Part shown: positions 1 to 50,112 of the stretch, piece by piece | How the letters are laid out: each line of letters begins with the position of its first letter | Position numbering within the stretch: the first letter of the stretch is position 1 | From: Chloroflexaceae bacterium | GTDB taxonomy: Bacteria; Chloroflexota; Chloroflexia; Chloroflexales; Chloroflexaceae | DNA: 50,112 bases | Direction: 5' to 3' | NCBI GenBank assembly: GCA_012031225.1 | Contig: JAAUTZ010000011.1 | Location: forward strand, 17,038-67,149 | The notes under the pieces: generated by a model | The model's input: only the letters and a program-made list of their open reading frames with translations | Told to the model about the DNA's origin: nothing | Database searches by the model: none | Position numbers and translations under genes: made by a program

Positions 1-108
1 GATGCGTTTCACGCGGGCGTGGCCCGCATCTACTGTGAGAACATCCGCCGCTATGCCGCCGGTGCTGCGCCGCTGTATGCCGCCAATGCACCGACCTTCC
101 GGCGGTAG
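1..108 (+). CDS. C-terminal fragment, probable D-2-hydroxyacid dehydrogenase
   Basis: The first frame is open from the window edge to a TAG at 106-108 and gives 35 residues. The stretch around ARIYCENIRRYAAGAAPLY resembles the end of D-isomer 2-hydroxyacid dehydrogenases, where a final helix of the form F..NLRRYLAGEPL follows the catalytic domain. Only the tail is visible, so no cofactor or catalytic residues can be checked and the substrate is unknown. The gene converges on the GGDEF/HD-GYP gene, and the 65-base gap holds a tandem repeat with a hairpin. The assignment is by pattern only; any protein ending in a similar helix is possible. Confidence 0.5.
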   Translation, partial: DAFHAGVARIYCENIRRYAAGAAPLYAANAPTFRR

Positions 109-140
109 CAGCGATCCCCACGCACAGTCCCACCCAAGCG

Positions 141-200
141 GTGCTACCACACGTCTGGCAGATTGGTGTGGTGCTACCACACGTCCGGCAGATTGGTGTG
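141..200. repeat. Tandem 30-bp direct repeat overlapping a stop codon
   Basis: Two adjacent 30-base copies (141-170 and 171-200) differ at one base (T at 155, C at 185). The second copy encodes the last residues and stop of the GGDEF/HD-GYP protein on the minus strand. The repeat junction makes a perfect hairpin: GTGTGGT at 166-172, loop GCT, ACCACAC at 176-182. It lies between two convergent genes and could act as a weak bidirectional transcription end, but there is no T-run. Confidence 0.85.
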
Positions 201-3200
201 ATGATGTTCGAGAATACGAAAGAACATCGCCACCACCTCAGGATCGAACAGCACGCCCGCGTTGTGCCGCAAATAGTTCCGCACCTGCGCTTCGGGCCAT
301 GCCTTACGGTACGGGCGATCAAAGCACAGCGCATCCCAAACATCCACCACCGCAAAGATGCGGGCTACAAGCGGGATCTGCGGGCCCTGTAGCCCATGCG
401 GATAGCCGCTGCCGTCCCAGCGTTCGTGGTGGTAGTGCGGAATATCCAACGCGGGGCGCAAGAAGGTAATCGGGTAGAGCAGATCGTAGGCATACTGTGG
501 GTGTTGGCGCATAGCAGCCCACTCGTCATCATCGAGTGCACCCTGCTTGAGCAGAATCCGATCCGGTACGCCCAGCTTGCCGACATCGTGCAGCAGGGCC
601 CCGCGCCGAATGTGGGTGAGTTCCGGCTCGCCGATGCCCATCGCTTGCGCTAGCCGCACCGTCATTTCCGTCACGCGGAAGGAATGCGCGGCCGTGTCGT
701 GGTCGCGCAGATCCACGGCTCGCGCCCAGCCTTGCAGCGTGGCGGTGTAGGCATCACTCAGATCCGAGAACAGCCGCGCATTGTTGATCGCTAGCGCGGC
801 CTGTTCAGCCAAGACCCGCAACAACTCCAGCTCATCGGGCTTGAACGAATGCACCGCATTGCGTGTGCCAATCCCCAGCACGCCAATCAACTTGCCCGCG
901 TGATACATCGTTGCCCCTGCAAAAGTACGCAGATCGTACTGGCGGTAGAGCGGCGTGTTGGGAAATTCGGCTGCATCGAGCAGATCAGGAATAACCATCA
1001 CTGGCGCATTGCCGTGTAGCCCGCGATAGATAGGCATTGGGAACGGCTGGACTTGCTTCTTGTACTCCGTCGGAACGCCCACAATTTCGACCAGTTTCAG
1101 CACGTCACGCTCAGGCTCGTAGAAGTGAATTGAAGCGACATTGACGCGAATCGAGCGGAGCGTTTCTTTGCAGATCGTCTCAAGCAGTGTCGGCAGGTCG
1201 AGGTTGGTGTTGAGCCGTGTCGAAACCCGCAAGATCGCCTCAGCGCGGCGTTGGAACGTCTGCTGATTCGCGCCCGAAAACTGGGGCATCTCTGGCAAGA
1301 TCATCTCCGGCGACCACGCCACCACCCGATTTTTGCCACTCCGCTTGGCAAATGCTAACGCACGGTCGGCGCGATCTATCACCGTTTCGAGATTAGCATC
1401 CTTATCATCGGGCGTATAGATTGCCAAGCCAAAGCTGGCGGTGAGGGAGAGTGTCCCCTGATCAGTATGGATCATCGTCCGGGCGAGAGCTACGCGCAGG
1501 CGTTCAGCAATGCGATAGCCAAGGCTAGCATCGGTGTGTGGGAGCAGCGTGATGATCTCCTCGCCACCGTAGCGGCCGATCAGGTCGGTTCCACGCATCA
1601 TCGAGCGGGATTTCTGGGCGACTGTGCGGAGGGCCTCATCGCCCGCGATATGCCCAAACGTATCGTTGACCCATTTGAAGTTGTCAATGTCCATAAGGAT
1701 CACCGTGAGATCGGTGTGCTGTGTTTGGGCACCGGTAAAGACCCGCTGAGCTTGATCGAAGAAATGGCCTCGATTCCACAGCCCCGTCAGAGCATCGGTA
1801 GAGGCAAGATGCTGCATCCGCTCAAATAGGCGGGCATTCTCTAGAGCAATCGCCACCTGATTGGCAAATGCCATGCCGAGTGCGCTATGTTTCTCGGTGA
1901 AGTACCCCGCCGTATGGTGGTCGAGGGTGAGCATCCCGATCACCTCGCCGCGAATAATCAAGGGTAGCCCTAGCCACGAACGAATCTCGGCACTCGGTCT
2001 CTGGAAAAAGCTCTTGCCCTCACGGGCATCCGCCAGCAAAAGCGGGCATTGTTCCCGATAGACGATGTAATTCACCGTCCCATCGGTGATCAGGTAGCGG
2101 GCATCCAGCTCCTGTGCCACATCGCTAAAGCCGCGCCCAGCAATCACGACCGATACGTCGCCCTCGCGTAGCTGCACCGATGCGCTGCTGTAGGGCACAA
2201 CGCGCACCAACTGATCCAAGATCCGGTTCAGCGTCTCAGCCTGATTCAGGCTCGCCGTAATCACCGCCGAAGCCTCATACAGCGTCTCGGCTTCATCTGC
2301 ACGGCGGCGGGCAGCAGCAAACAGGCGGGCATTCTGGCGGGCAAGGACCTGATAGCGTTCTTCGCTCTTCTGCAAAGCGAGTTCGTAGTCCTTGCGCGGA
2401 GTAATATCGGTGAGGGTGACAATGGTGTAGAGCCGATTATCGGCGCGGGTAATCAGCCCGAAGGTGGCGAGCATCGTGAGGAGATGCCCATCTTTGTGCA
2501 GCATCTGCCACTCGCTCGGCGCATTCGCCTCGCCCCGTAGCCCCCGCTGATACAAGTCTAGCACGTCGGCGTGGGTTGCGGCGAGCAGCATCAGGGTGAA
2601 GGATTGCCCGATCAACTCTTGCTCAGTATAGCCGAAGGTGCGGCAAAAGGAAGGGTTGACTAGGACGAACAGGCCTTTCTCATCCGTCATAGTTATACCC
2701 ACATCCACCACATGAAAGATCGTCGAGAGCAGGGCTTCGCTCTCGCGCAGGCTCATCTCGGTCTGGCGTTGGCTGGTCACATCGCGGAAATTCCACACCC
2801 GCCCCAACACATGCGTATTCACGGTATAGGGCGTAGCCGTGTATTCGATGATCTGCCCGCTGTGCAGCACAAACAGCCCATTCGCCGTATCGGTGAAATT
2901 CTCGGCCAGATGCGCCAACGTGACGCGGAGCGGTTCGGCATCTTGGAGCAACGGCTCAATATAGGCGAAAATACGCTCTGCCGTGTAGGTCTCTTCCCAT
3001 GTGTGCGGCAAGCCCCAGATCTCGCTCATGCGCCGATTGGCGAGAATCATGTTGCCACTATCCGCCAGCACCATCAAGCCATCGGAGGTGGACTCAACTG
3101 TCGCCCGCAGCAGGGACAAGCTCTCGATGAGATGTTCTTCCATCTGCTTGCGTGCGGTAATGTCTTCTTTCACGGCGAGGTAATGCGTCACTGCGCCGTG

Positions 3201-4307
3201 TTCATCGGTGATTGGCGAGAGGGCGGCCAGCTCCCAGAACATGCTGCCATCTTTGCGCCGATTGTGAAACTCGCCATGCCACTGCCCCCCGGACAGCAGC
3301 GTCTCCCACATCTGGCGGTATTCATCCGGCGACATTGCCCCCGATTTGAGAAAGCGCGGATTCTGCCCTAGCACTTCGTCAGGGGTATAGCCAGTCACTT
3401 CGCAGAATTTGGCATTGACATATTCGACCTGCCCTTCCCTGCTGGTGATGATGATCGAGCTAGAACTCTGCTCTACTGCCCGCAGCAAGATCCGATGCTC
3501 CGCCGTGCGCTGGGCAAGGGCGAGCTGGAGCCGCGCCTGCTCACTCGCATCGAAGGTCACGTCCATTCCACCGACTACCTGCCCCTGCTTATTCCGCACC
3601 GGTAAAACGTAGACGAAGAAGGTCCGCTCCCCGACATAGCGGGTGAGGTGCTGCACCGTGCCACTGAGCGCGGCGCGGTAGGCTTGTTCGAGCGTAATGG
3701 CAATCTGCGCCGGAAAGACTTCCCACAGGAAATGCCGCTCGATTTGCGCTTTGGGAATGCCGCCCCACAAACGTTCTGCCCCTTCGACAAGGGTATAACA
3801 CAGGCTCCGATCAAAGAACAGCACAGCCGCATCGGGGCTGATTGGGGCGGCAGGCGGGGTCGGGTGCGCCAGTGGGTGCGGCTGCGGTTGGGGTGTCGCT
3901 GCTTGCGGCTCCGCCAGCGTCAACACACAGAGCCACTGAAGCGGTATTGGGGCAGGGTACAGCAGCGGCGAGCAAAATAGCTCACACGGTTGATAGGATG
4001 TTGCGCTCGCTTGCAGCTGTACGCTCAGGCGCACCGGCTCTGGCGTGGCGCGGGCCGCATCAAAGATGGTGCTACACGCGGCGGCACTCCGGCTATCAAG
4101 CAGTAGCCCTAGCGGTTGCCGCAGCAGGCTATCGGGAATCAGTGCGAGTGCGTGCAGTAGGCGTGTCGCTGCGGGATTGATCGCCTGCACAAGCCCATGC
4201 TGATCGAGGATCAGCATCGCACTTGCCGCGTGCTGAAAGACCAGATCAGCAGCCCCCGCACTCGTTACGTGTGGTTCGCGTACCTGTGGCACTTGCAGCA
4301 ATGTCAC
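174..4307 (-). CDS. Multi-PAS/GAF GGDEF and HD-GYP cyclic-di-GMP signalling protein
   Basis: A 1377-residue soluble protein with no membrane segment. Order: about five PAS-type sensor domains (roughly residues 20-640), a GAF domain (670-820), GGDEF (830-990), a second GAF (1020-1170) and C-terminal HD-GYP (1185-1360). The GGDEF signature is RYGGEEI, an acceptable active-site form with the last Phe replaced by Ile. An RGTD five residues upstream matches the RxxD product-inhibition site. The HD-GYP part has LLHDVGKLG and HHERWDGSGYP, so c-di-GMP hydrolysis is expected. Both synthesis and degradation are therefore possible in one chain. The start is GTG at 4307, behind AGGAG. It is the last gene of the operon with the response regulator (48-base gap) and the kinase. 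Confidence 0.93.
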   Translation of the reverse strand: MTLLQVPQVREPHVTSAGAADLVFQHAASAMLILDQHGLVQAINPAATRLLHALALIPDSLLRQPLGLLLDSRSAAACSTIFDAARATPEPVRLSVQLQASATSYQPCELFCSPLLYPAPIPLQWLCVLTLAEPQAATPQPQPHPLAHPTPPAAPISPDAAVLFFDRSLCYTLVEGAERLWGGIPKAQIERHFLWEVFPAQIAITLEQAYRAALSGTVQHLTRYVGERTFFVYVLPVRNKQGQVVGGMDVTFDASEQARLQLALAQRTAEHRILLRAVEQSSSSIIITSREGQVEYVNAKFCEVTGYTPDEVLGQNPRFLKSGAMSPDEYRQMWETLLSGGQWHGEFHNRRKDGSMFWELAALSPITDEHGAVTHYLAVKEDITARKQMEEHLIESLSLLRATVESTSDGLMVLADSGNMILANRRMSEIWGLPHTWEETYTAERIFAYIEPLLQDAEPLRVTLAHLAENFTDTANGLFVLHSGQIIEYTATPYTVNTHVLGRVWNFRDVTSQRQTEMSLRESEALLSTIFHVVDVGITMTDEKGLFVLVNPSFCRTFGYTEQELIGQSFTLMLLAATHADVLDLYQRGLRGEANAPSEWQMLHKDGHLLTMLATFGLITRADNRLYTIVTLTDITPRKDYELALQKSEERYQVLARQNARLFAAARRRADEAETLYEASAVITASLNQAETLNRILDQLVRVVPYSSASVQLREGDVSVVIAGRGFSDVAQELDARYLITDGTVNYIVYREQCPLLLADAREGKSFFQRPSAEIRSWLGLPLIIRGEVIGMLTLDHHTAGYFTEKHSALGMAFANQVAIALENARLFERMQHLASTDALTGLWNRGHFFDQAQRVFTGAQTQHTDLTVILMDIDNFKWVNDTFGHIAGDEALRTVAQKSRSMMRGTDLIGRYGGEEIITLLPHTDASLGYRIAERLRVALARTMIHTDQGTLSLTASFGLAIYTPDDKDANLETVIDRADRALAFAKRSGKNRVVAWSPEMILPEMPQFSGANQQTFQRRAEAILRVSTRLNTNLDLPTLLETICKETLRSIRVNVASIHFYEPERDVLKLVEIVGVPTEYKKQVQPFPMPIYRGLHGNAPVMVIPDLLDAAEFPNTPLYRQYDLRTFAGATMYHAGKLIGVLGIGTRNAVHSFKPDELELLRVLAEQAALAINNARLFSDLSDAYTATLQGWARAVDLRDHDTAAHSFRVTEMTVRLAQAMGIGEPELTHIRRGALLHDVGKLGVPDRILLKQGALDDDEWAAMRQHPQYAYDLLYPITFLRPALDIPHYHHERWDGSGYPHGLQGPQIPLVARIFAVVDVWDALCFDRPYRKAWPEAQVRNYLRHNAGVLFDPEVVAMFFRILEHHHTNLPDVW

Positions 4308-4355
4308 CTATTACTCCTATTGCTCCTATCAATCACGCACTGGCGTGCATTCGGA

Positions 4356-5138
4356 TTACCGCTGGGCACGGCTCGGATCAATCAATTGATAGCCCACACC
4401 GCGATCTGTGACAAGATAATCGCCTTCGATCTTTTTGCGAAGATTGTGCATATGCGGGCGAATGAGAATCTGCGCTTCGGTTTCGTCGGTATCCACCTGA
4501 TGCGTTATCCGCACAATCTCGGTGTAGCCACGAGTTACTCCGGGCCGGATCGCAAGAAACCGCAACAAGGTATACTCGATGGGGGTGAGCATCACCTGCT
4601 TCCCATTCAGGCTCACATCGCGGCGGCTCGTGCCCACAACGAGGTTGGCAATGTGAACTGGTTGATCAAACATCTGCATCTCCGTAACCGGATGCGCTTG
4701 GTCGGCTTGGGCATCACCCAATTGGCGATAGAGCGTGCGTGCCGCAGCACGGATCTGGTTCTGTTCATTGTACTGCATAACGGCATTGCCGACACGGGTA
4801 ATGAGTTCATGCGGCTCACACGGCTTGAGCAGGTAATCGAAGGCTCCACTACGAAAGGCGGTCAGCGACGTTTCCAACGAGCCGTGCCCAGTGAGAATAA
4901 TAATCACCGGATGGTACGGCTGGTTGCGGGCGGTGTACAACACCTCTAGCCCGGTCACATCGCCCAATACGAGATCCGTCAAGACGACGGCAAACGTATC
5001 CTGCTCCAGCAGATCTATCGCTTCTAAGCCATTGCTCGCCGTCGTAACACGGTAGTTCGCCTGCTTCAAGCCTAATTCGAGCGTGACGCGGGCGGCGTGG
5101 TCATCCTCAACAAGCAAGATGTGTGCTTGGGGTTTCAT
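4356..5138 (-). CDS. OmpR-like response regulator
   Basis: 260 residues. The N-terminal receiver domain has acidic residues EDD at 11-13, phosphoacceptor Asp55 in VVLTDLVLGD, and conserved Thr and Lys in LTGHG and LLKPCEP. After a linker, a winged-helix DNA-binding domain (from about residue 155) contains LTPIEYTLLRFLA and ends with the usual RGVGYQL strand. An upstream in-frame ATG at 5174 exists, but the ATG at 5138 is preferred because it overlaps the kinase stop as ATGA, which implies translational coupling, and matches the usual start of receiver domains. It is probably phosphorylated by the kinase encoded just upstream. Target genes are unknown. Confidence 0.93.
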   Translation of the reverse strand: MKPQAHILLVEDDHAARVTLELGLKQANYRVTTASNGLEAIDLLEQDTFAVVLTDLVLGDVTGLEVLYTARNQPYHPVIIILTGHGSLETSLTAFRSGAFDYLLKPCEPHELITRVGNAVMQYNEQNQIRAAARTLYRQLGDAQADQAHPVTEMQMFDQPVHIANLVVGTSRRDVSLNGKQVMLTPIEYTLLRFLAIRPGVTRGYTEIVRITHQVDTDETEAQILIRPHMHNLRKKIEGDYLVTDRGVGYQLIDPSRAQR

Positions 5139-8100
5139 AGATCTAAAGACTCCTTTGTTGTGGTTGCATTCCACTGATTTCCATCGAGCGGCAGCACTAT
5201 CGTGAAGGTGCTACCAAGATTGACTTCACTACGCACATAAATACCGCCGTGATGCTCCTGAATAATTTGGTAACTAATTGGTAAGCCTAGCCCAGTGCCC
5301 TGAGGTTTACTGGTGACAAATGGCTCGAAGATGTGCGGCAGCACCGTAGCGGGAATGCCCGCCCCCGTATCGCCAATTATTACCTCGACATACAGCCCCT
5401 GATCAATCCTGACGACCGCCGTCTGCACGGTGAGGCTCCCGCCTTTGAGCATGGCATCCAGTGCATTGATGAGAATATTTAGGCAGACTTGCGTCAGGCG
5501 GTCTGCATGCCCTAGAATCAGTGGCTGTTGGTCATCTGGGGTATAGGTGAGACTTACGCCCTGTTCTTTGATGCGCTTGCCGAGCAACAACAGCAGCCGC
5601 TCCAGAATGGCATTCACATCTACCTGATCAACCTCCTGCGAGCCTTTGCGATACAGATCGAGGAACTGGCGCACGATATGCCCCGCCCGTTTGATCTCGC
5701 TGCTGGCCGCCTGCATCAGCCGCGCCTGATCCTCCGGCGCGGCTTGCGGAATAAACGCGAGTGCATTCATCACCGTCTGGAGCGGCGTATTGACTTCGTG
5801 GGCCACACTTGCGGCGAGCATCGCATTCGCCGCGAACGCTTCGGTCTGGGCGAGATACTCCTGTAGCTGGAGCTGCTCGGTAATATCGGTGATAATGACA
5901 ATCACGCGCCTGCTCTGGTCCTGTTCGCTGGTGACAGGGATAGTTGCAATCTGATAGATGCGCGGGTGGTTGGGGTTGCCCGCATCACGCACCTGCGCCT
6001 GCTGCGGAGTATCTGTCTTCAGTGTCACCTGTAAGAGATCGTATGGTGGAGCAAGGCTGGGGTGCGCCTGCCAGAGATCCCGCCACTGCCGCCCCACCAG
6101 TGTATTCACGGGCTGCCGCAACAGATCCGCCATCGCATTATTCAGGTTCACGACAATGCCCGTCTGATCCACCATTATAATCGCATCGGTCAAGCCATCG
6201 AGCAACGAGCGCAGTGCGTCGCGGCTCTGATACACCTGCTGGTTGAGTTTTTGCAGATTGGTGTAGGCATCGCGCAGGGCCCGCTCTGCATGGCGGCGGG
6301 CCGTCACATCTACCAGCATGGTCAGCAACACTGGCTCGCCATCGTAGGAGAGATAGGTGGTATGGCTCTCAACGATCCGTGCCCCGTAGTGGCGCGTCTG
6401 GAGCCGGTACTCAGTCATAGCCGAGCGGTTGACGCGGATGGTCTCGACGAGACTTTGCACTTTGACGGTATCATCCGGGTGGATCAGCTGCCAGATACTC
6501 ATCGCCATCAACTCGTCTTGGCTATAGCCGAGCAACTCCAATGCAGCGTGGTTGCAAAACAGCACCCGTTGGTTGACGTGCATAAAGACGGGTAGCGGTG
6601 CGTGTTCAATCGTCTCGCGGAAGCGTTTTTCGCTCTCGTGCAGGGCTTGCTCGGCGGCAACCCGCTCGGTTATATCCACAACGATCACAACCAGCGATCC
6701 TTGTTCACGATAGGTTATGAGGCTCATGTTAGACTCAACTATGCGAATGTCGCCCTGTCGGGTGCGAATATGAAACACACCTTTGACTCCACGCTTGACG
6801 CGCTCATCCTCAATATACTGGGTAATCTGTCCATGCTCTTCCGGCATAGCGAGGGCGAAGGAGTCTTGCCCAATCAACTCCTCTCGTGGGCAGCCATACA
6901 GATCGGCGGCGGCTTGATTGGCAAAGCTGACCCGCCGATTGGTATGGATGAAGATTGGCAAGGGCGCGTTTTCCAATATATCGCGCAGGCGTTGCTCACT
7001 CTCGCGCAGGGCTTGTTCGGCTTCAAACCGCTCGATTATGTCAATCACGCGGCTGATATATGCTGGTTGCTCTTCGTAGGTGATACGTGACGTAGTGACT
7101 TCAACTAGCCGACACGTACCATCGCTGGTCGGCATATGAAATACACCGGACACAGTAGCGTTGTTCTCCAACTCGGCAAGATGCTGCTGGATCGCGGCGT
7201 GTTCGGTGGCTAAAGAATGCACAAATACATTTGTACCGATTAGCTCAGCTTCGGATAAGTCAGACAACACGCACATTGCCGGATTGACATACAGCAACAT
7301 CTCAAGGGTGTAAATCGCGATGGACACGGGGACATATTTCAGCGTGTCGCGGAAACGCCGCTCACTCTCGCGCAGGGCTTGCTCGGCGTGATAACGTTCG
7401 GTAATATCTACATTGATCTCGCCAAGGAGCACCGCCTGTCCGTGCTCATCCAAGATGGGAAAAAAACTGTAGGTGAAATGGCGCGGAAGATCCGCTAATA
7501 AGATTGTGAATTCGCCCGCAATGGGCGTGCCGGTCCGGATGCTTTGCTCCATCTCGGCTAAATAGCGTGCGCCATCGCCATCTGGCGACAGGGCTGCTAG
7601 CAGCGGTTGCCCAATCAGCTCACCCTCAGCATGCGGATACACGCTGCGTGCATAGGCATTCACAAGGCGAAAGCGTGCATCGGTATCATAGACAACAATT
7701 GCAAAAGGGGCATAATCCATAATGCCTTGCAGCATGCGCTGGTTCTGGCGGAGTTGCTGGGCGGTGTGCTGATGCTGGGCCACCTCCTCGCGGAGCGCGG
7801 TGTTGCGCTCGGCAACTGTGGCAAAAGCCTGCTGGAGGTGCTGCGCCATTGTCTCGAACGAACGCCCTAGATTGCCGAGCGTGTCGCGCCGGGTTGTCAG
7901 GCTTGGGGCGAGCGTGTAGTTCCAGTTGCCCTGTACAATCTGCTGGGTGGCGACATCAAGCTGCCGGAGCGGACGCACTACCCACACCGCCGCAAAGATG
8001 GCACTTGCGGTTGCCGCGAGGAGACTGCCCAACAGTAGCCAGATCAGCAACGTGGGGCTACGCGCTGGGCTAGGCAGAACGGTGGCTTCGGGCAGCGTAG

Positions 8101-9100
8101 CAATGATCATCCACTCAAGATTATCGTAACATGCCAGTGCCCGCCCTAGATAACGTTGCCCCGCAAAGACAAAGCTGTAGGGCGTGGTATTGGTCGCTGT
8201 AGCAGCTTGTGGAGCGGTGCGCGGCAGACACAGTGCGCCACTCTGCAAGCCGCGACTGAGGGGCTGCAAAAGGGCATCGTAGCTGGTGTGGATATTGATA
8301 TTGGTAGTGGTAGGGTACACCCCACTCGATGCAGCCACGAGCCGCCCATCGGGGGCAACGATCAGCAGGTATTCATCGGGCGAACTGCGAATGTCAGCGA
8401 GAAACGCACTCATCCGTTGGAGCGAGACATTGGTTTGCACACTGCCGAGCAGCTGCCCATCATCAGCCCAGATCGGGTTAGCGTAAACCGCCAGCAGCCC
8501 CAATTGAGGGCGATCATCACGCAGCATCCACTGCGGACCATCTGCTGCTCGGAGCTGTGCGAGGTGGTGCTGGATCAGAGCCGTATTCGGCAGCAGGCGA
8601 TACTGGGTGGTGGTGGTGAGCGGTGATGAGATGGCGAGCTGCGCGGCAGTCATGGCGGTGCTATAGGTCACGGTGACGCTGGTGGTCAGGGTCATGAGCG
8701 ACGTACTGCGGACGTTGGCGTAGGCGCGGACCCCATCAGGGGTGACAACGGTCACACTAATCTCATTGAGATGCGGAAAGACGGCGAGACGCGCATCAAA
8801 GTGCTGCCGAATGAGGGGCATAGCCAATGCTTGTTCTTCACGGAGTTGCTGGGCAACAAACGGATAGGTCAACTGATTGGCAAGATCGGCTTCGTACAGG
8901 TAAGCGTGCAAGTGAGCATGGGTGTGTTGTAAGCGGCTCGTGAGCAGATCGTCGGCGAGTTCGAGCGAGACTATGCGCGTATGCCGATGGGCGATCCACC
9001 CCGTAAAGGTCACTGTTAGCACGCTGAGCAGCAGCGCGGGGATAATGATCAACAGGGGTAATGGAATATGTGAGCCAGCATGGGCAAACCTCACTTTCAT
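5135..9100 (-). CDS. Membrane Cache/HAMP/multi-PAS sensor histidine kinase
   Basis: 1321 residues. A first membrane helix (about 13-36) and a second (about 350-375) flank a roughly 310-residue extracytoplasmic region that looks like a double Cache ligand-binding domain. HAMP, a coiled coil and about five PAS domains follow, several joined by near-identical linkers of the type AEQALRESE-RFRD. The catalytic part has the H-box SVAHEVNTPLQTVMNAL, N-box NILINALDAM and G-boxes GDTGAGIP and GTGLGLPIS. The stop overlaps the start of the response regulator by four bases. The extracellular ligand cannot be named. A plausible minus-strand TATAAT lies at 9225-9220. Confidence 0.94.
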   Translation of the reverse strand: MKVRFAHAGSHIPLPLLIIIPALLLSVLTVTFTGWIAHRHTRIVSLELADDLLTSRLQHTHAHLHAYLYEADLANQLTYPFVAQQLREEQALAMPLIRQHFDARLAVFPHLNEISVTVVTPDGVRAYANVRSTSLMTLTTSVTVTYSTAMTAAQLAISSPLTTTTQYRLLPNTALIQHHLAQLRAADGPQWMLRDDRPQLGLLAVYANPIWADDGQLLGSVQTNVSLQRMSAFLADIRSSPDEYLLIVAPDGRLVAASSGVYPTTTNINIHTSYDALLQPLSRGLQSGALCLPRTAPQAATATNTTPYSFVFAGQRYLGRALACYDNLEWMIIATLPEATVLPSPARSPTLLIWLLLGSLLAATASAIFAAVWVVRPLRQLDVATQQIVQGNWNYTLAPSLTTRRDTLGNLGRSFETMAQHLQQAFATVAERNTALREEVAQHQHTAQQLRQNQRMLQGIMDYAPFAIVVYDTDARFRLVNAYARSVYPHAEGELIGQPLLAALSPDGDGARYLAEMEQSIRTGTPIAGEFTILLADLPRHFTYSFFPILDEHGQAVLLGEINVDITERYHAEQALRESERRFRDTLKYVPVSIAIYTLEMLLYVNPAMCVLSDLSEAELIGTNVFVHSLATEHAAIQQHLAELENNATVSGVFHMPTSDGTCRLVEVTTSRITYEEQPAYISRVIDIIERFEAEQALRESEQRLRDILENAPLPIFIHTNRRVSFANQAAADLYGCPREELIGQDSFALAMPEEHGQITQYIEDERVKRGVKGVFHIRTRQGDIRIVESNMSLITYREQGSLVVIVVDITERVAAEQALHESEKRFRETIEHAPLPVFMHVNQRVLFCNHAALELLGYSQDELMAMSIWQLIHPDDTVKVQSLVETIRVNRSAMTEYRLQTRHYGARIVESHTTYLSYDGEPVLLTMLVDVTARRHAERALRDAYTNLQKLNQQVYQSRDALRSLLDGLTDAIIMVDQTGIVVNLNNAMADLLRQPVNTLVGRQWRDLWQAHPSLAPPYDLLQVTLKTDTPQQAQVRDAGNPNHPRIYQIATIPVTSEQDQSRRVIVIITDITEQLQLQEYLAQTEAFAANAMLAASVAHEVNTPLQTVMNALAFIPQAAPEDQARLMQAASSEIKRAGHIVRQFLDLYRKGSQEVDQVDVNAILERLLLLLGKRIKEQGVSLTYTPDDQQPLILGHADRLTQVCLNILINALDAMLKGGSLTVQTAVVRIDQGLYVEVIIGDTGAGIPATVLPHIFEPFVTSKPQGTGLGLPISYQIIQEHHGGIYVRSEVNLGSTFTIVLPLDGNQWNATTTKESLDL

Positions 9101-9219
9101 AGTAAACGCCGTTTCTAGAGCAGAGCGGAGCTTGCCCTTATTCTATCGTTGTGGTATTGGTGTAAGATCTTTTATGATTCTATCCCTCCCTGTATTTTAA
9201 CAGATTGTTATACACGTTT

Positions 9220-9225
9220 CAATTA
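9220..9225 (-). promoter_or_regulatory. Possible -10 of the kinase/GGDEF operon
   Basis: A perfect TATAAT on the minus strand, 120 bases before the kinase start, in an AT-rich gap of 151 bases between the decarboxylase stop and the kinase. No convincing -35 is seen at 16-18 bp. Confidence 0.35.
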
Positions 9226-9251
9226 TATTTGAGGGTGTAACTACCAAACGC

Positions 9252-10676
9252 TCAATGATCCGCTGCGGCAACCGCCGCCTGCATCACCTGCCACAGATGG
9301 GCAACGTGGGGCTGTTCGGTGGTGAGTGCGCCAATCGAGACGCGCACCATCCAACGATCATCGAGCACGGCGGGGGTGAGGTAGGCAGCGCCGGATTGAT
9401 TGATGTGGGCGACCCATGCGCGGGTGTGGGCATCAATGGCGGCTGAATCCGTGAGGATGGGCGGGGTGTGGCGCACGCACAGCGTCTGGAGCGGAATCGG
9501 TGCGAGGATCTGCCAGTGCGGGGTAGCGCGGATCTGGTCTGCGAGCCACTGCGCGTTGGCGAGATCGCGGCGCAGGCGGGCTTGCAAGGCGTGTACGCCC
9601 TGCTCGCGGATCAGGCACCACAGCTTGAGCGCACGGAAGCGTCGCCCTAGCGGTAGCCCCCAATCGCGCAGATTCTTGACGTGCATATCTACGGCGGTTT
9701 GCAGGTAGCTGGGGGTGGTACTCATCACGCGGATCAGGGCGTGCGGATCACGCACGTAGTAGAGCGAGCAATCGAAGGGCGTGCCGAGCCACTTGTGCGG
9801 GTTCAGCACGAGCGTATCGGCTTGCTCAATGCCAGCCCACATCCAGCGACATTCGGGCAGGATCATGGCCGAGCCAGCCATCGCCGCATCCACATGCAGC
9901 CAGATGCCGTGCTGCTGGGCCAGTGCGCCGATTGGCTCAAGCGGATCGAGGGCGGTGGTGGTGGTGGTGCCGATGGTGGCGACGATGGCACACGGGCGCA
10001 AGCCCTGCGCCAGATCACGCTCGATGGCGGACTGTAGCTGCTGCGGATCGAGGGCATACGCTGGGTCGGTGGCGATAGCCCGCACATACTCGCGCCCGAA
10101 GCCCGCCAGCAAAGCCGCCTTTGCCACCGAGCTATGGCTCTGCTGCGAGGTATACACCACGAGCGGAGCGGGCACGCTCTGCAAGCCACCGCGTGCAAAG
10201 GCGTAATCGCTGGCTCGTTCGCGGGCGCACAGCAATGCTACGAGCGTGCTGGTTGAAGCTGATTCTTGGATTACGCCACTCCATGCCGCCGAGAGGCCGA
10301 GCATCTGGCGCATCCAATCCGTCACCACCTCCTCCACTTCAGTCATCGCGGGGCTAGATTGCCACGCCAAGCCCAGCACGCCCAAGCCAGTGCTGAGGTA
10401 ATCGCCGAGTACGCTACTTAGCTCGGCGTTGGCGGGGAAGTAGCCGAAGAAGTGCGGGTGCTGCCAATGCGTCAAGCCGGGCACGATCACCTGCTGCATA
10501 TCGGCCAGAATCTGCTCAAACGGCTCCGGCAAATCAGGCGGGGCGGGCGGCAGCTGGGCCCGAATATCGCCGGGCCCAACTTGCGACTGTACGGGGTATT
10601 CGGCGATGCGGGCGCGGTAGTCGGCAATCCAATCTACAACCATGTGCCCCAAACGGCGAAACTCTTCCGGGTTCAT
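9252..10676 (-). CDS. PLP-dependent (aromatic) L-amino-acid decarboxylase
   Basis: 474 residues, the normal size for group II pyridoxal-phosphate decarboxylases. The N-terminus (MNPEEFRRLGHMVVDWIADY) and the HPHFFGYFPAN and IQESASTSTLVALL blocks are typical of the aromatic L-amino-acid decarboxylase branch. Visible active-site residues: His181 in SQQSHSSVAKA (stacks on PLP), Asp263 in LHVDAAMAGSA (binds the pyridine nitrogen) and Lys295 in LNPHKWLGTPFDCS (Schiff-base lysine). The likely reaction is decarboxylation of Trp, Tyr, Phe or DOPA to the amine; the substrate cannot be fixed from sequence. It stands alone between two minus-strand operons, with a GT-rich repeat tract upstream. Confidence 0.92.
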   Translation of the reverse strand: MNPEEFRRLGHMVVDWIADYRARIAEYPVQSQVGPGDIRAQLPPAPPDLPEPFEQILADMQQVIVPGLTHWQHPHFFGYFPANAELSSVLGDYLSTGLGVLGLAWQSSPAMTEVEEVVTDWMRQMLGLSAAWSGVIQESASTSTLVALLCARERASDYAFARGGLQSVPAPLVVYTSQQSHSSVAKAALLAGFGREYVRAIATDPAYALDPQQLQSAIERDLAQGLRPCAIVATIGTTTTTALDPLEPIGALAQQHGIWLHVDAAMAGSAMILPECRWMWAGIEQADTLVLNPHKWLGTPFDCSLYYVRDPHALIRVMSTTPSYLQTAVDMHVKNLRDWGLPLGRRFRALKLWCLIREQGVHALQARLRRDLANAQWLADQIRATPHWQILAPIPLQTLCVRHTPPILTDSAAIDAHTRAWVAHINQSGAAYLTPAVLDDRWMVRVSIGALTTEQPHVAHLWQVMQAAVAAADH

Positions 10677-10689
10677 GCGGCGTGGCTCC

Positions 10690-10756
10690 TTGCTAGGGAT
10701 CAGGTAGCGGGCGGCGAGTGGCGGGTTTCAGGTGGCGGGTGACAGGTGACAGGTGG
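10690..10756. repeat. GGTGGCGGGTG-type short repeat tract
   Basis: Gap between ptsI and the decarboxylase built from repeated words: TAGGGATCAGGTAGCGGGC, then CAGGTGGCGGGTGACAGGTG and CAGGTGGCA. It is related to the tracts at 34369-34440 (opposite strand) and 48541-48595. No protein or hairpin is evident. Confidence 0.7.
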
Positions 10757-10764
10757 CACGCAGA

Positions 10765-12437
10765 TCAGCCAGTGAGTGCGTGCAGGGCGGCAGCGTGGGC
10801 TTCGGCGTAGGTCAGCTCGCGCAGGCGGGCTTTCATGGGCGGGATCAAGGCAGGCGACATGCTCAGTTCCTGCACACCCATACCGGCGAGCAGCGGTGCA
10901 ACCGCAGGCACGCCGCCCAATTCACCGCACACCCCGATATGCTTGCCGGCTTGCTGGGCCGCTTGCACCGCTTGCTGGATCAGGCGCAGGACGGGCAGGG
11001 TATCGTGGGGGTAGCGGGCGGAGAGTTCGGCTTGCCCCCGATCTACGGCGAGCGTGTATTGGCTCAGGTCGTTCGTACCGATGCTGAAGAAATCGGCCTC
11101 ACGCGCCAACACATCCACAGTGACGGCGGCAGCGGGCGTTTCGATCATGATGCCGAGCGGCACATCGGTGCGGTGGGGCACGGCCTGCGCCTGCAACGTG
11201 GCGGCAGCCTGCCGAAGCTGGGCCCGGGCCCATGTAATGTCGCTCGGTAGCGCAACCATCGGCAGCATAATCCACACATCGCCGTGCTGGGCGGCCCGCA
11301 GGATCGCCCGCAGCTGCGCCTGAAACAGGTCGGTGTGCTGCATACATAGGCGTAGCCCCCGCACCCCCAAGAAGGGGTTCGCTTCGGGCGCAACATGCAG
11401 GTAGGGCAGGGGCTTGTCGCCGCCGATGTCAAGCGTGCGGATAATCACCGTGCGCCCCGCCATAATCTCTAGCGTCTCACCGTAGGCAGCATACTGCTCA
11501 TCCTCACTAGGGGCAGTCGTGCGCTCTAGAAACAGGAACTCGGTGCGAAACAAGCCGATCCCCTCTGCGCCATATGCTCGGGCCTGCTCCGCGATCGGCC
11601 GCGCCCGATGTTGGCCCACAGCCCTACGCCATGCCCATCGGCAAACTGGCCGGGCAGGTCGCGCAGGGTGGCATAATGGGCCTGTGCTGCCGCTTGGTCG
11701 GTGCGCTGTTGCTGGTACGTGGCCAGCGTTGCTGGCTCAGGATTGACAATCACGCTATGGGTGTTGCCATCTACAATCACGGGGGAGGCATTGGCCAGCT
11801 GCAACACTGCGTCACCCACGCCCACTACGGCGGGCAAGCCGAGCGAACGGGCGAGAATCGCGGTGTGCCCCGTATTGCCGCCATGCGCCGTGACGAATGC
11901 CACCGAGAGCTTGCGCTCATACAGTTCGGTAGTTTCGGCGGGGGTCAGGTCAGGCGCAACAATCACCGTATCGGGCGGCAGGTCGTGCAGGGGTGAGATG
12001 CTAGGGTACAGCACGGCATGGATCGCCTTGCCCACCGCGAGCATATCTGCCGCCCGCTCGCGCAGGTAGGGATCATCCAGCGCGGCGAGCATGTCGTGCA
12101 TCTGGGTCGCGGCGGACTGCACTGCTGCCGCCAGCGATTGCCCGGCTTCGAGCTGGGCTTGCACCAGTTCGGTGAGGGTTGGATCTTCGGCAAACATGGC
12201 TTGGGCTTCGAGAATGCCCGCTTCGTTGCTGTGACCGGCCGCCTGCAAACGTTCGGCCAGCTGTTCGAGGTTACGGGCGGCGGTGCTTTGGGCTTGCTCG
12301 AAGCGGGCAAACGCCGCCGCCGGGTCCGCATCGGCGGGGTGCGCGGACGCAGCCGGGGCAAGGTCCGGCGTGTACACAAAGACGCGCCCGATCAGGATGC
12401 CCGCTGCGCCGCCTACACCGCGATACTCCTGCTGCAT
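10765..12437 (-). pseudogene. ptsI: PTS Enzyme I (phosphoenolpyruvate-protein phosphotransferase), frameshifted
   Basis: Enzyme I autophosphorylates from PEP and passes the phosphate to HPr. The gene is split in two frames: the N-terminal part reads from 12437 to about 11595 and carries phospho-acceptor His191 in GGNTGHTAILARSLGLPAVVG; the C-terminal part reads from about 11600 to 10765 and holds GAEGIGLFRTEFLF, RTLDIGGDKPLPY and the GICGELG-like VCGELGG block of the PEP-binding domain. The frames meet at NIGR, where adding one base to the GGGCGCGG run restores a continuous product of about 557 residues. The ATG overlaps the ptsH stop by one base. Everything else in the gene looks intact, so this is either a recent lesion or a sequencing or assembly error. 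Confidence 0.9.
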
Positions 12438-12724
12438 CAGGATGCCTCCGTGCGCTCGCCGAAGTCATCCTGCACCAGTGCTATCAGCGCGGCGATGGCT
12501 TCATGCTCATCTTCGCCAGATGCCCGCAGGCGGATCTCGTGCCCGTGCTTCACGCCGATTTGGAGCAAGTTGAAGGGACTAACGGGCAATTCTTTCGTTT
12601 CTGGGCGGCTCAAATTTTGGATCGTGATCTTGCTCTTGAAAGCCCGCGCCTGTTGGAACAACTCTTTCGCAGGACGTGCATGCAACCCAACCGGATGGGT
12701 CACTGTCAATGTTACTTCTTGCAT
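12437..12724 (-). CDS. ptsH: HPr-like phosphocarrier protein
   Basis: 95 residues. Active-site His15 lies in VGLHARPAKELF, and a serine (Ser49) in PVSPFNLLQIGVKHG sits where Gram-positive HPr carries its regulatory Ser46. HPr takes phosphate from Enzyme I; here the likely acceptor is the adjacent DhaM. An upstream in-frame GTG at 12736 would add four residues; the ATG at 12724 gives the family-typical start MQEVTLTV. Located between dhaM (56-base gap) and ptsI (one-base overlap). No HPr kinase is in the window, so serine phosphorylation is only a possibility. Confidence 0.93.
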   Translation of the reverse strand: MQEVTLTVTHPVGLHARPAKELFQQARAFKSKITIQNLSRPETKELPVSPFNLLQIGVKHGHEIRLRASGEDEHEAIAALIALVQDDFGERTEAS

Positions 12725-12780
12725 TGTCTGGTACACTTTCGTTTACGCCACGCCACGTCGGATACCCCTGTGCGAGGGTG

Positions 12781-13167
12781 TTAATCGTGAACTTTGATCA
12801 GCTCCCGCGCTTGAACGGCAGCCGCATCGGTCTCTTCCAATGTTGCCTCAGCAGCGGCTTCGAGCGCGGCAAAATACGCGCCTTCAACAAGTGGTGCATT
12901 ACTTACGATGGCCTTCACGTCCGGCACAAGCTCAATCGCCGTCTCGGCACTAATCACCGCGCCGAGCAGGTCTACCAGAATCAGCGTGCCATCGGGCGAG
13001 GCGATTTGCTCTAGGATGTCGGCGATATGCTGCGGGTTGGTGCCAATCGAACCATCCATCGCCCCCCCCGCCGCCGCAATGACGACCTCGCCTGCGATCT
13101 GCTGCACAAACTCTTTGACACCCTCAGCGAGTTGTTTACTATGCGAAACTATCAATAGGCTGACCAT
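12781..13167 (-). CDS. dhaM: Dihydroxyacetone kinase phosphotransfer subunit DhaM (EIIA-man-like domain)
   Basis: 128 residues covering only the mannose-type EIIA domain. Phospho-acceptor His9 is in LLIVSHSKQLAEG; the AGGAMDGSIGT and LVDLLGA blocks are typical of DhaM. It transfers phosphate from HPr to the ADP bound on DhaL. E. coli DhaM is a fusion of EIIA, HPr and an Enzyme I-like domain, whereas here HPr and Enzyme I are separate genes immediately downstream. It starts 21 bases after the glpC stop and is clearly part of the same minus-strand operon. Confidence 0.93.
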   Translation of the reverse strand: MVSLLIVSHSKQLAEGVKEFVQQIAGEVVIAAAGGAMDGSIGTNPQHIADILEQIASPDGTLILVDLLGAVISAETAIELVPDVKAIVSNAPLVEGAYFAALEAAAEATLEETDAAAVQARELIKVHD

Positions 13168-13188
13168 ACTGAATTGTCCTACTTCTAT

Positions 13189-14451
13189 CTAGCCCCCCGT
13201 ACTTGGGGAAGCTAGCCCATACGCCCGATGCAGAATCTCAATCGGGTGCTTACTAGTTACGCCTGTGCCGTGCGTGATCTGCCAGCGACAGGTTTCTGAG
13301 TCGCACAGCGCAAGGTCGCTGCCACTGCGCTGCACAAAGTCAAACAGACCCGCGCCTACCGCCATGCCGATCTCGTACTTCTCACGTTTCACGCCGTAGG
13401 TTCCGGCAATGCCACAACACGGGCTGGTGCTTTCGAGCAGGCGCAAGCCCGGCACCATTTCGAGGATGTCGAGCGCAGGCCGCCCGATCCGATGGGCCCG
13501 CAATTGGCACGGCGGGTGGTAGGGCAGCGTCAGTGCGACGGGCCGGAAATTGGTGTCGAGCCGCCCCTGCTCATGCTCTAGGCGCAAGAACTCGAAAATG
13601 TCGTAGGTGTTCTCCGCCACCAGCTTGATCTCATCGCTGTGCAAGCCGAGCAGATCGGGGGCTTCTTCTTTCAGCGTCAGGGTGCAACTGGTGCTCGTGC
13701 CGACAATCGGGATGCCCTGCTTGACGTAGGGCAAGAGCTGCTGCACGTTGTATTCGTGATACTTCTGTGCGTCGGCAAAGGCCCCGTTGGAGAGCAACGG
13801 CAAGCCGCAGCACCCCTGCTTGGCAAGGATCACCTCAAAGCCGTTATGCTCCAGCACCTCAACCGCAATGCGCCCCAGCTCCGGCTCGTAGTAGTTGGTG
13901 GCACAGCCGTGAAAATACACCACCTTGCGCGTGCCTTTGGCAGTTGGAGCCGAGCGGTGCTTAAACCACGAGCGGAAGGTGTAGCGCGAGAAGGCCGGCA
14001 CCGGCGCGTGGCGGGCAATGCCGATCACCTGCTCCGTAATCATGCGGATCAGGCCATTGCTCAGGAACATATTCGCAATTGGCGCGAGCGGACTAGCCCC
14101 CATGCGCCCGATCCAATCCGAGTGCCCCAGCAGGCGATTGCGAAGCGACAAGCCCTTCTGGGCGACGATCTGGGCGCGGGCGCGGGCATTCAGTTCGGCA
14201 ATATGCACCCCCGTCGGGCAGACTTGATTGCACACGCGGCAACCGGAGCAGTAGTCTACCGATGCGTCCGGCGTATCCTGATCGGGGCGGCGGAACCGTT
14301 GCGCTTGTGGGCCGACGTACTTTGGGCCGGGGAACTTATCCGTAACGGCACTGACGGGGCATGCCGTCGTACAGATATTGCATTTGATACAGTGATCCAA
14401 CGATTGCTCAAGCGATAGCTCGATGTGGTCACTGGGGATGATAAACGTCAT
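13189..14451 (-). CDS. glpC: Anaerobic glycerol-3-phosphate dehydrogenase subunit C
   Basis: 420 residues. Two 4Fe-4S motifs near the N-terminus (CIKCNICTTACP and CSGCRVCNQVCP) are followed by two cysteine-rich CCG domains (GCATNYYEPE with QGCCGLPL, and YHPPCQLRAH with SPCCGIAGTYG). In GlpABC this subunit links the flavoprotein to the membrane quinone pool. No transmembrane helix is obvious, so attachment is probably through the CCG/FeS region as in the family. The start ATG is 35 bases after glpB. The order glpA-glpB-glpC matches the classical anaerobic operon. Confidence 0.94.
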   Translation of the reverse strand: MTFIIPSDHIELSLEQSLDHCIKCNICTTACPVSAVTDKFPGPKYVGPQAQRFRRPDQDTPDASVDYCSGCRVCNQVCPTGVHIAELNARARAQIVAQKGLSLRNRLLGHSDWIGRMGASPLAPIANMFLSNGLIRMITEQVIGIARHAPVPAFSRYTFRSWFKHRSAPTAKGTRKVVYFHGCATNYYEPELGRIAVEVLEHNGFEVILAKQGCCGLPLLSNGAFADAQKYHEYNVQQLLPYVKQGIPIVGTSTSCTLTLKEEAPDLLGLHSDEIKLVAENTYDIFEFLRLEHEQGRLDTNFRPVALTLPYHPPCQLRAHRIGRPALDILEMVPGLRLLESTSPCCGIAGTYGVKREKYEIGMAVGAGLFDFVQRSGSDLALCDSETCRWQITHGTGVTSKHPIEILHRAYGLASPSTGG

Positions 14452-14486
14452 ACGATGCGATCCTTCCTAGCATTCCTTAGCGGAGA

Positions 14487-15758
14487 TCAGGTTGCGAGTT
14501 GGGCTGGCAGCGATGTAGCTAACAGCGTGCCGACGTGCCAGCCAGTGGTGAGGGCTAGCCCCGAAACGGCCCGATCCTCAACCGGATCGCCAGCCAGCAG
14601 GGCCGAGCCAGCCACCATCACGTTGGCGTAGACGACATGCCCGGTGCTATCGAGCGGGCGGAACTGGTCATCGGTGGGCACACCGGCACTGAAGATCGGG
14701 TGGCCTTCGGTGTGCAAGAAGCGCGATGCAAACCACGCTTGGCGCGACTCGGGCGCGTGCAGGGGCAGGTTCAGGGCTGTTTCATGAACTGTGCCGCGAA
14801 AGTCGGTGCTGATACCGCCCCCCGCAATGCCGCCCGTCGCCAGCACACACGCGGCTACGTGGTGCCGCTGTTCACGGGCGGCGGCTTCGCTGAAGATATG
14901 CGTCAGCACGCCCTCTGCGCCTAGCCCACGCCGCACCTCTGAGCCAATCTGGATCCGCCCGCCCGCCACCGTAATCGCCTGATGAAAGATGTTCATCAGG
15001 CGCATGCCCGGCACCGAAGGCGGCAAGGTTGGGATTTCAAAGATCTGTGCGCCGCTGATCTGTTGCAGATCATTGACCACGCCGAGCGGATCACGCAAGC
15101 CGAGTACGGCCGGTAGCCCGATGCGGGTTGCCGTGCCGCGCAGGGTGCGGAGCTGCTGCCCTATCGCCTGCCGGAAGTTGGGCTGCTCAAACCACAGCGC
15201 AAAGGAGCGCGGGCTATAGTCGTGGCGTTGGTAGCCATCGGGCAGGGTCAGGTATACGCCGCGTGCAGGGATGTGCTGGGCTTGCAGATTGGCGGCAGCC
15301 ATCGGCGGGAAGAAGTCACGCAGTTCGTGGAAGCCGGCGATCAAGATCTCGCCCCCCAGCCGCACATCACCAGCGGCCATGGTTGCGGGGAGCAGCGCGG
15401 TAGGGCGCAGCGCACCGAGCGCAGTAGGCAACACTACGTTGCGCTCCAGCCCACCAACGTAGGGGTAGCCCGCCGCTTTGGTCAGGGTGCGAAAGCGATC
15501 TACTGCCGCCGCGATGCCGTCTAGCTCCATGCGGGCGTAGGGGTGTTCGGGCTGGGCTACAATCAGGTGCGTAAGGGCGGTATGCAGGGGCATGTTGGGG
15601 TAGCGGCGGCTAGCCAGCAGGTCAATCGTGCCGCCCGTCCAGTACGTTGTGCCGTAGCCCTTCGCAAGAAGCAGGGGACGCAAGCCCGCTTCAGCAAGGG
15701 CAAGCGCACTCATCAAGCCGGAGAGGCCGGCTCCGATTACAATCATGCGGCTCGTCAT
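14487..15758 (-). CDS. glpB: Anaerobic glycerol-3-phosphate dehydrogenase subunit B
   Basis: 423 residues. The N-terminus MIVIGAGLSGLMSALALAEAG is a dinucleotide-binding fold for flavin, followed by the GTTYWTGGTIDLLA block typical of GlpB. The C-terminus has NVMVAGSALLAGDPVEDRAVSGLALTTGWHVG. GlpB probably relays electrons between the GlpA flavin and the FeS subunit GlpC. Its ATG overlaps the glpA stop as ATGA, so the two are translationally coupled. No truncation is seen. Confidence 0.92.
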   Translation of the reverse strand: MTSRMIVIGAGLSGLMSALALAEAGLRPLLLAKGYGTTYWTGGTIDLLASRRYPNMPLHTALTHLIVAQPEHPYARMELDGIAAAVDRFRTLTKAAGYPYVGGLERNVVLPTALGALRPTALLPATMAAGDVRLGGEILIAGFHELRDFFPPMAAANLQAQHIPARGVYLTLPDGYQRHDYSPRSFALWFEQPNFRQAIGQQLRTLRGTATRIGLPAVLGLRDPLGVVNDLQQISGAQIFEIPTLPPSVPGMRLMNIFHQAITVAGGRIQIGSEVRRGLGAEGVLTHIFSEAAAREQRHHVAACVLATGGIAGGGISTDFRGTVHETALNLPLHAPESRQAWFASRFLHTEGHPIFSAGVPTDDQFRPLDSTGHVVYANVMVAGSALLAGDPVEDRAVSGLALTTGWHVGTLLATSLPAQLAT

Positions 15759-17446
15759 ACATGGTACTCCGTAGCAATTGCTGGATGGTGCGTGACCAGT
15801 TCGGGGTCTTCACCAGCCGCATCGGGCAGCAGATCAATACCGAGCGTATCGAGGTAGATCAACTGATCGAGACGGGCTTGGCGCAGTTGGTCGCCCCACA
15901 TAATCGCCGTCAAGCCTTTCCAGCGGGCCTGCAAGAAGTGGCGCAGCAGTTCGGTGCCGGGATCATTCGGCTCGGACGCATCCGGCTGATGCTGCCCGTT
16001 GCCATGCCCATTGTAGGGGACGTGAACATCATGATCGCGGGCAGTCCGCCATTCACTCCACAGGGCGGCGGCGCGGTAGGTGCAGAAGCCGCCTTGACAG
16101 GGGCCCATTCCAAGCCGGGTTTCGCGGCGGATGTCATCCAGATTGGCCGCACCGCTCTGCGCGATTGCGTCGAGTACCTGTTCGCGGGTCACCAGTTCGC
16201 ATTCGCAGATTAGCTCACCGAAGGCTTGGTGCTGCTCAACGTGAGCAAGATTGTGGCCCAGCCAGTAGAGCTGCTGCGCCTCGCCACCCGGAATGACTTC
16301 TTCGGCGGTGCGGCAGGGCGTAGTGTTGCCGAGCCGGGCCGCCACCACATTCACAATCTCCTCTGCCATCAGGCGGTAGGTTGTCCACTTGCCCCCGACA
16401 ATCGAGAGCAAGCCGTCTATCCCATCGCGCTTGGCGTGGTCAATCAAGACATAGGCCCGGCTCAGGTCGCGGTCATCGGTTACGCCCTCCTGCTTGTAGA
16501 GCGGGCGCACCCCCGCCCACGCCCGCAGCGCACGATAGCGGGTGAAACCGGGAATCAGCTTCTCGCCCTCTTCCATCAAGAAGGTGACTTCATCCGGCTC
16601 GATCCCGTACACATCGGGATCGGGCACGGCAATGTCGGTGGTGCCAATCACGGCAACGGTGTGGATCGGCACAATAATGTCGCCGTCGTCGGGCATCTTG
16701 CAGCGGTTGATCACGGTGTTGACCATGCGGTGGTTCATGGCAATCATTGTGCCTTTGCCGGGCACAACATCTACCCGCAGCCCGGCCAGCGCGGCGATTT
16801 TGCCCGCCCACGCCCCCGCCGCGTTTAGGATCCACGTCGCCCCAATCCGCTTGATCTCGCCCGTGCGCAAGTCCTCGACCTCAGCCGCCACCACGCGCTC
16901 ACCTTCGCGGATGAGGCCCTTGACAAAGTGGTAGTTGAGGATTTGTGCGCCATGTTCGCGGGCCGAGCGGGCAATGCCATACGCGGACATGAAGGAGTCG
17001 GCGGCTCCATCTTCGACTTCAAACACCCGCGAGATCTTCGGATTCAGGGCGGGTTCGCGGCGCAGAGCCTCGTCTACCGAAATTTCCTGCACGGGCACAT
17101 CGGTGGCGTGGCAGGCTTGCATAAACTTGTCGCCGAAATCGGGGTCATCCCACGGGGTCGTGACGAAGAAGCCGCCGGTAGCCTCGATATACTGCGGCAT
17201 AATCTTTCGCAGGATACGGTTTTCGTGGGCGCACTCGGTTGCTGATTGGGGATCTTTGATCACGTAGCGGCCCCCACTATGCAGCAAGCCGTGATAGCGG
17301 CCGGTTGTGCCGTGTGTCAAGTCGCCTTTCTCAACCAGTATAGTGGCAATGCCGCGCATTGCGAGGTCGCGGGCTGCGCCTAAGCCGGTGGCTCCGCCGC
17401 CAATGATCAGTACGTCGGTCTGCAAGAGTTGTTGCGTTCGTGTCAC
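15755..17446 (-). CDS. glpA: Anaerobic glycerol-3-phosphate dehydrogenase subunit A (FAD)
   Basis: 563 residues; oxidises glycerol-3-phosphate to DHAP. The FAD-binding motif is DVLIIGGGATGLGAARDLAMRG, followed by the GTTGRYHGLLHSGGRYV substrate region. The C-terminal third has a BFD-like [2Fe-2S] domain with cysteines in ICECELVTREQVL and GMGPCQGGFCTYR. The open frame extends upstream to 17542, but GTG at 17446 is chosen because GAGGAG stands eight bases before it and the product then starts just ahead of the FAD motif. glpK ends 123 bases upstream; a strong hairpin lies in that gap. Confidence 0.94.
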   Translation of the reverse strand: MTRTQQLLQTDVLIIGGGATGLGAARDLAMRGIATILVEKGDLTHGTTGRYHGLLHSGGRYVIKDPQSATECAHENRILRKIMPQYIEATGGFFVTTPWDDPDFGDKFMQACHATDVPVQEISVDEALRREPALNPKISRVFEVEDGAADSFMSAYGIARSAREHGAQILNYHFVKGLIREGERVVAAEVEDLRTGEIKRIGATWILNAAGAWAGKIAALAGLRVDVVPGKGTMIAMNHRMVNTVINRCKMPDDGDIIVPIHTVAVIGTTDIAVPDPDVYGIEPDEVTFLMEEGEKLIPGFTRYRALRAWAGVRPLYKQEGVTDDRDLSRAYVLIDHAKRDGIDGLLSIVGGKWTTYRLMAEEIVNVVAARLGNTTPCRTAEEVIPGGEAQQLYWLGHNLAHVEQHQAFGELICECELVTREQVLDAIAQSGAANLDDIRRETRLGMGPCQGGFCTYRAAALWSEWRTARDHDVHVPYNGHGNGQHQPDASEPNDPGTELLRHFLQARWKGLTAIMWGDQLRQARLDQLIYLDTLGIDLLPDAAGEDPELVTHHPAIATEYHV

Positions 17447-17518
17447 GCCAGCTACTCCTCTAGGCTTTCGCTTCCGTTCAGCTTGTAAGGTCGCGTGTCT
17501 GCTGGTGTAGCAGTAGCC

Positions 17519-17549
17519 GCCCTGTGTGCTGTCTGAGCGCACACAGGGC
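17519..17549 (-). promoter_or_regulatory. Hairpin between glpK and glpA
   Basis: A perfect 11-bp stem (GCCCTGTGTGC / GCACACAGGGC) with a 9-base loop. No T-run follows on the minus strand, so it is unlikely to be a simple terminator. It may be an RNA processing or stability element that sets the ratio of GlpK to GlpABC. Confidence 0.6.
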
Positions 17550-17569
17550 AGTGAACAGCAGGGGGATCG

Positions 17570-19069
17570 TTAGTCAATCCAATCAAAGGTGCGCGTGACG
17601 GCTTTCTTCCACATTCGCAGGCTGTCTTCGCGCTGCTCGGCGGGCATCTGCGGCTCCCACGTCTTATCCACGCCCCAGTTCTGGCGCAGTTCGTCAAGGT
17701 TCTGCCAGAAGCCCGTCGCCAAGCCTGCGGCATAGGCTGCACCGAGCGCGGTAGTCTCTGCCACTTTGGGGCGGATCACCGGCACACCGAGTACGTCGCT
17801 CTGGAACTGCATCAGCAGTTCATCCACCACCATGCCGCCATCGGCTTTGAGCGCGGTTAAGGCTACGCCGGAGTCCTGCTGCATTGCGTCGGCAACTTCG
17901 CGGGTTTGCCACGCGGTAGCTTCCAGCGCGGCGCGGGCGATGTGCCCCTTCGTGACGTAGCGCGTCAAGCCGACGATGACCCCGCGTGCGTTCGACTTCC
18001 AGTAGGGTGCGTACAGTCCAGAGAACGCGGGCACAAAGTAGACCCCGCCGTTATCCTTGACGGTTCTGGCAAGGGCTTCAACTTCGGCACTGCTGGTAAT
18101 CATGCCGAGATTATCGCGCAGCCACTGCACGAGCGCACCGGTAATCGCAATGCTCCCTTCGAGGGCATATACGGCTGGCGCATCGCCAAACTTGTAGGCG
18201 AGCGTGGTCAGCAAGCCGTGCTTGGATTGCACCAGCTTCGTACCCGTGTTCAGCAGCATAAAGCTACCTGTGCCATACGTGTTCTTCGCCTCGCCCACAT
18301 CGAAGCAGGTCTGCCCAACGAGCGCGGCTTGCTGATCGCCGAGAATACCGGCTACGGGAATGCCCTTCATCGGACCTTCGGCAACGTGCCCGTACACCTC
18401 GCTCGAAGCGCGAATGCTGGGCAGCATGGAGCGCGGCACATCCATGATTGCAAGGATCTCATCGTCCCAATCGAGCGTCTCAAGATTCATCAGCATCGTG
18501 CGGCTAGCATTGGTCACATCGGTGATATGCACCCCGCCGTTCACACCGCCCGTCAGATGCCACACGAGGAAGGTGTCAATGTTGCCGAACAGCGCATCGC
18601 CCGCTTCGGCGGCAGCCCGCAAGCCGGGCACATTGTCGAGTATCCAGCGGATCTTTGGCCCACTGAAGTAGGTAGCCAATGGCAAGCCCACTTTGGTGCG
18701 GAACCGATCCTGCCCACCCTCCTGCTCAAACTGCTCAACGAGCTTATCGGTGCGGGTATCTTGCCACACCAACGCATTGTGGTAAGGCTTGCCCGTAGAT
18801 TTGCTCCACACGACGGTAGTTTCACGCTGATTGGTGATGCCGAGTGCCGCCACATCGCTAGCATCAATGTTGCCCTTTTCGAGCGAGCGCAGCATTGTGG
18901 TGCGGGTGCGCTCCCAGATCTCCTCCGGGTCATGCTCCACCCAACCGGGCTGGGGGTAGATTTGCTCATGCTCGCGCTGGTCAAAACAGATCACGTCGCC
19001 CGCGTGATTAAAAATCATACAGCGGGTACTGGTTGTCCCTTGATCAATTGCAGCTACATACTTCGCCAT
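17570..19069 (-). CDS. glpK: Glycerol kinase
   Basis: 499 residues, the usual length for GlpK. FGGY-kinase signatures: [19 protein letters not shown] at the start (phosphate-binding loop), [26 protein letters not shown] (ATP-binding) and [20 protein letters not shown] near the end. It converts glycerol plus ATP to glycerol-3-phosphate, the substrate of GlpABC encoded next. A near-perfect AAGGAGGT stands before the ATG. It lies 95 bases after dhaL, in a gap with an imperfect inverted repeat. Confidence 0.96.
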
Positions 19070-19120
19070 ACTGACCTCCTTGTCTTATCTGTATGCAATA
19101 CGGTTTCAAAAAATTGTCAA

Positions 19121-19149
19121 GGTGATATGCCTGATTAAGGTATATCACT
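19121..19149 (-). promoter_or_regulatory. Imperfect inverted repeat between dhaL and glpK
   Basis: Arms GGTGATATGCCT (19121-19132) and AGGTATATCACT (19138-19149) pair over 10 of 12 positions around a 5-base centre. It could be an operator for an internal promoter or an intercistronic hairpin in the operon mRNA; the two cannot be told apart by reading. Confidence 0.5.
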
Positions 19150-19164
19150 GTTCATCCTAACAAG

Positions 19165-19824
19165 CTAACTTACCACCTCTGCTTGGGCGACAGCCTCTTG
19201 CAGCATCGCAAACAGGGCTTGGGCAATGTAGAAACTGGACGTTGCGCCGGGGTCTTGGAAGCCAATACTGCGCTCCCCCAAATAGGATGCCCGCCCTTTG
19301 GTGGCAAGCATCGGAATGGTTGCCTGCATGCCTGCTTCCACTGCCGCTAGGGCCCGTTCCGCCACTGCGAGAAATGGTTCGTCTGTGCCTTGCGCCGCTT
19401 TCAGGACATCTACGCCGGGCGCAATCGCATCAATCATTGTCTTTTCGCCGCGTTGCGCCTTGCCTCGCGTCTGGACACCTTCGAGCGCGGCTTCGAGCGC
19501 AGCCACGAGCTGCTCTGGATTAACGGTCTCTACCCCAGCCAGCACACCCGCGGCCCGAATAAATGCTGTGCCATAGAGCGGACCTGAAGCTCCACCTACG
19601 GTCGAGATCAACGTCATACCCGTTGTTTTCAGGATTGTGCCAACATCTTTATCGGCAACCGTAGGGAGTTTGCTGACCACTGCGGCAAAACCGCGATCCA
19701 AGTTGGTGCCGTGATCGGCATCGCCGATATTCGCATCCAACTGGGTAAGCTCCTCCCGCTGGGTATGCATGGTGTATGCGACCCGCTCAAGAAAGCGTAT
19801 GATATGTCCAGCAGTGATCAGCAT
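19165..19824 (-). CDS. dhaL: Dihydroxyacetone kinase ADP-binding subunit DhaL
   Basis: 219 residues. The nucleotide and Mg-binding loop is ANIGDADHGTNLDRG, and the TVGGASGPLYGTAF and YLGERSIGFQDPGATS blocks are typical of DhaL. It keeps a tightly bound ADP that is rephosphorylated by DhaM and passes phosphate to dihydroxyacetone held on DhaK. It sits 77 bases after dhaK, in the standard K-L order, though the DhaM gene is separated from it by glpKABC. Confidence 0.95.
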   Translation of the reverse strand: MLITAGHIIRFLERVAYTMHTQREELTQLDANIGDADHGTNLDRGFAAVVSKLPTVADKDVGTILKTTGMTLISTVGGASGPLYGTAFIRAAGVLAGVETVNPEQLVAALEAALEGVQTRGKAQRGEKTMIDAIAPGVDVLKAAQGTDEPFLAVAERALAAVEAGMQATIPMLATKGRASYLGERSIGFQDPGATSSFYIAQALFAMLQEAVAQAEVVS

Positions 19825-19901
19825 ATGCTCGCGTCCCTTTCATCCTCACGAGGTGGGCTGTCTGCATGTGCCCACCCCAAGCCACTCCAACCGATGATCC
19901 T

Positions 19902-20903
19902 CTATGCGCCCCAGCGCAACGCAGGCGTATGCACCGGCGCGTCCCACAGGCGGGTGAGTTCATCATCCAGCTTCAGCAGCGTGATCGAAGCTCCCGCCAT
20001 CTCCAATGAGGTAATGTAATCGCCAATCAGGTGGCGGGCAATCGTGATGCCTTTGGCCGCACAGATCTTGGCAAGCTCATTGTACACGATATAGAGTTCA
20101 ATCAGGGGCGTGCCACCCATGCCATTTACGAATGCCAGCACATTGTCGCCGCTCGCAAAGGGCAGGTCAGTCAAGATTGCCTCAGCCATAATCTCGACAA
20201 TCTCACGCGCCGACTTGAGTTCCATGCGCGTGCGGCCCGGCTCACCGTGAATGCCAACCCCGATCTCCATCTCATTCTCACCCAGATCGAAGGTCGGCTT
20301 GCCATTCGCCGGCACGATACACGAAGTCAGGGCCATGCCCATCGAACGCCCGTGATCGTTGACTTTGGTGGCAATGCGGGTACACTCGGCGAGGTTGGCA
20401 CCGCCTTCAGCTGCCGCCCCGACAATCTTCTCCATCAGGACGGTCGTGCCCACACCGCGCCGCCCAGCCGTCCATGTGCTGTCCTTCACAGCTACGTCAT
20501 CATTGACGATAACTGCCGCCACCTCGATCCCTTCGGCTTGGGCTAGCTCCGCCGCCAGCTCAAAGTTCATCACGTCGCCGGTATAGTTCTTGACAATGTG
20601 CAATACACCTGCCCCGCCATTCACGGCTTTGGTTGCTTCCAGCATCTGGTCAGGAACTGGCGAGGTAAAGATTGCACCGGGGCACGCCGCATCCAGCATA
20701 CCTTTGCCCACAAAGCCGCCGTGCATCGGCTCGTGGCCACTGCCACCGCCAGAGATAATCCCGACTTTGCCCGCGATTGGGGCATCCGCCCGCACCACGA
20801 AATCGGGATCGTAATGCACCGCAATCAGATCTGCGTGAGCGGCAGCCATGCCTTCCAGTGACTCTTTGACTACATCTTCGACGGTGTTGATCAGTTTCTT
20901 CAT
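19902..20903 (-). CDS. dhaK: Dihydroxyacetone kinase substrate-binding subunit DhaK
   Basis: 333 residues. His219 in [11 protein letters not shown] is the residue that binds dihydroxyacetone covalently as a hemiaminal. The [19 protein letters not shown] and [13 protein letters not shown] motifs are diagnostic. With DhaL and DhaM it makes DHAP from dihydroxyacetone using PEP rather than ATP. The start ATG is preceded by GAGGAG. glpF ends 65 bases upstream in the same operon. No dihydroxyacetone-producing glycerol dehydrogenase is visible in the window. Confidence 0.96.
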
Positions 20904-20968
20904 TGATCTGCTCCTCTATGTCGTTGCTGTTTTGAATTACGAAATCGTGTTATGTCAACCGCAGCAAA

Positions 20969-21700
20969 TTAGCTTGCGTACAGAATGGATGCAAGGATGC
21001 CCGCAAGTGCCCCACCAATGATTGGACCCACCACCGGAATCCACGAGTAGGACCAATCCGAGTCGCCTTTACCGGGGATCGGCAGGATCTGGTGGGCAAT
21101 ACGCGGCGCAAGGTCACGCGCCGGATTGATCGCGTAGCCGGTCGGGCCACCCAAGCTCAAGCCAATGCCCCACACCAACGAAGCGACCAGATAGGGGCCC
21201 AAGCCACTGGCCGGCGAGCCGCCGGTTGCACCGGTGCTGAAGATAGCAAACACGACAAACACCAGTACAAACGTCCCAATCGCCTCGCTGATCAAGTTCG
21301 TGCCAGTGTTGCGGATAGCCGGACCGGTGCTGAAACACGCCAGCTTCAAGCCCGGATCGTCAGTCTCGCCCCAGTGTGGCAGGTAGTGCAGATAGACCAA
21401 GATTGCGCCGATGAAGGCCCCGACAAACTGCCCGGCAATCTCGGCGAGGGCATTGTTAATCGGATTGACCCCGCGCACCAAGCCACCGATAGAGACCGCC
21501 GGATTGAGCGCAGCTCCGGGGCTACCTGCCGCCTGCGCCACAAACACGCCCGACATCACCGCGAAGGCCCAGCCTGCGGTGATCACAATCCAGCCTGAAT
21601 TCTGCGCTTTCGATTTGTTCAGCAACACTGCCGCGACCACACCATTACCCAGCAGGACTAAGATCATTGTGCCGAGCAATTCGCCCATGAAAACACCCAT
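20969..21700 (-). CDS. glpF: Glycerol facilitator (aquaglyceroporin)
   Basis: 243 residues with six membrane helices and the two pore motifs ALNPAVS and AINPARD, each a half-helix NPA. The Arg after the second NPA fits the selectivity filter. The protein lets glycerol enter by diffusion, and GlpK then traps it. The open frame begins with GTG at 21706; ATG at 21700 is preferred since GAGG is seven bases before it. It is the first gene of the ten-gene operon, preceded by an unusually long AT-rich leader. Confidence 0.95.
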   Translation of the reverse strand: MGVFMGELLGTMILVLLGNGVVAAVLLNKSKAQNSGWIVITAGWAFAVMSGVFVAQAAGSPGAALNPAVSIGGLVRGVNPINNALAEIAGQFVGAFIGAILVYLHYLPHWGETDDPGLKLACFSTGPAIRNTGTNLISEAIGTFVLVFVVFAIFSTGATGGSPASGLGPYLVASLVWGIGLSLGGPTGYAINPARDLAPRIAHQILPIPGKGDSDWSYSWIPVVGPIIGGALAGILASILYAS

Positions 21701-22109
21701 TATCACACCTCACTCTGTTTCAAATCAACGGTTCAACACATGTCCCGACCCAAAAAGCAACCAAGCAATAAAAACATTCCCTGTAATCTGCTCGTACTCC
21801 TTTTCTACTGTGTCGGCATTGCTTCACCACAGAATGGGAAGGAAACTACCGCTAGTTTCGATCCGAATCGTAGATGAGGTTCAGTTAAGAGACAATGAGG
21901 ATGTGCGCGTAGTGCAGAAGAACGTATGAGAAGCCATTGTTCATGTACAATGTCTCTGCCATCAAGTAGCGTTGCACCCTTGCACGATCCACGATATTCA
22001 CCATAGAATATCAATGACCTAATTCCATAACTGTCACTTGGCATTGCAGCGTGCCAAATTAACTCATCTGTAGAAGTTTGTGACTGTTAAGAACTGACTA
22101 CTTATACCT
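21701..22109 (-). promoter_or_regulatory. Long palindrome-rich leader of the glp-dha-pts operon
   Basis: About 400 bases between the predicted transcription start (near 22103) and glpF, with no convincing gene. It holds four inverted repeats: TTGGCA-N8-TGCCAA (22038-22057), GATATTC-N6-GAATATC (21993-22012), CATTGT-N6-ACAATG (21935-21952) and GAAACTA-N4-TAGTTTC (21842-21859). The first three look like protein operators; the last is a compact hairpin with a 4-base loop. No known riboswitch fold was recognised. The tract is much AT-richer than the genes around it. Confidence 0.6.
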
Positions 22110-22138
22110 AGCATATCATACCTAGCATTGCCTGTCAA
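22110..22138 (-). promoter_or_regulatory. Promoter of the glp-dha-pts operon
   Basis: On the minus strand TTGACA (22138-22133), exactly 17 bases, then TATGCT (22115-22110), with TGA before the -10 as an extended element. The spacer and -10 contain a direct repeat ATGCTAGGTAT, two copies three bases apart. Transcription should start near 22103. Confidence 0.75.
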
Positions 22139-22334
22139 TGAAAACAACTACCATCCTATGGCAGCAGTTCTTTCTTAAAATAGTTTGCCATGTAATTGTT
22201 TGAAATATCACAATCGCTGCTACTGCTTATGTTCCCACCTCGCCGATTTGTTCCATTCAACAGCGTGATGCTCCTGTGAAAAGACCGATACATCAGACTC
22301 CTATCGCGGTGCAGTGCGTTTCGGCAAAATCTGG

Positions 22335-22340
22335 TATGCT
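22335..22340 (+). promoter_or_regulatory. Possible extended -10 of the ADP-ribosylglycohydrolase-like gene
   Basis: TGG-TATGCT lies 48 bases before the ATG at 22388. There is no good -35, so an extended -10 promoter is inferred. The stretch between this site and the divergent glp promoter (about 195 bases) shows nothing else that I recognise. Confidence 0.4.
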
Positions 22341-22387
22341 TGTGTGCAGGAAACTACACTGAAGAAAAGAAGAAAGGAACCGAATGC

Positions 22388-23167
22388 ATGCGTGGAATCA
22401 TCATTGGCGATCTGCTCGGCAGTAGCGCACACGCGAGCCTTGCGGCAGCCCAAGCTGCGGCACCGCTCGCGCCATCGGCGATCACGCCGCTCAGTGGCGC
22501 CACCGCCACCGCCCTGCTCCGCAATGTGAGCTACGGCTACGCCTTGCGCCACGCCGTCCGCACGGACCCCCTGCTACAGGCGGAGGCGCAGCTTGTAGCC
22601 GGGCTAGCCCAGCCGGAGCAACGCATCAGCCGGACGGATCTGCTCCCGCCAATCTGGGCTAGCCTAAGCGGATGGGCATTTGGATCGTTGAGCGATGTCG
22701 AGGATGAAGCCGAAGCGATTGCCGCTGCCACCCACAGCCACCCCGAAACGCTGCGTGCGGCCCGTGCTACGGCGGCGTGCGTGCTGCTGTTGCGGAGCGG
22801 AGCCAGTGCCAAAGACGTGCGCCGCTATCTGGAAGGCGTAGGCTACCGCTCCGCCTCGCTACTGGAACGGATGGGGCAGTTTGTGGGTGCAGCCGCGCCG
22901 CCCACGCTTGATGCCGCGCCACTGCTGCCGCTTGCCACCCAGATCGTGCTAAGCCAGCCCAGCTTTGTCGCCGCCCTTGATGCGGCACTGGCGGCGGCTC
23001 CTGCACCTAGCCCACTGCGGGCATCGCTCGCGGGACTGGTGGGCGCACTCGCTGAGGCCCGCGAGCAAGATCTGCCTGATCCGGCCCTTGCGCTCTTTGC
23101 CCATGCCGTTGATGCAGCAACGCAAGCGTGCGTGCAGCTATTTGCCGAGCAGTATCAACCTACCTAG
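22388..23167 (+). CDS. ADP-ribosylglycohydrolase-like protein with degenerate metal site
   Basis: 259 residues. The N-terminus MRGIIIGDLLGSS matches the start of bacterial ADP-ribosylglycohydrolase (ARH) proteins, and THSHPETLRAARATAACVLLLRSGASAKDVRRYLE matches the helix pair that follows the ARH substrate loop. The family's metal-binding FTDDT is here LSGATATA, and the C-terminal TDTDT-type motif is not seen, so hydrolase activity is doubtful. It may be a binding or scaffolding relative, or a decaying gene. The ATG at 22388 has AAAGGA upstream. Its neighbours are the divergent glp operon and a small convergent gene that ends 18 bases downstream. Confidence 0.7.
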   Translation: MRGIIIGDLLGSSAHASLAAAQAAAPLAPSAITPLSGATATALLRNVSYGYALRHAVRTDPLLQAEAQLVAGLAQPEQRISRTDLLPPIWASLSGWAFGSLSDVEDEAEAIAAATHSHPETLRAARATAACVLLLRSGASAKDVRRYLEGVGYRSASLLERMGQFVGAAAPPTLDAAPLLPLATQIVLSQPSFVAALDAALAAAPAPSPLRASLAGLVGALAEAREQDLPDPALALFAHAVDAATQACVQLFAEQYQPT

Positions 23168-23185
23168 CGTAAGCCCGCGCCCGCC

Positions 23186-23611
23186 CTAAAGGGGGCCTAG
23201 ATCGCCGCGTGTATCTTGCAACATCTCCAGCAGTTCAGCATCCGAAGGCATCATCCCGTGCTCTGCCACCGAACGCCGATACCAGCGCACACTTTCCAAA
23301 AAGGCCACGCGGATTTCCATCAGGGAGAGTGGCTGCACCTTCTGCTGAAGCATATCCACCACTTCACTGCGATCTGGCGCAGTCAGTTCGGGGATGCTGG
23401 CAAGAATCCGATCTACCCGCAGGAGAAACAGTTCACGCTCGATGGGCGGGAAGCTGTTATCAATCTGGCGGATGTTGCCCAAATAGCAAATGGTGCGCTG
23501 GCGCGGATTGCCCTCATCATCACGATAGCTCTCAACTAAGTAGGCATCGTGAAAGGTCGTATTAGCGACTGTCGCATTTTTATGACTACGGATCACCCAG
23601 CGAATATACAT
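23186..23611 (-). CDS. Small protein resembling the N-terminal domain of IS1634-type transposases
   Basis: 141 residues. The segment starting MYIRWVIRSHKN and containing VESYRDDEGNPRQRTICYLG resembles the N-terminal domain of IS1634-like DDE transposases (Y.R.V....., YR..G..RQR.I..LG). No DDE catalytic core follows; the rest is helical and acidic to a normal stop. There are no terminal inverted repeats around it. The open frame extends to 23671, but ATG at 23611 is chosen because AAGGA precedes it by about seven bases. It could be a domesticated fragment or an unrelated conserved small protein. Its stop lies 18 bases from the convergent upstream gene. Confidence 0.6.
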   Translation of the reverse strand: MYIRWVIRSHKNATVANTTFHDAYLVESYRDDEGNPRQRTICYLGNIRQIDNSFPPIERELFLLRVDRILASIPELTAPDRSEVVDMLQQKVQPLSLMEIRVAFLESVRWYRRSVAEHGMMPSDAELLEMLQDTRGDLGPL

Positions 23612-23744
23612 TGCCGATCCTTTGCGCGGAGCCTTGCAACAGGGTGTTATCAGTGGATGCTGGCTTGGCACGTTTGGAGGAGGCTCGCCGATGCCCGCGT
23701 CAATCCAGTTCAGAGCTTTCCAATCAGGCTCCCGCCTACCTCAT

Positions 23745-23773
23745 AGTATACCGCACTTGGGCCACTTTTTGAA
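23745..23773 (-). promoter_or_regulatory. Possible promoter of the transposase-domain-like gene
   Basis: On the minus strand TTCAAA (23773-23768), 17 bases, then TATACT (23750-23745). The -35 is weak. It would give a leader of about 130 bases before ATG 23611. Confidence 0.45.
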
Positions 23774-23774
23774 T

Positions 23775-23902
23775 ACCATGCAAGAATATGATAGAAAATT
23801 GCATAGAATGCAAAAACAGAAGGTGGCGATAATGCCTGCCGCTGCATGCTTTTGCAAACCTTTTTTCAACCTTTTGCACAGGAATTATCTTTTTTGACAA
23901 AT
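23775..23902 (+). promoter_or_regulatory. TTGCA-box cluster upstream of the bch operon
   Basis: Part of a 456-base gene-free stretch (23612-24067). The word TTGCA or its complement occurs at least five times between about 23776 and 23908, including a perfect palindrome TTGCATAGAATGCAA (23799-23813) and CTTTTGCAAACC / CTTTTGCACAGG. It is AT-rich and lies just upstream of the bch promoter, so it is a candidate regulator-binding region. No regulator is identified. Confidence 0.5.
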
Positions 23903-23903
23903 A

Positions 23904-23932
23904 TTGCACCGTGCTAGTGTCTGTGCTATACT
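23904..23932 (+). promoter_or_regulatory. Promoter of the PucC-like/bchF/bchC/bchX operon
   Basis: TTGCAC (23904-23909), a 17-base spacer, then TATACT (23927-23932) preceded by TGC (extended -10). This leaves a leader of about 130 bases before ATG 24068, which includes a run of CACCCA repeats. Confidence 0.78.
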
Positions 23933-24067
23933 CGAATTAGGACAATCACTTGCACAATTCCTGTGGCAATCTATCGCCGTAGTGCCGAAACGGTACTACA
24001 CGCACCCACCCACCCACACCAGTGCAACCCCAAGCGGTGCAGCCACCGCCGGAAAGAAACGGAAACT

Positions 24068-25420
24068 ATGCGGTACATCTGGCTGGCTCTGAAAACCTTA
24101 CGCCTCTCGATCTTGCGCGTTGGCATTGGCTGGATGTTTGCCCTGCTCACCTTCAACTTCAACCGCGTCGCTATCGCTGATCTTGGCGCAGTCGCAATCC
24201 TCGTCACCACCCTGATCGGCATGCACCACTTCCTCGCTCCCGTGCAAGTCTTCTGGGGGCGGCTCGCAGATCGCCATCCCATCGCGGGCTATCGGCGCAC
24301 ACCCTACATTGCCGCTAGCGCACTGCTGGGCAGCCTGCTGTTTCTGCTCTTCCCCACCCTTGCCATCGGGCTAGGGGCCCACCAGTTCACGGCAATGCTT
24401 GCGGCGGTGGTGGTCTTTGCCTTGTTTGGGCTAGCAATGGCCGCCAATGGCGCAACCACCTTTGCCCTGATTGCCGAAGTTACCACCGATGATGACCGTG
24501 CGCTGGTCGTCGCGGTGACGCACACCTTCACCATCCTCAGTGCAATCATCTCAGCGGGCGTAGCGGCGGCGATCATGCCCGTCTACGATCCGCAGCAGAT
24601 GCAGCACCTCTACAACCTCACCCCCGTGATCGTCGGCGTGAGCCTGTTGCTCAGCTTGCCCGGATTGGAGCCGCGTGCCAATCGGCTGCAAACAGCGATG
24701 CACGCCACTACCCCCACCTTCGAGAACCAGCCCGCTTCCGCCTTTGGCACTGCCCGCTCGCTACTCCAGAGCCACCCCCAACTACGGGCGTTTTTTGGAT
24801 TTATGTTTCTATCCATTATGGGTATCTTTCTTCAGGATGCAATCCTCGAAGTGTTTGGCAAAGAGGTGTTTGATCTGACCGTTGCCGAGACCACCCGCTT
24901 CACCCAAATTTGGGGGGCTGGCGTGTTGCTCGGCATGATCGTGATCGCCGCGCTGAGTGTGCTTGTGCGGCTCTCAAAGAAGCTCCTCGCCACAGCGGGC
25001 GGGCTAGGCGTTGCCGCAGGCTTGGCCGGCTTGAGTGTTGCTGCCGCGACGCAGCACCCCGAAATCCTCACCCCCATCCTGTTTGCGATGGGGCTATGCA
25101 CGGGGATGTTCAACGTCGGCGCACTCTCGCTGATGATGGAGATGAGTGTCGCCGGGCATGCGGGCTTGTATATGGGGCTGTGGGGCATGGCGCAGGGACT
25201 CGGCACCGGCTTTGCCAATGTGAGTAGCGGCGCACTGCATAGCCTGTTGATCCAAACTGGCTGGCTCGCGCCGGAATTGGCTTACACCCTGATCTTCGCG
25301 GGCAATGCCGTGATGATGCTCGCGGCTGTAGCCGTATTGCAGCAGGTCAGTCGGGGCAGCTTTGCCCCGATGCAGCCCGCCGATCTCAAAGCCGCCGTCG
25401 CCTTTGATAGCCCGGCCTAA
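24068..25420 (+). CDS. PucC/LhaA-like BCD-family major facilitator (bacteriochlorophyll-related transporter)
   Basis: 450 residues with about 12 membrane helices. RVGIGWMFALLTFNFNRVAIADLG near the start and the loop HHFLAPVQVFWGRLADRHPIAGYRRTPYI are characteristic of the PucC/LhaA/Bch2 family, which in purple bacteria helps assemble light-harvesting complexes or handle pigment. The open frame runs back to 23963, but ATG 24068 starts exactly at the cytoplasmic lead-in to helix 1 and has GGAAA upstream. It is the first gene of the operon with bchF, bchC and bchX, which supports a role in pigment delivery. Its exact cargo is unknown. Confidence 0.9.
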   Translation: MRYIWLALKTLRLSILRVGIGWMFALLTFNFNRVAIADLGAVAILVTTLIGMHHFLAPVQVFWGRLADRHPIAGYRRTPYIAASALLGSLLFLLFPTLAIGLGAHQFTAMLAAVVVFALFGLAMAANGATTFALIAEVTTDDDRALVVAVTHTFTILSAIISAGVAAAIMPVYDPQQMQHLYNLTPVIVGVSLLLSLPGLEPRANRLQTAMHATTPTFENQPASAFGTARSLLQSHPQLRAFFGFMFLSIMGIFLQDAILEVFGKEVFDLTVAETTRFTQIWGAGVLLGMIVIAALSVLVRLSKKLLATAGGLGVAAGLAGLSVAAATQHPEILTPILFAMGLCTGMFNVGALSLMMEMSVAGHAGLYMGLWGMAQGLGTGFANVSSGALHSLLIQTGWLAPELAYTLIFAGNAVMMLAAVAVLQQVSRGSFAPMQPADLKAAVAFDSPA

Positions 25421-25439
25421 GCGAAAGGAGTGCCCACTG

Positions 25440-25901
25440 ATGTATACCCCCGAACAGCTCGCCCGCCGTGAAGCCTCGCGCTGGACGCGCGTGCAGATCA
25501 TCCTTGCACCGATCCAGTTCATCGCCTTCATCATCAGCTTTGCGCTGGTGATCCGCTACCTCATGACTGGCGAGGGCTACTGGATCGCCACAATCAGCGT
25601 CTGGATCAAGATTGCCCTGATCTGGGCGTTAACGATTACGGGCATGCTCTGGGAGCATGACGTGTACGGCAAATACTTTCTGGCTCCCGAATTCTTCTGG
25701 GAGGATATGGGCAACCTGATCGCCTTGATTACGCACAATCTCTACTTTGTGGCACAGGGGCTAGGCTGGGATAGTCGGGATGTGATGCTGGTGATGGTGG
25801 TGGCCTACACCACCTATTTGATCAATGCCACGCAATTCATTGTGAAGGGGATCCAATCGGCCCGCTATCGGCGCGGGGTTCAAGCCCAACGCAGTGCCTA
25901 A
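25440..25901 (+). CDS. bchF: 3-vinyl (bacterio)chlorophyllide hydratase
   Basis: 153 residues, a small membrane protein with about four hydrophobic segments. MYTPEQLARREASRWTRVQ, then GMLWEHDVYGKYFLAPEFFWEDMGN and ATQFIVKGIQSAR are typical of BchF, which hydrates the 3-vinyl group to 3-hydroxyethyl in bacteriochlorophyll a synthesis. The related BchV acts in the chlorosome pigment branch; position beside bchC and bchX favours BchF. ATG 25440 has AAAGGAG nine bases upstream and starts 19 bases after the transporter stop. Confidence 0.93.
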   Translation: MYTPEQLARREASRWTRVQIILAPIQFIAFIISFALVIRYLMTGEGYWIATISVWIKIALIWALTITGMLWEHDVYGKYFLAPEFFWEDMGNLIALITHNLYFVAQGLGWDSRDVMLVMVVAYTTYLINATQFIVKGIQSARYRRGVQAQRSA

Positions 25902-25924
25902 CGAGCAAACAAGAAGGAATTGTT

Positions 25925-26905
25925 ATGAGCCTGAAATCGAAAGCTGTTGTCATTCCACGCCGGCATGTGATCGAAATTCAAGACGTGCAGGTTTTGCCGC
26001 CCAAAGCGAATGAGGTGCTGATCCGTACCACCTATACCTCGATCAGTGCTGGTACCGAGCGCATGCTACTGGATGGCAAGATGCCGCATCCAGCCCTACT
26101 GTTCCCCGTTATCCCCGGCTACGAGACCGTCGGGCAGGTGATCGAGGTGGGCAAACGTGCGCCCCAAGAGCTACTAGGGCAGTGGGTCTATGTTGGTGGC
26201 GCACGCTGCTTCATGGGGGTTAATCCGGCGTGGGGCGGGCAGAGCCAATACATCTCGGCCGAAGCCGAACGGGTAATCCCCCTCAACGGCATCGCCCCCG
26301 ATGTAGGGGTGCTGCTGGCCCTCGGCGCAACCTCGCTGCACGGGGTCAATGTTGCTGCAATCACGCCCGCCGATGAGGTGCTTGTCTTGGGGCAAGGGAT
26401 CGTCGGGCAGCTCGTTGCCCGCCTTGCCCGCCTTGCCGGAGCTGCCCGCGTGATTGTCGTAGATCGGGTAGATGTGCGCCTCGCCCGTTCGCAAGCCGAT
26501 CAGGTCATCAATATCAACAACGAATCGCTCGAAGAAGCCCTTGCAGGTAGCCCCGTCTCGGTTTTGATCGAGGCGACTGGCTCGATGGCGGCACTGGCAA
26601 GCGCACTGCCCATGCTCGGTGATCGCGGGCGGGTGGTGCTGCTCGGCTACTACGAACACGTCAACGTGCCCTATGCGCCGCTGTTTATGCGTGAGGCGAC
26701 GATCCACGTTGCCCGCGAGTGGAAATTTGGGCCGGATGGCGATCTGCCCCATATGCGCGACATTATCGCCAACGGTGAGATTGACGTGGGTGATCTGCTC
26801 ACCCACCGCGTCCCGCTGGAACGGATCCAAGCTGCCTACCGCCTCGCCCTCGAAGACCCCACCTGCCTTAAGGTGGTGGTCGAATGGGAAGCGGAAGAGC
26901 AGTAA
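25925..26905 (+). CDS. bchC: 3-hydroxyethyl bacteriochlorophyllide a dehydrogenase
   Basis: 326 residues of the medium-chain dehydrogenase fold. The N-terminal half has TYTSISAGTERMLLDGKMPHP and PVIPGYETVGQVIEVG; the nucleotide-binding part has VLVLGQGIVGQLVARLARLAGA. BchC oxidises the 3-hydroxyethyl group made by BchF to 3-acetyl, the last ring-A step towards bacteriochlorophyllide a. It starts 23 bases after bchF with AAGGAA upstream. It is followed by bchX after 93 bases. No truncation is visible. Confidence 0.94.
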   Translation: MSLKSKAVVIPRRHVIEIQDVQVLPPKANEVLIRTTYTSISAGTERMLLDGKMPHPALLFPVIPGYETVGQVIEVGKRAPQELLGQWVYVGGARCFMGVNPAWGGQSQYISAEAERVIPLNGIAPDVGVLLALGATSLHGVNVAAITPADEVLVLGQGIVGQLVARLARLAGAARVIVVDRVDVRLARSQADQVININNESLEEALAGSPVSVLIEATGSMAALASALPMLGDRGRVVLLGYYEHVNVPYAPLFMREATIHVAREWKFGPDGDLPHMRDIIANGEIDVGDLLTHRVPLERIQAAYRLALEDPTCLKVVVEWEAEEQ

Positions 26906-26998
26906 CAAGGGACGGATCGCAGGGTTGTCCCATTCAGATCGTCGTACCATCTTGCACAGAGGTAGACGTTCCCAATAGAGAGTCAGGAGTGACTGAGC

Positions 26999-28237
26999 AT
27001 GAGCGTACCCAAGAAAACCAAGCCGACGGCTTCTGCTAGCCGCGCCCGCATGCTTGCCGTGTATGGCAAAGGCGGCATGGGCAAATCGTTTTTCACCACC
27101 AATTTGGTGAGCAAGCTCGCCTTGCTCAACAACCGCGTGCTGCAACTCGGCTGCGATCCCAAGCACGATAGCTGCAACGCCCTGTTTGGCGGGGCGAGCC
27201 TACCCACGCTTGGCGATACGTGGCGCGAATACAAAGAAGCTGGCCGCGAAGACCAACTCGCCGTGCAGGATGTGATCTTTAAGACCCAGATTATGGATGG
27301 GCAAGCGACGGTCTATGGCTGCGAGATCGGCGGGCCAGAAGTAGGGCGCGGGTGTGGCGGGCGCGGGATCACCTTCGGCTTTGACACGCTGGAGAAGTTT
27401 GGGCTGAGCAAGTGGAACCTGAACTATGTCGTGATGGACTTTCTGGGCGATGTCGTGTGCGGCGGCTTTGCCACCCCGCTCTCGCGCTCGCTGGCGGAAG
27501 AGGTGATTATCCTCTGCGGCAATGATCGCCAGAGCCTGTATGCCGCCAACAACATCGCCAGTGCCGCCAAGTATTTTGCCAGCATGGGCGGGCAGACGCG
27601 CTTGATTGGGCTGGTGGTCAACCGTGACGATGGCAGTGGGGTTGCCGATGAATTTGCGCGGCAGATCAACTTGCCGGTACTCGCCCACATCCCGCTGGAT
27701 CGGCGCATCCGTGAATTGGCCGACTCATTCTCGCTGGCTCTTGTGGATGAACGCTTCGATGCCATCTTCGATACGCTTGCCCGCCAGATCATCACCCGCA
27801 CCACCCCACACGTTGCGATGAGCGACGTAGTTCCGCTGGAGTATCCCGAGTTCTGCCGCGTGTTTGGCGCAGAAGAGCCAGACATTACGCCGACTGGAGC
27901 CAGTGCAGAGGAGCTATTTGATGGCCCGACCCGCCCAGTTATGCCCTTGATCAGCCTTGAGCCGCAGGGCTTGCCCGTGCATGCCGAGAGCCAGATGGAT
28001 GCTACCACCCGCGCTATCGTCAATCGCCTGAGCCGCGAGCTAGGTCTCTATGTGACGGAAGCCGACACCGACCCGAACAAGGGCTTGATGCTCACGATAG
28101 ATGGCAACAAGACGGTTTGCTTGGGCAACGAGAGCGAGATCGAGAGCAAGCTCGCCATCCTTGCCGCCCTGCACCAGAGCGGCGAACACTACACCTACGC
28201 CGACTTGCGCCGCCCCGCCGCCCCGATGTATCGCTAG
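26999..28237 (+). CDS. bchX: Chlorophyllide a reductase iron protein subunit X, with long C-terminal extension
   Basis: 412 residues. P-loop YGKGGMGKS at 22-30; 4Fe-4S ligand cysteines in RGCGGRGITFG (Cys119) and DVVCGGFATP (Cys154). The CGGRGI form identifies BchX rather than BchL or NifH. It passes electrons to BchYZ to reduce ring B of chlorophyllide. Neither bchY nor bchZ is in the window. The reductase fold should end near residue 280-330; the last 60 residues (from about 352) have a separate look, with a TIDGNKTVCLGNESEIESKL stretch and an ADLRRP end. A hairpin follows the stop. Start: ATG 26999, after AGGAGTGACTGAGC. Confidence 0.94.
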   Translation: MSVPKKTKPTASASRARMLAVYGKGGMGKSFFTTNLVSKLALLNNRVLQLGCDPKHDSCNALFGGASLPTLGDTWREYKEAGREDQLAVQDVIFKTQIMDGQATVYGCEIGGPEVGRGCGGRGITFGFDTLEKFGLSKWNLNYVVMDFLGDVVCGGFATPLSRSLAEEVIILCGNDRQSLYAANNIASAAKYFASMGGQTRLIGLVVNRDDGSGVADEFARQINLPVLAHIPLDRRIRELADSFSLALVDERFDAIFDTLARQIITRTTPHVAMSDVVPLEYPEFCRVFGAEEPDITPTGASAEELFDGPTRPVMPLISLEPQGLPVHAESQMDATTRAIVNRLSRELGLYVTEADTDPNKGLMLTIDGNKTVCLGNESEIESKLAILAALHQSGEHYTYADLRRPAAPMYR

Positions 28238-28279
28238 TCCGCAGCGTAGCTCAGCGATACGCGGGCAGGGTTGCTCACG

Positions 28280-28310
28280 GGCGAGCCGGATCTGGGAGAT
28301 CTGGCTCGCC
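28280..28310 (+). terminator. Hairpin terminator after bchX
   Basis: A 13-pair stem, GGCGAGCCGGATC (28280-28292) with GATCTGGCTCGCC (28298-28310), one G-U pair and a 5-base loop. It is followed by GCTTGGGTTT, a weak T-run. It separates the bch operon from modAB. Confidence 0.7.
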
Positions 28311-28342
28311 GCTTGGGTTTCCTCACCCCACCGAGAATGTGC

Positions 28343-28348
28343 TATACT
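28343..28348 (+). promoter_or_regulatory. Extended -10 promoter of modAB
   Basis: TGC-TATACT, 80 bases before modA; the -35 region (TTCCTC-like) is weak. Confidence 0.5.
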
Positions 28349-28428
28349 GTCACGAGGATCATATCGGGCGATTGCAACGCGCCTCACGAACAAGCTAACC
28401 CATGCTGAATAGAACCAATGAGGGCGCT

Positions 28429-29229
28429 ATGAAACACGGCTGGTTGACAGTTGTCGTTGTTCTTGCCGCCTACCTCGGCGGCTGTAGTGTCCCATCCGCG
28501 CCTACTTCACCAGCCAACGTGACGCTGACAGTTTCGGCTGGAGCCAACCTGACAGCCGTCTTTCAAGAGATTGGCAGCGTCTTCACAGAGCAGACGGGGA
28601 TTGGGGTAACCTTCAACTTCGGCTCAACCAGCAACCTCGCCCGGCAGATCGAGCAGGGCGCACCCGTAGATGTATTTGCCGCCGCCAATGAAGAGTCTAT
28701 CACCCAACTTAATGATGCTGGGCTGGTCATCCCCGATACGATTGCTCGCTATGCCATCGGACGCTTGACGCTGTGGACACGGGCCGCCAGCCCGCTCACC
28801 CTCACCAGCATTGCTGACCTAACCAACCCTAGCATCACCCGCATCGCCATCGCCAATCCTGAAACTGCGCCCTACGGTGTCGCCGCCCGCGAAGCACTCC
28901 AGACGGCGGGGCTGTGGGAGACTTTGCAACCTAAGCTGATCTTTGGCGAGAATATTGCCCAGACATTCCAGTATGCGGAGACGGGCAACGTAGATGTTGC
29001 GTTTGTTGCCCTCTCGCAGGGCATCGAAGCTGGCGACGCGGGCAACTGGCTGCTGCTACCCGACGATCTCCACAACCCCCTCAACCAAGCTCTTGCCGTT
29101 GTGCGGAGCACCCAACACGAAGCTGAGGCACGCCAGTTTGCCGCGTTTGTCAATAGCCCGACTGGGCGCGAGATGATGCGCCGCTATGGGTACATCTTAC
29201 CGGGCGAAGAGCTTGTCACCCAGCAATAG
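28429..29229 (+). CDS. modA: Molybdate ABC transporter substrate-binding lipoprotein
   Basis: 266 residues. Signal peptide with lipobox LGGC (Cys near residue 20) shows a lipid-anchored exported protein. Mature part has TVSAGANLTAVFQEIG, FNFGSTSNLARQIEQGAPVDVFAAA and IANPETAPYGVAAREAL, the standard ModA binding-site blocks. It captures molybdate or tungstate outside the membrane. ATG 28429 has GAGGG upstream. modB follows after 15 bases. No modC ATPase gene is present in the window. Confidence 0.94.
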   Translation: MKHGWLTVVVVLAAYLGGCSVPSAPTSPANVTLTVSAGANLTAVFQEIGSVFTEQTGIGVTFNFGSTSNLARQIEQGAPVDVFAAANEESITQLNDAGLVIPDTIARYAIGRLTLWTRAASPLTLTSIADLTNPSITRIAIANPETAPYGVAAREALQTAGLWETLQPKLIFGENIAQTFQYAETGNVDVAFVALSQGIEAGDAGNWLLLPDDLHNPLNQALAVVRSTQHEAEARQFAAFVNSPTGREMMRRYGYILPGEELVTQQ

Positions 29230-29244
29230 CACAGAAACGAGCGC

Positions 29245-29898
29245 ATGATCTGGTCTGCCTTCTGGCTCTCGCTCCAAGTCACCAGCACTGCTACGCTTGG
29301 CATCATCATCATCGGGTTGCCCCTTGCGCTCCTCTTAGCGCGGCAGCAGTTTCGTGGCAAGCTCATTCTCGAAACCCTGCTCAACCTGCCGCTTGTGCTA
29401 CCCCCCACCGTCATCGGCTACTACCTCCTGCTCACGCTAGGGCGGAGTAGCCCAATCTATAGCAGCTTGCGCCTCGACCTGCTGTTTACGTGGCAGGCGG
29501 CAGCAATCGCGGCGATGGTGGTGGGGCTGCCATTGATGGTGCAGACAGCCCGCGCCGCCTTCGAGGAAGTGGACCGCGAGGTGGAAGCTGCCGCTCGCCT
29601 CGATGGGGCGGCAGGCTGGCAGGTGTGGTGGTATATTACCCTGCCCCTTGCCCAGCGGGGTATCCTCGCCGGGCTGATCCTCAGCTCGGCGCGGGCACTC
29701 GGCGAATTTGGCGCAACCCTCATGGTGGCGGGCAATATCCCCGGCCGCACGCAAACGATGCCACTCGCAATCTACGACGCGATCCAAGCCCGCCGCTACG
29801 CCGATGCCCAGATTATGGTGGTGGTGATGACCGGGCTAGCCTTCGCATCGTTGTGGCTGATCTACCGCTTAGGGGCTACTCCCGCCCGCCGCCTGTGA
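29245..29898 (+). CDS. modB: Molybdate ABC transporter permease
   Basis: 217 residues with about five membrane helices. The EAA loop EAAARLDGAAGWQVWWYITLPLA contacts the ATPase; ARALGEFGATLMVAGNIPGRTQTMPLAIY is typical of ModB. Co-transcribed with modA. The ATPase must come from elsewhere, since the next gene is a small membrane protein and then bchI. Confidence 0.94.
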   Translation: MIWSAFWLSLQVTSTATLGIIIIGLPLALLLARQQFRGKLILETLLNLPLVLPPTVIGYYLLLTLGRSSPIYSSLRLDLLFTWQAAAIAAMVVGLPLMVQTARAAFEEVDREVEAAARLDGAAGWQVWWYITLPLAQRGILAGLILSSARALGEFGATLMVAGNIPGRTQTMPLAIYDAIQARRYADAQIMVVVMTGLAFASLWLIYRLGATPARRL

Positions 29899-29942
29899 AA
29901 AATCATAGCATGTTACCCCTATGCGAATATTGCAGGCTGTGG

Positions 29943-29948
29943 TACAAT
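29943..29948 (+). promoter_or_regulatory. Possible extended -10 before the small membrane protein
   Basis: TGG-TACAAT, 98 bases before ATG 30046; no good -35 at 17 bp. Confidence 0.4.
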
Positions 29949-30045
29949 GGGAGAAAGAAGTTCATATACATTAAGAAAAAGACGTAGGGAGCAAAAGAGC
30001 GGCAAGGCATCCCCCGCTCATTGCGCTAGAAGCAGGAGTTTTGGT

Positions 30046-30243
30046 ATGGAACTGACACAGGCAATCGGCCCAATTACGCCCAATTTTCTGTGCTGGACAT
30101 CATTGGTTGTGACTGTCGTAGCGTTGGTGGTGAGCTTCTACTTTACCAACATCACCGCCTATGCCGCCAAGCTGCGCGGAGGCAAGCGCAAGCCCACCTC
30201 TGGCAGTGCCATCGGGCGGCCACTCTCCGGCAAGCACGAGTAG
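30046..30243 (+). CDS. Small single-span membrane protein of unknown function
   Basis: 65 residues from ATG 30046, which has GCAGGAG seven bases upstream; a longer open frame from 29947 has no support. One hydrophobic helix (about residues 14-34, CWTSLVVTVVALVVSFYF) is followed by a basic tail KLRGGKRKP, which predicts N-out, C-in topology. I recognise no family. It lies between modB and bchI, with a strong hairpin between its stop and bchI. Association with pigment synthesis is suggested only by position. Confidence 0.65.
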   Translation: MELTQAIGPITPNFLCWTSLVVTVVALVVSFYFTNITAYAAKLRGGKRKPTSGSAIGRPLSGKHE

Positions 30244-30268
30244 TTTGGGGTATATTAGCACACGGAGA

Positions 30269-30310
30269 TTGACCTCAGCCTGCGGGCCCAATCAGCCCGG
30301 CTGAGGTCAA
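30269..30310 (+). terminator. Large hairpin between the small membrane gene and bchI
   Basis: Outer 12-pair stem TTGACCTCAGCC (30269-30280) with GGCTGAGGTCAA (30299-30310); an inner CGGGC/GCCCG pairing closes a 7-base loop. No T-run follows. It may be a weak terminator, an attenuator for bchI or a protein-binding palindrome. Confidence 0.6.
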
Positions 30311-30333
30311 TGTGGGTGTGATCTGGTTTGGTG

Positions 30334-31431
30334 ATGATGCATACACCTGAAGCGCACCCCGCCGAAGCGGACGTGCCAAGTTTACCTGTGCCAAGCAGCG
30401 GCAATCACCCGTTTCCTTTCGTGGCGATTGTTGGGCAAGAAGAACTGAAGCTCGCCCTTTTGCTGTGCGTGGTTGATCCAGCGATTGGCGGCGTGATGGT
30501 GATGGGCCATCGCGGTACCGCCAAATCTACCGCTGTGCGGGCCCTTGCGGCTCTGCTCCCACCGATCAAAGCCGTTGCGGGCTGCCCTTACAACTGCGCC
30601 CCCGAACATCCCGCCGGGCTGTGCGATCAGTGCCAGCCCAGCAATGGCCCGCGCCCCAAACGGCTGCACGGTGCAACTGCGCTCGTACCCGTCGTAGACC
30701 TGCCGCTCGGCGCAACCGAAGACCGCATCTGCGGCACGCTCGATATTGAGCAAGCCCTCACGCAAGGCGTGCAAGCCTTTGCGCCCGGCTTGCTGGCCCG
30801 CGCCAATCACGGCTTCCTCTACATTGATGAAGTCAATCTACTCGAAGACCATCTGGTGGATGTCCTGCTTGACGTAGCCGCCAGTGGCGTGAACGTCGTT
30901 GAGCGCGAAGGCATCAGCATCCGCCACCCCGCCCGCTTTGTGCTGGTGGGCAGTGGCAACCCCGAAGAGGGCGATCTGCGCCCCCAATTGCTGGATCGGT
31001 TTGGCTTGCACGCCCGCATTCTCACGATCACCGATGTTGCCCAGCGCGTCGAGATCGTGCGCCGCCGCCGTGCCTACGATGCTGATCCCGCCGCTTTTGG
31101 CGCGGCGTGGGAGAAGCCCCAAGCCAAGCTGCAACGCCAGATCAAAGCCGCCCGCAAACGCCTGCCCAGCGTCACCTTGCCCGATGATCTCCTGTTTCAG
31201 ATTGCCGAGCTGTGTGTCAAGCTAGAGATAGACGGGCATCGCGGCGAGCTAACGATCAGCCGCACGGCCACCGCCCTCGCCGCCTTCGAGGGGCGCGATA
31301 CCACGAGTATCGAGGATGTGCGCCGCGTGGCGATCCTTGCACTGCGCCACCGCCTCCGCAAAGACCCGCTCGAAATGCAGGATGATGATGAACGCATCCG
31401 GCAGGTAGTCGTCGAGTTGCTAGGGGCGTAG
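30334..31431 (+). CDS. bchI: Magnesium chelatase ATPase subunit I
   Basis: 365 residues from ATG 30334 (TTG or GTG just upstream and an adjacent ATG are also in frame). AAA+ ATPase: Walker A GHRGTAKST at 58-66, the BchI insertion AGCPYNCAPEHPAGLCDQC, VVDLPLGATEDRICGTLDIE, Walker B FLYIDEVNLLEDH and sensor GSGNPEEGDLRPQLLDRFG. With BchD and BchH it inserts Mg into protoporphyrin IX, the first committed step of bacteriochlorophyll synthesis. bchD and bchH are not here. No strong ribosome site is seen before the start. Confidence 0.95.
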   Translation: MMHTPEAHPAEADVPSLPVPSSGNHPFPFVAIVGQEELKLALLLCVVDPAIGGVMVMGHRGTAKSTAVRALAALLPPIKAVAGCPYNCAPEHPAGLCDQCQPSNGPRPKRLHGATALVPVVDLPLGATEDRICGTLDIEQALTQGVQAFAPGLLARANHGFLYIDEVNLLEDHLVDVLLDVAASGVNVVEREGISIRHPARFVLVGSGNPEEGDLRPQLLDRFGLHARILTITDVAQRVEIVRRRRAYDADPAAFGAAWEKPQAKLQRQIKAARKRLPSVTLPDDLLFQIAELCVKLEIDGHRGELTISRTATALAAFEGRDTTSIEDVRRVAILALRHRLRKDPLEMQDDDERIRQVVVELLGA

Positions 31432-31513
31432 GGGCTGAGTGATCGGGGGCAACGTGCTGCTAGCGGTGCAGGCGGGCGCAATCGCATAATCGCTACGTCT
31501 CTGAAAATGGGGC

Positions 31514-31542
31514 TTGCATTCCCCCGAACTATGTGCTATCAT
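31514..31542 (+). promoter_or_regulatory. Promoter of tRNA-Phe
   Basis: TTGCAT (31514-31519), 17 bases, then TATCAT (31537-31542) with a TGC extended -10. Transcription would start near 31549, about 20 bases before the tRNA. Confidence 0.72.
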
Positions 31543-31567
31543 AACGTGGTGTAATTTTGGTGTCTCT

Positions 31568-31643
31568 GCCACGGTAGCTCAGTTGGTAGAGCACAGCTCT
31601 GAAAAAGCTGGGGTCATCGGTTCGAGCCCGATCTGTGGCACCA
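31568..31643 (+). tRNA. tRNA-Phe (anticodon GAA)
   Basis: 76 bases with encoded CCA. The acceptor stem pairs GCCACGG with CTGTGGC (one G-U). D-arm GCTCAGTTGGTAGAGC. Anticodon stem CAGCT/AGCTG closes the loop CTGAAAA, giving GAA. T-arm has GGTTCGAGCC. It has its own promoter and terminator. Confidence 0.97.
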
Positions 31644-31650
31644 CTGCACT

Positions 31651-31679
31651 GCGAGGTCTCTGTAAGACCTCGCTTTTTT
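31651..31679 (+). terminator. Intrinsic terminator of tRNA-Phe
   Basis: Perfect 9-bp stem GCGAGGTCT / AGACCTCGC around a 5-base loop, followed by TTTTTT. This is the clearest intrinsic terminator in the window. Confidence 0.95.
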
Positions 31680-31761
31680 ATCACATCGTAGCACCTCAAT
31701 GACCCACCTTTGCCACCCGCCCCCTGCAATAGCCACGCGAACATTGCCCCCTTCTATCCAA

Positions 31762-31790
31762 TTGCGTAGCCTGTCGCAGTGTGCTATAGT
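31762..31790 (+). promoter_or_regulatory. Promoter of recO
   Basis: TTGCGT (31762-31767), 17 bases, TATAGT (31785-31790) with TGC before the -10. Confidence 0.7.
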
Positions 31791-31894
31791 AAAGTACATG
31801 GGGACAACGGGCGCGTGCCCTACTTTTCCTGAGTGTGCGAAACAGACCATGTTATCCCACCCGCTCGTGTATCGGCGGGGTGGCGGCAACCGGT

Positions 31895-32677
31895 ATGCGT
31901 GACCGAATCTACCGAACTGAGGCTCTCATTTTGCGTCGCACCGATGTTGGTGAAGCTGACCGCGTATTGCTGATTGCAACGCCACGCGGCAAGCAGCGCA
32001 TCGTGGCTCGCGGGGTGCGGAAAACGACGAGCCGCCTTGCTGGTGGGGTAGAGCTATTCACCCATGTGACCCTGCTGCTCGCCATCGGGCGCAATCTCGA
32101 TATTGTCACCCAAGCGCACGTCCTCACGGCACTGCATGGCGTGCGCGGCAGCCTCGAACGGCTCAGTTGCGCCTATTACATGGCCGAGCTGTATGATGCG
32201 CTTGTGCAGGGCGAGCTAGAACAACCGGCCTTCTTTCGCTTGCTGGTGCAGGCCTTAGAAGCCCTCGATAGCACCAACAATAGCGATCTGGTGCTCCGGG
32301 CCTACGAACTCCGGATGCTGCACTGTGCTGGCTATCGCCCCCAACTTCATCGCTGTGTGATCACCCAAGAGCCGCTCGGCGAACATGCCCACAGCTTCAG
32401 CCCTACGCTTGGGGGCATGCTCAGCCCGGCCCAACGTCATGCTGATCGGTACGCCATTGAGCTGAGCCTGTCCGCCTTCAAGCTGTTGCGCTTTTTGCAG
32501 CAGCAGCCTTTCAGTGCCCTCGAACGGCTCAATATCTCGGATGCAGTGCGCGCCGAAGTAGCGGCTCTGCTGCGTGTCTATCTGCGCCAATTCCTTGAGC
32601 GCGATTTGAAAACGATCCCCTTTCTGGCAGCGTTGCAAACGGCGGAGTCGCCACGAGAAGAAGCTAACCTACCCTAA
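31895..32677 (+). CDS. recO: DNA repair protein RecO
   Basis: 260 residues. The N-terminal OB-fold starts YRTEALILRRTDVGEADRVLLIATPRGKQRIVARGVRK, a RecO hallmark; the helical C-terminal domain follows. The zinc-finger cysteines present in many RecO proteins are largely missing: only one Cys (HRCVITQEPLG) remains before the conserved FSPTLGGMLS segment. RecO anneals DNA and helps load RecA with RecR. An upstream in-frame ATG at 31835 is possible but ATG 31895 matches the family start. It may be transcribed with the next two genes. Confidence 0.92.
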   Translation: MRDRIYRTEALILRRTDVGEADRVLLIATPRGKQRIVARGVRKTTSRLAGGVELFTHVTLLLAIGRNLDIVTQAHVLTALHGVRGSLERLSCAYYMAELYDALVQGELEQPAFFRLLVQALEALDSTNNSDLVLRAYELRMLHCAGYRPQLHRCVITQEPLGEHAHSFSPTLGGMLSPAQRHADRYAIELSLSAFKLLRFLQQQPFSALERLNISDAVRAEVAALLRVYLRQFLERDLKTIPFLAALQTAESPREEANLP

Positions 32678-32746
32678 AAAGTACCGAGCGCACCCAATCG
32701 TTTACGATCTGTTTGATGCCGTCAAGGGCAGAAAGGATCACGAAAC

Positions 32747-33442
32747 ATGGCTGAAACCAACCGGCTCCCTGATCTCCAAAACGCGGAGCAACTGATCTAC
32801 AAAACCCGTCAACACGTCCTCGTGCCATTAAGCCAATTTCTGTCCGGCTTGGCTCTTGTGGGGTTGCTGGTGGCAGCCGGATTGGCCGCCCGCGCCTTTG
32901 GCGATCAGCGCGTCTTCTACCTGCCCGCCAGCCAAGTCATTCTCGGCTCAACTTCGCTGATCAGTCTGTTTGTAGTTGCCAATCTGGGCTGGGGCTATAT
33001 GCAGTGGCGGGCGGGCTGCTATGCGATCACCGACCAACGCCTGCTGCACATCAGTGGGGTGCTTCAGCCGCAGGTCAATGCAGTGCCCCTCGATCAGGTG
33101 CGGGCGATCCAGATTGAGCAGGCGTGGCTCGGACGCATGGCGGGCTTTGGCAATCTCTCGATAGATACCATTGCCCATACGGCTGAACTCGTGCTGGAGT
33201 ATGTGCCCCAGCCGCACCAGATGCAGCAGGCATTCCTTGAAGCCCGCCAGCAGATACAGTACGGCTATGGCTATCTCGATACGATGCCGACGCTGCCTGA
33301 GCCGGGCCTAGGCGTGCCAGTCGGCGGGGATGTGCAGCACACGCTCAACGAACTGGCGCACTTGCGAGATCGCGGGATTCTTTCATTGGCAGAATTTGAG
33401 GCGCGGAAACGCGAATTGCTCAACCGCCCGCACCCTCAGTAG
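32747..33442 (+). CDS. Membrane protein with bacterial PH domain and C-terminal SHOCT motif
   Basis: 231 residues. Two hydrophobic helices (about 26-49 and 63-85) are followed by a bacterial PH-like domain containing CYAITDQRLLHISGVLQPQVNAVPLDQVRAIQIEQAWLGR. The end, LNELAHLRDRGILSLAEFEARKREL, is a SHOCT short helical motif, often found at protein tails and thought to aid oligomerisation. Its role is unknown. It lies 69 bases after recO and 41 before the phosphorylase, so co-transcription is plausible. Confidence 0.85.
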   Translation: MAETNRLPDLQNAEQLIYKTRQHVLVPLSQFLSGLALVGLLVAAGLAARAFGDQRVFYLPASQVILGSTSLISLFVVANLGWGYMQWRAGCYAITDQRLLHISGVLQPQVNAVPLDQVRAIQIEQAWLGRMAGFGNLSIDTIAHTAELVLEYVPQPHQMQQAFLEARQQIQYGYGYLDTMPTLPEPGLGVPVGGDVQHTLNELAHLRDRGILSLAEFEARKRELLNRPHPQ

Positions 33443-33483
33443 GACCAGTCGGATCAGCCGGAGCAATAGGATAGGAGTATGGC

Positions 33484-34317
33484 TTGGACGGATCATTGCG
33501 CGAACAGCTTGCTGTCGCCAAAGCTGCACTTGCGGATCGGATCAGCATCAATCCGCGGGTGGGCATCATTCTCGGCTCTGGGCTAGGCACAGCAACGGAT
33601 GCGCTCGAAGCCGCCCAGATCATCCCCTATCGTGAAATTCCCGGCTTTGCCGTGCCGGCCGTAGCAGGCCATCGCGGCGAGCTTGCCGTTGGCTATCTGG
33701 CGGGGCAACCGGTTGCTGCATTGCGCGGGCGGTTCCACTACTACGAAGGCTACAGTATGCAGCAGGTGGCGTTTCCAGTGCAGCTGTTGCACGCGCTCGG
33801 CTGCACCACCCTGATCGTCACCAATGCGGCGGGCGGCTTGCACAACACATGGCAGGTAGGCGATCTGATGCTGATCGTCAATCATATCGGCTTCCCGACC
33901 CTTGCCGGTGCTAGCCCCCTGCGCGGGGCGAATGACGACAGCCTCGGCCTACGGTTTCCGCCCATGCTGCACCCCTACGATAGCGCACTGAGCCAGCTGG
34001 CAATCGCGGCGGCGGCGCACCTCGACATCCCCTTGCGGCAGGGGGTCTACGTCATGGTTGGCGGGCCTTCGTTTGAGACCGCCGCCGAGTTGCGGATGCT
34101 GCGGGTGATCGGCGGCGATGCCGTCGGCATGTCCACCGTGCCCGAAGTGATTGCCGCCCGCCATTTGGGGATGCGTGTGCTTGCCTTCTCACTGATTACC
34201 AACCTTGCCGTGCCGGCTGGCATCGCCGCTGATCACGCTGATGTGATGGATGCGGGCGTGGCGGCGGGACCATGCATGCAAGCCTTACTGCAAGCCATCC
34301 TTGCCCAGATGGAATAG
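33484..34317 (+). CDS. Purine nucleoside phosphorylase (trimeric type)
   Basis: 277 residues. Motifs of the PNP/MTAP family: VGIILGSGLGTATD, VAGHRGELAVG (phosphate-binding His), RFHYYEGYSMQQV, TNAAGGL, MVGGPSFETAAELRMLRVIGGDAVGMSTVPE and SLITNLA, with Asn in the purine-binding position favouring 6-oxopurines. It cleaves purine nucleosides with phosphate for salvage. The start is TTG at 33484: TAGGAG is six bases before it, while the nearby ATG at 33479 is in another frame. Confidence 0.93.
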   Translation: MDGSLREQLAVAKAALADRISINPRVGIILGSGLGTATDALEAAQIIPYREIPGFAVPAVAGHRGELAVGYLAGQPVAALRGRFHYYEGYSMQQVAFPVQLLHALGCTTLIVTNAAGGLHNTWQVGDLMLIVNHIGFPTLAGASPLRGANDDSLGLRFPPMLHPYDSALSQLAIAAAAHLDIPLRQGVYVMVGGPSFETAAELRMLRVIGGDAVGMSTVPEVIAARHLGMRVLAFSLITNLAVPAGIAADHADVMDAGVAAGPCMQALLQAILAQME

Positions 34318-34368
34318 AATGTATGGAGGAGCCGCGCAGCCAATGGGCGGTGGCGCAGGGTCGCGCTA

Positions 34369-34440
34369 CCTGATCCCTAACACCCGACACCTGATCCCTA
34401 ACACCCGACACCTGATCCCTAACACCCGACACCTAGAAAG
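34369..34440. repeat. Three tandem 21-bp direct repeats
   Basis: Three identical 21-base units start at 34369, 34390 and 34411; each contains CCTGATCCCTAACACCCGAC. A fourth begins with CCTA. On the other strand the words read GTCGGGTGTTAGGGATCAGG, matching TAGGGATCAGGTAGCG at 10690 and the 48541 tract. It sits directly upstream of the oxidoreductase start. Confidence 0.95.
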
Positions 34441-34451
34441 AACCAACCGCA

Positions 34452-35981
34452 GTGATTGAGCAGTACGACGCGCTAGTGATCGGCAGTGGGCCCAATGGAC
34501 TCGCCGCCGCAATTACGCTTGCCGAACACGGGCAACGGGTGCTGGTGCTAGAAGCCCGCCCCAGTGCAGGCGGGGCGGTGGCAACTGAAGAACTGACCCT
34601 GCCGGGCTTTTACCACGATACCTTCTCGGCTGTCCATCCGGCGGCGGCGGCCTCGCCCGTCTTTGCCCGGATGCCGCTCGCGCAGCACGGCTTGCGCTGG
34701 GTGCAGCCCCCGATTGCACTGGCCCACCCGCTCCCGGATGGGCGGGCGGTTGCCTTGTATCGCAATGTGCAGACCACCGCCGCCCAGCTTGACACCCTGC
34801 ACGCGGGCGATGGTGAACGCTGGCTGGCGTTTATGCAGCCCATGCTCGCTCATTACCCAGCCCTGCGCGATACGATTCTAGGGGGCTTTCCGCCTGTCGC
34901 TGGGGGCGTGCGGGTGCTGGCCGGGATGGGGCTAACGCAGACCTTTGAATTTGCGCGGCTGGTGCTCCTGCCAGCAACGGCACTAGCCGGTGAGCTGTTC
35001 CGCAGCAGTGATGTGGCCGCGTGGTTGTACGGCTCGGCTCTGCATAGCGATGTACCCCTTGATGGGTCAGGTAGTGCCATCGCCGCCGTCTACCTGAAAC
35101 TGCTTGGGCACGCCGTCGGCTGGCCTAGCCCGGCGGGGGGCGCGGGCAGCCTCACGCAGGCCCTCGTCAGCTACCTGCGGAGTCTTGGTGGTGTGGTGCG
35201 GGTGAACAGTCCCGTCGAGCGGATCCTGATCCAGCGCGGGCGCGTAATTGGGGTGCTGGTGGCAGGCGGCACAGCGGTGCGGGCGCGGCTGGTGCTGGGC
35301 GATGTAACCCCGCGTGGGCTGTTGCAGTTGGCTGAAGCCGACCTGCCCGCCGAATATGCCGCCAAGTTGCGCCGCTATCGGTATGGCTGGCCCTCGCTCA
35401 AAGTGGACTGGGCCTTATCTGCGCCGATCCCGTGGGCTGCTCCTGAGGCGCGGCAAGCGGGCACGGTGCATGTCGGTGGCAGTGCGCCTGAGATCCTGCA
35501 CAGCGAGGCCCAGCTTCGGGCGGGGATCATGCCCTCTGCGCCGTTTGTGCTGGTGGGGCAGCAATCGTTGGCAGACCCCACGCGGGCCCCCGCCGGCAAA
35601 CATACCGCGTGGGGCTACACGCACCCCCCGCACGGGCTAGATTGGAGCCACGCCGGCACGGCGTATGTTGAACAGCTTGAGGCGCAGATCGAACGTTTTG
35701 CGCCCGGCTTCCGAGCGACCATCCTTGCCCGCCACGTTATGTCACCCGCCGATCTGCAACAGCGCAACCGCAACCTCGTGCAAGGCGATGTGGGCGGGGG
35801 CAGCTATGCCCTCGATCAGCTTGTGTTTCGGCCGTTGCCAACGATCTTCCCCTACCACACCCCGATCCGTGGGCTGTATATCGGCAGTGCGGCAACCTTT
35901 CCGGGGGCGGCGGTGCATGGCGTGGGGGGGGCAGCAGCGGCACGGCTGGCACTGCTTGAGCAACGGGTGCGCTGGTGGTAG
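34452..35981 (+). CDS. CrtI-like FAD-dependent oxidoreductase
   Basis: 509 residues. The N-terminal FAD fold is YDALVIGSGPNGLAAAITLAEHGQRVLVLEA followed by GGAVATEELTLPGFYHDTFSAVHP, which places it near phytoene desaturase/PYROXD2-like proteins. The C-terminal FAD motif is GLYIGSAATFPGAAVHGVGGAAAAR. The substrate is unknown; carotenoid desaturases have a different mid-region, so a carotenoid role is not claimed. The start is GTG at 34452, just after the tandem repeats. No other carotenoid gene is nearby. Confidence 0.85.
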   Translation: MIEQYDALVIGSGPNGLAAAITLAEHGQRVLVLEARPSAGGAVATEELTLPGFYHDTFSAVHPAAAASPVFARMPLAQHGLRWVQPPIALAHPLPDGRAVALYRNVQTTAAQLDTLHAGDGERWLAFMQPMLAHYPALRDTILGGFPPVAGGVRVLAGMGLTQTFEFARLVLLPATALAGELFRSSDVAAWLYGSALHSDVPLDGSGSAIAAVYLKLLGHAVGWPSPAGGAGSLTQALVSYLRSLGGVVRVNSPVERILIQRGRVIGVLVAGGTAVRARLVLGDVTPRGLLQLAEADLPAEYAAKLRRYRYGWPSLKVDWALSAPIPWAAPEARQAGTVHVGGSAPEILHSEAQLRAGIMPSAPFVLVGQQSLADPTRAPAGKHTAWGYTHPPHGLDWSHAGTAYVEQLEAQIERFAPGFRATILARHVMSPADLQQRNRNLVQGDVGGGSYALDQLVFRPLPTIFPYHTPIRGLYIGSAATFPGAAVHGVGGAAAARLALLEQRVRWW

Positions 35982-36018
35982 GCGTGGGTGGGGGGTATGG
36001 GTGGGTAACTAGCCGTGT

Positions 36019-36024
36019 TATAAT
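36019..36024 (+). promoter_or_regulatory. -10 box giving a probable leaderless mRNA
   Basis: TGT-TATAAT ends only six bases before the ATG at 36031, so transcription should begin at or next to the start codon. The -35 region is G-rich and not recognisable. Confidence 0.6.
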
Positions 36025-36030
36025 ATTGGC

Positions 36031-36744
36031 ATGACACACACGATCCTTTTAATCGAAGATGATGCAACGCTCGCCGAAACGTTGCGCTTCAATATGGAGC
36101 GCGAAGGCTACACCGTGCTTGCCGCAGATGATGGTATTCACGGGCTAGAGCTTGCCCGCCGCGAATCGCCGGAACTGCTCATTCTGGATGTGATGCTGCC
36201 GCGCCTCGATGGATTCTCCGTGTGCCGCATTCTCCGCCAAGAGAGTGACATCCCGATTATTATGCTGACTGCCCGCCAAGATGAGGTAGATCGGATTGCC
36301 GGGCTAGAGCTAGGCGCGGATGATTACGTCAGCAAGCCGTTTAGCTTGGGCGAATTGCTGGCGCGAGTGCGAGCCATCCTGCGCCGCTCAGAACGCCGTG
36401 CAACCCCGCCCAACCGCGAGATGCTTGAAGCGGGCGATATTTGCATTGATGCCCGCAGCCGCCGCGCATGGCGCAGTGATACCGAACTCACCTTGTCCCA
36501 GAAAGAGTTTGATCTGCTCACCTGCCTCGTCCGCAATCGGGGCATTGCCCTCTCGCGGGATCTGCTCCTCGAACGGGTGTGGGGCTTTGATTTTCTCGGC
36601 GATAGCCGCACCGTAGATGTGCATATTCGCTGGCTGCGCGAGAAGATAGAACTCCAACCCGCATCGCCGCGCTACATCCAGACGGTGCGTGGGGTCGGCT
36701 ATCGCTTTGAGATCCCCACGAAAGACACAGACACGCACGAGTAA
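36031..36744 (+). CDS. PhoB/OmpR-family response regulator
   Basis: 237 residues. Receiver with acidic pocket EDD (9-11), phosphoacceptor Asp53 in LILDVMLPRLDG, MLTARQDEVD and the KPF lysine. The C-terminal winged helix has LTLSQKEFDLLTCLVRNRGIALSR, VDVHIRWLREKIE and RGVGYRFE. Architecture is that of PhoB/WalR. No ribosome site precedes the ATG, which agrees with a leaderless transcript. The partner kinase follows 18 bases later. The regulon is unknown. Confidence 0.95.
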   Translation: MTHTILLIEDDATLAETLRFNMEREGYTVLAADDGIHGLELARRESPELLILDVMLPRLDGFSVCRILRQESDIPIIMLTARQDEVDRIAGLELGADDYVSKPFSLGELLARVRAILRRSERRATPPNREMLEAGDICIDARSRRAWRSDTELTLSQKEFDLLTCLVRNRGIALSRDLLLERVWGFDFLGDSRTVDVHIRWLREKIELQPASPRYIQTVRGVGYRFEIPTKDTDTHE

Positions 36745-36762
36745 CGGACAAGGAACGGGCTA

Positions 36763-37942
36763 TGCTAACGGTTTCCCCTTCGCCCCTCTTTCTCAGCCTC
36801 GCAGCCATGCTCGACTCAGCTTGCTGCTGCTCGGTGTGGATCGCACGGTGCTGTTCCTCAATCGGCGGGCAAGCGAAATCTTTGATACACCTGAAACAGC
36901 GGCTATTGGGCGCGGCTTAATCTCCGTCCTGCGTGATTACCAAGCCGATCAGATGGTGCAAGATGTGCTGGCAGACGATGAGCCGCGTGAGGCAATTATC
37001 CAGATGCCGTCAAGCGGGCGCACCTTGCGCCTGCGCTGTGCGTCCATCTACACCGATACCCCCGACCACGCAGCGGTGCGCTTGATCCTGCTTGTGCAGG
37101 ATCAAACCCAACTCAGCCAGCTTGAACGGGCGCGGCGTGATCTGGTGGCGAATGTCTCGCACGAACTCCGCACCCCGCTTGCGTCGCTCAAGCTGCTCGC
37201 GGAGACGCTCCAGTCCGATCCACCGGAACCGATTGCCCGCCGGATGCTGCATCAGATGACAAATGAGATTGATGCCGTGACCCATCTGGTGGAGGAGCTG
37301 CACGAACTCTCGCAGATTGAAGCGGGGCGGATCACGATCCAGCTTACGCCGGGCCGCATCGGGCAGGTTATCGAGCGGGCCCTTGCCCGGATCCGCCCGC
37401 AGGCAGATCGCAAGCAGATTATGATCATTGCCAATGTTGTGGATCACCGCATGCCGGTATTGATAGACAGCCGCCGGATTGACCAGATTCTGTTGAACCT
37501 GCTGCACAATGCCGTCAAGTTCACCCCTGAACAGGGGCGCATCACGGTGCAGACGTGGGTAATCCACGTAGACGAACAAGACCACGCGCAGTATCGGCTG
37601 CACACTGGACAGGCGGGGGCAACGATGGCTAGCCCCGCTCCGCCTGCCCCCCTGCTTGCCACCCCAACCGGAACCCAGACCACCTTGCCAGATGACCATC
37701 CGGCGGGGCTGTGGCTCCTCATTAGCATCAGCGATACGGGCATTGGCATCCCTGCCGATCAGTTGCCGCGTGTGTTTGAACGGTTCTTTAAGGTAGACCG
37801 CTCGCGCACACGCAATGTCGGCGGCACGGGGCTAGGGCTAGCGATTGCCAAGCATCTCGTCGAGGGGCACGGCGGGCGACTCTGGGCCGATAGCTTTGAA
37901 CGTCGCGGCAGTACCTTCCACTTCACCGTGCCGATGGCCTAG
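36763..37942 (+). CDS. PhoR-like PAS histidine kinase, apparent N-terminal frameshift
   Basis: About 390 residues if restored. From 36821 on, the frame encodes LLLLGVDRTVLFLNRRASEIF (start of a PAS domain), the H-box LVANVSHELRTPLASLKLLAE, N-box QILLNLLHNAVKFTPE and G-boxes SDTGIGIPADQLPRVFERF and GGTGLGLAIAKHL. It has no membrane helix. This frame has no good start: the open frame reaches back into the regulator gene to 36689. The ATG at 36763 in another frame, with GGA upstream, encodes a plausible leader MLTVSPSPLFLSLAAMLDS that breaks at about 36820; one added base would join the two. A roughly 35-residue proline/alanine-rich insert lies before the G-box. Confidence 0.85.
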
Positions 37943-38059
37943 CCTAAGCACCTACCCCCAAGCGGCGCAACCCCACACGCCACCACCCAGAACCCGCAGC
38001 CCCCAACGGCGGATAGCCACCCTCAAGGCACTGTGGCTTGCGGCGGCATAGCCGATGTG

Positions 38060-38100
38060 TTATACTTAGCATGACCCATCAATTGCGATTGATGGGTTTT
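38060..38100 (+). promoter_or_regulatory. Extended -10 followed directly by terminator-like hairpin
   Basis: TGT-TATACT (38060-38065, one-base uncertainty) predicts a start near 38072. The RNA would begin with a perfect hairpin CCCATCAAT-TGCG-ATTGATGGG (38075-38096) and TTTT (38097-38100). This could be a transcription attenuator or a stabilising 5' hairpin for the small gene at 38146. A further 10-bp palindrome GTAGTACTAC lies at 38117-38126. Confidence 0.55.
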
Positions 38101-38145
38101 CGCAACCATTTAAACCGTAGTACTACGCTATGAAAGCGCAGAACC

Positions 38146-38298
38146 ATGACTGATACAGAACTAAAGTTCTATGTTGTTGCAGCATTGTTATGCTGTGCGG
38201 TGGCAGTCGTATTTCCACTAGGGGCAGCAGCACGCACGGTACTCGTGGTGCTCGGGATATGCTGCCTGCACTTCGCCCTGATCATGCAGAGTCAATGA
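38146..38298 (+). CDS. 50-residue hydrophobic membrane protein
   Basis: ATG 38146 to TGA 38298. The product is almost entirely two hydrophobic segments: FYVVAALLCCAVAVVFPLG and, after AAAR, TVLVVLGICCLHFALIM, with four cysteines in two CC pairs. It is preceded by a promoter and hairpin leader of its own. No family is recognised. Its short length makes chance occurrence possible, but hydrophobic pattern, promoter and lack of any other gene here support it. Confidence 0.55.
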   Translation: MTDTELKFYVVAALLCCAVAVVFPLGAAARTVLVVLGICCLHFALIMQSQ

Positions 38299-38327
38299 GG
38301 ACAAGATCGCTCAGCCTGTTCTGCAAG

Positions 38328-39404
38328 CTAGCCGCGCACGCCTGCCTCGCGCAGGGCAGTGGCGGTGGTCTCCAGCAGCTGCTCGGTAGTATCCCAGCCT
38401 ACGCACGCATCCGTCACCGATAGCCCATACTGCAACTGGCGCGGGTCAAGCGTGCTGAGATCGGCGGGCAAGCTCTGTTTGCCATCCTCCAAAAAGCTCT
38501 CGACCATCATCCCAATCACGGCGGTAGGGTGGCTGAGGCGGTGCGCTAGCACGGTATGCCATACAGCCACCTGCTGGGCGTAGTCAAAGCCGGAGTTGTC
38601 GTGGCTGCAATCCACCAATAGGGCGGGGGCAAGCCCGGCAGCCTGCATCAATGCTTCAGCCGCAACAATATGCTCGTGGGTGTAGTTGGGCTTGCCTTTG
38701 CTGCCGCGCAAGATCACGGTTCCATCGGGGTTGCCTGCGGTCTGCACCACAGCCGCCCGCCCGCTCCGATCAATGCCCAAGAAGCTGTGTGGGCTACGGG
38801 CCGAGATCACCGCATTCACCGCAACCTTGACATCGCCGGCGGTGCTATTCTTGAAGCCGACGGGCATGGAGATCCCACTCGCAAGGGCGCGGTGCGTCTG
38901 CGATTCGGTGGTGCGTGCGCCAATCGCGGCGTAGCTGATCACATCCGAAAGGTACTGCGGGCTGATCGGGTCAAGCATCTCGGTGGCAACCGGCAAGCCC
39001 ATCGCATTGATCTTCAGCAGCAGTTCGCGGGATTGATACAGCCCCACCGCCATATCGCCTGAACCATCGAGCTTGGGGTCATTCAGGAAGCCCCGCCAGC
39101 CCGTCGTGGTGCGTGGCTTTTCGAGGTACGTCCGCATCACAATGAATAGCTGCTGCTGATAGCGGCGGTGGGCATCATACAAGCGTTCGGCGTACTCGAA
39201 GGCCGCTAGCGGATCGTGGATCGAGCAAGGCCCAATCACTACCAGCAGGCGCGGATCAGCGTTGCGGATGATGCGTTTGATCGTCTCGCGGGCGGTATAC
39301 ACCGTCTCGGCAACTGGAGCCGACATCGGCAGCTGGCGTTGAAACGCATATGGCGACTCAAGCGGGAGAAACTCACGCACACGCACATTCTCTACAGGTT
39401 GCAC
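38328..39404 (-). CDS. aroG: 3-deoxy-7-phosphoheptulonate synthase (DAHP synthase, AroFGH type)
   Basis: 358 residues. Class I-alpha DAHP synthase motifs: LLVVIGPCSIHDPLAAFEYA (metal Cys), MRTYLEKPRTTTGWRGFLNDP (PEP/E4P binding), GARTTESQTHR, PVGFKNSTAGD and DCSHDNSGFDY. It condenses PEP with erythrose-4-phosphate, the first step of aromatic amino-acid synthesis. The N-terminal extension of about 45 residues is where feedback inhibitors bind in the E. coli enzymes. The start is GTG at 39404, five bases after AAGGAG. The paralogue symbol (F, G or H) cannot be decided. Confidence 0.93.
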   Translation of the reverse strand: MQPVENVRVREFLPLESPYAFQRQLPMSAPVAETVYTARETIKRIIRNADPRLLVVIGPCSIHDPLAAFEYAERLYDAHRRYQQQLFIVMRTYLEKPRTTTGWRGFLNDPKLDGSGDMAVGLYQSRELLLKINAMGLPVATEMLDPISPQYLSDVISYAAIGARTTESQTHRALASGISMPVGFKNSTAGDVKVAVNAVISARSPHSFLGIDRSGRAAVVQTAGNPDGTVILRGSKGKPNYTHEHIVAAEALMQAAGLAPALLVDCSHDNSGFDYAQQVAVWHTVLAHRLSHPTAVIGMMVESFLEDGKQSLPADLSTLDPRQLQYGLSVTDACVGWDTTEQLLETTATALREAGVRG

Positions 39405-39468
39405 AATATCTCCTTCATTTCCTGTTCATGCTCAGTGCGCCGTGCCTACGTGGGACAGCGCGGGTACG

Positions 39469-39483
39469 GGGTATATTATACCC
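39469..39483 (-). promoter_or_regulatory. Palindrome over the aroG -10
   Basis: GGGTATA-T-TATACCC, a perfect 7-bp inverted repeat. On the minus strand it contains TATAAT (39480-39475), placed 71 bases before the GTG start. It is a candidate operator overlapping the promoter. Confidence 0.55.
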
Positions 39484-39572
39484 ATTCTGGATACGCGGTG
39501 GGGGGGGCCACACCGATTGCCCATGGCGTACTAGGCTGTGGCTCCTGACGTTTGCCAATGAGCAACCCGCCC

Positions 39573-41384
39573 CTACGCGCCGTGCCCATTGCGGCTGTAG
39601 CCACGGGCTTGGCGTTCGTACAGGCTGGCATACGTGCCGCCCAAAGCCACTAGCTCATCGTGGGTGCCATGCTCCACAATGTGGTGATCGTCAACCACCA
39701 ACACCAGATCGGCATCCCGAATCGTCGAGAGGCGGTGCGCGATCACAAACGCGGTGCGCCCTTCGAGCAGTACCCGCAGAGCCTGCTGGATCACCCGCTC
39801 CGTCGCTTGGTCAATGCTCGATGTCGCCTCATCAAGGATCAGGATGCGCGGATCAGCCAGCACCGCCCGCGCAAACGCGAGCAGCTGGCGTTGCCCTTGA
39901 CTTAGCCCACTGCCGCGTTCGCCGAGCCGCGTCTGGTAGCCCTCGCTCAGGCGGCTGATGAAATCGTGTGCGCCAACGGTACGGGCGGCTTGCTCTACTT
40001 CCGCGTCGGTGGCATCGAGCCGCCCGTAGCGAATGTTGTCGGCGATGGTCGCCGAGAAGAGGAAGCTATCTTGCAGCACGTAGCCTAGCTGCCCGCGCAG
40101 GCTGGCAAGGGTTACGTCACGGACATCGTGCCCATCAATCAGGACGCGCCCCGCCGTCACATCGTAGAAGCGCGGGATCAAGTTGATCAGGGTGCTTTTG
40201 CCGGCCCCCGTTGGGCCTACCAGCGCAACCGTCTGGCCCGGCTGGGCGACTAACGAGACATTATCCAGTACAATCGGCGCAGCCGGATCGGAGCCGTAGC
40301 GGAACGACACCCGCTCAAAGGCAACGTGCCCCTGTATCGGCGGGAGCGGGGAACTATCGGGTGCATCAAGCTGCGTCTGTGGCTCATCCAGCAGGCTGAA
40401 GATGCGCTCTGCGCCCGCCAGTGCGGCCTGTGCTTGGGTATAAATGGTACTGATCAGCTGGATCGGCTGAAAGAACTGCTGCATGTAGATCAGGAATGCG
40501 ACCACCGTGCCGACAGCCGCATAGCCGATCAGGACGAGCCACCCACCCAACCCGATCACGAGGGCCAGCGCAAGTGTACTCAGCACGTCAATTGCAGGCG
40601 TGAAAGCGGAGGTCAGGGTGACAGCTTGGATGTTGGCATCACGGTTGTTGGCATTGCGTTCGGCAAAGCGGCGAATGCTATCATCAGTGCGGTTCAGGGA
40701 TTGGGCTACGCGCACGCCTGTGATGCCCTCTTGCAGCTCCGCCGAGACTTCGCCCATCGCCTCGCGGGTGATGCGAAAGGCTTTGCGCGAGAGGCGCGAG
40801 AAGATCGCCGTAACCCAGATCACCAGTGGCACAAATACGAAGCTCGCAAGTGCCAGCCATACATCAAGGATGAACATGGCAATCACAATCCCGATCAGCG
40901 TGAACAGGTTGCCAATCGCCGGCACAAGCCCTTGACTGATCAGTTGGTTAATCACTTGAATGTCATTCACAAGGCGCGACATCAGATCACCGGCGCGGCG
41001 TTGATCGAAGAATGCAAGCGGCAGGTCTTGCACCTTCTCAAATACATCTTGGCGTAGCGCAGCGAGGAACCGTTGGCCTACGTCACCGATCAGATAGATC
41101 TGCACCACACGCCCCGCGGAGGCAACCACGATCACGGCAAGCAACAGCAGCATGTCGCGCTCCAGTCCAGCAACATCGCTATTGGCGATGTAGTTGTCAA
41201 TCGCCAAACCGATCAGGGCGGGCATCGTAGCTTGGGCCACAGAAGTCACGACAATTGCTGACAATGAAATCAATAGTGCTTGCCGGAACGGGCGCAGATA
41301 GCCGGCAATGCGGCGCAGCGTGGCGGGGGGAGCCGTGCTGACTTCATCACTGCCAAGTGTGGGGCGCATCGCACGGGTCGTCAT
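39573..41384 (-). CDS. ABC exporter half-transporter, catalytically canonical subunit
   Basis: 603 residues: six-helix exporter domain (about 30-330), then ATPase. Walker A GPTGAGKST, Walker B ILILDEATSSID with the catalytic Glu, and H-loop VIAHRLST are intact. The signature is altered to LSQGQ. In heterodimeric exporters such as TM287/288 one composite ATP site is degenerate; this subunit supplies good Walker and H elements but a poor signature, and its partner shows the reverse. The ATG overlaps the partner's stop by one base. The substrate is unknown (drugs, lipids or peptides are all handled by this class). Confidence 0.94.
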   Translation of the reverse strand: MTTRAMRPTLGSDEVSTAPPATLRRIAGYLRPFRQALLISLSAIVVTSVAQATMPALIGLAIDNYIANSDVAGLERDMLLLLAVIVVASAGRVVQIYLIGDVGQRFLAALRQDVFEKVQDLPLAFFDQRRAGDLMSRLVNDIQVINQLISQGLVPAIGNLFTLIGIVIAMFILDVWLALASFVFVPLVIWVTAIFSRLSRKAFRITREAMGEVSAELQEGITGVRVAQSLNRTDDSIRRFAERNANNRDANIQAVTLTSAFTPAIDVLSTLALALVIGLGGWLVLIGYAAVGTVVAFLIYMQQFFQPIQLISTIYTQAQAALAGAERIFSLLDEPQTQLDAPDSSPLPPIQGHVAFERVSFRYGSDPAAPIVLDNVSLVAQPGQTVALVGPTGAGKSTLINLIPRFYDVTAGRVLIDGHDVRDVTLASLRGQLGYVLQDSFLFSATIADNIRYGRLDATDAEVEQAARTVGAHDFISRLSEGYQTRLGERGSGLSQGQRQLLAFARAVLADPRILILDEATSSIDQATERVIQQALRVLLEGRTAFVIAHRLSTIRDADLVLVVDDHHIVEHGTHDELVALGGTYASLYERQARGYSRNGHGA

Positions 41385-43177
41385 TAGATTAATATCTCCT
41401 CTGCCATCTCTTCAGTTGTGCCAAATTGGGCATCAAGTAGTTCACAGAACGTCCCGCAGTTCTCCCGCAGATAATCATAGGTTCCTTGATTGACGAGCCG
41501 CCCCTGATCAAGGAGCAGGATCAGATCAGCGTTGCGGATGGTACTCATGCGTTGGGCAATGATCAACGCCGTGCGCTCAGCAAGCAGCGGTATGAGGGCT
41601 TGCTGGATCCGGTACTCAGTTTCGGCATCTACGGCAGAGGTGCTATCATCGAAGATCAGCACCGCCGGATCAAGCAGCAGCGTGCGTGCAATCGCAATGC
41701 GCTGGCGTTGCCCGCCGCTCAAGCCGACCCCCCGCTCGCCAATCACCGTGTCGTAGCCGTTGGGCAGCTCCAGCACAAATTCGTGGGCCTGCGCGGCCCG
41801 TGCCGCCGCTTCGATCTCGGCATCGCTGGCGGTGGGGCGGCCATAGGCGATGTTCTCGCGCACGGTGCCACTGAACAAGACTGCATCTTGCAGCACAATC
41901 CCGATCTGGCTGCGGAGGCTGGTCAGCGTCACATCGCGCACGTCATAGCCATCAATCGTGACGCTGCCCGCAGTGACATCGTAAAAGCGCGGGATGAGAT
42001 TGATGATGCTGGATTTGCCCGAGCCGGTGCGCCCCATAATCGCCACCGTCTGGCCCGGCTCCACCGTAAACGAGACATCGTGCAGCGAGGGGCTGTCGCT
42101 GCCTTGATAGCGGAAGCCCACGTCGGTGAATACCACCCGCCCGCGCACAGGCGGCAGCATGGTTGCAGCGGGCTTATCCGCAACCTCGAAGGGCGTGTCG
42201 AGCACCTCGCAGATCCGTGCGGCAGAGACGTTGGCTTGCACAATCGCTGTAATCGAGAAGCCAATCGTCATCACGGGCATAATCAGAAAGACGAGGTAGG
42301 TATTAAATGCCACCAGTTCGCCCAGCGTCAGTACGCCACCGATCACCTGCAAGCCGCCGATCCAGATCACGGCCAGCGTGCCCAAGTTGGCAATGAAAAA
42401 GATCGCGGGGAACGAGAATGAGATTGCCCGCCGCACCTTCAGGTTCTCGTTGAGCAGTTCGACATTGGCCCGGCTATACCGTTCGAGTTCATACTGTTCG
42501 CGGGCGAAGGCTTTGACTACGCGCACGCCAGCGAGGTTCTCTTGCAGCACCGTGTTGAGGAAGCCGAGCTTCTGCTGCACCTCGCGGAAGCGGGGGCCGA
42601 CGCTGCGGAAGAAGCTGAAGAAGATCCCCCCGACAATCGGGATCATGGCGAGGGCGATCAGGGCAAGTTGCCAATTGAGCATGATCAGGATGGTTGCTGT
42701 GCCGAGCAGCATCAGCAGCGCACTCAGGATCTGCACAAAGCCACTCGACATGAACAACCGTACCTGATCTACGTCATTCGTGATGCGTGTCATCACCTGC
42801 CCAGTCTGCACCTGATCGTGGTAGCTAAAGCTGAGCCGCTCGGTGTGCGCGTAGAGTTGATTGCGCAGATCGTAGACGGCGTGCTGGCTAGCTTTCTCAA
42901 TCCAGTAGCTCTGCGTAAAGCTGAACAGCCCGCGCACCAGCGCAATCAGCAGGAGTGCGCCCGTCGCTAGCCCAATCACGCCGAGCGCACCGGAGGTGAT
43001 CCCCTGATCTATGGCGTAGCCGAGCACAAGCGGACTGAACAGATTGGCAACCGATACGAGCAGCAGGCTCAGGAATGCACCCGTTACCGTGAGCCAGTAG
43101 GGGCGCAGATATTCTAAGATGCGCTTCAGTGCTTTCATTTGTTTCAATTTCCTTGAATTGCCAGAAAATCGCTTCAT
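41384..43177 (-). CDS. ABC exporter half-transporter, degenerate-site subunit
   Basis: 597 residues: exporter domain of six helices, then ATPase. Walker A GRTGSGKSS and signature LSGGQRQRIAIAR are canonical. The Walker B catalytic Glu is Asp (VLIFDDSTSAVD) and the H-loop His is Gln (IIAQRMST), so this subunit's own ATP site should be catalytically weak. Together with the downstream subunit it forms a heterodimer. The ATG at 43177 faces the hybrid kinase gene across a 53-base divergent promoter. An alternative Met codon 12 triplets in (MKALKRIL) is also possible. Confidence 0.94.
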   Translation of the reverse strand: MKRFSGNSRKLKQMKALKRILEYLRPYWLTVTGAFLSLLLVSVANLFSPLVLGYAIDQGITSGALGVIGLATGALLLIALVRGLFSFTQSYWIEKASQHAVYDLRNQLYAHTERLSFSYHDQVQTGQVMTRITNDVDQVRLFMSSGFVQILSALLMLLGTATILIMLNWQLALIALAMIPIVGGIFFSFFRSVGPRFREVQQKLGFLNTVLQENLAGVRVVKAFAREQYELERYSRANVELLNENLKVRRAISFSFPAIFFIANLGTLAVIWIGGLQVIGGVLTLGELVAFNTYLVFLIMPVMTIGFSITAIVQANVSAARICEVLDTPFEVADKPAATMLPPVRGRVVFTDVGFRYQGSDSPSLHDVSFTVEPGQTVAIMGRTGSGKSSIINLIPRFYDVTAGSVTIDGYDVRDVTLTSLRSQIGIVLQDAVLFSGTVRENIAYGRPTASDAEIEAAARAAQAHEFVLELPNGYDTVIGERGVGLSGGQRQRIAIARTLLLDPAVLIFDDSTSAVDAETEYRIQQALIPLLAERTALIIAQRMSTIRNADLILLLDQGRLVNQGTYDYLRENCGTFCELLDAQFGTTEEMAEEILI

Positions 43178-43185
43178 ATAACAGG

Positions 43186-43216
43186 ATACCAGAAATTTTG
43201 GTATACTGTACCAGAA
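43186..43216. promoter_or_regulatory. Candidate operator in the ABC exporter/kinase divergent promoter
   Basis: ATACCA-N7-TGGTAT (43186-43204) is a perfect inverted repeat, and TACCAGAA occurs at 43187 and again at 43209, spaced 22 bp (two helical turns). TGG-TATACT (-10, 43202-43207) for the rightward kinase gene overlaps it. Confidence 0.6.
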
Positions 43217-43230
43217 GGAATAACATAATT

Positions 43231-46200
43231 ATGTTGTTGGGCAACCCTGTTCAGCCAACATACACTGGCATAATTACGCGGCGCAAGCCCAAGCCTATGC
43301 TTCTCACAACCTTTCTATTTCTGCTGCTCTTCTCGATCAGCATTCTAGTGGCCCTTACTATCGCAGCAACGCGCTACCGCCGTGTGCCCGAAATACGCTA
43401 CTTCCGCCTGATCTTGCTTGGCTCGCTCGTCTGGGCGGTGGGCTATCTCTTCGAGCTGCTCTCTGCATCACTGGCAGCAACCATCTTCTGGGACAACGCC
43501 CAGTATGTTGGCACAGATGTAGGCGCAGTGGCAATCCTCCTGTTTGCCTACGCCTACACCGAGCGGCAGCAGATTGCTAAGCGGCTTGAGCCATACCTCG
43601 TCGCCTATATCGGGGTAATGTTTACCATCGTCTGGACGGACCCGTGGCACGGCTTGCTGCGGATGAACGAAACGATCAGTAAAGCCTATCGTCTGCCGGT
43701 CCTTGAGTATGATTACGGGCCTCTGTTCTACGTCTTCTCGCTTGCAACCATATCATTTTTAGTCGGCAGTTTAGTCGCACTGATAATCTACATTCCCTCT
43801 ATTGCGTCGCATCATCGCCCACATTTACTGCTGATTATTGTTTCTATCGCCATCCCCTTTATAGGTGTCATGCTCACCATTACAGGCTTGGTATTCGTGC
43901 CGGATATGCCCCATTTGGATATTGCCCCGATCACGTTCGGGGTCAGCTACACGCTTTTTGCGTGGGGCGTGTTTCGCAAGCAGCTGTTTGATGTGATCCC
44001 GATTGCCCGCAACACCCTGTTTGAGCAGCTGCCCGACGGGGTGTTGGTACTTGATTCGCAGCAGCGCATTGTGGATCACAACCCGCAAGCACCGCAGTTG
44101 CTCGCTGCGTCGCAGCCCCTGCTCGGTCAGCCGCTTGCCGCTGTTGCGCCATACCTTGCGGCCCTGCTTACCAATCACCCCCATCAAGCGGCTCTCACCG
44201 CCGAGCTACACATGGAAGCGAGCGATCCCCCGCGTTGGCTTGACGTGGTGCTGACCCAACTCACGCTCAATCGGAACACGCTTGGCGGGTGGCTGATGAC
44301 AGTGCGGGATGTCACGGAACGGAAGGGGGCCGAAACGCGCCTGCGCCGCAGCGAAGAGCTACTCCGCGAGACCCAAGCAGTGGCACAGATCGCGGGGTGG
44401 GAGCTGGATCTCGCCACCGCACGCATCACCCATACCGAACAGGGACTGCGGATGTATGAGCTAGAGCCGGATACGGTGTTGAGCGTTGCAGACTTGGGAC
44501 GTTTCTATGATGCGGACACACTGGCTTTTATCGGGCAGCAAACACGCACGATGCCCCAAGACGGCTCAACATTCGAGATCGAAACGGTCATGACGACGGC
44601 ACGCGGCAATCGCCGCTATGTATGCATTATTATACAGCCGATCTATTATGATGCGGGGGTGCCCGTGCGCTTTCGCGGCACCGTGCAGGATATTACCACG
44701 CGCTACCTCGCCGAAGCTGAACGCCGTGCTACCGAGCAACTCCTGCACGCCATCATTGAGAATGTGCCGACGGCAGTGACGGTGAGGGATCTCAATGGTG
44801 ATTATCTGCTTGTCAGCCGCAGTGCTGCCACCCACGTGCACACCACGCCAGAAGCCATGGTGGGACGCAACTACCGCGCGTGCTATCCGCCCGAAACCGT
44901 GGCCCTGCTCACGGCAATCACGGCTAAGGTGGTTGCGTCGCAGAGCTTGTTGACAACTGAAGTGACCCTGAAGCTGGTGGACGAGCGGCGCGACTTCATT
45001 ATGGCGTGTTTCCCCTTGTTCGACGCATCCGGTGCAATCTATGCGATCAGCAGTATCTTGACCGACATTACCCAGCGCAAGCACGACGAACTCGCGTTGC
45101 AGCAGGCGAAAGAAGCGGCCGAAGCCGCCAACCGCGCCAAGAGCCGCTTCCTTGCCAATATGAGCCACGAACTCCGCACGCCACTGAATGCGGTGCTTGG
45201 CTTTACCCAACTGCTCCTCGATGAGCCTGATCTTACGCCATCCCAAGCTGAGTGGCTGCGCGTGATTGACCGCGGGGGTACGCACCTGCTTAACCTGATC
45301 AACAGCGTGCTGGAGATGTCGCGCATCGAAGCGGGTCGGCTCGATCTCCACATCGCGGCGTTTGATCTATATGCGCTACTGGATGATATGCAGACGGTGT
45401 TTGCGATGCGGGCAACCCAGCGTGGCTTGGCATTCACCTGTACCATTGCGCCGGAAGTGCCGCGCCAGATCATCAGCGACGAAGCCCGCCTGCGCCAAGT
45501 CCTGATCAACCTCTTGGAGAATGCGGTCAAGTTTACCCCGCAAGGGGCGGTTGACATGCAGTTTAGCTACCAGCACGGGCAGTTGCAGATCTGTGTGGCG
45601 GATACGGGCATCGGGATTCCCGCCGACCTGCTTCCCGATCTGTTTCAGGCGTTCACCCGCGATACCAAGATCGCCCGCACGCACGAGGGAACCGGCTTGG
45701 GGTTGAGCATCACGCGCCAAATCATTGAGGCGTTGGGCGGTACAATTAGGGTAGCTAGCACCGTTGGGCAAGGGACAGTCTTTACGCTTCAGCTACCGGT
45801 GCAGGTGGTGGTAGCCCTGCCCTCGAATAGCTTGGCCGCAGATGCACCGCGTTCCTACCAGCGCGTGATCCTACCACCTGATCACCTACCCTACCGCATC
45901 ATGGTGGTTGAAGATATTGCCGCCAACCGCAATCTGCTCACGATTGTGCTTGAACGGCTTGGCTTTGTGGTCCATGCTGTGCCAACGGGGGCAGCAGCAT
46001 TGGCAGATGTGCAGACGTTTACCCCCAATGCAATTCTGCTCGATATGCGTCTGCCCGATATTGATGGCTATGACGTTGCTCGCCAATTGCGTGCTGATCC
46101 CCGTTACGCCAATCTGCCGATCATTGCGGTGACGGCAAGTGTACTCGATAGCGACGAACAAGAGATCCTTGCAGCGGGCTGCACGGCGGTGATCCACAAG

Positions 46201-46284
46201 CCGTTCCGCATCCCTCAAATCTGCGCGGCATTGGAAACCTATGTCGGCGTAACCTTCTCGGCGGAGCCGGTGTATGCCACCTAA
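43231..46284 (+). CDS. Hybrid sensor histidine kinase with seven-helix N-terminal domain, PAS domains and receiver
   Basis: About 1017 residues from ATG 43231 (AGAAGGA upstream; ATG 43297 is a possible later start). The first 240 residues form seven membrane helices with WTDPWHGLLRMNE and LPVLEYDYGPLFYVF, the pattern of the 7TM histidine-kinase N-terminal domain. Three PAS-type domains follow, then HisKA (FLANMSHELRTPLNAVLGFTQ), HATPase (NLLENAVKFTP, ADTGIGIPADLLPDLF, GTGLGLSITRQI) and a C-terminal receiver with LLDMRLPDIDGYDVA and HKPFRIP. No HPt or separate regulator is adjacent. It is divergent from the ABC exporter. Its stop overlaps the convergent panE stop. Confidence 0.94.
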   Translation: MLLGNPVQPTYTGIITRRKPKPMLLTTFLFLLLFSISILVALTIAATRYRRVPEIRYFRLILLGSLVWAVGYLFELLSASLAATIFWDNAQYVGTDVGAVAILLFAYAYTERQQIAKRLEPYLVAYIGVMFTIVWTDPWHGLLRMNETISKAYRLPVLEYDYGPLFYVFSLATISFLVGSLVALIIYIPSIASHHRPHLLLIIVSIAIPFIGVMLTITGLVFVPDMPHLDIAPITFGVSYTLFAWGVFRKQLFDVIPIARNTLFEQLPDGVLVLDSQQRIVDHNPQAPQLLAASQPLLGQPLAAVAPYLAALLTNHPHQAALTAELHMEASDPPRWLDVVLTQLTLNRNTLGGWLMTVRDVTERKGAETRLRRSEELLRETQAVAQIAGWELDLATARITHTEQGLRMYELEPDTVLSVADLGRFYDADTLAFIGQQTRTMPQDGSTFEIETVMTTARGNRRYVCIIIQPIYYDAGVPVRFRGTVQDITTRYLAEAERRATEQLLHAIIENVPTAVTVRDLNGDYLLVSRSAATHVHTTPEAMVGRNYRACYPPETVALLTAITAKVVASQSLLTTEVTLKLVDERRDFIMACFPLFDASGAIYAISSILTDITQRKHDELALQQAKEAAEAANRAKSRFLANMSHELRTPLNAVLGFTQLLLDEPDLTPSQAEWLRVIDRGGTHLLNLINSVLEMSRIEAGRLDLHIAAFDLYALLDDMQTVFAMRATQRGLAFTCTIAPEVPRQIISDEARLRQVLINLLENAVKFTPQGAVDMQFSYQHGQLQICVADTGIGIPADLLPDLFQAFTRDTKIARTHEGTGLGLSITRQIIEALGGTIRVASTVGQGTVFTLQLPVQVVVALPSNSLAADAPRSYQRVILPPDHLPYRIMVVEDIAANRNLLTIVLERLGFVVHAVPTGAAALADVQTFTPNAILLDMRLPDIDGYDVARQLRADPRYANLPIIAVTASVLDSDEQEILAAGCTAVIHKPFRIPQICAALETYVGVTFSAEPVYAT

Positions 46285-47207
46285 CCCCCGCGTGCGCGTT
46301 GTTCCTGCGGCAACAGGAAGCCATAGGCATGGGCATGCACCGGTGTTCCGATGCCGACCGCCCGCCCCAAACGCACCACCGCGCCCGTCTGCCCATCCAG
46401 CTCTGAAGCACGCCCCTCGATAATGTCGCGCTGCATCGAGGTCGTTGCATCGGCGGCGGTATTGTCAATCATGGTCATCGTGCGACTAAAGGCATCCTCT
46501 GGCAGCGCAATCGCATGAGCGTGGGCCACTTCGATGATCTCGCGCACCGCCTGTTCCAGCATTTCGCGGGTTTCGGGCACACTGCGGATCACGCCGAACG
46601 GCATCCGGGTGACTGCGCCAATCGTACCGGTGCTGCACACGAAGGCGAATTTCGTCCACATCGCCACCGCAATATCAGGCGCGATTTCGGTGCTAATGCC
46701 AGCCCGTGCAAAGATATGGTGAATTTGTCTGACCCGGGCCGACTCGCGGTTGTCCTGCTCGTTCATGGCAATATACGGCTCGGCAGTGACGTGGCGGATC
46801 ACGCCCGGTGCAGCAATGTGGCTGAAGATGCGGCACAACCCGCCTAGGATGTGCTGTGCACCGAGCGCGTCGGAGAGAAGCGCGGGGGCTTCGATCCCAT
46901 TCAGCAGGGGCAGCACGGTGGTATGCTCGGCAATGATGGGGCGCAGCGCATCAGCCGCTTCATTGATCTGCCACGTCTTTACCGCAACAATCACCAGATC
47001 AGGGGCAGAGATGCTGGTCAGATCATCCGTGGCGGAGACATGCGGAATGCTGAAGTCGCCCTTAATGCTCTCCACCCGCAAGCCATATTCTTGGAATGCC
47101 CGCAGATGCCGCCCGCGTGCAATGAACGTAACATCCTCACCGCTTGCGGCAAGCCGTCCTCCGAAGTATCCTCCAACGCCGCCGCTGCCAAAGATCACAA
47201 TCTTCAT
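46281..47207 (-). CDS. panE: 2-dehydropantoate 2-reductase (ketopantoate reductase family)
   Basis: 308 residues. NADPH-binding start MKIVIFGSGGVGGYFGGRLAASGEDVTFIARG, then VKTWQINEAADALRP and LLNGIEAPALLSDALG, with the helical C-terminal domain containing MWTKFAFVCSTGTIGAVTRMPFG (catalytic Lys) and TTSMQRDIIEGRASELDGQTGAVVRLG. It reduces ketopantoate to pantoate for coenzyme A synthesis; family members with other 2-oxoacid substrates exist. It stands alone, convergent with the hybrid kinase, the two stop codons overlapping. Confidence 0.9.
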   Translation of the reverse strand: MKIVIFGSGGVGGYFGGRLAASGEDVTFIARGRHLRAFQEYGLRVESIKGDFSIPHVSATDDLTSISAPDLVIVAVKTWQINEAADALRPIIAEHTTVLPLLNGIEAPALLSDALGAQHILGGLCRIFSHIAAPGVIRHVTAEPYIAMNEQDNRESARVRQIHHIFARAGISTEIAPDIAVAMWTKFAFVCSTGTIGAVTRMPFGVIRSVPETREMLEQAVREIIEVAHAHAIALPEDAFSRTMTMIDNTAADATTSMQRDIIEGRASELDGQTGAVVRLGRAVGIGTPVHAHAYGFLLPQEQRARGG

Positions 47208-47361
47208 ACTGCCCCCTGTTTCGGTATTATTCCACTATCTCGTATAATACACGAAGAAAAAGGTCTCGTCCGTAATAAAATGTACAAAATAGAAAATTCG
47301 CGCCCACGCAAGCTGCCAAGCCGCCAAATTTACCCGCCAAACCTATCGTGTCGCTCTGTGC

Positions 47362-47367
47362 TATACT
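47362..47367 (+). promoter_or_regulatory. Extended -10 promoter of the Gfo/Idh/MocA gene
   Basis: TGC-TATACT, 102 bases before ATG 47469. The -35 region is poor. The 261-base gap to panE holds nothing else recognisable. Confidence 0.5.
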
Positions 47368-47468
47368 AGCATAGGAACTGGGCCCAATCCTGTGCATAAT
47401 GGGTGGGCGCAGTAGTAGCAATACGCCGATCCCGATCAAGAGAGCAGGGTTCGTATTGGAGGTAGTTT

Positions 47469-48542
47469 ATGCTTGAGCAGGATGCTGCTCACCCTACGCG
47501 GGTGGTACGCTGGGGGATTTTGGGCACCGCCCACATTGCCCAAGTTGCGCTAATTCCGGCGATCCAGCAATCGCGCAATGGCGTGGTGGCAGCAATTGCC
47601 AGCCGCGATCCAATCCAAGCTGAAGTGGTTGCCCAAGTCTATGGCATCCCGCGCACCTATGGTAGCTACGCCGCCTTGCTGGATGACCCCGAGCTGGATG
47701 CGATCTATATTCCCTTGCCCAATCATCTGCATGCCGAATGGACGATCCGTGCGCTGCAAGCGGGCAAGCATGTGCTGTGCGAGAAGCCGTTGGCGCTGAA
47801 TGCCGAGCAAGCCCAGCACATGGTCGCCACAGCGCGGGCGCACGAGCGGCTCTTGATGGAGGCGTTTATGTATCGTTTCCACCCGCGTTCACAGGAGATT
47901 CACGCACTCGTGCAGCAAGGCGCGTTAGGGCATCTGCTGCTGGCGCGGGCGAGCTTCAGCTTTCGCCACACGCGCCCGCACGATTATCGCCTCGATCCAG
48001 CGATGGGTGGTGGCGCACTGCTCGACGTAGGTTGCTATGGCGTGAATGTGCTACGCTGGATGTTAAACGCCGAGCCAGAGGTAGTGCATGCCTACACTGT
48101 CTATGGCGAGACGGGCATTGACGTAACAACCGTTGGGATGTTGCGTTTTCCCGATGGGCGGATCGCCACCGTCGAGGCGAGCTTTGCTACTGCGGTGCAG
48201 CAGAGCCTTGCCCTGATTGGGACGAGTGCAACGATTGAAGTGCCCCATACGGCGTTTGCGCCCGGCACTGCCCCAGCCAGCTATCTGTGGCGTGGAGCCG
48301 ATGCGCGGGATGGCTCGAACGTGACCCTTGATGGGGTTGATGAGTATCAGCTTATGGTGGAGCATTTCAGCGATGCGGTGCTTGGGGATACCGAGCTTGC
48401 CTACCCACCTGAAGATAGCATCTGCACCATGCGCGTGCTTGATGCATTAGCAGAGTCGGCACTTGCAGAGGCTCCGATTACCCTCCCCATGCAGCCGTGC
48501 GATACGTTGGCTGTAGCTGAGGCAGTGGCGGCAGTGGCGTGA
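47469..48542 (+). CDS. Gfo/Idh/MocA-family oxidoreductase
   Basis: 357 residues. N-terminal Rossmann fold VRWGILGTAHIAQVALIPAIQQS, then YIPLPNHLHAEWTIRALQAGKHVLCEKPLALNAEQA with the conserved EKP lysine. The C-terminal sheet domain has MYRFHPRSQEIHALV and DPAMGGGALLDVGCYGVNVLRWM. Members oxidise or reduce sugars and related compounds with NAD(P); the substrate is not deducible and no sugar-related gene is adjacent. GGAGGT stands five bases before the ATG. Confidence 0.92.
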   Translation: MLEQDAAHPTRVVRWGILGTAHIAQVALIPAIQQSRNGVVAAIASRDPIQAEVVAQVYGIPRTYGSYAALLDDPELDAIYIPLPNHLHAEWTIRALQAGKHVLCEKPLALNAEQAQHMVATARAHERLLMEAFMYRFHPRSQEIHALVQQGALGHLLLARASFSFRHTRPHDYRLDPAMGGGALLDVGCYGVNVLRWMLNAEPEVVHAYTVYGETGIDVTTVGMLRFPDGRIATVEASFATAVQQSLALIGTSATIEVPHTAFAPGTAPASYLWRGADARDGSNVTLDGVDEYQLMVEHFSDAVLGDTELAYPPEDSICTMRVLDALAESALAEAPITLPMQPCDTLAVAEAVAAVA

Positions 48543-48595
48543 GATGTTAGGTGGCGGGTGGTAGGTATCAGGTGCTAGGTGGCGGGTGGTAGGCG
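48541..48595. repeat. Two-copy GGTGGCGGGTGG repeat before the lipoprotein gene
   Basis: TAGGTGGCGGGTGGTAGG occurs at 48548-48565 and 48576-48593, a 28-bp period, with TATCAGGTGC between. It fills the gap between two genes and supplies the purine-rich stretch before ATG 48596. It belongs to the same word family as 10690-10756 and 34369-34440. Confidence 0.9.
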
Positions 48596-49672
48596 ATGTA
48601 TAAAGTGTGGCGTGCCCAACTGATCCGGCTTGTGGTGGTTGCCCTGCTCCTTTTGGGAGCGGGGTGCGGCAGAGCCACTCCGCCTGCTGCACCATCTGCG
48701 GCGGGCGGGGGAGCTACCACCCCAACAGCCGATCCGCTGCTACCGCCCCCCCTTGCAACCCCCAACCCGAACCGCACGGCACTGCCGCTTGCAACGGCGG
48801 CTCCGCTCGCCACATTCACCCCCGCCGAACGCCTGCGTTATGCGGATGACTTGTTTAGCCTCGATCTGCCTGTGGGCTGGGAGATCACCGACCTGAGTGA
48901 TGAGCGGGCAAGCCTAACGTCGCTCGAAGACCCGGCACGGCAGGTAGCGGTGCTGATTATGGTGCTGGATGGTTCGGCTGTTCCGCCCGATACGGGACTG
49001 GAACGCCAGCTTGCCGATTTCACCAACAGCCTGTTTGGGGGGCGCACGTTCGTCTTTGATGCCCCCGAAACACTGAATCCAGATACGCGCCAAGCCCGCT
49101 TCCGCTTCGATGATATTACCGCCGATGAACTACGCCGCCCGACTGAAGGAATTGCGCGGGTGCAGCGCGTGGGCAATTTCTACACCTTCCTTGTGGCTGT
49201 CACCCACCGCGATCATTTCGCAGCCCTGCTGCCATCGCTGACGCAACTCTTCGATAGCTACACCCTCGATCCGGCGGTAGCCGAACGACGTGTGCCGGAT
49301 CCGGTTACGCCGACCCCACCGCCCGCGCCGGTCAGCCTCGCCACGTTGCCCGTGTTTACGTTGGCAACGCCACTACCGCCCGATGATCTGCGGGTGCAGC
49401 GCATCTCGCGCCAATTGGCCGCCCAGTTCCCCGATGCCGAATCGCAGATCTATGCCTTGCCGCCCGCTACCGAGTTCAATGCCGTGCGCCAGTTCTACGT
49501 CAATCAATTGCAGGACTGGGAAGATGCAACGCTGCTCTTCCCGGAGTTGCTCGAAGCGCAGATCGACAATGTGGCAATCTGGCAGCGCGGTGAGCAGATT
49601 CTCTTGATCTCAACTTTTCCCGATGAGTTGAATGAGCAGTTTGTGCTGGTGACGGTCCTGATGGATCGGTGA
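48596..49672 (+). CDS. Exported lipoprotein of unknown function
   Basis: 358 residues. Signal peptide VVVALLLLGAGC with a lipobox; the lipidated Cys is near residue 24. A Pro/Ala/Thr-rich linker (about 27-80) leads to a domain containing FSLDLPVGWEITDL and ITADELRRPTEGIARVQRVGNFYTFLVAVTH that recalls PsbP-like folds seen in many bacterial lipoproteins. A second Pro-rich linker precedes a C-terminal domain of about 100 residues (DDLRVQRISRQLAAQFPDAESQ) that I do not recognise. It is probably anchored on the outside of the cell membrane. Confidence 0.8.
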   Translation: MYKVWRAQLIRLVVVALLLLGAGCGRATPPAAPSAAGGGATTPTADPLLPPPLATPNPNRTALPLATAAPLATFTPAERLRYADDLFSLDLPVGWEITDLSDERASLTSLEDPARQVAVLIMVLDGSAVPPDTGLERQLADFTNSLFGGRTFVFDAPETLNPDTRQARFRFDDITADELRRPTEGIARVQRVGNFYTFLVAVTHRDHFAALLPSLTQLFDSYTLDPAVAERRVPDPVTPTPPPAPVSLATLPVFTLATPLPPDDLRVQRISRQLAAQFPDAESQIYALPPATEFNAVRQFYVNQLQDWEDATLLFPELLEAQIDNVAIWQRGEQILLISTFPDELNEQFVLVTVLMDR

Positions 49673-49697
49673 TGCGGGTTGCACTCTCCCCCAGACG

Positions 49698-50112
49698 TTA
49701 CCACGGCACATCTTGATTATCCGCCTGATTGCTGGCGGTGGGGGGGCCATCGGCACGCGGTGGTTCGGGGTCAAGGCGGCGTACACGGCTCACGGAAGGG
49801 TTGATCGTGATGATGCCGTGTGCCTCAAATGCCACTTCCACTAGCTCATCGCCTGCCTCAAAGCGGCTCGCTTGCACAATCCCTTCCCCATACGGCGAGC
49901 AGGTAATCCGCTCACCGGCATGAAAGCGCGGCTCACCTAGCTCACCCGTCCCGCTTAGGGTGGGTGGCGTGGAGTTGCTCGGGCCGTGTTTGCCACGGAG
50001 CTGGTGCAGGCGGGCAAGGATCAGCTCTGGATCGGCGGTGGCGGCAACTGGCGGCTCTGGCGCGGGGGGCGCATCAGGTGTGGCCGTCGCTTCCGGCACG
50101 ATAAAGGCGGGT
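49698..50112 (-). CDS. C-terminal part of a probable UvrD/PcrA-type DNA helicase
   Basis: The frame is open to the window edge (residues PAFIVPEAT at the border), so this is the end of a longer gene. After a proline-rich linker, FHAGERITCSPYGEGIVQASRFEAGDELVEVAFEAHGIITINPSVSRVRRL resembles the small C-terminal domain of UvrD/PcrA helicases (F..GD.V.H..FGEG.V......V.V.F...G.K.L......). This domain interacts with RNA polymerase in other PcrA proteins. The motor domains lie outside the window, so the name is tentative. Confidence 0.65.
   Translation of the reverse strand, partial: PAFIVPEATATPDAPPAPEPPVAATADPELILARLHQLRGKHGPSNSTPPTLSGTGELGEPRFHAGERITCSPYGEGIVQASRFEAGDELVEVAFEAHGIITINPSVSRVRRLDPEPPRADGPPTASNQADNQDVPW

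Follow-up and report, generated by a model that had tools for sequence, protein, structure and literature searches.

The window, a stretch of 50,112 nucleotides from a green filamentous bacterium of the Chloroflexaceae, carries on its minus strand a glp/dha operon in the order glpF-dhaK-dhaL-glpK-glpA-glpB-glpC-dhaM-HPr-EI, with intergenic gaps of -4 to 95 bp (Table 1; the names of glpB, glpC, dhaM, HPr, and EI were given by eye from the sequence). The ATG at 21700 is likely the real start of glpF, with GAGTGAGGTG as its SD sequence. At the end of the operon, the PTS enzyme I gene (10765-12437) is interrupted by what looks like a frameshift near 11526-11619, from either sequencing error or decay. 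Inspection by eye revealed no regulator gene adjoining the operon.

Table 1. Features of the glp/dha operon and of the region upstream of glpF
Feature	Positions	Strand	Sequence	Remarks
Remaining operon genes: dhaK, dhaL, glpK, glpA, glpB, glpC, dhaM-like, HPr, PTS EI	10765-20903	-		
glpF (MIP family)	20969-21706	-		
Untranslated leader, about 403 nt	21701-22103	-		Start site placed from the promoter
Tight hairpin, GAAACTA-GCGG-TAGTTTC	21842-21859	-	GAAACTAGCGGTAGTTTC	Pairing broken in congener
Site 3, CATTGT-N6-ACAATG	21935-21952	-	CATTGTACATGAACAATG; congener CATTGTCTAGAGACAATG	
TGCA-AGGG-TGCA element	21973-21984	-		Overlooked in the preliminary description
Site 2, GATATTC-N6-GAATATC	21993-22012	-	GATATTCTATGGTGAATATC; congener GATATTCGCTGGCGAATACC	
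Site 1, TTGGCA-N8-TGCCAA	22038-22057	-	TTGGCACGCTGCAATGCCAA; congener CTGGCAAGCTGCAATACCAG	
glp operon promoter, TTGACA-17-TATGCT, extended -10 TG	22110-22138	-		93% identical in congener
Dyad upstream of the promoter	22196-22213	-	TTGTGATATTTCAAACAA	Rex- or CRP-like in appearance
Divergent gene, weak ADP-ribosylglycohydrolase similarity	22385-23167	+		PF03747, E 0.0026, below cut-off

A DNA search of 61 genomes identified an alignable upstream region in one of the 60 relatives, the congener G001 (locus L002). The footprint therefore compares two genomes only, that of the window (G000) and this congener; a contig scan for further congeners gave only distant GlpF genes, with no closer leader. 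The TTGACA/TATGCT promoter named in a preliminary description of the locus is present at its reported place, and hexamers, spacing, and distance to glpF are all unchanged in the congener. Identity between the two species is 93% over the promoter and 54% over the 56 bp upstream. Because the promoter is conserved at the same distance, a leader of about 400 nt is well supported, its start being placed from the promoter rather than from a mapped 5' end. The leader measures 407 and 408 nt in the window species and the congener, respectively, and its identity between them is 71.7%, versus 60.5% at 4-fold sites of glpF. We rejected the possibility of a leader peptide, since the 39-aa frame of the window is lost in the congener (alignment read by eye), and also that of a mobile repeat, since the genome has no significant second copy of the leader by DNA search.

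Upstream of the promoter, the region of the dyad is 95% identical to the congener over 20 bp (22195-22214). The dyad resembles the Rex site TTGTGAAW4TTCACAA (PMC2883068). Rex control was rejected: the motif is not enriched genome-wide, though a Rex gene is present in the genome. Ahead of the divergent gene, a separate block (22300-22339) shares 92.5% identity with the congener, more than most of the leader does, and contains a plus-strand extended -10 (TGGTATGCT).

Searching for inverted repeats with perfect arms no shorter than 6 and spacers of 4 to 8, we found exactly four in the 409-nt leader, compared to a mean of 0.45 in 1000 dinucleotide shuffles (p 0.001). They are the four palindromes originally described, all at the reported positions and with the same architecture (three repeats with centers of 6-8 bases and one hairpin with a 4-base loop), and their arms are dissimilar, as had been noted. 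At least four palindromes occur in just one of 249 equal-sized segments of the window (0.4%), and that segment overlaps the leader. The congener leader is also enriched, with 3 palindromes versus 0.47 expected (p 0.015).

Conservation differs from one palindrome to the next. Site 3 keeps all 12 arm letters and one of its six central letters, and site 2 keeps 13 of 14 in the arms and three of six in the center; arm spacing is unchanged, and the two sites lie 59 bp apart in both species. Pooling them, arms (25/26 kept) differ from centers (4/12) with a Fisher p of 8e-5, and for sites 1 to 3 together the p is 0.006, both values being indicative because the sites were picked after inspection of the alignment. 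Site 1 keeps nine of 12 arm letters and seven of eight central ones, with one pair compensated and another broken. The tight hairpin is 61% identical, and its pairing is lost in the congener. Thus, of the conservation in relatives that was anticipated for the palindromes, sites 2 and 3 bear it out in this congener, while the tight hairpin does not and site 1, which is half kept, largely does not. The combination expected of a dimer operator, with arms kept as letters, a free center, and fixed spacing, is found at sites 2 and 3 in the two species. As judged from these two genomes, the leader is probably a real, partly conserved cis-regulatory region, beyond a chance pattern, in which two of the four palindromes probably represent real control sites.

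Sites 2 and 3 are most likely dyad-symmetric control sites, and we slightly favor DNA operators over RNA hairpins. A protein dimer on DNA is favored because the arms are kept as letters, not as pairs, with fixed spacing. We suggest that transcription of the glp/dha operon begins at a conserved promoter of the sigma-70 type, some 400 nt upstream of glpF, and that sites 2 and 3 are putative operators recognized by one or two dimeric DNA-binding proteins, which would block or modulate the elongating RNA polymerase. These sites would have taken over control in a lineage without GlpR, GlpP, and the DhaR-like activator of the family. We infer that the elements act as DNA and not as RNA, that their effect is repression, and that the gene for the factor lies elsewhere. 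This reading, with operators of dimeric proteins modulating the elongating polymerase in replacement of lost regulators, is our leading one but a tentative one, to which we give somewhat less than even confidence. It is favored also because folding of the whole leader is ordinary and site 3 is weak as a hairpin, and because a palindrome in the glpF leader of genus g10, which we take to be Chloroflexus, shows parallel arm conservation (GCATTGC-N5-GCAATGC, with both arms kept in all five species and the center changing). It is weakened because the comparison has only one congener and the operon has no adjoining regulator gene, and because local hairpins are predicted with high probability for all four palindromes. 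Moreover, sites 2 and 3 are centered about 100 and 160 nt past the predicted start, and +100 and +160 are unusual positions for repressor sites.

The number of copies in the genome also counts against operators. Site 2 has a single full match in G000, and site 3 a single full match in each of G000 and G001, unlike a regulon site. Site 2 had been called an almost ideal dimer operator; its sequence does fit, but the genome contains no further full match to it, and our search recovered no DeoR-family protein. We examined the one-mismatch copies of sites 2 and 3 shared with G001 and discarded them, as they occur within coding sequence or close to other promoters and share no theme. The motif of site 1 has a second exact copy in both genomes, within the coding sequence of an isopentenyl-diphosphate isomerase-like gene (named by eye), which we attribute to chance.

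Alternatively, the palindromes could be hairpins in a regulatory 5' UTR, a diverged version of the family's long glpF leaders, that controls either the translation of the operon mRNA or its stability. We consider this rather unlikely, though several observations favor it: every element lies inside the transcript, the single-copy nature of the sites favors RNA as well, and all four palindromes fold as locally stable hairpins in the window leader (probability mostly 0.85 or more), site 1 having its compensatory change. On the proposal that the palindromes reflect several regulators or a structured RNA, the predictions diverge: local hairpins form, but folding of the whole leader is not unusual when compared to shuffles (z -0.8 in the window, -0.2 in the congener; two-sequence alifold z -1.4). 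Site 3 alone is a weak hairpin of -3.5 kcal/mol, and sites 2 and 3 conserve the letters of their arms, not covarying pairs. A terminator scan found no terminator-like site 3' of the promoter in either the window or the congener; the only one detected is upstream of the promoter. Sequestration of the SD by a leader segment is predicted in both species, but its pairing partners differ between them and the duplex is at chance level (p 0.2), so we rejected it. A search of the window against Rfam 15 at the gathering score matched only a tRNA elsewhere.

Long glpF leaders recur across the family, which speaks for RNA. In other Chloroflexaceae they span about 300-500 nt behind a TTGACG-type promoter, differ in sequence from the window, and include a hairpin, GARAGGRGGTG, and ATCAAKGNYGAT. 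By eye, the SD-like GARAGGRGGTG sits mid-leader in genera g4, g6, g10, g14, g17, and others, with no usefully placed start codon. The Chloroflexus leader is conserved in five species, with an alifold z of -4.3 versus column shuffles. Its core (L010-L014; GAAAGGAGGTGCGC...GATTCG, 170-183 nt) begins about 230 nt and ends about 50 nt upstream of glpF; in it, 3 pairs have changed on both sides, versus 0.8 in shuffles. The Chloroflexus leader matched nothing in Rfam, even at E 1, and our literature search found no report on it; we regard this strongly conserved, structured leader as a candidate new regulatory RNA. The window leader is like that of Chloroflexus in preceding the same gene with a similar length, and in having a palindrome, about 270 nt upstream of glpF in Chloroflexus, that is nearly unique per genome. 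It differs in sequence and structure: a covariance model of the Chloroflexus leader (R1) matches neither the window (L001) nor the leaders of other genera, a point against the RNA reading.

At locus L003, whose GlpF is among the two closest (83%), the leader differs again and is strongly structured (z -3.5), in keeping with an RNA function. Within L003 (1098-1500) we noticed by eye a terminator-like hairpin with a T run after it (GGTATGGTGTCGTATTTTTTT) and, overlapping it, an alternative hairpin TTATGTATAACGATACATAA; these could possibly form an attenuator, although the terminator scan did not detect the terminator-like hairpin. The window, congener, L003, and Chloroflexus leaders have in common TGCA-N3/4-TGCA at -266 to -280, the sole gapped word motif shared by the four at a similar position; it was found post hoc, and at least one such shared word occurs in 1.5% of shuffles.

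It is also conceivable, if doubtful, that the leader is mostly neutral, a slowly diverging spacer with four chance palindromes, two of which survived through a short divergence. Its 72% identity is only moderately above that of 4-fold sites, two of the four palindromes decay, and the comparison is limited to two genomes. The palindrome count, its enrichment in the congener as well, and the contrast between arms and centers at sites 2 and 3 all argue against neutrality.

Glycerol operons are textbook cases of GlpR, GlpP, or DhaR control. The C-terminal domain of the DeoR family (PF00455), recovered in 10 of 14 control genomes, has 0 matches in G000 and one weak match below cut-off in G001. GlpP (PF04309) is above cut-off in none of the 61 genomes and in 3 controls. 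A DhaR-like protein has no match in G000 or G001 and strong matches in g4, g6, g10, and g14. Since the two genomes are 97% and 88% complete, respectively, the absence of these regulators is strong but not final; the lack of a nearby glpR or dhaR gene, noted in the preliminary description, thus extends to DeoR-type GlpR, GlpP, and DhaR-like homologs across G000.

The locus can be compared with each of these systems. With proteobacterial GlpR operators it shares palindromic sites at a glpF-headed operon and a loose similarity of the site 2 arms; it differs in that no DeoR-family regulator was found, the sites are far downstream of the start, and each has one full-match copy. As before the glp genes of Bacillus under GlpP antitermination, a long untranslated leader is present, but GlpP was not found and the leader has no terminator-like hairpin. 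DhaR/AcoR-like control of dha genes by HTH_8 activators has its likeness only in other Chloroflexaceae, where a DhaR-like HTH_8 activator gene flanks glpF (g4, g6, some Chloroflexus) and, in several members, the region upstream of the promoter has GTTTCAAT/TTGAAAC dyads; in the window genus the gene was not found and the dyads are absent. While site 2 resembles the E. coli GlpR sites, which have the form ATGTTCG-N4-CGAACAT, the idea that the palindromes are operators of GlpR or DhaR is largely refuted by these searches and very improbable.

A different control must exist, because GlpR, GlpP, and DhaR were not found while a leader with conserved dyads persists. Most speculatively, the glpF operons of Chloroflexaceae could be governed by long 5' leaders that evolve fast and whose RNA senses glycerol, glycerol-3-phosphate, or dihydroxyacetone. 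On this view, which we regard as improbable, the structured leader of Chloroflexus would be a regulatory RNA not yet described, and that of the window a diverged counterpart that operates with none of GlpR, GlpP, and DhaR. Two things make the locus interesting, the missing regulators and the Chloroflexus leader RNA: a genus with no detected GlpR, GlpP, or DhaR has an operon that nevertheless retains a long leader with conserved dyads, and the structured, conserved Chloroflexus glpF leader, with no match in Rfam, provides a concrete RNA for testing.
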